Shown in pieces: positions 1 through 36,896 of a DNA stretch of 36,896 nucleotides; position 1 is the first letter of the stretch, and each line of letters begins with the position of its first letter. The position numbers and the translations under genes are program-made. Under the pieces are notes generated by a model. It ran no database searches and was not told where the DNA came from. It worked only from the letters and a program-made list of their open reading frames with translations. Source of the stretch: Gemmatimonadota bacterium (lineage in GTDB: Bacteria > Gemmatimonadota > Gemmatimonadetes > Longimicrobiales > Gaopeijiaceae); the NCBI GenBank assembly GCA_003248075.1, contig QJYK01000126.1, positions 1 through 36,896 on the forward strand. Reading direction: 5' to 3'.

Positions 1-7
1 CATCGGA

Positions 8-1351
8 TCAGGCACCTTCATGGAGGTTGGGCGGCCGGCGGTAGCGAGCCCGGGCCCAGAAGTGATAGACGGGAAGGCCCAGCAGGACCAGTCCAAGACC
101 CACAAGGCTGGAGCGAAGATCCGAAGCCACCTGGTGCACGACGATGGCGAACGCCGAGGTCGCGAAGACGAGAGGTACCCATGGGTACCCGGCGATCTCG
201 TAGCTCCGCGTCAGATCCGGGCGTCGACGAAGCAGGATCAGGCCGATCGCCATGAGGCCGAAGAAGATCCACTCGGTGTAGACGACCCGCGTGAACAGGG
301 CCCGATAGCTCCCGGTTGCCACGAGAACGCTGGACCACGCGCCCTGTAGCAGGATCGCCCTGTGCGGAGTGTGATAGCGGGGGTGGACCTCGCCGGCCCA
401 TGAGAAGAGCAGCCCGTCGCGCGCCATGGCGTAGTAGACCCGGGGGCCGGCGAGCACGATGCCGGACACCGCGCCGAACGTCGAGAAGACCACGAGCCCG
501 GACATGGCCGCACCACCTCCGCGGCCGAAGACCGCGTCCGCGGCGTCCGCAGCCACCCGCGTGGATGCCGCCACCACCTCGAGCGGAAGCACCCACAGGT
601 AGACCGCGTTGAGCGCGATGTAGCACACCGTGACCAGCACCGTCCCGACCACGAGCGCCCGCGGGATGGTCCTGCGCGGGTCCGCGGTCTCTTCGGCGTT
701 GTAGGTGACCATGTGCCAACCGCCGAACGCGAAGAGCCCCGCGACCATCCCGAGCCCGAAGTCGCCCAACCCCCACGACGCGACGCCCGGCGACCCGGCC
801 AGCCCCACCTGTTCGTGGGCTGCACCCCCGAACGAGAACCCCAGCGCGATGATGGCCAGCACAGCCAGCAGCTTTCCGCCCGTGAAGGCCGTTTGCAGCA
901 GCGTGCCGTGGCGCACGCCCAGGTAGTTGACGCCGCTCAACAGGACGATCGCGGCCACCGCCACAGCCCTTACTCCCGTCTCGTCGAGCGGCAGGAAGAA
1001 CCCCACGTAGCGTCCGAAGACGGTCGCGATCGCGGCGATGATCCCGGAATGCATCGTCCAGAACATCGCCCAGCCCCACAGAAAGCCGAGCCAGGGGCCG
1101 AACGCCTCCCGCAGGAAGGCGTAGACTCCTCCCGACTCGGGGAGCGCCGAGGCGAGCTCGGCGGTCACCAGTGCGCCGAACAGGGTCAGGACCCCGCTCA
1201 GCAGCCACACCAGGTAGATACCGCCGGGTGTCGGGACCCGACCGGTGATCTCCGACGGCTGCACGAAGATCGACGCTCCGATGATCGTCCCCACGACCAT
1301 CGCGGTGGCGTGGGGGAGGCGGATGGCGCGATCGAGGACGGGGCGGGACAT
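8..1351 (-). CDS. APC-superfamily amino acid permease
   Basis: A 447-residue polytopic membrane protein, complete in the window (stop TGA at 8-10, ATG at 1349-1351). The N-terminus has the APC hallmark of the first helix, a Gly-rich break (GTIIGASIF, about residues 21-29), followed by roughly 12 hydrophobic segments and a short basic C-terminal tail. Length and order fit secondary amino acid transporters of the APC family (LAT/YfnA-like branch), which move amino acids across the inner membrane by exchange or ion symport. The substrate cannot be read from sequence. It is divergent from the Asp-box protein gene at 1499, with about 147 bp between the starts. I see no strong Shine-Dalgarno before the ATG. 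Family assignment is firm. Confidence 0.9.
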   Translation of the reverse strand: MSRPVLDRAIRLPHATAMVVGTIIGASIFVQPSEITGRVPTPGGIYLVWLLSGVLTLFGALVTAELASALPESGGVYAFLREAFGPWLGFLWGWAMFWTMHSGIIAAIATVFGRYVGFFLPLDETGVRAVAVAAIVLLSGVNYLGVRHGTLLQTAFTGGKLLAVLAIIALGFSFGGAAHEQVGLAGSPGVASWGLGDFGLGMVAGLFAFGGWHMVTYNAEETADPRRTIPRALVVGTVLVTVCYIALNAVYLWVLPLEVVAASTRVAADAADAVFGRGGGAAMSGLVVFSTFGAVSGIVLAGPRVYYAMARDGLLFSWAGEVHPRYHTPHRAILLQGAWSSVLVATGSYRALFTRVVYTEWIFFGLMAIGLILLRRRPDLTRSYEIAGYPWVPLVFATSAFAIVVHQVASDLRSSLVGLGLVLLGLPVYHFWARARYRRPPNLHEGA

Positions 1352-1498
1352 GGCCGGGAAGGCTGTCGGCGGTGGGACGGTCGCGCAAGGCGTCGGAACC
1401 TATTGGGCCACGCCGAAAAGGACTCCACCGCCGCACTCTTGCCCGTCCAGTACGCCCGCGGCACGTTGGCGGCCCCGTCCCCCTCGCGGAGAGCAGAA

Positions 1499-4400
1499 AT
1501 GCGCGCGACTGTCCTGAGCCTCACGGCCCTCGTAGCGACCGTGATCCCGGTGGCGGCTCGTCAGGTGGATTCGACGACCTACGCCGCGCTCCGCTGGAGA
1601 CATGTCGGTCCCGAGGGGAACCGGGCCATCGCCGTGACGGGGGTGCCGGGTGATCCGCTGACCGCCTTCGTGGGCGCTGCATCGGGTGGCGTCTGGAAGA
1701 CGGACGACGGCGGAGCGAGCTGGCGCCCGACGTTCGACGACCAGAGCGTCCAGTCGATCGGGTCGCTGGCCATTGCCCCCACGGCACCGAACGAGGTGTG
1801 GGCCGGCACCGGCGAGACCTTCATCATCCGCCCGGCGCTGGCGATGGGCGACGGGATCTACAAATCCACCGACGGGGGCGAGAGCTGGGCCCACATGGGC
1901 CTGGAGGCGACCGGACGCATCGGCCGTGTCGTCGTGCACCCGCGGAACCCGGACGTCGTGTACGTCTGCGCCCTCGGCCACGCCTACGCGCCTCAGCGCG
2001 AGCGGGGCGTGTACCGAACCAACGACGGTGGCCGGAGCTGGAAGCTCGTCCTGTTCGTCGACGAGGGCACCGGCTGCTCCGATCTCGCCATCGACCCGCA
2101 GCGCCCCGACATCCTCTTCGCCGGCATGTGGTCGCTCCAGGTCGACCCCTGGGGCCTGAGATCCGGAGGCGCGGGAGGTGGCGTGTACGTCACGCGCGAC
2201 GCGGGGGACCATTGGTCGAAGCTGGCGGGAGCAGGGCTTCCCGCCACCGACCAGCGTGTCGGTAAGGTCTCCGTGGACGTGGCCTACTCGGACCCGGACC
2301 GCGTATACGCGCTCATCGAGCAGGATCATCCGACGCTTTATCGGTCGGACGACGGGGGGCGGCGTTGGCGCCTGATGAACCGCGACCACGACATGGCCGA
2401 GCGCGCGTCCTACTACACGCGGCTGCGCGTCGACACCGCGGACCCGGACCGCGTCTATTTCGCGTCGGTGCGCTTCGGCATGAGCCAGGACGGGGGCGCG
2501 AGCCTGGTCGCGAACCCTCCCCGAGGTGGAGGGGACACGCACGACGTGTGGGTGGACCCGTCGGACCCGGCCCGCTTCATGGTCGCGGACGACGGCGGTG
2601 CCAACATCACGTTGAACCGCGGGCGGTCCTTCGAGCGGGTGGTCCTGCCGATCGCGCAGATGTACCACGTGTTCACCGACAACGAAGTGCCCTACAACCT
2701 GTACGGAAACCGACAGGACGGCTGGTCCTACAAGGGCCCGTCGAACTCCCGCGCGGGCGGAATCACGGTCGGGCACTGGCAGGGCGTGGGCGGGTGCGAG
2801 TCCGGCTTCGCGATTCCGGACACGGCCGCGGACAACCGGGTTTGGTCCGGCTGCTACGACGGCGGGCTCGAGGTGTTCGATCCCGCGACCGGACACGTTC
2901 GGAACGTGCGTGTGTGGCCGGAGGCGGCGTATGGATGGCGGCCGGCCGACGTGCGTTACCGATGGCACTGGACGTTCCCGATCGTGATCTCCCCTCACGA
3001 CCACAACACCGTCTACGTGGGCTCGCAGCACGTGCATCGCACGCGCGATGGCGGGTCGAGCTGGGAGGTGATCAGCCCGGATCTGACACTCGACGACGAG
3101 TCGAAGCAGCAGGACTCGGGCGGCATGACGACGGACAACCTCATGACCTTCGACGGATCGGTGCTCTACGCGCTCGCCGAGTCGCCCGTGCGGCAGGGGG
3201 TGCTGTGGGCTGGCAGCAACGACGGCCAGATCCACGTCAGCACCGACGGGGGCACGACCTGGCGGAACGTGTCCGGCAACCTGCCCGATCTCCCGACCTA
3301 CGGACAGTTCTCGAACATCGAGCCGTCACGCTGGGACGCCGGCGCTGCCTACGCGTCGGTCGACTTCCACCAGATGGGGATCTTCGATCCGTTCATCTAC
3401 AAGACGACCGACTACGGAGGTTCCTGGAGCCGTGTCGACGCCGGGATCGAGCGATCGCCCTCCTCCTTCGTGCATGTCGTCCGCGAAGACCCGGTGCGTC
3501 GAGGCATGCTGTTCGCGGGGACCGACAACGGCGTCTGGTTCACCCTCGATGACGGCGCCAGCTGGCTGAGCCTGCGCAACGGGATGCCTGCCGCCCCGGT
3601 GTACTGGCTGACCGTTCAGCCGCACTTCAACGACCTGGTGGTCGGGACCTACGGCAGGGGCTTCTGGATCATGGACAACATCACCCCCCTGCGGGCGCTG
3701 GACACGGACCTCTCCGGGCGGCCCATCGCCGTGGTACCACCGATGCCCGCGTACCGCTTCCAGCCGATCCAGGGGCTGAAGAGTACGCCGAGCCATGTCA
3801 ATGGACAGAACCCACGTTACGGCGCTGCCATCGATGTGTGGCTGGGCGCCGCGGCTGCCGGCTCCCTGAGCGTCGAGATCGGCGACCCGGGCGGCGGGGG
3901 CCCGATCCGCACTCTGACCCAACCCGGACGCGCCGGCCTCAACCGCGTGCAGTGGGACCTGCGACACGAGGCGCCGCGCGCCCCGAGGCTCCGCACCCCA
4001 CCGCCGGACATGCCCTGGATCGAGATGGAGCAGGACGGGACGCGGCGGCTGCGCACCTGGGATCTCGACATCGCCGGCGGTCAGGTCGGCCCGCTCGCGG
4101 TGCCGGGCGTCTACCCCGTGCGCATCCGAGCGGGCGACGAGACCGTGGAGACCTCGGTGGAGGTGCTGAAGGACCCGAGCTCCACGGGCTCCCTCGAGGA
4201 CATCCGCGCCCAGGTGGCGCTGTCCCTGGCGCTTCGCGACGATCTGGGCCGGATCGCGGACATGATCGATCGGATCGAGTGGATCCGTGAGCAGGTCGAA
4301 GACCTACGCGACCTTTCGCGGGTGGAGGCTGACGCCGAGGCGGTAGCCGAGGCAGCGGCCCAGTTCCGCACGAAGCTGCTGGACGTCGAAGGGCGCCTGT

Positions 4401-4657
4401 TCGATCTGAACCTCTCGGGCGCGCGGGAGGACGCGTTCCGTGCCCCCATGCGGCTCTACGGCCGCATGGGGGCCCTGGGCAGCGACCTCGGCCGCTTCGG
4501 GGCGGACTTCGCGCCGACCCGCCAGCAGCAAGAAGTCTACGATCTCCTGAAAGCGAGGCTGACCGAGGCGGGCGACCTCCTGGACCGGCTCCTCGCCGTC
4601 GATCTGCCTGCGCTGAACGAGCAGTTGCGGGCGCGCGGAATCCCCATCATATCCTAG
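1499..4657 (+). CDS. Secreted Asp-box beta-propeller protein (sortilin/VPS10-like glycosyl hydrolase family)
   Basis: 1052 residues from the ATG at 1499, which follows a GGAG-type ribosome site and begins a clear signal peptide (MRATVLSLTALVATVIPVAA). The reading frame is open upstream to about 713, but that part is antisense to the permease and has no signal peptide. The mature protein carries at least nine Asp-box/BNR repeats (KTDDGGASW, KSTDGGESW, RTNDGGRSW, RSDDGGRRW, RTRDGGSSW, VSTDGGTTW, KTTDYGGSW, FTLDDGASW and others), predicting one or two beta-propellers over about residues 30-740. A C-terminal part of about 300 residues follows, with a helical region rich in Leu, Arg, Glu and Asp. 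Such proteins are often annotated as 'glycosyl hydrolase' or 'VPS10/sortilin-like', but the biochemical role is unproven and no catalytic site can be named. The stop codon lies at the edge of a non-coding repeat element. A paralogue is at 27626-30889. Confidence 0.88.
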   Translation: MRATVLSLTALVATVIPVAARQVDSTTYAALRWRHVGPEGNRAIAVTGVPGDPLTAFVGAASGGVWKTDDGGASWRPTFDDQSVQSIGSLAIAPTAPNEVWAGTGETFIIRPALAMGDGIYKSTDGGESWAHMGLEATGRIGRVVVHPRNPDVVYVCALGHAYAPQRERGVYRTNDGGRSWKLVLFVDEGTGCSDLAIDPQRPDILFAGMWSLQVDPWGLRSGGAGGGVYVTRDAGDHWSKLAGAGLPATDQRVGKVSVDVAYSDPDRVYALIEQDHPTLYRSDDGGRRWRLMNRDHDMAERASYYTRLRVDTADPDRVYFASVRFGMSQDGGASLVANPPRGGGDTHDVWVDPSDPARFMVADDGGANITLNRGRSFERVVLPIAQMYHVFTDNEVPYNLYGNRQDGWSYKGPSNSRAGGITVGHWQGVGGCESGFAIPDTAADNRVWSGCYDGGLEVFDPATGHVRNVRVWPEAAYGWRPADVRYRWHWTFPIVISPHDHNTVYVGSQHVHRTRDGGSSWEVISPDLTLDDESKQQDSGGMTTDNLMTFDGSVLYALAESPVRQGVLWAGSNDGQIHVSTDGGTTWRNVSGNLPDLPTYGQFSNIEPSRWDAGAAYASVDFHQMGIFDPFIYKTTDYGGSWSRVDAGIERSPSSFVHVVREDPVRRGMLFAGTDNGVWFTLDDGASWLSLRNGMPAAPVYWLTVQPHFNDLVVGTYGRGFWIMDNITPLRALDTDLSGRPIAVVPPMPAYRFQPIQGLKSTPSHVNGQNPRYGAAIDVWLGAAAAGSLSVEIGDPGGGGPIRTLTQPGRAGLNRVQWDLRHEAPRAPRLRTPPPDMPWIEMEQDGTRRLRTWDLDIAGGQVGPLAVPGVYPVRIRAGDETVETSVEVLKDPSSTGSLEDIRAQVALSLALRDDLGRIADMIDRIEWIREQVEDLRDLSRVEADAEAVAEAAAQFRTKLLDVEGRLFDLNLSGAREDAFRAPMRLYGRMGALGSDLGRFGADFAPTRQQQEVYDLLKARLTEAGDLLDRLLAVDLPALNEQLRARGIPIIS

Positions 4658-4860
4658 GAGCCTGTCCGAGTAGTACAGCGGGCCGCGCACATGGGGCTTA
4701 CGCGGCTCAGCGTAGGAGCGACGACGAGTCGTAGCCATAGCTACGGCGAGGAGGGGCGACGACCGATCAGCGGCGTAACCCCCATGTGCCCCAACACCCA
4801 GTTGGACGTGTACATATGCGGTCACGGGGTTGGGGTGGCACCCCAACGCGGGCCGTCCCC
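4655..4860. repeat. Inverted-repeat-rich non-coding element between convergent genes (IS remnant or MITE/REP-like)
   Basis: This spacer begins in the stop codon of the upstream gene with TAGGAGCCTGTCCGAGTAGT, which resembles insertion-sequence ends I know from IS5/IS1182-type elements. A long imperfect inverted repeat follows: arm 4687-4696 (GCACATGGGG) pairs perfectly with 4780-4789, and pairing continues inward with single mismatches to about 4707/4769. Inside lies a small perfect hairpin at 4730-4745 (6-bp stem, loop CATA). A second hairpin sits at 4829-4847. No open frame of coding quality is seen. It could be a MITE/REP-like element or an IS scar, and could act as a two-way terminator. 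No second copy was noticed in this window. Confidence 0.5.
4829..4847. terminator. Hairpin between convergent genes
   Basis: Perfect 7-bp stem GTTGGGG/CCCCAAC with loop TGGCA, between the 3' ends of the + gene ending at 4657 and the - gene ending at 4877. There is no T-run on either side, so any terminator function would not be of the classic intrinsic type. Confidence 0.35.
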
Positions 4861-4876
4861 TTGGCGATGGGGCCCT

Positions 4877-5302
4877 TCAGCCTTCGATCCGCACCTTGAT
4901 CGAGTAACGATCCGGATCGATCGCGCCCTGCGACGTGGGTGCAGGAGCGACTTCGAGAAGCGTGAGGGTGAAGCCGCCGACCCTGGCGGCCCGGGGCTCC
5001 AGGGTCGTGTTCACGACGTAGGGAACCGTCGGACCCGTGCCCAGGGTGAGCCCGAGCTCCACGCCGGCGTTCCCCTGCCACACGCAGATCGCGTCGATCG
5101 GGCACCTGGAATCCTCCACCACACGCAGGAAGAGGACCCGCAGCACCGAGGTTCCTGCTTGCGCCTCCTGACCGGCGCGCAGCGTGAGCTCCACGGGGCC
5201 GTTGTCCAGCAACGCGTCGGACCGGCCCTCCGGGGCCGTCGAGGGGGAGCAACCGACCACGGCGGCGGTCACGAGCAGTGAGAACGTCGTTCGGGTCAAC
5301 AT
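4877..5302 (-). CDS. Small lipoprotein with a Cys-Pro / Cys-Val-Trp-Gln-Gly-Asn-Ala motif
   Basis: 141 residues. The N-terminus (MLTRTTFSLLVTAAVVGC) is a lipoprotein signal peptide with lipobox VVGC, so the mature protein should be lipid-anchored at Cys18. The body is predicted beta-rich and contains SRCPIDAICVWQGNA, a motif I recognise from many small uncharacterised exported proteins of Bacteroidota and Gemmatimonadota. Its two Cys (in RCP and ICVW) could form a disulfide. Function is unknown. The stretch GCTGAAAATAC directly before the ATG has no Shine-Dalgarno. The gene is converged on by the Asp-box gene from the left, and a terminator hairpin of the next minus-strand gene lies upstream, so it is probably transcribed alone. 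Confidence 0.75.
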   Translation of the reverse strand: MLTRTTFSLLVTAAVVGCSPSTAPEGRSDALLDNGPVELTLRAGQEAQAGTSVLRVLFLRVVEDSRCPIDAICVWQGNAGVELGLTLGTGPTVPYVVNTTLEPRAARVGGFTLTLLEVAPAPTSQGAIDPDRYSIKVRIEG

Positions 5303-5365
5303 GTATTTTCAGCTCGCAGCAATGCGTGAATGTCGATCGAAGTCCGGATCACCCATTCAAACGAG

Positions 5366-5397
5366 CGGGGCGCCCCCCTTGTGACGGAGGCGCCCCG
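5366..5397 (-). terminator. Intrinsic-type terminator of the small membrane protein gene
   Basis: A 9-bp perfect stem (CGGGGCGCC at 5366-5374 with GGCGCCCCG at 5389-5397) lies about 30 bp past the stop of the minus-strand gene at 5429. On the minus strand it is followed by GCTCGTTTG, a short T-run. It separates that gene from the lipoprotein gene downstream. Confidence 0.55.
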
Positions 5398-5428
5398 TGG
5401 CCGCGTCGAGGGCGACCCGGCGTGGGGC

Positions 5429-5701
5429 TCAGTCCTCCAGGAGCGGCGGCTCCTTCGTGTCGTTGACGCCCAGTGCCACGCCGGTTCCGACGCCGGCTCC
5501 GATGGCGATCGCGGTACCGGCGCCCACCACGGGAAGGATGGCCACCAGGGGCGCAGCGAGCACCGTGGCCCCGACTCCGGCCCACAGCCCCAGGAGGGGC
5601 TTTTCGACCAAGCTCGTATATCGGAGACGCCTGCCGACGAACTTGCGTGACTTGACGTGTCCGTAGACGCCGATGACGCCCGCGGCGATGAACTCCAGCA
5701 T
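5429..5701 (-). CDS. Small glycine-rich membrane protein, unknown function
   Basis: 90 residues from the ATG at 5701 (MLEFIAAGVIGVYGHVKSRK). A longer frame to 5794 exists, but it would run through a probable terminator hairpin at 5737-5754 and adds a charged, low-quality N-terminus. A G-rich run lies just before the chosen ATG. The protein has a short hydrophobic N-terminus, a basic stretch (KSRKFVGRRLRY), then two hydrophobic Gly/Ala/Val-rich segments (about residues 38-76) resembling Gly-zipper membrane helices, and an acidic end (KEPPLLED). I do not recognise a family. It lies downstream of the beta-CASP gene but is probably a separate unit because of the intervening hairpin. Confidence 0.6.
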   Translation of the reverse strand: MLEFIAAGVIGVYGHVKSRKFVGRRLRYTSLVEKPLLGLWAGVGATVLAAPLVAILPVVGAGTAIAIGAGVGTGVALGVNDTKEPPLLED

Positions 5702-5736
5702 CCTGTCCCCCCGGTCGGGGTTTCTCATTGCCTCAA

Positions 5737-5754
5737 GAGGGACCACCGTCCCTC
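5737..5754 (-). terminator. Hairpin after the molybdoenzyme/SulP/beta-CASP operon
   Basis: Perfect 7-bp stem GAGGGAC/GTCCCTC with a 4-nt loop, 53 bp beyond the stop of the beta-CASP gene at 5807. On the minus strand it is followed only by TTGAGG, so the T-run is poor. It is the best candidate for the end of the operon. Confidence 0.4.
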
Positions 5755-5806
5755 CCTCAACCATACGGGTACGCGACCTCGCGGGTTCCGGCACCGCCTC
5801 CGAGGG

Positions 5807-7165
5807 TCAGTCCAGGTGCACCCACCTCCCGTCCTGCGCGACGGTCACCTGCAAGCCGAGCCGCTCCTCCATTCCCTTGCGCAGGGCGTCGGATTCTCGG
5901 GGCTCCCCATGCACCAGGAAGACCCGCCGTGGAGGTTTCGGGGCCGACGCGATCCAGTCGATAAGCTCGCTCTCGTCTGCATGAGCCGACAGGCCGTGCA
6001 TGACCGATACCTCGGCCCGGACCGGCACGGTCCCACCGTGGATGCGCACGTTGGGCTTGCCCGCCAGGAGGTCCGCACCGCGGGTGCCCGCTGCCTGATA
6101 ACCCGTGAGCAGGACCGTGTTGCGGCGGTCCGGAGCGAAGGCCCGGAGGTGATGGAGGATCCGACCCCCGGTGAGCATGCCGGCTCCGGCGATGAGGACC
6201 ATCGGGCCGCGTCGGCGGTTGAGCGCCTTGGATTCCTCAACCGTACGCGTGTACTTCGCGATGCTGAAGACCGCGGACGTGCTCGTCGGATCCAGTCGGT
6301 GAAAGGCGGGATGCTCGTGGTACAGCTCAGTGACGTCGATCGCCATCGGGCTGTTCAGGAAAACCGGGACTCTCGCCGCCGCCCCCGACTCGAAGACGCG
6401 CCACAGGGCCAGGAGCATGAGCTGAGCCCGTCCCACCGCGAACGCGGGGATCATCAGCACGCCGCCCCGGCGGATCGAGCGACGCAGCACCAGCCCCAGC
6501 GCCTCCACGGGGTCGACGGTCGGGTGCTCCCTCCCGCCGTAGGTCGATTCCATCACCACGAAGTCGGCCGGTGCGGGCGGGGCCGGTGGTGGGATGAGGA
6601 GGTCGTGTGGCCGGCCGAGGTCCCCTGAGAAGAGGATCCGGGGCTCGCCTCCCGCGCTCAGGAGCGGCGACGCGGCCCCGAGGATATGGCCCGCCGTCGC
6701 GAACCGGAGCGTCACGCCTCCGAGATCCACGTCGGTATCCATCGGTTGCGGTCGTAGGTACGGCTCGACGGCACGGGCCTCTCGCTCCGTGTAGAGCGGG
6801 CGAGGGTCGGCGTGCCTCGAGTAGCCCTTCTTCTTGGCGTAGCGCGCGTCCTCCTCCTGGAGGCGTCCGGAGTCGGCCAGCAGGATCTCCGTCAACCCCT
6901 TGGTCGGCTCGGTACAGTGGATGGGTCCCTTGAAGCCCTCCTTGACCAGCACGGGGAGGTAGCCCGTGTGGTCCAGGTGCGCGTGGGTCAAGACCACCGC
7001 GTCGAGCTCCGACGGATCTACCGCAAGCGGCTCGCGGTTCCGCAGACGCAGAGCCTTGAGCCCCTGGAACAGCCCACAGTCGACGAGGATCCGCTTCGTC
7101 CCGATGTCGACGAGGTGACGCGAGCCCGTCACCGTGCCCGCCGCACCCAGGAAGGACAGCCTCAT
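5807..7165 (-). CDS. Metallo-beta-lactamase fold / beta-CASP protein (RNA-processing exonuclease family)
   Basis: 452 residues. The metal site is intact: HAHLDH at residues 61-66, His160 and the Asp of SGDLG (about 182), all ligands of the dinuclear zinc centre. The beta-CASP region follows with PAFAVGRAQ, the Gly-rich GAGMLTGGRI and LSAHADESEL, then a C-terminal RNA-specificity-type segment containing VFLVHGEP. The overall plan is that of CPSF73/RNase J-related bacterial proteins of about 450 residues, annotated as MBL-fold RNA-specificity proteins. By family it should be a cytoplasmic RNA nuclease. The ATG overlaps the SulP stop codon by 4 bp (ATGA), so translation is probably coupled. Its presence at the end of a redox operon is unexpected. 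Fold and metal site are firm; the substrate is not known. Confidence 0.9.
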   Translation of the reverse strand: MRLSFLGAAGTVTGSRHLVDIGTKRILVDCGLFQGLKALRLRNREPLAVDPSELDAVVLTHAHLDHTGYLPVLVKEGFKGPIHCTEPTKGLTEILLADSGRLQEEDARYAKKKGYSRHADPRPLYTEREARAVEPYLRPQPMDTDVDLGGVTLRFATAGHILGAASPLLSAGGEPRILFSGDLGRPHDLLIPPPAPPAPADFVVMESTYGGREHPTVDPVEALGLVLRRSIRRGGVLMIPAFAVGRAQLMLLALWRVFESGAAARVPVFLNSPMAIDVTELYHEHPAFHRLDPTSTSAVFSIAKYTRTVEESKALNRRRGPMVLIAGAGMLTGGRILHHLRAFAPDRRNTVLLTGYQAAGTRGADLLAGKPNVRIHGGTVPVRAEVSVMHGLSAHADESELIDWIASAPKPPRRVFLVHGEPRESDALRKGMEERLGLQVTVAQDGRWVHLD

Positions 7166-8730
7166 CGCGGGTGCTCTTCTCTCGCTGCGTGGGCTCCGGC
7201 CCCCCGTGATGCCGCCTCGCTTTGGGCGCCCGTACCGGTGAGCACCCGTACGGCGTGGTCGGGCACGCCCGCGAGCTCGACCTTGAGCCCCGTGACGCGG
7301 AGCTGATCCAGCATCTCCGCGAGCTGATAAGCCCCGGTCAGGTCGATGCGGCCGAGGCCACCGCAGTGGATGACGACCTCCTCCACGTCCGGCTCATCGC
7401 TGAGCGCCGCGAGGATCACGTCATCGAGCACCGGCGCCGAACCGAACCAGAGCACGCCCTGTGGCTCCAGGTGGAGCGTGCCCCCCACCCGACGCGAGGC
7501 CACGACGGGGCGGAGCTCCTTCAACAGATGCACGGCTCCGGCTGCGAGGACGCCGAGGAGCACCGCGTGCTCCACATGCGGGGCGAGCGCGAGCGTGAGC
7601 GCGAAGGTCCCCCAGGCGATCAGCGCCTGGCTCTTCGAGACGCTCCAGATGCGGAGCAGCGTCCGGGGACGGAAAAGGCTCCACACGGCGGCGATCACGA
7701 TGCCGGCGAGCACCGCGCGGGGGAGCGGCGACAGGATGTCCGCGAAGGGCAGGAAGAGCAGCACGGTGAGGCCGGTCACCAGCCCGCTCCAGCGGCTTCC
7801 GGCACCAGCCATCCGATTGAGGGAGCTCCGGGCGAACGACCCTCCGACGGGGAAGCCCCCGGTCAGGCCCGCGGCGACGTTGGCTGCCCCCTGGCTGAGA
7901 AACTCCCGGTTCGCGTCCCAGCGCTCGCGGTCTTCCGAGGCGAAGGCCCGCGAGATCGATGCCGCCTCGGCGAAGCCGATCAGGGCGATCACGACCCCTG
8001 GCAGCACCAGCGTCGGCAGTCGGCTCCAGGGCAGGCCGACCGTGAGTGGGGGAAACGAGGTGGGGATGTCCCCGACGGTGGGCCCCGCGTAGCCGGTGAT
8101 CCGTGAATAGAGGAGCCCGACCCCGGCCGCGACGAGCACGCCCGGAATCCGCGGAGCCACCCGACGCCCCGCGACGATGATCACGGCTGTGCCCGCAGCG
8201 AACAGGAGGGACATCACCTCCCATTCGCCGGGGTGCGACAGCGTCCAGCTCGCGCGCAGCAGGACGCCGCCCCGGGGCGCGTTGGCACCCAGAGCTCCCG
8301 GAAGCTGCGACGCCACGATCAAGACCGCCGCGCCGGACATGAAGCCTTCGAGGAGGGGCCTCGACATCAGATAGGAGAGCCAGCCGGCGCGGCTGAGGCC
8401 CACCGCGATGCGGGTGACGCCGATCACGACCGCCAGGAGGCCCGCGAGCGCCAGATAGTCCGGGCTGCCGGGCTCGGCGAGCGGTACCAGCGCGCCGTAG
8501 GTGAGCAGCGCCGTCGTGGCCACGGGCCCCGTCTGGAGGTAGGGGGACGACGCGAAGAGCGCCGCGGCGATCAGGGGCACGCCGAGCGCGTACAGGCCCG
8601 TGTAGCCCGGCATTCCGGCGAGGTCGGCGTACGCGAGGGACTGGGGGATACCGATGAGCGCGACGCTCACCCCCGCGATGATGTCACGACCCCGGAAACG
8701 GTGCCGCGGTGTAGCGACGATCGTGGTCAC
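7162..8730 (-). CDS. SulP-family inorganic anion transporter with STAS domain
   Basis: 522 residues, starting with GTG at 8730 that overlaps the TorD-like stop (GTGA). The membrane part (about residues 15-400) has the SulP layout: an early segment with SVALIGIPQSLAYADLAGMP, which fits the family signature, and GGFPVGGSFARSSLNRMAG near the middle. A C-terminal STAS domain (about 410-500, with LGRIDLTGAYQLAEML) follows. SulP proteins move sulfate, bicarbonate, molybdate or related anions across the inner membrane. Lying directly behind a cytoplasm-facing molybdoenzyme, it could export sulfate made from sulfite, or import sulfate or molybdate. The sequence does not distinguish these. Family assignment is firm. 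Confidence 0.9.
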   Translation of the reverse strand: MTTIVATPRHRFRGRDIIAGVSVALIGIPQSLAYADLAGMPGYTGLYALGVPLIAAALFASSPYLQTGPVATTALLTYGALVPLAEPGSPDYLALAGLLAVVIGVTRIAVGLSRAGWLSYLMSRPLLEGFMSGAAVLIVASQLPGALGANAPRGGVLLRASWTLSHPGEWEVMSLLFAAGTAVIIVAGRRVAPRIPGVLVAAGVGLLYSRITGYAGPTVGDIPTSFPPLTVGLPWSRLPTLVLPGVVIALIGFAEAASISRAFASEDRERWDANREFLSQGAANVAAGLTGGFPVGGSFARSSLNRMAGAGSRWSGLVTGLTVLLFLPFADILSPLPRAVLAGIVIAAVWSLFRPRTLLRIWSVSKSQALIAWGTFALTLALAPHVEHAVLLGVLAAGAVHLLKELRPVVASRRVGGTLHLEPQGVLWFGSAPVLDDVILAALSDEPDVEEVVIHCGGLGRIDLTGAYQLAEMLDQLRVTGLKVELAGVPDHAVRVLTGTGAQSEAASRGAGAHAAREEHPR

Positions 8731-9635
8731 TCGGGCGTCCTCGCGATCTCGGACAGCGCCGCCTCTCCTTCGCTCGAAAGGCTCCTCAGGAGCTCCGAGG
8801 CAGCGCCGGCCCGTCGCTCGCCGAAGCGCGCAGTCTCACCGAGAAGCGAAGCGCGTTCGAGGTGCCTCGCGGCCGCCCGGTCCATCTCTTCGGCCAACGC
8901 CCCGAGCACCTCGGGGGCCGACTGGCCCAGGAGGTGCTCGAGCACCCACCGTCGCTCGCCGACACGCAGCCCCAGTCCCCGCTCGCGGGCGATGCGTGTC
9001 AGCGCGCGACGGGTCAGGATGGTCCCCGTCCGCACCGGCGCCAACAGAGCCGACACGAATCCCGCTCCGCCCTCGACACGCGGGTCGGGAAGCGCAGGAG
9101 CCTCGGCGAGGTGGACCGGAAGCGCATCCGAGGGGCCGAGCGCCCGCGCCTCCTCGACCAACGCCTCGTATGTGACATGCGCCCATCCCGCATACCGACC
9201 GCCCCCCTCCGCGACGAGCGCGAGCAGCTCGAACGCCCACCCGAAGACGTGCTCGCGGAGCAGAGCCGCCGCAGCCGCCTCCACCAGCTCGGCCTCGGCG
9301 CCCGAGAGGCCCTCGCGCTCCGCCCACAGGCCCGCGTAGAGGCCGATCAAGGCCCCGAGGTGATCGGGCTCTCGAGGGGGCACGCGCCCCGCCGCCCTCC
9401 AGAACCCACCCACGCGCTCGCGCACCGGACCGCCCAGCATCCCGTCGGCCCCCATGTGCACCGACGCATAGGGATGCAGCTGAAAGAGGAAGGTGTCCGC
9501 GAAGTCGGCGCCCGTGGGCGGGCTCCCGAGGCCCAGCACACGCGCCAGTCCGGCGTGCTGGGGGCTCGGAGGCTCGAGGAAGGATGCGAGTGCCCGAAGC
9601 AGCTCGACGGGGGCCTCCCGGAGGCCGTTCGTCAC
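8727..9635 (-). CDS. TorD/DmsD-like molybdoenzyme maturation chaperone with C-terminal extension
   Basis: 302 residues from the GTG at 9635, one base after the TGA of the molybdoenzyme gene. No in-frame ATG lies close by, and the frame upstream is antisense-like and low in quality. The N-terminal ~200 residues are helical, with PPREPDHLGALIGLYAGL and LREHVFGWAF, which match the TorD-family pattern EPDH-x-x-x-E/L...FL-x-x-H-x-x-W. TorD/DmsD proteins bind the apo-molybdoenzyme and help insert the bis-MGD cofactor. The protein is about 100 residues longer than usual. The extra C-terminal part (about 200-302) is helical, with many Arg, Glu and Ala, and has no recognised domain. Because its partner lacks a Tat signal, its job is likely cofactor insertion rather than export proofreading. 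Confidence 0.75.
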   Translation of the reverse strand: MTNGLREAPVELLRALASFLEPPSPQHAGLARVLGLGSPPTGADFADTFLFQLHPYASVHMGADGMLGGPVRERVGGFWRAAGRVPPREPDHLGALIGLYAGLWAEREGLSGAEAELVEAAAAALLREHVFGWAFELLALVAEGGGRYAGWAHVTYEALVEEARALGPSDALPVHLAEAPALPDPRVEGGAGFVSALLAPVRTGTILTRRALTRIARERGLGLRVGERRWVLEHLLGQSAPEVLGALAEEMDRAAARHLERASLLGETARFGERRAGAASELLRSLSSEGEAALSEIARTPE

Positions 9636-9636
9636 G

Positions 9637-12567
9637 TCAACCCCGGTCCGGGTCCGAGGCGGGAGCGGTCGCCAGCGCGTAGGCTTCGCGCTCGGGGCGG
9701 ACGGGGCGAAGCATGAACCATGGTCGCCGCGTCCCGTCGGGCGAATGAGCCTCGGCCGACCGGGTCTTCTCGAGCCATTTCCGGTAGACCGCCTCCGAGC
9801 GCCTGGTGTCCACGAAGACGTCACCATGGCGGTCTCCGGCCTCGGCGGCTCGCACGCGCACGGCCTGGTGCCAACAGTGCATGCCGGAGACGGGATCCGG
9901 ATGCACCGCGTGCGTGAGGTTCTGATGGACGCCCAGGTCCGTCCACCAGACCCGCATCGTATCCGGATCGGAGGACGTGAACGGGCCGCCGCCCGTGCGC
10001 ACGGACAGCATCCAGTCGCGTCCGTCCCTGCCGAGGGCCACCGTGGACATCCCGATCCGCTGACCGTCGTGACCCTCGGGCTTCCACCGGCCCATGTGAT
10101 GGGAGCATGCAACGACGCCGGGACGGATCCCCTCGGTGATCCACGCCTTGACCACGAAGTGACCCAGCTCGGTCTCGACGCGGGCGAGGTTTCCCGTACG
10201 CGCGATCCCCAGACGCCGGGCGTCCACGGGGTGGATCCAGAGAGGGTTCGTGTGGGCGATCTCGTCGAGCCATTTGGCGTTCGCGCTGCGTGTGTGGATC
10301 TGGACCGGAAGCCGGAACGTGCTGATGAGCGGCATCTGGTCCCGGTCCAGGTGCTGCGGGTGGACGTGGCTGCGCACGTAGGTCGGAATGGCGAGCTCCT
10401 CCCATCCCCAGTCGCGCAGCGTGCGCGACCAGAACTCGAGCTTCCCCGACAGCGTGGGAAAGCCCCGAAGGACGCGCCCGTCCACGCGTACCCCGACTCG
10501 GCGTCGACCCTGTGCATCCGGGTCGAACCTGTTGCCGCCGGGGGCCTTGGGGCTCTCCGGGGCCGGAGCCCGCGTGTACACTCGGCCCGCCGTGTCCTCG
10601 GCCAGGTCCTCGAGCTCGACGTCGGGAACCGGTTGCGCGTAGACTTTGCCGACCTTGCGCGCCACCTCGAACGCCCCGTAGCGACGCATGTACTCGAGTG
10701 GTGTCAGGCCCTCCGCCGCCGCCGCCGCGGGGAGCCCGGGCACGGTGTTGTCGAAGATCCACCCGTAATACTCGTCCACCGTGATCTTCTCACCGGGCCG
10801 GGCCTTCGACTCGAAGAACTCGCGGACGCCCAGGCCGCCGTCGGGGTCGATGCGCCACGTGAGCTCGATCCAGAACTCGTTCTCCTCCCAGACCTCTCCG
10901 GGATTCACGTCCCGGGTATCCGACACAGTCTCGCCCAGTCGTTCGCGTGCGGCGCGCAGCACCGGCTGGCGGAATCCGATCCACTGTCCGTCGTACTGCT
11001 CGTACGACGTCAGGTCGTGACGCTCCGAGGAGTGTCCCATGGGAAGCACGTAGTCGGCGAAGAAAGCCGTTTCGCTCCAGGTCGGCGTCATGGCGACATG
11101 GAGCCCGATCTTCGATTCGTCCGTGAGCATCTCGATCCACGAGAAGCCGTCCGGGTTCGTCCACACCGGGTTGTAGACCCTGGTGAAGTAGACGTCGACG
11201 GGACCCTCGCGTTCGCGCATCAGGTGCGGCATCAGGAAGGACATCTCCATGAGCGCGAGCGGGTACTCGTTCGGCCAGAGCACGTCGTTCCACTTCCTCG
11301 GATGACGGTGCGGCAGCCGGATCGGGCGCGGGACGAACTTGTTCCACGAGTTGGGGAACGTACCGCCTTCCGTTGCGATCGCTCCCAGGAGCGCGTTGAG
11401 CAATAGCATGGTACGCGCAACCTGCCAGCCCCCCAGGTTTCCGGAGCCCGCGCTTCTCCAGTTGTGCGTCGCCAATCTCGTCCCGGCGGACGCGATGGCC
11501 TCTGCGACCTCGCGCAGGACCTCGGCGCCGACACCCGACTCCGCTGCCGCGAAGTCGAAGGTGTAGTCGGCGTAGTCGGACTCCAACGTGGACTCGAATT
11601 CCTCGAAGCTCGCATCGGGCCGGCCCTGCCCCTCGGCCATGTACTCCCGCCAGTTCCACCAGCGGTGCACGAAGTCCCGATCGTATCGCCTCTCGGCGAT
11701 CATCCAGCGCGCGACCGCGAGGAAGATCGCCGGCTCCGAGCCCGGATAGGGTGACAGCCAGTGATCGGCGTGCGTGGCCGTGTTGGACATGCGCGTGTCG
11801 AGCACGATGAGCTTGGCGCCGTTCTTCTTCCCCTCGATGATGCGCTGAGCGTGGGGGTTGAAGTAATGCCCGGTCTCCAGGTGGCTGCTCACCAGCACGA
11901 TCACCTTCGCGTTGGCGTAGTCCGGACTCGGTCGGTCCATCCCCATCCACCAGAAGTAACCCGCACGCGCCCCGCTCGAGCACACGTTGGTATGCGAGTT
12001 GTGCCCGTCCACACCCCAGGCCGCGAGCATGCGCGTCGTGAAGCCGTCTTCGCCCGGCCGGCCCACGTGGTACATGACCTGGTTGTGGCGGTCTTCCTGC
12101 ATCGCCTTGCGGATCCGTCCGGCGATGTCGTCCAGCGCCTCGTCCCAGCTCACGCGCTCCCACCGCCCCTCGCCGCGACCCGCTGCACGACGCAGCGGAT
12201 ACAGGATCCTGTCCGGATCGGTGATCTGGTTGATCGTCGCCGGGCCTTTGGCACAGTTGCGACCCCGCGATCCCGGATGCTCAGGGTTCCCCTCGAACTT
12301 GCGGACCTGGAGCGTGTCTCGGTCGACGTAGGCCAGCAGGCCACACGCGGACTCGCAATTGAAGCACGTGGTGGGCACGAGCGTGTAACGCTTCTCCACG
12401 CGCTGTGGCCAGGACCTCGAGTCGAGCTCCACCCAGTCGTGCCAGCGCTCCTTCGGGGGGAACGCGGCCAGGTGAACCCGGCTCGCTCCGGGGTAGAAGG
12501 TCTCGCCTCGCGCTTCCGCTTCGGAGCGGGCGGCGGAGACGCGGCGGTTGAGCTCGTTGAGGTCCAT
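9637..12567 (-). CDS. Molybdopterin oxidoreductase catalytic subunit, DMSO-reductase family (SoeA/PsrA/PhsA-like)
   Basis: 976 residues from the ATG at 12567, 8 bp after the stop of the membrane subunit. A 4Fe-4S site is formed by Cys68, Cys71, Cys75 and Cys105 (CFNCESAC ... RNCAKG), with Lys107 in the position that links cluster and pterin. Cys196 in NVCSSGAR is the likely Mo ligand. Molybdopterin-binding and C-terminal dinucleotide-binding regions follow in the usual order; a variable insert lies around 660-720. There is no Tat or other signal peptide, so the enzyme should face the cytoplasm, as known for sulfite dehydrogenase SoeABC. Substrate is inferred only: sulfite, thiosulfate/polysulfide or another oxyanion are all possible. 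The downstream TorD-like chaperone and SulP transporter are cotranscribed. Confidence 0.85.
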   Translation of the reverse strand: MDLNELNRRVSAARSEAEARGETFYPGASRVHLAAFPPKERWHDWVELDSRSWPQRVEKRYTLVPTTCFNCESACGLLAYVDRDTLQVRKFEGNPEHPGSRGRNCAKGPATINQITDPDRILYPLRRAAGRGEGRWERVSWDEALDDIAGRIRKAMQEDRHNQVMYHVGRPGEDGFTTRMLAAWGVDGHNSHTNVCSSGARAGYFWWMGMDRPSPDYANAKVIVLVSSHLETGHYFNPHAQRIIEGKKNGAKLIVLDTRMSNTATHADHWLSPYPGSEPAIFLAVARWMIAERRYDRDFVHRWWNWREYMAEGQGRPDASFEEFESTLESDYADYTFDFAAAESGVGAEVLREVAEAIASAGTRLATHNWRSAGSGNLGGWQVARTMLLLNALLGAIATEGGTFPNSWNKFVPRPIRLPHRHPRKWNDVLWPNEYPLALMEMSFLMPHLMREREGPVDVYFTRVYNPVWTNPDGFSWIEMLTDESKIGLHVAMTPTWSETAFFADYVLPMGHSSERHDLTSYEQYDGQWIGFRQPVLRAARERLGETVSDTRDVNPGEVWEENEFWIELTWRIDPDGGLGVREFFESKARPGEKITVDEYYGWIFDNTVPGLPAAAAAEGLTPLEYMRRYGAFEVARKVGKVYAQPVPDVELEDLAEDTAGRVYTRAPAPESPKAPGGNRFDPDAQGRRRVGVRVDGRVLRGFPTLSGKLEFWSRTLRDWGWEELAIPTYVRSHVHPQHLDRDQMPLISTFRLPVQIHTRSANAKWLDEIAHTNPLWIHPVDARRLGIARTGNLARVETELGHFVVKAWITEGIRPGVVACSHHMGRWKPEGHDGQRIGMSTVALGRDGRDWMLSVRTGGGPFTSSDPDTMRVWWTDLGVHQNLTHAVHPDPVSGMHCWHQAVRVRAAEAGDRHGDVFVDTRRSEAVYRKWLEKTRSAEAHSPDGTRRPWFMLRPVRPEREAYALATAPASDPDRG

Positions 12568-12575
12568 GGTGCGTT

Positions 12576-14108
12576 TCACGCGAGAGGCACGGACTGGCCG
12601 GCCTGAACGTAGGCGTGCTCGAAGAGAAGAAGGGCTGCGAGGCCCGCGACGGCGGCGATCGACGGCAGGGTCGTGGCCGTCGCGACAGCGACGATACCGA
12701 GGCCCACCCCGGTCCAATAGAAGGCCGCGAGACGGCCACGGAGGAGGTGGTGTGCCGCCACCTGCGCGTGCTCCGTGGGGTGACGTCCCGCAGCCTCTCC
12801 CAGAGCGAGGGCGAGGTGCAGGACCAGGGAGATCTCGAAGAACGCCACTGTGGGCTCGACGACGCGTGGGTCGGTGGTCGTGAGCAGCGTGACCGCCCCG
12901 CCTGCCAGGAAGGCTTGCACCGCCAGGTGCGGCGGGAGCAGCGGGCTCTGCCACAGGTCGCGCGCCCGCGCCTGGGCGAACAGGTAGGCGGTGTACACGG
13001 CGGTCATGAGCCCGAGGGGACCGCCGAGCCACGCCAGCCGGGGCGTGAGGTCGGCCCGCCCCGCCATCGTCAGAGCCAGGTGTCCCGCGAGCACGGCTCC
13101 GTACGCGGTCAGGATGAAGCCACCCCGCACCAGCCAGCTCTTCCACTGCGGCTTGAGCAGCACCATCCAGAAGCGCTCCGGGTGCTCCAGATCCCAGACC
13201 AGTACCAGCCCGGTCGCCACGAGAGCGACGAGCGCCGTCAACGCCGAAGTCCAACCCCACAGCCGCGTGGTCCACGGCAGCAGGCCGGAGATCGCGAGCA
13301 GAAGCGGCATCAGGTACGCGCCGGCAGCGACCGATTTCGTGAAGGTGTACAGCCCCACCCGCCAATCCCACGGGCACCTGTGGACGACATCGTAGCTGAC
13401 CACCGCGGCGGCCGAGCTGTTCCATGGACCGGGGTGGCCCGACGGGACCTGGTGGGTGACCGAGCCCTGCTCGCTCCACATGAACAGTCCCCCGTCCGGG
13501 CGGCGCGCGGCCAGGGGGTCGAGCGTGACCTGATCCGCACCCTTGTAGAAGAGCTTCGGACGCGTCCCTTTTTCGGGTCGCCGGACCGCGACCGCATCTC
13601 GATGGATGATCCGGCTCACCGCGGACAGCGGATCGTTCATGTCCCCCACCAGGAGTGCCTGGGTCGGGCAAACGACCACGCAGGCCGGCTCCAGGCCCAC
13701 CTCCAGCCGGTGCGCGCAGAAGTTGCATTTTTCCGCGCAGTGGTCCTCGGGATTGATGAAGATCGCATCGTAGGGGCACGCCGCGATGCAGGCCTTGCAG
13801 CCGATGCAGATTGACTTGTCGAAGTCGACGATTCCGTCGGGCCGTCGGTGCATGGCCGCGGTGGGACACGCTGCCACGCACGGTGCGTCCTCACATTGGT
13901 TGCAGCGGGTGACCTGGAACGACCGGCGGGCCTGGGGGAAGGTCCCGGTGTCCACATATTTGACGAACGTGCGCGTGACCGAGAGCGGCACCTCGTTCTC
14001 GGACTTGCAGGCGGTCGTGCACGCGTGGCATCCGATGCAGCGCGTGTGGTCTACGACCTTGGCCCACTTGGGCGTCGCGAGCGTAGAGGTTGTCGGGATC
14101 GTGGGCAT
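12576..14108 (-). CDS. Fused four-cluster ferredoxin and NrfD/PsrC-type membrane quinone subunit
   Basis: 510 residues combining two proteins that are usually separate. Residues 1-200 are a DmsB/PsrB/SoeB-type ferredoxin with four cysteine groups: 24/27/30/34, 69/72/77/81, 101/104/107/111 and 128/131/143/147. After a linker, residues from about 245 hold eight hydrophobic helices typical of NrfD/PsrC anchors, which exchange electrons with the quinone pool. There is no Tat signal, so the ferredoxin half faces the cytoplasm, matching the signal-less catalytic subunit downstream. It is the first gene of a five-gene operon; the next gene starts after 8 bp. The fusion is continuous in frame with no sign of a sequencing join. 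No clear Shine-Dalgarno precedes the ATG. Confidence 0.88.
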   Translation of the reverse strand: MPTIPTTSTLATPKWAKVVDHTRCIGCHACTTACKSENEVPLSVTRTFVKYVDTGTFPQARRSFQVTRCNQCEDAPCVAACPTAAMHRRPDGIVDFDKSICIGCKACIAACPYDAIFINPEDHCAEKCNFCAHRLEVGLEPACVVVCPTQALLVGDMNDPLSAVSRIIHRDAVAVRRPEKGTRPKLFYKGADQVTLDPLAARRPDGGLFMWSEQGSVTHQVPSGHPGPWNSSAAAVVSYDVVHRCPWDWRVGLYTFTKSVAAGAYLMPLLLAISGLLPWTTRLWGWTSALTALVALVATGLVLVWDLEHPERFWMVLLKPQWKSWLVRGGFILTAYGAVLAGHLALTMAGRADLTPRLAWLGGPLGLMTAVYTAYLFAQARARDLWQSPLLPPHLAVQAFLAGGAVTLLTTTDPRVVEPTVAFFEISLVLHLALALGEAAGRHPTEHAQVAAHHLLRGRLAAFYWTGVGLGIVAVATATTLPSIAAVAGLAALLLFEHAYVQAGQSVPLA

Positions 14109-14224
14109 CGCGGTGGTTCGGGGCGAGTCGGGAGGACGTCGGAAGCCAACCTATCTCGCCGGACGCCGAACTTCCACCACACGGCCGGGCGTGTCGAAAC
14201 AGCGCCGGGCACGGTCGCGCCGCC

Positions 14225-16804
14225 CTATTCCTCCCGCAGGGACCGGACCGGGTCGAGACGCGCCGCGCGCACGGCCGGTGACGTCAGCGCGACGAGAGCG
14301 ACCGCCAGGAGCACGAGCGGTGCCGATCCCAGCGCCGCGAGGTCGGCGGCCTGCACCCCGAACAGGAGACCCTCCAGAACGCCTCCCCCCACGTACGAAC
14401 CGGCCGCCCCCAGCACCAGGCCCAGAACGACCGGGCCGAGGCCCTCGCGAATCGTGCGCGCGGCGACCGACGGGCCGTCGGCGCCCAACGCCAGTCGGAT
14501 ACCGATCTCTCGTCGGCGCTCGCCGACGGCCTGAGCCGCCACCCCGTAGATCCCCACCCCACCCAGCGTCAGTCCCACAAGGCCGAACAGGGACAGCAAC
14601 GTGGCGACGAGGCGGGCGCGCGCCGTCGTCTTCGCGACCACGTCCGACATCAACGTGGGACCGGTCATCGACACGGACGGGTCCACCGACGAGACGGCGC
14701 TCCGGACGGCCTCGAGGACCCCGGAGGGATCGCCCCCCACCCTCGTGACCAGGTACAGTCGCCGCCACGGCACATGCACGAAGGGGACGTACATCTCGGC
14801 GTGCGCAGCTTGTCGCAGGTCGCTCTGCCGGACGTCGGCAACGACGCCGACCACCTCCGCTGGCGTCGCGTCCTCTCCCAGGTAGACCGTGCGACCCAGG
14901 AGCTCGGCTCCGGCTTCGGCAGCCACCCGTTCGTTGACCAGCACACGGACCGGGGCACCGGGCACGAAGTCCTCCTCGTTCAGGGAGCGCCCGCGCACGA
15001 GGCGCACCCGCATCGCCTCGAAGTACCCCTGTCGGACCACCCGCATGGCGGTGTAATGATCGGCGTCCACGCCCTCGGGCGCCGCGGTCCGGTACGTCGA
15101 CCACCACCCACCCGGCGTCATGGGAAGGAACTGGATCGCGCCCACGTCGGTCACGCCGGGCAAGCGTGCCAGCTCCGAGGTGATTCGTCCGTAGTACGTC
15201 TCCAACTCCGGACCCGACGGGTAACGATCCGCCGGCGGCGACAGGCGCACAGTCACCACTCCATCGGGGTCGAAGCCCGGATCTACGGCAGCCAGCGAAG
15301 CGACGGTCCGGACCATGAGCCCGGCTCCGGCCAGCAAGAGCACAGCCAGGGCGGCCTCGGCCACGACCAGAGCGCTACGTACCCGTACGTGCCCGCGGCC
15401 AGCGCTCGAGCCGCGGCCGCTCGACAGGGTCCGGCCGAGCCCCGAACCCGTTGCGCTCAGAACGGGCGCCAGACCCGTCATGAAGGCCACGAGGACGACG
15501 GTGGCGGCGGCGAAGCCGGCTACGCCCGGCGTCATCCCCACCTGCCCCACCCTGGGAAGGTCGGGCGGGAGCCGTTCCACCAACCAAGGGAGCGCGGATG
15601 CGGTCAAGGCGGTGCCCAGCACGCCGCCCGCGATGGCCAGCAGGAGCACCTCCACCACGATCTGACGCCCCACCCGGGCGCGGCTGCCGCCCAACACGGA
15701 CCGCACCGCGAACTCGCGGGCCCGCGAGCGCCCGTGGGCGAGAAGAAGGTTCGCGACGTTGGCGCAGGCCAGCAGGATCAGGAAGGCGACCCCCGCCCCG
15801 AGCACGCGCAGGATCCGGTCCGCATCACCGAGCAGCCAGGCGCGAATCGGGATCATGCGCATGCTCGCCCGATCCAGATCGCTCACCTCGCCTCCACCTT
15901 CGATCCAGATGTCGCCGAGCACCCGCCGCATCTCGTCCTGGGCCTGCTCGAGGGTGACTCCGTCCCGAAGGCGGCCGTCGACCACCATCCCACGGCCCAT
16001 CATTGCCTCGGGGTCTGGCGGCATCGGGCTCCAGGCCTCCCAGTCGTGCTCGAGCGGAACGTAGTCGGCGCCCATGACGCCGACCACGGTCGTCGCGCGA
16101 CCCGAGACCTGAACGGTGCGTCCCACGACCCCGGGATCGGCGCCGAATCGGCGGACCCAGAGACCATGCGCGAGCACGACGACGTCACGGGCATCCGCAT
16201 CCTCATCGCGGAACCCCCGCCCATGGAGCGGCCGAGCGCCCAGCATGTCGAAGTGGTTCCAGGAGACCGAGGCACCCCGGACCTCCTCGGGTTGGTCGCC
16301 GTCGGAAAAGAGGAAGAGCTCCCTCGACCATGCCGCGGTGCTCTGCAGTGTGGTCATCCGCTCCGCGAAGGCCCGGGCCTCCAGGGCGTCGACGAAGAAG
16401 AGCTCGTCGGGAATCGGGCGCACGAGGCGGTCCGCCGACGTGTAGGGGAGCGGCGCCAGCAGAACCGTGCGCACGACGCTGAAGACGCCGGTCCCCAGGG
16501 CGAGGACCAGCCCGAGCGTCCCCGTGATCGCCAGGGTGAACGCGGGTCGCCTGCCCATGACCCGCAGCGCGTGGCGGACCTCCGTACCGAGCCCCGGGCC
16601 GAACGCGTGGAGGCGGACGAGGTTGGGGACGGACAGGAGGACCTGCCTCCAATACCAGACGTCGGCGCCGAGCGGGCCGCGCTGCGGGCGGATGTAGCGT
16701 TGGTACTCCTCGTCCAGATCTCCGACGACCGCAGCGGCGTCTCCCGGCGGGAGCAGCCATTGAAGCAGCAGGCGGGCGATTCTGGGAGGGGCGGGCGTCC
16801 TCAT
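14225..16804 (-). CDS. ADOP-family ABC transporter permease (MacB/FtsX type, orphan)
   Basis: 859 residues from the ATG at 16804, which overlaps the PadR stop by 4 bp. The N-terminal ~70 residues carry the ADOP signature (VVGDLDEEYQR, WYWRQVLLSVP) that precedes the permease. Then come a transmembrane helix, a MacB periplasmic core domain, an FtsX three-helix block (FLILLACANVANLLL), a second periplasmic domain and a final FtsX block (SLFGLVGLTLGGVGIYGVAAQ). This duplicated layout defines the 'acidobacterial duplicated orphan permeases', known from Acidobacteriota and Gemmatimonadota. No ATPase gene is nearby, as usual for these. Role unknown; MacB relatives drive efflux or mechanotransmission. 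Regulation is presumably by the adjacent PadR protein. Confidence 0.9.
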   Translation of the reverse strand: MRTPAPPRIARLLLQWLLPPGDAAAVVGDLDEEYQRYIRPQRGPLGADVWYWRQVLLSVPNLVRLHAFGPGLGTEVRHALRVMGRRPAFTLAITGTLGLVLALGTGVFSVVRTVLLAPLPYTSADRLVRPIPDELFFVDALEARAFAERMTTLQSTAAWSRELFLFSDGDQPEEVRGASVSWNHFDMLGARPLHGRGFRDEDADARDVVVLAHGLWVRRFGADPGVVGRTVQVSGRATTVVGVMGADYVPLEHDWEAWSPMPPDPEAMMGRGMVVDGRLRDGVTLEQAQDEMRRVLGDIWIEGGGEVSDLDRASMRMIPIRAWLLGDADRILRVLGAGVAFLILLACANVANLLLAHGRSRAREFAVRSVLGGSRARVGRQIVVEVLLLAIAGGVLGTALTASALPWLVERLPPDLPRVGQVGMTPGVAGFAAATVVLVAFMTGLAPVLSATGSGLGRTLSSGRGSSAGRGHVRVRSALVVAEAALAVLLLAGAGLMVRTVASLAAVDPGFDPDGVVTVRLSPPADRYPSGPELETYYGRITSELARLPGVTDVGAIQFLPMTPGGWWSTYRTAAPEGVDADHYTAMRVVRQGYFEAMRVRLVRGRSLNEEDFVPGAPVRVLVNERVAAEAGAELLGRTVYLGEDATPAEVVGVVADVRQSDLRQAAHAEMYVPFVHVPWRRLYLVTRVGGDPSGVLEAVRSAVSSVDPSVSMTGPTLMSDVVAKTTARARLVATLLSLFGLVGLTLGGVGIYGVAAQAVGERRREIGIRLALGADGPSVAARTIREGLGPVVLGLVLGAAGSYVGGGVLEGLLFGVQAADLAALGSAPLVLLAVALVALTSPAVRAARLDPVRSLREE

Positions 16805-17151
16805 CGTGACCCCTCCACCCTTCCGCCCAGGTCGGCGAGGTCGACCCCCTCCCAGAGGCCGGCGCGGGTCTCGCGGGCGGTTGCGAGCGCGTCCACGCCC
16901 GCGCGTTCGATGCGGAAGATCCTCCGCGCCCTGCCACCACGACCGGCGTCGCCATCCGTGAGGTGCGACGACAGCAGCCCCTTGGCCTCGAGACGGTCGA
17001 GTGTGGCATAGACCGCGCCGATCGTCACCTCGCGTCCTGTCCGCGCCTCGATCTCCCGACGGACGGTCATGCCGTACCCTTCGCCCCCGGCCCGGGCCAC
17101 CGCAAGCAGGACCAGCTCTTCGAACGAGCCCAGAAGTCCATCCCTTCCCAT
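16801..17151 (-). CDS. PadR-family transcriptional regulator
   Basis: 116 residues. A winged helix-turn-helix with the PadR pattern is clear: GSFEELVLLAVAR...GYGMTVRREIEARTG...TIGAVYATLDRLEAKGLLSS, followed by the wing and a short C-terminal helix for dimerisation. PadR proteins are usually repressors of the gene next to them. Here the stop overlaps the ADOP permease start (ATGA), so the two are translationally coupled. A good ribosome site (AGGTGG, 17154-17159) lies just before the ATG, and a double palindrome directly beyond it is the likely operator, implying autoregulation of the pair. Confidence 0.92.
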   Translation of the reverse strand: MGRDGLLGSFEELVLLAVARAGGEGYGMTVRREIEARTGREVTIGAVYATLDRLEAKGLLSSHLTDGDAGRGGRARRIFRIERAGVDALATARETRAGLWEGVDLADLGGRVEGSR

Positions 17152-17159
17152 CGGCCACC

Positions 17160-17194
17160 TTCTACATTGTAGAAATGATTTCTACAATGTAGAA
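17160..17194 (-). promoter_or_regulatory. Double palindromic operator upstream of padR-ADOP
   Basis: Two 15-bp palindromes, TTCTACATTGTAGAA (17160-17174) and TTCTACAATGTAGAA (17180-17194), are separated by ATGAT and spaced 20 bp centre to centre, about two helical turns. Each is symmetric apart from its central base, and the two are reverse complements of each other, so the whole 35 bp is also symmetric. It abuts the PadR ribosome site, so a bound protein would block transcription or initiation. The block is strikingly AT-rich against its surroundings. The inferred ligand is the adjacent PadR dimer; the core CTACANTGTAG also resembles BlaI/CopY-type operators. Confidence 0.75.
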
Positions 17195-17233
17195 ACTAGT
17201 GCCTACCACGGAAAGGGGTCGTGGGGGTCGCCC

Positions 17234-18553
17234 TCAGGGCGCGGAGTCGGCCGCCTCGCGGAGCCCGTCCACCAGCCAGTGCACCACGCCGCTGCCCGGT
17301 TCTCGGGGCAGCGTCTCGGTGCCGTTGAGGTCCCGCAGGACACGGTCCAGCGACGCCTCGAGACGGGACTGGGCGTCCGGATCCGTGCCCGCCGCCTCGA
17401 GGACCGGGTCCGCCGAGAGCCTCAAGCCGCGGGCGGGCTCGTATGTGATCCGCCCCCGCAAGCGCACCAGCTGGTCATGGAGCGCCAGCGCCGACTGCGC
17501 GAGGTCCCAGATGCGCGAGTAGTGCGCTTCCCGCGCCCGACGGGTCGCCTCGAAGTCCTCGACGGCGGCCGCCATCCTCAGCGAACGGACGGGACCGGAC
17601 AGGCCCGCGTTCGACGCCGCCGTCAGATAGGCGCGTCGGTACAACTCCACCTCGGAGGCATAGGCCTCCTCGGAGTACGCGAGGAAGCGCTCCCAGAACA
17701 GGCGCACCTCGGGATGCCCGGCAGCATCGGCGAGATACCACCCCTGCAGCCAAGCCGCCGGAACCTCCTCGATGGCGAACTCCGGACGCAAGCCGTCGAC
17801 CGCGGCCACGAAGTTGGAATACGCGACCTCACGAAGCTGTACCTCTGAGCTCTGCAGTGGACGGAACGCCCTCGCTTCGACGCCTCGGGCCTCCGCGGTG
17901 GACACCGGACCCGACCTGCCCGAGCCCGGCCGAACGATGGCCGCCGAGGCGACCAGGGCCGCAGCCGGAAAGGCCAGCGCCAGGGTCCACCCACCCGCGA
18001 GGCTCCGGCCCCGCTTGCGAGGCCGCATCGGGGGCACGACGTCCGGGCGCGCCCGAGGGCCGGCCGAGGGTGGGGTCCGTCCCCGGGTCGGCCACTCGAG
18101 CCGAACCGGCACGGCGCGCGGCGCCTTGGGCGCGACGGCGGGGCGCTCGCGGAACAGCTCCGGTGTCTCCGGATCGCTGCGACGCTCTTCCTCCATGCGC
18201 GCGATGAACGACTCGGCGGCCTCCTCGGGAGATGGTTCCTCGGGGCTGACCAGCTCGAACTCGAGCGGATCGCCCCCGCCTCCGTCGGCCGACACGACGA
18301 ACGAGCCGAACGCGCCGACCGAGCCGCGGCCCCTGGAAGCGCTCGCCACCGAAGCCGCCGGAAGGTCCCCTCCGTCGGAGAACATCCTCACCACGGTGTG
18401 CGTGCGGGCGGGCGCCCATTCGCTGGTCAGCGCATCGAAGACCAGATCGTCCGGACCCACGGCGCCGGAGCGCACGAGATCAGCCAGGATCTCGAGCGTC
18501 CGAGGCTCGAGATCCCGTCCGTCACGAGTACGGATGCGGAAGCGCGCTTTCAT
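17234..18553 (-). CDS. Unknown single-pass membrane protein with GYF_2-like N-terminal domain
   Basis: 439 residues from the ATG at 18553. Residues 1-58 (RIRTRDGRDLEPRTLEILAD...VGPDDLVFD...EWAPA) look like the GYF_2/DUF4339 fold seen at the start of many bacterial membrane proteins and thought to bind peptides. A low-complexity, Pro/Arg/Glu-rich linker (about 60-185) leads to one transmembrane helix (about 187-207) after a basic cluster (RPRKRGR). The rest, about 230 residues, is helical, probably extracytoplasmic, with Trp/Tyr-rich stretches and no domain I recognise. The N-terminus should face the cytoplasm. It has its own likely promoter about 150 bp upstream and ends close to the PadR operator. 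Function unknown. Confidence 0.75.
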   Translation of the reverse strand: MKARFRIRTRDGRDLEPRTLEILADLVRSGAVGPDDLVFDALTSEWAPARTHTVVRMFSDGGDLPAASVASASRGRGSVGAFGSFVVSADGGGGDPLEFELVSPEEPSPEEAAESFIARMEEERRSDPETPELFRERPAVAPKAPRAVPVRLEWPTRGRTPPSAGPRARPDVVPPMRPRKRGRSLAGGWTLALAFPAAALVASAAIVRPGSGRSGPVSTAEARGVEARAFRPLQSSEVQLREVAYSNFVAAVDGLRPEFAIEEVPAAWLQGWYLADAAGHPEVRLFWERFLAYSEEAYASEVELYRRAYLTAASNAGLSGPVRSLRMAAAVEDFEATRRAREAHYSRIWDLAQSALALHDQLVRLRGRITYEPARGLRLSADPVLEAAGTDPDAQSRLEASLDRVLRDLNGTETLPREPGSGVVHWLVDGLREAADSAP

Positions 18554-18703
18554 GGTCGCAAGCGAATCAACGTGCCTACGGGTTGGTTCACGGCCTCTCA
18601 ACCGGGGGGAACGCTCGCCTGGGGGCGCGCGTCGGGGGAGAGATCCCGTGTCCGCGGGGACTGTCGACAGAGGCCGCCCCGAGCGGGCCACCTCCGTACT
18701 TTC

Positions 18704-18733
18704 AGTATCGTCCCAGGCCGGGGCCCGGCACAA
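18704..18733 (-). promoter_or_regulatory. Possible sigma70-type promoter for the GYF_2-like gene
   Basis: On the minus strand TTGTGC (18733-18728) and GATACT (18709-18704) are separated by 18 bp, a moderate match to -35/-10 boxes, giving a leader of about 145 nt before the ATG at 18553. Pattern match only. Confidence 0.35.
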
Positions 18734-18734
18734 G

Positions 18735-18771
18735 CAAAAGTTGCCGTGGGGCCCCCCGCGCCGGCGGGGCC
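18735..18771 (-). terminator. Terminator-like hairpin at the end of the seven-gene redox operon
   Basis: Directly after the TAG of the minus-strand gene ending at 18771 lies a GC-rich stem: CCCCGC (18754-18759) pairs with GCGGGG (18764-18769), extendable by GGCC/GGCC with a two-base bulge. TTTT follows on the minus strand at 18738-18735, after a 9-12 nt gap. Confidence 0.4.
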
Positions 18772-19292
18772 TAGGCCGGTACCGGTGCCCTGCGCAGTCT
18801 TCTGCCCTCTTCGGCCCTGATCTTGCCGACGGCGCGCTCAACCTGCTCCACCAGCGACGAGCTGAAGACGTGCTTGTTCTCCTCGAACCAGGCGGCCCAG
18901 GAGGGGGTGCGAAGGTGTTCCTCCAGGGTGCGCTCGTAGCTGTCCCACATCTGTTGGTCCAGCGCTCCCACGCGGTACTGATAGACCAGGTTGCCGAAAT
19001 GCCGGTAGACCGCGGTCATGTAGGCGTCCCAGCGGACCCGCTCGCTCGCGGACAGGGAGTCGGGATCGCTCTGTGCCCGATGCAGGAAGTCGGCGAACTC
19101 CGAGTCCCGGAACGAGTGCTCCAGGAGGCGGATGCTGTTCTGCACCATGGAGTTGAACGAGGCGGCGCGAACCGACGTGGTGTTCTGGATCATCTGCCGG
19201 GCCAGGTAGACCAGGGAGATCACCACGCCCAGGGCACCGACGAACTCGCCGATGTTCCCCAGTGCGATGAGGGTCGTCATGTGTGCTGTCAT
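18771..19292 (-). CDS. Unknown protein with one N-terminal membrane helix and helical cytoplasmic part
   Basis: 173 residues from the ATG at 19292; an alternative ATG at 19280 gives 169. The start is uncertain, since the best G-rich site (GGAGGG) is 17 bp upstream. Sequence begins with a single hydrophobic helix (LGNIGEFVGALGVVISLVYLARQM), followed by QNTTSVRAASFNSMVQNSIRL and a helical, Trp- and charge-rich body of about 130 residues. I recall this layout from many uncharacterised proteins in marine bacteria, but no function is known. It is the last gene of the operon starting at 24994, 14 bp after the preceding stop, and is followed by a terminator-like hairpin. Confidence 0.65.
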   Translation of the reverse strand: MTAHMTTLIALGNIGEFVGALGVVISLVYLARQMIQNTTSVRAASFNSMVQNSIRLLEHSFRDSEFADFLHRAQSDPDSLSASERVRWDAYMTAVYRHFGNLVYQYRVGALDQQMWDSYERTLEEHLRTPSWAAWFEENKHVFSSSLVEQVERAVGKIRAEEGRRLRRAPVPA

Positions 19293-19306
19293 GGATCGTG
19301 TGGTGC

Positions 19307-19636
19307 CTACCCTCCATCGGGAGGCTGCGAAAGATACTTGACCCATGTCAGGAGTCGAGCCCCCTCGGACCGCTCGCGCTCGCGCTGAAGCCGACGGATT
19401 TGCCTGCCCACGATCACCGACGACGCGATCACCAGGGAGACCGCACCCACCGTGAGGGCGAGACCCACGCCCGGCGCCGGCGCTCCGGTCACCACGGCCG
19501 CGCCCATCAGGAAGCCGGCCACGATCTCGACGAGCGGCACGAGGTGGACCCCGCGACCCAACCTGCCCCAGGCGTGGAGCTTCACCACGCCCGAGATCAG
19601 CAGCAGCGTCGCCGCCGCCACGTGCAGAGTGGTCAT
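19307..19636 (-). CDS. Small three-helix membrane protein, unknown (DoxX/MauE-like size)
   Basis: 109 residues. Three hydrophobic segments are visible (about residues 3-22, 31-50 and 55-78), followed by a strongly basic and charged tail (GRQIRRLQRERERSEG). The first helix ends in KLHAWGRLGRG, mildly like DoxX/MauE family proteins, but the fourth helix of those is missing, so I do not assign it. It lies 13 bp after the stop of the preceding gene in the cytochrome b / xanthine-oxidase operon, and may help the cytochrome subunit assemble. That is inference from position alone. Confidence 0.65.
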   Translation of the reverse strand: MTTLHVAAATLLLISGVVKLHAWGRLGRGVHLVPLVEIVAGFLMGAAVVTGAPAPGVGLALTVGAVSLVIASSVIVGRQIRRLQRERERSEGARLLTWVKYLSQPPDGG

Positions 19637-19649
19637 CGGGCCACGCCGA

Positions 19650-20042
19650 CTACCCCAGCAGGTCGTCGATCAGGAAGAAATCGGTGAGGAGGGCGCGCAG
19701 GTGGATGTTCGCGTTGAGGTTGTCCACCAGCTGGGAGCTCACGGACGGCCTGGACTCGACGAGCCGCAGCGCGGCCGCGGCAGCCGCCTCGTCCCGGGCC
19801 AGGACCTCCGCCAGCCTCCGCCACGCCTCGCGGGGGACCAGGGACCCGCCCTCCACGAGGGCCAGAAGGTCGTCCGAAACCCCTTCCACGGCATCCGCGG
19901 CGCTGGCCAGGAACCCTCTGAGCTGCCCCGCGGACGACGAGCCCGCATCTCCCGACAGACCCTGCGCAGCGTACGCCAGGAAGAACTCGTAGGCTTCTTC
20001 GAGCGCGTTGAAGCGCCCCCGAAGGCCCTCCAAGGTGGACAT
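19650..20042 (-). CDS. Unrecognised small helical protein in the xanthine-oxidase/cytochrome b operon
   Basis: 130 residues from the ATG at 20042, 4 bp after the cytochrome b stop; AAGGA lies immediately against the ATG. A longer form from 20081 would overlap the cytochrome gene by 35 bp. The protein is all-helical, acidic and Ala/Leu-rich, without signal peptide or membrane helix, and ends LRALLTDFFLIDDLLG. No cysteine, histidine cluster or known motif is visible. Position suggests a cytoplasmic maturation or assembly factor for the redox complex, but this is a guess from context. Confidence 0.65.
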   Translation of the reverse strand: MSTLEGLRGRFNALEEAYEFFLAYAAQGLSGDAGSSSAGQLRGFLASAADAVEGVSDDLLALVEGGSLVPREAWRRLAEVLARDEAAAAAALRLVESRPSVSSQLVDNLNANIHLRALLTDFFLIDDLLG

Positions 20043-20046
20043 TCCT

Positions 20047-20928
20047 TCAGGCGTCTTGGTCGGGAGCACGGGCGACGGCATCCGCGATCGCGCCGGCTCC
20101 GCGCCTCGCGCCCGCGTCCACGCCCACGTTCCACCGTTCCGGGTCGTGGTGGGCCAGGTAGTGCTCGCGATCGATCCACCCGCGCACCATCGACCACGTG
20201 ATCCATCTCTTCTCCGGCCGGATCGCGAAGTAGATGTGCCCTGCGACGAGTCCGATCAAGGAGACGCCCGACAGGCCGTGAACCAGGTAGGTCCATCCCC
20301 ACGCGGCATCGGAGAGCAGGTACGTGTTCCGGTCCCAGAACGGCGTATCGATCCGGAGCATCATGAGGAGCCCGGTGGCGATGGCCCCGAAGCTGACGAC
20401 GACCACGACGTGGTGGTAGAGCTTGTGGTCGAACGGGTACTTGCCCGCCCGGGGGGCCGGGGGAGCCTTCGGGTCCAGGGATTGCCGAAGCTCGGCGAAG
20501 CCCTCGCGCACGTCTCGCGCGCTCACCCACATCGATCCGAGGTCCTGCCACCCGATCGAGTGCACGATGTGCCAGAGGACGGTGGCGAGGAGCGCCAGCC
20601 CTGCGACCCAGTGCAGGGTCACCCACGGAAACTGGAGCCCGAGCACCGGCACGAAGGCCGTGACGAGCAGCACGAGCATGGCGGCGGACATGACCCAGTG
20701 GAACGCCCGGGCGGCGAACGAGTGCCGCTCGACACGCTCGGGGAGCCCCGAAGACCCGGGGCCTGGCTCGGAGGCTTCGTGGGTGAAGCCTCCTCGAAGC
20801 CGGACCCAGACCATGTGTCCCACCACGAACGCCGCCGAAGCGACCACGGCGAGCCAGACGAGATCCCAGCCGATCCCGATGAGGACTTCCTGCCCCCAGG
20901 GATTCGCGGCCCTGCGCAGCACCTCCAT
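20047..20928 (-). CDS. Cytochrome b (FdnI / cytochrome b561-like) membrane subunit
   Basis: 293 residues from the ATG at 20928, overlapping the FAD-subunit stop by 4 bp. Five hydrophobic helices are seen: about residues 15-45, 70-95, 103-125, 172-195 and 215-240. Histidines suited to haem binding occur in RAFHWVMS, TLHWVAG, LWHIVHS, LYHHVVV and VAGHIYFAIRPEKRW. The last motif is typical of the formate-dehydrogenase gamma-subunit type cytochrome b, which carries electrons from a periplasmic enzyme to quinone. Here the partner is most likely the Tat-exported xanthine-oxidase-family complex encoded just upstream, an uncommon pairing. An Ala-rich C-terminal tail has no assigned role. Confidence 0.85.
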   Translation of the reverse strand: MEVLRRAANPWGQEVLIGIGWDLVWLAVVASAAFVVGHMVWVRLRGGFTHEASEPGPGSSGLPERVERHSFAARAFHWVMSAAMLVLLVTAFVPVLGLQFPWVTLHWVAGLALLATVLWHIVHSIGWQDLGSMWVSARDVREGFAELRQSLDPKAPPAPRAGKYPFDHKLYHHVVVVVSFGAIATGLLMMLRIDTPFWDRNTYLLSDAAWGWTYLVHGLSGVSLIGLVAGHIYFAIRPEKRWITWSMVRGWIDREHYLAHHDPERWNVGVDAGARRGAGAIADAVARAPDQDA

Positions 20929-21926
20929 CAGGCGGCGCTCCTGACCGCACGGCGGACCAGGTTCCGCATCAGCGCGAGCTTGTATCCGTTGTACTTGAGC
21001 GGTCGGGCACCCTGCACCGCCAGGTCCCCCGCGGCCTGGGCCGTCTCCTCGCTCGCGGGCGCCCCGGTCACGAGCCGCTCCACGTCGTGCAGCCGGACGG
21101 GGTACGCGGCCACGCCGTTGACGACCACCCGTGCCTGATCGATCCGGCCCCCGGCGGTCCGGAACGCGGCAGCGACCGTGACCAGCGCGAAGTCCCAGGA
21201 ACCGCGGTCCCGCACCTTCTCGAAGTAGAAGCGGGCACCCGCCCAATCGGCAGGAACGCGGATGGACGTGAGCAGGTCGCCGGGCTTCAGTGCCGTCATG
21301 CGGGTGATGTCGATCGCCGGGCCCACGAAATAGTCTTCCGCGGCGACGGTCCGCGTTCCCCGACGGTTTCGGACGTCCATGGTGGCGTCCAGCGCGACCA
21401 GGGCCGGCGCCGTGTCGGACGGGTTGACCGCGACGCAGCGGGATGCGCCGAGGATGCAGTGCTCGCGGTTCATCGCCTGAGGCGCCGAGGCATAGCAGGT
21501 GTTTCCACCGGCCCGATAGCACGGCCACCCGCTCCGGTAGTACCAGCAGCGGGTGTCCTGGGAGACGTTCCCACCCAGGGTACCCTGGTTACGGATCTGC
21601 GGCGTCGCGACCTGGGACGCGGCGTCCGCGAGGAGCTGGAACCGGCTGCGCACCCGCTCATCGGCCGCGACCGCGCTCAGCGAGGTCATCGCGCCGATGT
21701 CCAGGCCTTCGCCTCGCTCCTGGATGCCGGTGAGGTCGGGAATGCCTCCGAGATCGATCACGACCCGGGGACGCTTGATCCGGTCCTTGAACCAGTCCAT
21801 CGAATCCAGGCCGCCGGCCAGGGCCCAGGCCTCCCGGCCGTGCTCGGCCAGAAGCGCGACCGCGTCCTCGACGGTGGCCGGCTGGAACAGCTCGAAGGCC
21901 GGCATCATGTCACGTATGGTGGCCAT
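20928..21926 (-). CDS. FAD-binding subunit of a molybdenum hydroxylase, with probable 4Fe-4S insert
   Basis: 332 residues from the ATG at 21926, preceded by GAGGGA; the frame extends to 22034 but would overlap the neighbour. FAD-binding motifs of the CoxM/XdhB type are present: ALAGGLDSMDWFKDRI and ATPQIRNQGTLGGNVSQDT. An insert follows with Cys127, Cys136, Cys144, Cys157 and Cys164 (RCWYYRSGWPCY...NTCY...REHCILGASRC). The same region in 4-hydroxybenzoyl-CoA reductase and E. coli PaoB binds a 4Fe-4S cluster, so one is likely here. The usual C-terminal CO_deh_flav_C domain follows. It should pass electrons between the 2Fe-2S subunit and the acceptor. It has no signal of its own and probably travels with the Tat-bearing subunit. 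Confidence 0.9.
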   Translation of the reverse strand: MATIRDMMPAFELFQPATVEDAVALLAEHGREAWALAGGLDSMDWFKDRIKRPRVVIDLGGIPDLTGIQERGEGLDIGAMTSLSAVAADERVRSRFQLLADAASQVATPQIRNQGTLGGNVSQDTRCWYYRSGWPCYRAGGNTCYASAPQAMNREHCILGASRCVAVNPSDTAPALVALDATMDVRNRRGTRTVAAEDYFVGPAIDITRMTALKPGDLLTSIRVPADWAGARFYFEKVRDRGSWDFALVTVAAAFRTAGGRIDQARVVVNGVAAYPVRLHDVERLVTGAPASEETAQAAGDLAVQGARPLKYNGYKLALMRNLVRRAVRSAA

Positions 21927-21937
21927 CGCTCTTTCCC

Positions 21938-24340
21938 TCAGCCGATGTGGGTGGCGGTCGGTGAATAGGGCTTCCGCAACCCCTCGAGCTCGGTCAGGAT
22001 GATGTCGGGGGTGAGCGGCGTCCTGCACAGGCATCTACCCCCCAGCGCATCCGCCACGGCACACGTGATGGCGGCGGCCCCCGCTCCGACCGGCGGCTCG
22101 CCGATCCCCTTCGCCCCCACCGGCGTCGTGGGGTCCGGGATGCCAACCGCGGCCCACTGCGCGTTCAGGGGGACGTCGAGCATCCCGGGCGGTCGAGCCG
22201 TATACAGGCGCTTGGCGAACGGGACGCCCCACTTCGGATCGAAGACCCACCGTTGGGTCATCGCCATGCCCATCCCCTGGATGGAGCCCCCGAGGACCTG
22301 AGCGCCGAGGCTGCGCGGATGGATGACCGTACCGCAGTCGGTCGCACCCGTGTAGTCCACGACCTCGACCACCCCCGTCTCTGTGTCCAGCTCCACCACG
22401 GCGAAGCCTACGACCCACGAGTAGACCCCGGCCCCGTCGCCCCCGTAGTTGTCCTTCGCCACGCCCACCAGGCCCTGCCCAGCGACCTTCGACGCGGCGG
22501 TGACCGTCTCCGCGTGGATGTCGTCCGGCAGCTCGTGGCCGTCGAAATGTCCGCCCAGCTCGATGGCGCGCCGCGCCACGTCGGCGAAGCTCATCCCCGA
22601 GCCCCGGCTCCCACGTCGGAAGACGCGCCCTCCGTCGAGGACGTAGTCACCCGGCGCGCCCCCGAGCGTGCGCGCCGCGACCTCCTGGATCTTGCGCTTG
22701 GCGTCCTCGGCAGCCGCGTGGTTGGCACGTGTGTGCGCGTGGGTGGTCTGACTTCCCGCCTGATTCGAGCTGCGCGGGACGCCCAGGCTCGTGTCTCCCC
22801 AGTGGATCTCGACCTGGTCCCAGGAAAGCCCCAGGAGCTCCGCCGCGGGTCGGGCCGTATCGGCGATCGAGTGCGTTCCCAGATTCCCGATGCCCTGATG
22901 GACGTGGAGCTTCCCGTCGGGGCGCACCACCATGAGCCCGTCGTAGCCCCGTGAGCCGGCCGTGTAGGGCGAGAGCCCGATCCCCACGCCGGTGACCTTC
23001 GTGCCGTTGCGCCGGCCCGACAGCATCCGCTTCTCGTCCCAACCGAAGGTACGCGCCCCCAGCTCGAGGGCTTCCCTGGCGTGCACACTGGTGAGCCCCA
23101 TGAGGCGCGGACCGAAGCGCACGTCGGATCCCGGCGCGTTCAGACTGCGGATCGCTAGCCTGTCGACTCCCAGCTGGCGGGCCCCCTTGTCCACGATCGG
23201 CTCGAGCATCGAGATGATCTGGGCGCCTCCCGGCCCACGCTGCGCCGCCTTCGGAGGGGTGTTGGTGAACACGGACACGGCCCGCACCCGCACGTTCTCC
23301 GGCGTGTAGGTCAGGTGGGCCACCGCTCCCGCGGTCCCGAAGTCGCCGGAGCCGTACGCGCCTCCCTCTTCCACCAGATACAGGTCCAGGGCGGTCATGC
23401 GACCGTCCGCACGGAACCCCATCTTCACCCACCCCTGGAAGCCCGGGCGCGCCCTACCGAAGTAGTTCTCCTCGTACCGGGTGACGCGATGCATCACGGG
23501 ACGACCGATCTTGCGCGAGAGCAGCGCCGGGATCTGCATGACCGTGCTGCCGCTGATCTTGCTGCCGAAGCCGCCTCCGCAGTACTCGGCCACGAAGACG
23601 ATGTCCTCGAGGTCCAGCTCCAGCGCGCTCGCGAGCGCTGCACGCGTTCGCGCCGTGCTTTGCGTGGACGCGAAGATGTGGAGCTTCCCGTTCTGCCAGA
23701 AGGCCATGTTCGAGCGGGGCTCCATCGGGTGGTGCGTGACCGACTGATGGACGATGGTCTCCTCGACGATCAGGTCCGCCGCGGCGAAGGCGGCGTCCAC
23801 GTCGCCGTGGGACCACTCGGAGGTCGGCTCGCCCATCGGCAGGCGCCCGGCGGCCTCCGCGCTGGCGAACTCCTCGGCGGTCCACTTGAGGCTCTTCCAC
23901 TCCCGGTCGACGATCACGTTCCCTTGGACGTGCGCGTCGGCTCCCCCCGGCCGGAGTGACTCCAAAGGGTCGAGCACGAAGGGTAAGGGCTCGAGGTCGA
24001 CCCGGATCCGCTCGACCGCCTCGGCGGCCGTAGCCTCGTCGACCGCGGCGACCGCGAGGATCGGCTCTCCCTCGTAGACGGGCTCGTTGGTGAGGCACTG
24101 CTCCGCGGGCGCGTCCCGCTGAGGCACGTCGTCCGCCGTCAGGATACCCAGGACGCCCGGCATCGACAGCGCCCGCTCCGCATCGATGCGTCGGACCCGC
24201 GCGTGGGGCATGGGGCTCAAGAGGAGCTTCGCGAACGCCATCCCGTCCGCCCTGAAGTCCTCCGCGTATCTCGCCCTCCCGGTGATCTTCGCGACCAGAT
24301 CGGGTGGGGCGATGTCGGTTCCGATGAGCTTCTCGGCCAT
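21938..24340 (-). CDS. Molybdenum-binding catalytic subunit, xanthine oxidase family
   Basis: 800 residues from the ATG at 24340, which has AGGGGG eight bases upstream; a GTG three codons earlier is less suited. Domains run in CoxL/XdhA order: an a/b hammerhead (about 1-130), then the Mo-binding region with EYCGGGFGSK, TPPKAAQRGPGGAQ and, near the C-terminus, GAKGIGEPP, whose Glu748 is the expected catalytic base. The loop that reads AYxCSFR in form I CO dehydrogenase is different here, so it is not a CO dehydrogenase. Aldehyde or N-heterocycle oxidation is plausible. The protein lacks a signal peptide and is probably co-exported with the 2Fe-2S subunit. Confidence 0.92.
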   Translation of the reverse strand: MAEKLIGTDIAPPDLVAKITGRARYAEDFRADGMAFAKLLLSPMPHARVRRIDAERALSMPGVLGILTADDVPQRDAPAEQCLTNEPVYEGEPILAVAAVDEATAAEAVERIRVDLEPLPFVLDPLESLRPGGADAHVQGNVIVDREWKSLKWTAEEFASAEAAGRLPMGEPTSEWSHGDVDAAFAAADLIVEETIVHQSVTHHPMEPRSNMAFWQNGKLHIFASTQSTARTRAALASALELDLEDIVFVAEYCGGGFGSKISGSTVMQIPALLSRKIGRPVMHRVTRYEENYFGRARPGFQGWVKMGFRADGRMTALDLYLVEEGGAYGSGDFGTAGAVAHLTYTPENVRVRAVSVFTNTPPKAAQRGPGGAQIISMLEPIVDKGARQLGVDRLAIRSLNAPGSDVRFGPRLMGLTSVHAREALELGARTFGWDEKRMLSGRRNGTKVTGVGIGLSPYTAGSRGYDGLMVVRPDGKLHVHQGIGNLGTHSIADTARPAAELLGLSWDQVEIHWGDTSLGVPRSSNQAGSQTTHAHTRANHAAAEDAKRKIQEVAARTLGGAPGDYVLDGGRVFRRGSRGSGMSFADVARRAIELGGHFDGHELPDDIHAETVTAASKVAGQGLVGVAKDNYGGDGAGVYSWVVGFAVVELDTETGVVEVVDYTGATDCGTVIHPRSLGAQVLGGSIQGMGMAMTQRWVFDPKWGVPFAKRLYTARPPGMLDVPLNAQWAAVGIPDPTTPVGAKGIGEPPVGAGAAAITCAVADALGGRCLCRTPLTPDIILTELEGLRKPYSPTATHIG

Positions 24341-24352
24341 GGTCGTCACCCC

Positions 24353-24994
24353 CTACACGCTGCGCGCGAGCTCGCCGGCCCGCATCGCGCAGTCGAGGAT
24401 CTTGTTGTAGTCGCCGCACCGGCAGAGGTTGCCCGATAGCGCGCTCGCCGCTTCGTCTCTCGTGAACGACGGGGTCGACGTCACCAGCGCGGTCATGCTC
24501 ATCAGGAAACCGGGCGCGCAGAACGCGCACTGGAATCCGCCCCCCTCGAGCACGGCCTGTTGAACCGGGCTGAGCGCGCCCGTCTCGGGGTCCTGGAGTC
24601 CCTCGACCGTGGTCACCGACCTTCCGCGGACCGCATGGGTCAGGATCGAGCACCCGTAGTGGTTGACCCCATCGACGAGAACCGTGCACGCGCCACACTC
24701 CGCCCGATCGCACCCGAGCTTGGTACCCGTGAGGCCGAGCTTGTAGCGGAGCGTCATGGCCAGCGTTTCGTTCGGAAGCACGTCCACACGCCGCTGCTGG
24801 CCGTTCACGTTCAGCGTCAACAGGCGCTCGGCCGTGCCCTGGAGCGCCGTGGCGGCGAACAGGCCGCCGCCCGAGGCGCGGAAGAGCGTCCCGGCCGTCG
24901 ATGCGGTCGCCCCCGCTGCGATGACCCCCTTGATGAACGTCCGTCGGGAGACGGAGCGCGTTGGTAGCCCGTTGACGTCGACCTCGTCGATCAT
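24353..24994 (-). CDS. Tat-exported 2Fe-2S subunit of a molybdenum hydroxylase
   Basis: 213 residues from the ATG at 24994, first gene of the operon; the frame is open far upstream but antisense to the next genes. A twin-arginine signal (SRRTFIKGVIAAGATASTAG) occupies the N-terminus, making the protein about 50 residues longer than usual CoxS proteins. Two 2Fe-2S sites are complete: Cys95, 100, 103, 115 (plant ferredoxin type) and Cys156, 159, 191, 193. The same arrangement, with the Tat signal on the small subunit only, is known from E. coli PaoA (YagT). The whole heterotrimer is thus predicted to be periplasmic. The next gene begins 12 bp after its stop. Confidence 0.92.
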   Translation of the reverse strand: MIDEVDVNGLPTRSVSRRTFIKGVIAAGATASTAGTLFRASGGGLFAATALQGTAERLLTLNVNGQQRRVDVLPNETLAMTLRYKLGLTGTKLGCDRAECGACTVLVDGVNHYGCSILTHAVRGRSVTTVEGLQDPETGALSPVQQAVLEGGGFQCAFCAPGFLMSMTALVTSTPSFTRDEAASALSGNLCRCGDYNKILDCAMRAGELARSV

Positions 24995-25114
24995 GCGGCC
25001 GGCTCCTGCCTGGCGGTTCGGGTGACTGCGGCAACATAGGCGTGCGGGTTTTCGGGCGCGAGGACATCGGAACGGGGGTTCCCGGTGCCCGGGTTTTCGG
25101 CGACCTTCCGGACC

Positions 25115-26131
25115 ATGCCACGCGCCGTACCTGCCCTCCGACGGATGCGCCCGGCGCTCTTGCTCGTATCCGGGGCGACCCTCGCCGCCCCGGTGGCAGT
25201 CACGGCCCAGCGCGTCTCCTTCGGGCCTCTGGTCACCGAGGAGGGCGGCCCGCTCCAGCGCATCGCATACACGCCCGCCACCGAGGTCGCCGACCTCGTC
25301 GGACGCGACCGAGCGGCCGCGGAGATCTGGGTGGGATATTCCAATATCTTCGAGCAGGACTCGGCGTCCACGCACCAGCTCTATCTCGACATGGAGCGAC
25401 TCATCACTTCGGTCGGCGTGCGCTGGGGCGTTGTCGAGCGCCTGGAGCTGGGAGGGCGGGCCACCTTCGAGACCACCGGAGGCGGATTCCTGGACGGGTT
25501 CATCTCGTGGTGGCACACGACCCTCGGCCTCGGAAACGCCGATCGGGAGAAGTACCCGAGTCGCGCGTACGGACAGCGGCTCGCCGACGAGGGCTCGCTC
25601 CTTCTCGATGTCCCCCGGCGCACGCTGGCCCTGGAGGACGTGCGCCTCTTCGCCAAGGCCTCGATCCTCGGAGGCGCGGGCTCCGCGGGGGCGGTGAGCG
25701 TGCGGGCGGTGACCCGCATCCCCACTCAGACGAACTTCGTGGGGCCGGAGCGGACCGACGTCGCCCTCATGCTGCTGGGGAGGCTGTCGGGGGAGCATTG
25801 GCATCTGCACGGGTCGACGGGAGGCTCGACGATCCGGGCCTCCAGGGATTTTCCTACCGTGCTGCGTTCCTCGGCTTGGTTCCTCGACGTAGGCCTCGAG
25901 CGGGTCCTGGCGCCCTGGATGAGCGCGCTCGTCCAGTACTCCTTCGCCACTCCGCACCTCAAGGGCATCCACGACCCGGAGATCGACGGCTGGGCCGGCA
26001 ACTTCGTCTTCGGAGCCGCCGGTCGCCTGGGCCCTTCGTGGCGATGGAACGTCTCCTTCCAGGAAGACATTCCCCCGGTCTCCCCGGCCATCGATTTCAC
26101 TCTCGGTATCGGCGTCCGAAGGACCTGGTGA
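25115..26131 (+). CDS. DUF3187-like exported protein
   Basis: 338 residues from the ATG at 25115; starts at 25085 (GTG) or 25145 (ATG) are possible, and none has a strong ribosome site. A signal peptide with basic N-terminus (RRMRPALLLVSGATLAAPVAVTAQ) is clear. The body has alternating hydrophobic/polar strands and features seen in DUF3187 proteins: a conserved early segment, RLELGGRATFETTGGGFLDGFISWWHTTLGL in which the FLDGFI-x-x-[FW]-H pattern stands out, and repeated beta-strand pairs ending in FTLGIGVRRTW. An outer-membrane beta-barrel is likely because of the terminal aromatic residue. Divergent from the molybdenum hydroxylase operon, with only about 120 bp between starts. Function unknown. 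Confidence 0.75.
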   Translation: MPRAVPALRRMRPALLLVSGATLAAPVAVTAQRVSFGPLVTEEGGPLQRIAYTPATEVADLVGRDRAAAEIWVGYSNIFEQDSASTHQLYLDMERLITSVGVRWGVVERLELGGRATFETTGGGFLDGFISWWHTTLGLGNADREKYPSRAYGQRLADEGSLLLDVPRRTLALEDVRLFAKASILGGAGSAGAVSVRAVTRIPTQTNFVGPERTDVALMLLGRLSGEHWHLHGSTGGSTIRASRDFPTVLRSSAWFLDVGLERVLAPWMSALVQYSFATPHLKGIHDPEIDGWAGNFVFGAAGRLGPSWRWNVSFQEDIPPVSPAIDFTLGIGVRRTW

Positions 26132-26160
26132 CGGCCAGCGGCCGAGCGGCCCGCGTGAAC

Positions 26161-26204
26161 CTCTACGTAGCCCCCGGCCCGCGGGTACGTAGACCGGCGT
26201 AGAG
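26161..26204. repeat. Nested inverted repeats in the leader of the EEP lipoprotein gene
   Basis: TCTACGTA (26162-26169) is inverted at 26186-26193 (TACGTAGA), while CTCTACG (26161-26167) is also inverted at 26198-26204 (CGTAGAG). The left arm could pair with either right arm, but not both. It lies between the DUF3187 stop and the next gene's start, so it could be a terminator, an operator or a switching leader. Confidence 0.4.
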
Positions 26205-26266
26205 AATCGTTCGAGCCCGAAACCGACCTTGCAGGCAGCCCCTCCACGGGGTGTTCCACGAACCGC

Positions 26267-26279
26267 AAGGAGGTGATCC
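26267..26279 (+). promoter_or_regulatory. Extended Shine-Dalgarno fully complementary to the 16S rRNA tail
   Basis: AAGGAGGTGATCC lies directly against the ATG at 26280. It is the complement of the conserved 3' end of bacterial 16S rRNA over 13 bases (14 with the A of the ATG), far longer than other ribosome sites in this window, and it fixes the start of the EEP gene. Core AGGAGG is 6 bases from the ATG. Confidence 0.8.
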
Positions 26280-27467
26280 ATGCTCGACATCGTCGCCGGC
26301 CGCGTCGCGCTCTGCACAGCACTCTCGGCCCTGGCCCTCGTCGCCTGCTCCGACGCCACCGGGCCGGAGACGGCGGTCGTCCCCGCTCCTCTGGCGGAGA
26401 GCCAGTGGAGCCCCGGAAGCGGACGCGAGCCGTTCAAGGTGTATACCCAGAACGCCTATCTGGGCGGAGACACCGGACCCATCTTCAGCGTGGACTTCTC
26501 CGACCTCGTCGCACTCGCCACCGCGACCAACATCTTCTGGGCCCAGGTGCAGGCGAGCGGGATACCGGAACGCGCGCACGCCATCGTCGATCAGATCGAT
26601 CGGGCGCGCCCACACCTCGTAGCACTCGAGGAGGTCTTCCGCTTCGACGTGATCGACTTCGCAAGCGGCATCCCAACGGTGACCGCGTCGGCCGATATCC
26701 TCGCGGCGATCGAGGACGACATCGCGGCGCGGGGCCTCCCGTACAGCGTCGTTCAGGTGCAGGCGGCCACAGCGCTCGGGTACCCGCCTGTGATCGCCCC
26801 TCCCGGGCTACCTCTCTCCGCCACCTCCGTCCTGCGCTTCGAGGACCGCATCGCCGTGCTCCGTCGTGACGACGTGACGCTGTCCTCGGTCGCCGCGGGC
26901 AACTTCGCGAACGGCTTCCAGCTCGGCCCGCTCGCGCTCCGTCGTGGGTGGATCCGGGTCAGCACGGACGTCGACGGCACGCCTCATCACCTCATCGCGA
27001 CGCACCTCGAGGGCCAGACGCTCGCGCAGATCCAAGCCCTTCAGGCCGGCGAGCTCCTGAGCTTCGTCGCCGCGGGTCTCGACGGGGTCACCATCCTCGC
27101 GGGCGACTTCAACTCCGACGCCGCCAACCCCGGCGCCCCGTCATGGACCCCGACCTACGACGGCCTCATTGCGGCCGGCTTCACGGACGCGTGGCTCGCG
27201 TCCGGTCAGGCGGCACGGAACCCCGGGTACACCTGTTGTCAGGATCCGGGGCTCTCGAACGGATCGTCGGAGCTCGACGAGCGCATCGACTTCGTGCTGG
27301 TGCGGGACGCGCGCGCCCCCGGCGCTCGCTCGGGAAGCGTGCGGGTCGAGATCGTCGGCGAGGAGCAGACGGACCGCGTCGCGGGAAGCGGACTATGGCC
27401 CGCCGACCACGCCGGGCTGGTGGCGGGGTTGAGATTCGCGCGGGGTCTGAGCGTCGAGGGCGGCTGA
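26280..27467 (+). CDS. Endonuclease/exonuclease/phosphatase (EEP) family lipoprotein
   Basis: 395 residues with start fixed by an exceptional Shine-Dalgarno. The N-terminus is a lipoprotein signal with lipobox LVAC (Cys23). The EEP catalytic set is present in order: Asn58 (YTQNAY), Glu117/118 (ALEEVF), His242 (ATHLEG), Asp276 and Asn278 (AGDFNSD), Asp337 (ERIDFVLV) and the terminal Asp376-His377 pair (WPADHAGL). Family members hydrolyse phosphodiesters: nucleic acids, phosphoinositides or sphingomyelin. The lipid anchor puts it in the periplasm or on the surface, so nutrient scavenging from DNA or phospholipid is plausible; the substrate is not determined. A pair of adjacent cysteines (319-320) is an oddity. 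Confidence 0.88.
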   Translation: MLDIVAGRVALCTALSALALVACSDATGPETAVVPAPLAESQWSPGSGREPFKVYTQNAYLGGDTGPIFSVDFSDLVALATATNIFWAQVQASGIPERAHAIVDQIDRARPHLVALEEVFRFDVIDFASGIPTVTASADILAAIEDDIAARGLPYSVVQVQAATALGYPPVIAPPGLPLSATSVLRFEDRIAVLRRDDVTLSSVAAGNFANGFQLGPLALRRGWIRVSTDVDGTPHHLIATHLEGQTLAQIQALQAGELLSFVAAGLDGVTILAGDFNSDAANPGAPSWTPTYDGLIAAGFTDAWLASGQAARNPGYTCCQDPGLSNGSSELDERIDFVLVRDARAPGARSGSVRVEIVGEEQTDRVAGSGLWPADHAGLVAGLRFARGLSVEGG

Positions 27468-27493
27468 CCGGCCGGCCCGTTCCACGAGGGCGG

Positions 27494-27516
27494 CCCGCCG
27501 CAGGGTCCGGCGGGCG
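27494..27516 (+). terminator. GC-rich hairpin downstream of the EEP gene
   Basis: Perfect 8-bp stem GCCCGCCG/CGGCGGGC with 7-nt loop, 27 bp past the EEP stop. No T-run follows. A second weak C5/G5 hairpin lies at about 27518-27532. Confidence 0.4.
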
Positions 27517-27625
27517 CCCCCATGCCGGGGGGACGCCACCCCCGGTCGGGGAAGCCGGGGCTCGTCCGCGCGGGTTCCGCTCCCTAATCTGTCCTCCGGA
27601 CATCCACGCCCTTCGGAGCGACCCC

Positions 27626-30600
27626 ATGCGTACGACCCCGTCCCCGATCCTCCACACGTTTGTCCGATTCGGCATCGGTATCCTGTGGATCTTGACGCCG
27701 CCCGCGTGGGCCGGGGCGCAGACGGCCGCGCCGACTGTGGATCCGGCCTTCCTGTCCGCATACAACTTCCGGAACGTCGGACCGTACCGGGGGGGCCGCG
27801 TGACCGCCGTCGCGGGCGTCCCGTCGGAGCCCTTCCTCTTCTATATGGGGAGCACCGGAGGGGGCGTGTGGCGCTCCGACGACGCCGGGACCTCGTGGAC
27901 GAACATCACGGACGGGCAGCTCCGCGTGGGCACCGTGGGGGCGCTCGCGGTGGCACCCTCGGACGCGAACGTGATCTACATGGGCACAGGCTCCGCCGAG
28001 CCACGCGGCAACACCTCGCCGGGGGCCGGCATGTACCGCTCTACCGACAAGGGGAAGACGTGGAACCACGTCGGCCTCCCCGCGGCGGGTCAGATCGGCA
28101 GGATCCAGGTCCACCCCAAGGACCCTGACCTCGTGTATGTCGCGGCGGTCGGGAGCCTGTTCGCGCGGAACGTCGAACGGGGTGTCTTCCGCTCGCGGGA
28201 CGGGGGAGGATCGTGGGAGAAGGTCCTGTTCGTCAGCGACTCGACGGGTGTGGTCGACCTGGCGATGAACCCGTCGAATCCGCGGATCCTCTACGCGACG
28301 GCGTGGCGTGCCCAACGCCTGCCCTGGACGATGATCTCCGGGGCCATGGAAGGCGGGATCTACCGGAGCAAGGACGGCGGCGACACATGGCAGAGGCTGA
28401 GCGGCGGGCTCCCCCAGGGCCTCTTCGGCAAGGCGGGCGTCACGGTCTCCCCCGCGAACCCGGACCGCGTCTGGGCGATCATCGAGGGCGAGGACGAAAA
28501 GGGCGAGGGCGGCGTGTACCGCTCGGACAACGGCGGCGACTCGTGGCGCAGGATCACCGGAGAGAAGCAGCTCTGGCATCGCCCCTGGTACTACATGCGC
28601 ATCACCGCCGACCCGAAGGACGAAAACACCGTCTGGATCAACAACGTGCTGTTGTACAAGTCGGTGGACGCAGGGCGGACGTTCGTCCCCGTCCCGACGG
28701 TACCCCACGGCGACAGCCATGCGCTGTGGATCAATCCGAACGACACCGACATCATGGTCGAGGGTGACGACGGCGGGGCGACGGTCACCCTGAACGGCGG
28801 GCGCACCTGGTCGTCACAGCGGAACCAGCCGACCGCCGAGCTCTACCGGGTCGCGGTGGACGACCAATTCCCCTACCGCCTCTACGGCGCACAGCAGGAC
28901 AACTCCACGGTGTCGGTCCCCAGTCGCGTCTCGCCCGCCGTGATCAGCGATTTCGAGCACGAATACCAGGTCGGCGGCTGCGAAAGCGGCCACATCGCCA
29001 TCGATCCCCGCGACCCCGACATCGTCTATTCGGGGTGTTACGGCGGCAGCATCAGTCGCTACGACGTGCGCACGGGCGGATCCCGCGAGATCCTGGCGTA
29101 TCCGCAGAACCAGATGGCGCAGCGTGTCGGAGATCTGCGCTACCGCTTCCAGTGGAACGCGCCGATCCGCCTCTCACCGCACGACCCCGACGTACTCTAT
29201 CACCTGTCGAACCATGTGCACCGCACGCGCAACGGCGGCCAGTCGTGGGAGGTGATCAGCCCAGACCTCACGACCGACAACCCCGAGCACCAGGGCTTCG
29301 CGGGCGGCCCGATCACCGCCGACGGCACCGGCGTGGAGGTGTTCGGGACGATCTTCGCGTTCGAGGAGTCGCCTCTCGAGCGCGGCGTCCTCTGGGCGGG
29401 AAGCGACGACGGCCGCATCCACGTGTCGCGAGACGACGGCGACACCTGGACGGACGTGACCCCCCGTGCCTTCCCCGTGGGCGCGACCGTGAACAGCCTC
29501 GACATCTCGCGCACCGTACCGGGCCGTGTCCACGTCGCGGCCTATCGGTACCGCCGCGGTGACATGCGCCCCTACCTGTTCCAGACGAGCGATTATGGGC
29601 AGACCTGGCGCTCGCTCGCGGACGGCTCCAACGGGATCCCTGCGGACGAGTTCACGCGCGTCGTGCGAGAGGACCCGGTCCGCCGGGGAATGCTGTTCGC
29701 GGGCACCGAGCGAGGCCTGTACGCGTCTTTCGACGACGGTGCCCACTGGCAGAGGTTCCAGAAGAACCTGCCGGTGACGCCGATCACCGACATCCAGTTC
29801 AAGGACGGCGACCTCGTGCTGTCCACGCAGGGGCGCTCGTTCTGGATCCTGGACGACATCACGGCGCTGGAGACGGCGACGCTGCCCAGCGCGGGTGCCC
29901 CGACGGTGCTCTATCCGATCCGTCCGACCGTGCGCGCCTTCTTCGGTGGCGGCGCGCCAGGGGCCGGGCCCACGGGGACCCGGGCGACGAACCCACCGGA
30001 CGGCGCCATGATCCACTATGCGCTCGCCGAGGACGTCGAGGGTCCTGTCACGATAACGATCATCGACGCCCAGGGCGATACCGCCGCTACACTGTCGAGC
30101 GAGGCACAGGCCGGCCCGGACCTGGGTGCGTTCGCGGCCCTGGCGGAGCTCTTCGGGTTCTCGGGCGGCGGGAACCTCCTCCCGAAGAAGAAGGGCCTCC
30201 ACCGCGCGCAGTGGAACCTCCTCTATCCGCAGCCGCGCACGCCGGCCGGGACGGTGATCTTCGGCGCGCTGGCGCAGGCCGCTGCGCCCCCTGGCACCTA
30301 TGCGGTGACGCTGTCCGTGGGCGGCGAGACGCAGTCGCAAACGCTCGAGGTGCGTCCCGATCCTCGCTCCACCGTACCCCAGCGGGACTTCGTCGCGCAG
30401 CACGACTTCCTGAAGCGGTTGGGCACCACCATCGAGCAGCTCGCCGATCGCATGGATGACCTGCGGTCGGTGCGTACGCAGAGCGCCGGCCTGGCAAAGC
30501 TGGCCGCGGACGCCGGGATCTCAGAGGACGACGTCGCCCGCGTGACGACGGCGTCCGACTCCCTCGGTGCGAAGCTCACCGTGGTCGAAGAGGACATGCA

Positions 30601-30889
30601 GCAAACCAGAAGCAAGAGCTTCTACGATCCGCTCGACTATCCGGGGAAGCTCACTGCAGAGCTCGCATTCCTCTACAACACGGTCGCGGGAACGTTCGGG
30701 GCGGTCGACGCACGCCCGACCGACCAGGCGGTGTCACGCATGGACGAGCTGCAGGCCACCGTGGACGACGTGCTCGGCCGGCTGCAGGGCATCCTCGACA
30801 CCGATCTGGTCGAGTTCAACGAGCTCATCCGCTCGCTGGGGCTCGACCCCGTGGTCCTGAAGCGGGAGGACCAGAGGCTCATCAGCTGA
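27626..30889 (+). CDS. Secreted Asp-box beta-propeller protein (sortilin/VPS10-like), second copy
   Basis: 1087 residues from the ATG at 27626, with GGAG eight bases upstream and a signal peptide ending near PAWAGAQ. About ten Asp-box/BNR repeats are seen (RSDDAGTSW, RSTDKGKTW, RSRDGGGSW, RSKDGGDTW, RSDNGGDSW, RTRNGGQSW, VSRDDGDTW, QTSDYGQTW, ASFDDGAHW and degenerate ones), predicting propellers over about residues 40-750. The C-terminal ~300 residues hold a helical segment as in the paralogue at 1499-4657. Shared blocks such as the VGGCESGH/VGGCESGF segment, the HVHRTR(D/N)GG box and the EDPVRRGMLFAGT sentence show common ancestry, but identity elsewhere is moderate. By family it is periplasmic or outer-membrane associated, often annotated as glycosyl hydrolase; no active site can be named. 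Confidence 0.88.
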   Translation: MRTTPSPILHTFVRFGIGILWILTPPAWAGAQTAAPTVDPAFLSAYNFRNVGPYRGGRVTAVAGVPSEPFLFYMGSTGGGVWRSDDAGTSWTNITDGQLRVGTVGALAVAPSDANVIYMGTGSAEPRGNTSPGAGMYRSTDKGKTWNHVGLPAAGQIGRIQVHPKDPDLVYVAAVGSLFARNVERGVFRSRDGGGSWEKVLFVSDSTGVVDLAMNPSNPRILYATAWRAQRLPWTMISGAMEGGIYRSKDGGDTWQRLSGGLPQGLFGKAGVTVSPANPDRVWAIIEGEDEKGEGGVYRSDNGGDSWRRITGEKQLWHRPWYYMRITADPKDENTVWINNVLLYKSVDAGRTFVPVPTVPHGDSHALWINPNDTDIMVEGDDGGATVTLNGGRTWSSQRNQPTAELYRVAVDDQFPYRLYGAQQDNSTVSVPSRVSPAVISDFEHEYQVGGCESGHIAIDPRDPDIVYSGCYGGSISRYDVRTGGSREILAYPQNQMAQRVGDLRYRFQWNAPIRLSPHDPDVLYHLSNHVHRTRNGGQSWEVISPDLTTDNPEHQGFAGGPITADGTGVEVFGTIFAFEESPLERGVLWAGSDDGRIHVSRDDGDTWTDVTPRAFPVGATVNSLDISRTVPGRVHVAAYRYRRGDMRPYLFQTSDYGQTWRSLADGSNGIPADEFTRVVREDPVRRGMLFAGTERGLYASFDDGAHWQRFQKNLPVTPITDIQFKDGDLVLSTQGRSFWILDDITALETATLPSAGAPTVLYPIRPTVRAFFGGGAPGAGPTGTRATNPPDGAMIHYALAEDVEGPVTITIIDAQGDTAATLSSEAQAGPDLGAFAALAELFGFSGGGNLLPKKKGLHRAQWNLLYPQPRTPAGTVIFGALAQAAAPPGTYAVTLSVGGETQSQTLEVRPDPRSTVPQRDFVAQHDFLKRLGTTIEQLADRMDDLRSVRTQSAGLAKLAADAGISEDDVARVTTASDSLGAKLTVVEEDMQQTRSKSFYDPLDYPGKLTAELAFLYNTVAGTFGAVDARPTDQAVSRMDELQATVDDVLGRLQGILDTDLVEFNELIRSLGLDPVVLKREDQRLIS

Positions 30890-31244
30890 CGAGGAGCGCG
30901 GCGCCTGGTCATCGGGGTGCAGGGACTGCGGCGCGGCGGGACGATCGGCTCCGGTTCGCCAGCGAGAGTCTTTTCTCGCCCGCGGCCTGTCCACTATCAT
31001 GGAAGAGCACCCCCATGCAGTCGCCGGATTCGCAAGCAGCCTTCGCGGCCGCGGGCCGCATGGGGCGCAACCCTCGCGGGCGCCGAGGGGACCGTGGGCC
31101 CGGGCTGGTGATCGGTCCGTCACACGCGTCTCCACGAGAGGGGCACAGGACATCGTAGTCCGCCCCGGACCGGAGAGCCGCCCCCCGGCTGGTCCGCCAC
31201 CGGGCCACAAGAGCTCGTGAAGCTCGCCGAGGAGTGTTGGGAAC
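30890..31244. other. Non-coding stretch of about 355 bp with two hairpins
   Basis: No convincing gene is seen on either strand; the frames present have shadow-like, Arg/Pro/Gly-rich products. It holds a hairpin at 30962-30979 (GCGAGA/TCTCGC, loop GTCTTT), 72 bp past the Asp-box stop, which may terminate that gene, and a palindromic GCGGCC/GGCCGC hairpin at 31045-31059. TATCAT at 30995-31000 is close to a -10 box, but no good -35 box was found. Confidence 0.4.
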
Positions 31245-31487
31245 GTGGTCGCCCGACTGAAATCCGCGATGGCCAACCTGTTTCTGGTCGGCTTGATCAT
31301 TCTCTGGTGGTGGTTCCTCATGGGCGTCACCAGGGATTACTGGTGGCTCCAGTGGTCGTTCACGCTGGCGCTGGCCCCCTTCGTCGTCATCTACGCGTAC
31401 CGGGCGTTCACCCTGAGCGTCGACTCGGATCGGCGCCCGAGGGAGCGGCCTGGCGGACACGGCCAACCCGAGCTTCGAGAGCCCTGA
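31245..31487 (+). CDS. Small tryptophan-rich membrane protein, unknown
   Basis: 80 residues from GTG at 31245, with GAGGAG ten bases upstream; an ATG eight codons in (31269) is possible but has no ribosome site. Two membrane helices are visible: LFLVGLIILWWWFLMGV (about 12-28) and LQWSFTLALAPFVVIYAYRAF (about 35-55). The clustered tryptophans (WWW and YWW) lie at the membrane interface. The charged tail RRPRERPGGHG is probably cytoplasmic. I recognise no family. Converges with the M14 peptidase gene. Confidence 0.6.
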   Translation: MVARLKSAMANLFLVGLIILWWWFLMGVTRDYWWLQWSFTLALAPFVVIYAYRAFTLSVDSDRRPRERPGGHGQPELREP

Positions 31488-31536
31488 GGCGCTCGGCCGC
31501 TCGCCTCGCGGATCTCGACGTTCGCGGGCGTGCCTC

Positions 31537-31553
31537 TCGGTCCCCTCGACCGA
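31537..31553. terminator. Hairpin between convergent genes
   Basis: Perfect 6-bp stem TCGGTC/GACCGA with loop CCCTC, between the small membrane protein (stop 31487) and the M14 peptidase (stop 31564). Extra pairing GGCG/CGCC flanks it with a bulge. No T-run on either strand. Confidence 0.35.
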
Positions 31554-31563
31554 CGCCAGGAGC

Positions 31564-33915
31564 TCAACCTCCCAGGATGGCGCCCCACAGCATCGGATAG
31601 GTGGCCATCGTCTGCGCGCGGTACTGGGGCCGGAACCCGAAAAGGATGACATGGCCTTTCCCCACGCTGACGTCGACCGCCGCGGCCCTGCCGTTCAGAC
31701 GGTCACCGCCGAGTAGCCATCCCGAGAGGAGCGGGTCCCCGGAGGCCGGGTAACGGGCGAGCACGGTCGTACGCGCCGCATCGGTCACTTCGAAGGCCGG
31801 GCTGTCCTCGAACCAGATGGCGGGAGTGGCTCTCATCCCGGACGTGACCGGATGGCCGGGAGCCAGCTCCACGGACAGGATCGACCCCGGACAGTAGAAG
31901 TCCGTCGAGCGGAGCCCCTCCAGGACGTTGCGCACAGGCAGCTGCAGCGTCTCGATCGCGTAGTTCGTCGCCTCGTTGAACGCGATGAGCGTGCCGCCGT
32001 TCTCCACGAAGGAGCGCAGGGAGGCCGCACCTTGCTCACCCAGCCCGCCCCTCAACGAGTCGGGGTAGTTCGACCCCAGGCCGCTCCGGAGGGCCCGCAC
32101 ATTCTGGTCCGGCAGAATGACGACGTCGAAGCGGGAATCCAGGTTCCCGGCGCGTACGTCACGGTCGAACGCCGAGGTGAAGGGGATCTTGTGGGTATCG
32201 AAGATCATCCGTGTCCACCCCTCGTCCATCGACGCGGAGAAGCTCTTGTAGAGCGCGATGCGCTTCCGACTTCTCCCGCTGAGCCCGGAAACGGAGTAAT
32301 CGGGCTTGTCGACCTCGGCGATGGGGCCGCCTGCCGCCGGCTCGGGTCCCGGCACGGCCGCCACCTTCACGCCGAAGAGAAGGGGAAGCGTGTGGGCGGT
32401 TACGTCGTACGGGGCCTTGGGGGGGCCCCCCGGGTACTCGAGGAGGTGTGGGTACTTCTGCCGTTCGAGGAGCGATTTGGCGTAGCCCCCGAAGGGCTGA
32501 GCGGTGCTGACCAGGTAGCTCCCGGCCGGGTAGGTTTCTCCGCCCGCGGCCACCGGCACGGTGGTTTCACGCACCTCGACCTGACCATGTTGAAGGGTCC
32601 AGACCAGGTTCTGGAGCGCCGCGGCGTCCGGCTGGCCCGACCTGGGAATCACGAACGAGGACGGCCAGTCGGCGCGGTCTGCCGCCTTGTTCCCGAGCAC
32701 CGAGCGCTCCTGGACGGCGGCCTGGCTCTCGAGCCAGCGCTCCCGGTCGTCGGCTGCTGCCGCGAACAACGCCCAGGACGCGCTCGTCTGGTAGTCCACG
32801 ATGTCCCCGATCCCCCAGTGACCGCCCTTCCACAGGACCGGGTAATTCCAGCTGGTGACCTTCGCGTCGTATCCGCGGCCCCGTCCCAGGCGCTCGAACG
32901 GAACCTCGACCGGAGAGGCGAGTGCCGCGCTCGCGGTCTCGGTAAGGATGCGCGCGGCGCCATGGTTGAGTTGATACTGGCGCGCGGGTGACCACTGATC
33001 GTACGAGGCGTTGGAGGCGATACCCACCTTCCCCTCCGCCAGCATGCGCCACACCATCGCGCCGCCGAGGGCGTTCGTGGCGCCTGTCAGGATGGGGTCG
33101 ATGTTGGGCTCGATCGGATCCATGTAGGGCGGAATGAAGATGCGCCCCGCGTTCCCGCCCTGCTGGTGGATGTCGTTGTTGATCTGTGGGTACCACGTCG
33201 CGTACAGGGAGTCCACCGTGGCCCGTGTCTCGGCCAGGTGGAACGTATACCAGTCCCGGTTGTTGTCGTGGCCCGCGTAGTAGTTGTAGAGGACCGGTGG
33301 GCCTGCGCCCTCCGTGGGGGTTCCCAGCGTCGCCCGATACCAATCGCCCACGATGTCCATCCCGTCCGGGTTCTGAGACGGCACCAGGATGACGATCGTG
33401 TTGCGGAGCACGTTCAGCGTCTCCCCGTCGTTGGCACGCGCCAGGCGGTCGGCGAGCCGGAACGGCGTCAGGTGCCCCCCCACCTCGGTGGAGTGGATGC
33501 CCGAGGTGACGAGGATGACCACCTTTCCCTCGGCCACCAGTCGGGCACGCTCACCCTGTGCGCGCAGCCGCGGGTCGGCCAGCTTCCCCTGGATCTCCTG
33601 GTAGCGGGGCAGGTTCGCGATGTTCGCGGAGTCGCTGATGAAGGCGGCAAGGAACGGGCGCCCGAGCGTGGTCTTGCCGATCACGTGCAGCTGGACCCGG
33701 GGGCTGGCCGCGTCCAAGCGGGTGTAGTAGTCCACGACCTGGGACCAGGTGGGGAGCCTCTTGTCCGTGCCGGGCTCGAAGCCGAGCACCGAGGCGGGAG
33801 TCGGGACCATGGCGGGCCGCGTCTGCGAGACGAGCCGTGCAGGACCGAGCGCCAGCAGGGGGACGGCGAGAAGGGTCGTGAACAGCCGGCGGGTTCGGAC
33901 GAATGAGGTGGCCAT
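31564..33915 (-). CDS. Exported M14-family zinc carboxypeptidase with C-terminal GATase-like domain
   Basis: 783 residues from the ATG at 33915; the frame is open to 34176 but the start with signal peptide (RTRRLFTTLLAVPLLALGPARLVSQ) is more natural. The M14 site is present: His141 and Glu144 (GIHSTEVGG) and His250 (NNDIHQQGG) for zinc, and NNRDW at about 218-222 matching the Asn-Arg substrate-binding pair. From about residue 550 a second domain (RIALYKSFSASMDEGWTR, FDVVILPDQ, LRSFVENGGTLIAFNEATN) resembles a class I glutamine-amidotransferase fold, common in this bacterial M14 subgroup. The protein should be periplasmic or secreted and cleave peptides. Divergent from the phosphoesterase-like lipoprotein gene at 34170. 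Confidence 0.9.
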   Translation of the reverse strand: MATSFVRTRRLFTTLLAVPLLALGPARLVSQTRPAMVPTPASVLGFEPGTDKRLPTWSQVVDYYTRLDAASPRVQLHVIGKTTLGRPFLAAFISDSANIANLPRYQEIQGKLADPRLRAQGERARLVAEGKVVILVTSGIHSTEVGGHLTPFRLADRLARANDGETLNVLRNTIVILVPSQNPDGMDIVGDWYRATLGTPTEGAGPPVLYNYYAGHDNNRDWYTFHLAETRATVDSLYATWYPQINNDIHQQGGNAGRIFIPPYMDPIEPNIDPILTGATNALGGAMVWRMLAEGKVGIASNASYDQWSPARQYQLNHGAARILTETASAALASPVEVPFERLGRGRGYDAKVTSWNYPVLWKGGHWGIGDIVDYQTSASWALFAAAADDRERWLESQAAVQERSVLGNKAADRADWPSSFVIPRSGQPDAAALQNLVWTLQHGQVEVRETTVPVAAGGETYPAGSYLVSTAQPFGGYAKSLLERQKYPHLLEYPGGPPKAPYDVTAHTLPLLFGVKVAAVPGPEPAAGGPIAEVDKPDYSVSGLSGRSRKRIALYKSFSASMDEGWTRMIFDTHKIPFTSAFDRDVRAGNLDSRFDVVILPDQNVRALRSGLGSNYPDSLRGGLGEQGAASLRSFVENGGTLIAFNEATNYAIETLQLPVRNVLEGLRSTDFYCPGSILSVELAPGHPVTSGMRATPAIWFEDSPAFEVTDAARTTVLARYPASGDPLLSGWLLGGDRLNGRAAAVDVSVGKGHVILFGFRPQYRAQTMATYPMLWGAILGG

Positions 33916-34169
33916 GGGAAGCCCCGGGGTGCGAGCGCCCTTCCAGGATGAGGGTGGCGGATCCGACCCCTCCTGGGCGCGAGGCATCAGGCTATCGCTG
34001 TCGCGCATGGGCGGGCAAGAATTCCCCGGAACGTCGCCGGTGAGGCGTGGGGTCGAGGGGCTTTCCGACACGGTGTCGCCGGGGTTGGTGGGCCGAATCG
34101 CCCATTCCTTTGCGCCCCGGAGCCCAAGGGGGCGAGATTGGGAAAGACCTTCCGCCCCCCGGAGTCCAC

Positions 34170-35162
34170 GTGACACGATCTCGGAGCACCTGGATGCCTT
34201 GGCTCGGCGTCGGCCTGGCGTCCCTGCTCGGGCTCTCCTGCAAGGGCCAGAGCCCGGATGCGGCCGTTCCGGCCATCGACATACCCGAGGGTAGGGTCAA
34301 GCTCGCGTTCATCGGGGATCAGGGGCTGGACTCGCGCCTCTGGGGGAATGGCCCCCGCGCGGTGCTCAAGCTCATCCAGGACGAGGGTGCCCAAGCCGTC
34401 CTCCATCAGGGGGACTTCGACTACGACGACGACCCCGCCGCCTGGGTCCGGCAGATCGATGACGTTCTCGGCCCCGACTTCCCCTACTTCGTCAGCGTCG
34501 GCAACCACGACGTCGAACGGTGGGACGGCCCAGGAGGGTACAGGGAGCGGATGGAGCAGCGCGCCACGCGTTTGGGCTTCACCTGGACGGGAGAGCTGGG
34601 TGAGAGCGCCGAGCTCCATTTCCGGGGGATCCACCTGCTGTTCGGGGCGCCGGGCACGCTCGACCGTCCGGACGGGTTCTACACCGATTTCTTCACCCGC
34701 GGGCTGGCGGCCGACACCAGCACCTGGCGGGTCTGTTCCTGGCACAAGAACCAGGAGCTGATGCAGGTCGGGGGCAAGACCGACGAGACAGGGTGGGGCG
34801 TGTACGAAGCGTGCCGGGCCGGTGGGGCCATCATCGCCACGGGTCACGAGCACAGCTACAGCCGGACACACCTGCTATCGAGCATGGAGCATCAGACCGT
34901 GGCGTCGCTGTCGGACACCTTGCGGATCACGAAAGGCGAGACCTTCGCCTTCGTGTCGGGCCTGGGCGGGCGGGGTATCCGCGACCAGAAGCTCGCGGGC
35001 GACTGGTGGGCCTCCATCCACACGACCACCCAGGAGGCGGCGCTGGGTGCCCTGTTCGGCGTGTTCGACATCGGGGGGCGCGGGGACCTGGCCTTCTTCT
35101 ACTTCAAGGACGTCGACGGCAACATCGTCGATGCGTTCTGGGTGGTCAGCGCCGTGAACTGA
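34170..35162 (+). CDS. Purple-acid-phosphatase-like metallophosphoesterase lipoprotein
   Basis: 330 residues from GTG at 34170, with GGAG five bases upstream; an ATG at 34194 is an alternative, and the longer frame from 34047 is not supported. A lipoprotein signal ends in LGLSC (Cys24). Metal-binding blocks in order: FIGDQGL (Asp50), QGDFDY (Asp82, Tyr85), SVGNHD (Asn112, His113), CSWHKN (His192) and GHEHSYSR (His226, His228). The GDxxY tyrosine and the GHxHxY ending are those of purple acid phosphatases with a binuclear metal centre. It should release phosphate from esters outside the cytoplasm. Substrate unknown; metal site well supported. Confidence 0.88.
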   Translation: MTRSRSTWMPWLGVGLASLLGLSCKGQSPDAAVPAIDIPEGRVKLAFIGDQGLDSRLWGNGPRAVLKLIQDEGAQAVLHQGDFDYDDDPAAWVRQIDDVLGPDFPYFVSVGNHDVERWDGPGGYRERMEQRATRLGFTWTGELGESAELHFRGIHLLFGAPGTLDRPDGFYTDFFTRGLAADTSTWRVCSWHKNQELMQVGGKTDETGWGVYEACRAGGAIIATGHEHSYSRTHLLSSMEHQTVASLSDTLRITKGETFAFVSGLGGRGIRDQKLAGDWWASIHTTTQEAALGALFGVFDIGGRGDLAFFYFKDVDGNIVDAFWVVSAVN

Positions 35163-35169
35163 GGCGAGA

Positions 35170-35190
35170 CGCTGCCCTGGTCGAGCAGCG
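35170..35190 (+). terminator. Hairpin after the phosphoesterase-like gene
   Basis: Perfect 6-bp stem CGCTGC/GCAGCG with 9-nt loop, 7 bp past the stop at 35162. No T-run follows. Confidence 0.35.
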
Positions 35191-35200
35191 CTCCGGCACT

Positions 35201-35389
35201 TCAGTGGCGAGCCGTCACAACTTCGATCTCGCTCTTCAGCATCGAGACGATTCGAGCCGAAGCCTCGTCGATCGGAGGGTAGATGTCCCACACGATCTCG
35301 CCACAGTGATCCAGTGGCACGACCAATGCGCTGGCGAAATCTCGCGAACGGAGCAGGCCCTCGATTCGCGACTCGCGCAGACCCGACAT
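35201..35389 (-). CDS. Possible small protein, unknown
   Basis: 62 residues from the ATG at 35389 (71 from 35416). Composition is balanced (LRSRDFASALVVPLDHCGEIVWDIYPP), unlike the Arg/Pro-rich shadow frames around it, and it overlaps no other gene. No ribosome site, signal or known motif is visible. It could be the remnant of a longer gene. Low certainty that it is expressed. Confidence 0.35.
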   Translation of the reverse strand: MSGLRESRIEGLLRSRDFASALVVPLDHCGEIVWDIYPPIDEASARIVSMLKSEIEVVTARH

Positions 35390-35515
35390 AGGTGGCGATC
35401 CGGCCGCGCCTCGCATACGTCGAGTTCAGGGACGTGCTACGCAGCGAGACGTATAGCATCAGCGAACCCCCGCGGGGAGATTGGATCCGTCAACATCAGC
35501 GGATGGAGGGCAGCC

Positions 35516-36055
35516 ATGTATCGCCAGGTCATGGGTCCAATTGCTGCGAGCGCTCTTTGCGTTGTGCCGATTCAGGTAGCCGGCCAGGACGTCGCAGGGA
35601 GCCATCGCTGGGCGAGCGTCAAGTCCGTCGCCCTCGCGCCGGTAGCCGTCTGGGAGCTCGAGATCCCTCCCACCCTGGAAAGTGGGTGGGAGGGTCCCGC
35701 CGAGGCGCCGAGCCTAATGCGCGTAGCGGCCTTGGCGACTGCCGGGGCGCTGCTCGGGACAGCCGCCGGAGTGGGCTTCGGAAGCCTCATGGTGGGCGAT
35801 GACAAGGGATTCGCCTGCGGGAACTGTGCGCCGATGTTTCTCCTTGGTCTCGTTGGCAACCTAGCTGGGGTATCCGCGGGCGCTCGCCTCGGAGCAGGGC
35901 GGGGGCCCACCCCAGGTGGGGTAGCCCTTGGACTGGTCGCGGGGTTCGGGGCCGTCATGGTCATGCACGAGGGGTCCCCCGCGGTTTTTGGCGGCCTGGC
36001 CCTATCCGTGCAGGGAGTCCTGACAGCGAGCTCGGCTCTTCGTCGACCTCGGTAG
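35516..36055 (+). CDS. Exported glycine-rich membrane protein, unknown
   Basis: 179 residues from the ATG at 35516, with GGAGG six bases upstream. A signal peptide (MYRQVMGPIAASALCVVPIQVAGQ) is followed by a polar stretch of about 45 residues. Three Gly/Ala-rich hydrophobic segments come next (RVAALATAGALLGTAAGVGFG, FLLGLVGNLAGVSAGARLG, VALGLVAGFGAVMVMHEG), with Cys-Gly-Asn-Cys between the first two. The pattern suggests membrane insertion with small-residue packing, as in many uncharacterised Gemmatimonadota proteins. The gene at 36064 follows after 8 bp, so the two are probably cotranscribed. Confidence 0.6.
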   Translation: MYRQVMGPIAASALCVVPIQVAGQDVAGSHRWASVKSVALAPVAVWELEIPPTLESGWEGPAEAPSLMRVAALATAGALLGTAAGVGFGSLMVGDDKGFACGNCAPMFLLGLVGNLAGVSAGARLGAGRGPTPGGVALGLVAGFGAVMVMHEGSPAVFGGLALSVQGVLTASSALRRPR

Positions 36056-36063
36056 GTGGAAGC

Positions 36064-36249
36064 ATGCCTGGTGCGGAAACTGTGTCGCTTCTTGAACGAC
36101 TCAGCCAATGGCTGCAAGCGCTTCGGGGCTCGGTCGAATTGTCCCGCGCTCTGGCGAAGCGGCTGGATCTTCAGGTAAACGTCGTCACCAACGTCCGCGG
36201 CCTGAGGCGCCGTTTCGAGGAGATCATCTCGCACCCGCATCCGGGCTGA
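36064..36249 (+). CDS. Possible small helical protein, unknown
   Basis: 61 residues from the ATG at 36064, with AGGTGG (36054-36059) overlapping the preceding stop. A helical, amphipathic sequence (LLERLSQWLQALRGSVELSRAL) followed by a basic RGLRRRFEE helix. No family recognised. The ribosome site and tight spacing to the previous gene support it modestly. Confidence 0.45.
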   Translation: MPGAETVSLLERLSQWLQALRGSVELSRALAKRLDLQVNVVTNVRGLRRRFEEIISHPHPG

Positions 36250-36353
36250 CGTGGCGCACGACGAGCGCACACGGATGGCGGATGCGAGTCCGAAACGGCC
36301 TGTCGGTGGCGACGTGTCCAGGCGGCCCAGCCTAGCCGTGAAGCGGCGCCCGA

Positions 36354-36728
36354 TCAGCGGGGGAGGCGCGTGGCTCCCGCCTGGATGAAGTCGACCAGCT
36401 CCTCCACCATCATCGTCAGCTGACCAGCGGCGAAGGACGCGATCCGCCCGCGCCGTTGAAGGGCTCGCAGCTCACGGACGAAGGCCCCGAGCTGGTTTAC
36501 CGCGGCTGTCGTGTTTCCTCGGGATAGCGACCTCGATGCGGCGTTCAGCTTGCGATCCAGGCTGACGTATTCCCCTCGTTTCAAGTTTTGCGCCCCCAAG
36601 TGCCGGGCGATGTCGTCCGGCGAGGTGACGGGGCATGATGGGACGGGTCGTGCACCGCTCAGCATGAATCCGAAGAGGTTATCCACGAAAGGTTGGGGTA
36701 CCCTCTCAATCCCGTTGACGCAACGCAC
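36354..36728 (-). CDS. FIMAH-like helical domain protein, possibly a truncated gene
   Basis: 124 residues from GTG at 36728; an ATG at 36665 would give 103. The C-terminal ~70 residues (SLDRKLNAASRSLSRGNTTAAVNQLGAFVRELRALQRRGRI then a last helix) match the FIMAH pattern of S-L-x-x-K-L-x-x-A, R-G-N-x-x-A-x-N-Q-L-x-x-F and a final helix. FIMAH domains normally sit at the C-terminus of large exported enzymes. Here only a short stretch precedes it and no signal peptide is seen, so this may be the detached end of a larger gene or a small stand-alone adaptor. It is the last coding feature I can support in the window. Confidence 0.5.
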   Translation of the reverse strand: MRCVNGIERVPQPFVDNLFGFMLSGARPVPSCPVTSPDDIARHLGAQNLKRGEYVSLDRKLNAASRSLSRGNTTAAVNQLGAFVRELRALQRRGRIASFAAGQLTMMVEELVDFIQAGATRLPR

Positions 36729-36831
36729 GGAGCGAACCTGATCGCACTAGCGACGGCACGGCTGCCCTAGCGCGTAGTTCAATCCGGTGATCCGGGCGTG
36801 GCTGCTCCACTGTTTTCGGCCACACCCTGGC

Positions 36832-36875
36832 TGGCCGACGCCCAGATGGCCGGGTTGCCGGGTTGCCGTCGGCCA
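36832..36875. repeat. Inverted repeat with internal tandem octamer at the window end
   Basis: TGGCCGACG (36832-36840) is inverted as CGTCGGCCA (36867-36875). Between them CGGGTTGC occurs twice in tandem (36851-36866). No gene is seen from 36729 to the window end. Confidence 0.4.
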
Positions 36876-36896
36876 TCAGGAGCCGAGGATCATCGA

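Follow-up and report, generated by a model that had tools for sequence, protein, structure and literature searches.

The electron acceptor of exported enzymes of the xanthine oxidase (XO) family is a gap in what is known of periplasmic molybdenum hydroxylases. For Escherichia coli PaoABC, a published account states that the terminal acceptor has not been identified and that oxygen reacts only very slowly (PMC3958847). In Mo-CO dehydrogenase, an XO-family trimer, electrons reach the quinone pool via a dedicated membrane protein, CoxG, which is described as quinone-binding (PMC13240472), and the membrane-bound MCD aldehyde dehydrogenase of acetic acid bacteria (8gy3), a molybdopterin dehydrogenase facing the periplasm, has been depicted as an electron donor to ubiquinone (PMC9171043). 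In formate dehydrogenase N, the membrane partner of the Tat-exported molybdoenzyme is FdnI (1kqf_C), a four-helix dihaem cytochrome b that is joined to its DMSO-reductase-family enzyme via FdnH. Here we describe a locus from a Gemmatimonadota bacterium in which an exported XO-family trimer is encoded together with an FdnI-type cytochrome b and no FdnH, and which probably specifies a membrane-bound respiratory dehydrogenase, the trimer being docked on the cytochrome and reducing quinone.

The window, that is, the whole stretch of DNA that was analysed (36,896 nucleotides), carries on its minus strand, from 24994 down to 18771, all seven genes that had been listed in a preliminary description. 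They are given here in order of transcription, together with a neighbouring gene:

24353..24994, minus strand: FeS subunit, 213 aa, with the Tat signal SRRTFIK and two [2Fe-2S] sites (Pfam Fer2, Fer2_2 and TAT_signal)
21938..24349, minus strand: molybdenum (Mo) subunit, 803 aa (Pfam MoCoBD_1/2 and Ald_Xan_dh_C)
20928..21926, minus strand: FAD subunit, 332 aa (Pfam FAD_binding_5 and CO_deh_flav_C)
20047..20928, minus strand: cytochrome b, 293 aa (PF01292 cytochrome b561, E 1.4e-19)
19650..20042, minus strand: s1, 130 aa, a soluble four-helix bundle (alignment A1 and AlphaFold2), core of the unit
19307..19636, minus strand: s2, 109 aa, with about three membrane helices predicted from hydropathy, accessory
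18771..19292, minus strand: s3, 173 aa, with one N-terminal membrane helix (alignment A2), a lineage-specific neighbour
17234..18547, minus strand: GYF_2-domain protein (GYF_2 E 2.3e-4, below the cut-off)

The spacing of the genes within the unit is like that of co-transcribed genes. The stop codon of the FAD subunit and the ATG of the cytochrome have 1 bp in common (TGATG, position 20928), which corrects the 4 bp given earlier for this overlap. The Mo subunit starts with GTG at 24349, with an alternative ATG possible at 24340. A promoter scan of the locus found nothing, and two terminator-like sites were at chance level.

The family domains in the Mo, FAD and double [2Fe-2S] subunits, together with the catalytic Glu, identify the enzyme as an XO-family heterotrimer. 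The eight ligand cysteines of the FeS subunit are kept in 59–62 of 62 sequences, and the GAKGIGE motif of the Mo subunit, which contains the catalytic Glu751, is found in 63 of 64. The Tat export proposed in the preliminary description is upheld by the TAT_signal match and by a twin-arginine motif in 60 of the 61 FeS-subunit relatives scanned. Cys127, Cys136, Cys144 and Cys164 of the FAD subunit align with the cysteine loop of bacterial aldehyde oxidase (5y6q_B) and of PaoB (5g5g_B) and are invariant in 19 aligned sequences; to judge from the sequence, these loop cysteines probably hold a [4Fe-4S] cluster. The heterotrimer, the twin-arginine FeS subunit (PaoA in E. coli) and the cysteine loop are shared with PaoABC (5g5g) and 5y6q, and the signal and the four cysteines, taken as residues and not as a cluster, are two traits of PaoABC-type enzymes. 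However, the subunits score far below the NCBIfam equivalog cut-offs for PaoA (125.6 vs 322 bits) and PaoC (216.4 vs 1180 bits), and paoABCD has neither a cytochrome nor s1, both of which are present here. The insertase PaoD is encoded with PaoABC, whereas no XdhC-type gene was seen within the trimer–cytochrome unit; the genome has TatC and three XdhC-type genes. CO dehydrogenase models are also missed by a wide distance (CoxL equivalogs, 153 vs 991 and 235 vs 950 bits), and CoxG, unlike the membrane protein here, is not a cytochrome b. The MCD aldehyde dehydrogenase uses a cytochrome c subunit, whereas our unit encodes a cytochrome of the b type and lacks a gene for one of the c type.

The top-scoring NCBIfam model for both the Mo and the FAD subunit is 4-hydroxybenzoyl-CoA reductase, which is also the best PDB match of the Mo subunit and which shares the extra cysteine loop in its flavoprotein (1rm6). 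These matches would suit a reversed electron flow, in which quinol supplies a Mo enzyme acting as a periplasmic reductase, comparable to 4-hydroxybenzoyl-CoA reductase with ferredoxin in the cytoplasm. Such a reversal appears improbable, because the scores fall far under the alpha, beta and gamma equivalog cut-offs (349 vs 995, 194 vs 405 and 143.5 vs 257.8 bits). Moreover, quinols are too weak as donors for a reduction of this type, and one would not expect CoA esters in the periplasm. The known enzyme, 1rm6, is a cytoplasmic reductase.

The cytochrome consists, by hydropathy, of an N-terminal extra membrane helix (residues 24–42, with an invariant His38) that FdnI does not have, and of a four-helix dihaem part at about 65–260. 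Its invariant His77, His106, His217 and His231 align with all four haem histidines of FdnI, and these, with the PF01292 fold, define it as an FdnI-type cytochrome b. In a profile search against the PDB, 1kqf_C was the sole match, and it was likewise the top match by fold (TM 0.75 by target, Z 15.8, rmsd 3.5, 199 aligned), so that the FdnI likeness noted in the preliminary description holds. Counting against the dehydrogenase reading, the formate dehydrogenase gamma equivalog (TIGR01583) was missed (46.8 vs 115.85 bits). The second fold match was the E. coli superoxide oxidase 5oc0 (Z 13.9), and some trimers stand without an adjacent cytochrome; both observations would fit a trimer that works mainly on another acceptor, such as a soluble periplasmic carrier or oxygen, with the cytochrome as an auxiliary, for example a superoxide-oxidizing one like CybB. 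We regard this as unlikely, because FdnI is the better match by both sequence and fold, the FAD and cytochrome genes overlap by 1 or 4 bp in many relatives, and the cytochrome has the additional conserved helix. This helix ends in a conserved PWGQ(E/D)VLxGxSWDL, and in most gammaproteobacterial loci it is encoded by its own gene, some 50 codons long. In-frame stop codons within the cytochrome at two loci (L032 and L033) were considered as errors, a view that was rejected: the same split, in various frames, recurs in most gammaproteobacterial loci, and the first helix is therefore truly a separate gene. No cytochrome homologue was found on the plasmids searched.

The gene order FeS–Mo–FAD–cytochrome–s1 is kept in 27 complete Gemmatimonadota loci, and gammaproteobacteria retain FAD–cytochrome–s1 even where the Mo and FeS genes have swapped places. 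Because the order is conserved across two phyla, the unit is not a chance arrangement. The FAD subunits form a single clade (65 rows, support 100/99, branch 0.79) whose source genomes have the cytochrome–s1 pair, and no cytochrome or s1 was found near XO-family FAD subunits outside this clade. Among 98 related genomes, 36 have the FAD subunit at 55% identity or more, and 35 of these 36 have the cytochrome; in the remaining one (G008) it is cut by a contig end. Absence of the cytochrome from beside the enzyme, which had been named as the observation that would speak against the pairing, was looked for and not found. The cytochrome and s1 are obligate partners of one trimer clade, and even where the pair lies apart from the trimer (G520, G471 and G480) both occur in the genome. 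A genome-contig scan with a single query sequence returned only three loci.

Two features of this distribution weigh against the reading as a dedicated dehydrogenase. One genome (G547) has the cytochrome–s1 pair, and a search of it at 1e-40 found no FAD subunit. In 14 genomes, a second trimer of the clade has no adjacent cytochrome and one cytochrome–s1 pair is present for two trimers, which means that one cytochrome serves both or that some trimers use another acceptor. The latter genomes could also be read as showing a general electron-transfer module that several periplasmic dehydrogenases share, PQQ alcohol dehydrogenases among them, and in two loci (L139 and L146) the pair does adjoin a divergent PQQ dehydrogenase gene, away from the trimer. 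Yet in both cases the genome still has the trimer at another site, and nearly all the remaining loci show the pair joined to the FAD gene, which leaves the general module very unlikely.

For the dehydrogenase that we favour, the path inferred for the electrons runs from the substrate to quinone. The FeS–Mo–FAD trimer would take up its cofactors and fold in the cytoplasm, leave through Tat by means of the FeS subunit's signal and dock on the cytochrome b in the periplasm. The extra helix probably has its conserved end on that side of the membrane and clamps the trimer to the cytochrome. Electrons would pass from the substrate at the Mo site via two [2Fe-2S] clusters and FAD to the [4Fe-4S] cluster that the FAD subunit probably carries, and then, much as formate dehydrogenase N does it, through the periplasmic haem and the second haem to quinone. 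A wider and more tentative proposal is that the unit represents a respiratory complex of a class of its own: an XO-family dehydrogenase that is electrogenic and forms one half of a redox loop. Its cytochrome b part would be a module, made up of the four-helix core, a microprotein of one helix that brings a conserved histidine, and the dedicated four-helix s1, and may serve one or two different periplasmic molybdenum hydroxylases in a cell.

The unit would thereby supply an electron acceptor for exported XO-family enzymes in this bacterial group, and the pairing with a dihaem cytochrome of the formate-to-quinone type makes the route testable. It would also imply that a proton motive force could be built up by hydroxylation or by the oxidation of aldehydes in the periplasm. 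No description of the unit was found in a search of the open literature, which takes in few subscription papers. With s1 found in 86 of the 395 Gemmatimonadota genomes sampled and in 43 of 296 genomes of one gammaproteobacterial order, the unit occurs commonly among little-cultured bacteria. It also defines s1 as an unassigned family of proteins, together with a conserved microprotein of the membrane that may escape routine annotation.

Of the three unrecognized small proteins placed in the unit by the preliminary description, none has a Pfam, NCBIfam or PHROG family above cut-off, as claimed, and s1 alone belongs to the conserved unit. It adjoins the cytochrome in loci with both genes inside the contig, has 17 invariant residues (alignment A1) and is modelled by AlphaFold2 with a pLDDT of 94.9. 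A sequence search of the PDB gave no meaningful match, and a fold search returned generic four-helix bundles alone, none at E ≤ 0.001. Compared with the TorD/NarJ/DmsD chaperones, s1 is all-helical, without a family match and with these generic bundles as its fold relatives. Haem binding like that of cytochrome b562 was considered from the fold-search rows and an invariant His114, with nothing further in its favour. We suggest that s1 is a soluble cytoplasmic protein that most likely aids the assembly or docking of the complex. The genes s2 and s3, spaced 13–14 bp after the preceding gene at this locus, are lineage-specific neighbours, s2 occurring in only a handful and s3 in about 10 of some 33 Gemmatimonadota loci. 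No s3 was detected in gammaproteobacterial loci and no PDB match was found for it; it is 54–74% identical among 10 close relatives (alignment A2) and lies 3.6 kb from s1 in one locus (L041). The GYF_2-domain gene follows s3 or s1 in several close relatives (L034, L037, L038, L040 and L042), and its product is probably outside the complex.

Seven closely spaced genes occupy window positions 24994 to 18771 on the minus strand. Four have Pfam assignments, and for the last three (s1, s2 and s3) no family above cut-off was found in Pfam, NCBIfam or PHROGs:

24353-24994, minus strand, FeS subunit, Pfam-assigned
21938-24349, minus strand, Mo subunit, Pfam-assigned
20928-21926, minus strand, FAD subunit, Pfam-assigned
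20047-20928, minus strand, cytochrome b, Pfam-assigned
19650-20042, minus strand, s1, no family match
19307-19636, minus strand, s2, no family match
18771-19292, minus strand, s3, no family match

The FAD and cytochrome b genes, previously described as overlapping by 4 bp, overlap by 1 bp, the stop codon of the former sharing one base with the ATG of the latter (TGATG); among Gemmatimonadota loci, this overlap is often 1 or 4 bp, and that between cytochrome b and s1 is often 4 bp. A DUF3187 protein gene (25085-26131, plus strand) is divergent from the FeS gene, which it also adjoins at loci L035 and L036, and a GYF_2-like protein (17234-18547) comes after s3 or s1 in several relatives.

The trimer subunits are members of the xanthine oxidase (XO) family. 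The FeS subunit carries SRRTFIK, with a twin-arginine motif found by scanning in 60/61 relatives, and its eight cluster cysteines are retained in 59-62 of 62 sequences. GAKGIGE of the Mo subunit, with the catalytic glutamate, is retained in 63/64 sequences. Cys127, 136, 144 and 164 of the FAD subunit, present in 19/19 aligned sequences, correspond in the alignment to the cysteine loop found in 5y6q_B and PaoB, which in these enzymes binds a [4Fe-4S] cluster. The subunits reached none of the equivalog cut-offs tested (among them PaoA/PaoC, CO dehydrogenase, xanthine dehydrogenase and 4-hydroxybenzoyl-CoA reductase). Two gammaproteobacterial loci (L169:2177-7792 and L170:2564-8167) each have a single trimer with two tandem Mo subunits.

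PF01292 spans residues 69-251 of the cytochrome b, and the only solved structure matched by a 29-sequence profile was 1kqf_C, the FdnI subunit of formate dehydrogenase N (E 1.1e-4), which was also the best fold match of the AlphaFold2 model (mean pLDDT 81.9; Foldseek E 3e-6, TM 0.75 by target; Z 15.8). The invariant His77, 106, 217 and 231 align with the FdnI haem ligands His18, 57, 155 and 169; His69, His120 and His172 are also invariant. Unlike FdnI, the window protein has one extra N-terminal helix (24-42) with invariant His38. At most loci from one gammaproteobacterial order, a gene of its own (~50 codons, in several different frames, e.g. MELVRVSRDVYGREVLEGISWDLLPVFFWAGIAFICAHALYRWLLAPRRR) encodes this helix; in Gemmatimonadota and at three loci of that order it is fused. 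The best reading of the window cytochrome is therefore a one-helix protein joined to a four-helix cytochrome. Should the latter share FdnI topology, helix 1 would leave the conserved N-terminal PWGQEVLIGIGWDL on the periplasmic side; charge distribution is weakly informative on topology.

The cytochrome b was found at E 1e-20 or better in 37/98 related genomes, and the order FeS-Mo-FAD-cytochrome b-s1 (the full unit) in the flanks of its matches at 27 complete Gemmatimonadota loci; s2 and s3 are confined to close relatives. An FAD subunit of at least 55% identity occurs in 36/98 genomes, and 35 of these have the cytochrome b, which in the remaining one (G008) is cut by a contig end. Conversely, the cytochrome occurs without such an FAD match in G033 and G034 alone, and in both it begins within ~110 bases of a contig end. 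The FAD tree contains one clade of 65 rows (support 100/99, branch 0.79); for the five rows that fall outside, the flanks contain neither cytochrome b nor s1. Sixteen rows within it lack an adjoining cytochrome b in the stretch taken, and all their genomes encode cytochrome b-s1 elsewhere. Of the sixteen, 13 represent second trimers, in genomes of Gemmatimonadota already having the full unit, and three are gammaproteobacteria (G520, G471 and G480) with cytochrome b-s1 separate from the trimer. For a working partnership of trimer and cytochrome b-s1, this unlinked co-inheritance is the strongest evidence; many of the genomes counted are related, and the numbers are thus not independent events. 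The second trimers at L119-L131 (e.g. L127:1961-5972) belong to the 65-row clade and have a Tat signal, with cytochrome b and s1 not adjoining and the full unit always in the same genome; they may share one cytochrome b with the full-unit trimer. At L139:5520-8799 and L146:5284-8415, cytochrome b-s1 lies away from the trimer, divergent from an adjoining gene for a PQQ dehydrogenase that includes a cytochrome c domain.

The best-supported reading of this anatomy, from which we infer electron flow, direction, quinone and substrate alike, is a periplasmic dehydrogenase whose electrons would move from [2Fe-2S] to FAD, [4Fe-4S] and two b haems before reaching quinone. Its rivals reverse the electron direction, give the cytochrome b a protective role or treat it as a general module. 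Older work reportedly proposed cytochrome b561 as acceptor for the CO dehydrogenase of carboxydotrophs, which, if right, would be a functional precedent. In the literature searched, with subscription journals mostly outside its coverage, we found no description of an XO-family operon that encodes a dedicated cytochrome of the FdnI type. Other XO-family enzymes reach quinone differently, Mo-CO dehydrogenase via CoxG (PMC13240472) and an acetic acid bacterial enzyme via cytochrome c (PMC9171043); the acceptor of PaoABC, the periplasmic aldehyde oxidoreductase of E. coli, is stated to be unidentified (PMC3958847).

s1 was found in 86/395 Gemmatimonadota genomes (24/138 genera), in 43/296 genomes of the gammaproteobacterial order of G414 and in 2/369 genomes drawn from that class. 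Isolate B56T3L14 of Gemmatimonadetes (L031, in G416) is of the same family as the window genome, s1 coordinates being identical in G416 and same-family G410. The s1 model is a confident four-helix bundle (pLDDT 94.9) in which no membrane helix was found, fold searches returned generic bundles alone, and conservation centres on YEFFLAYAAQG and SSQLIDNLNASIHxRALLTDLFL. From its size, location and strict co-occurrence, we guess that s1 probably serves in assembly or docking. A second s1-like gene lies ~2.5 kb beyond the first at L142:9215-12358, and L032 has a partial second copy near 15448.
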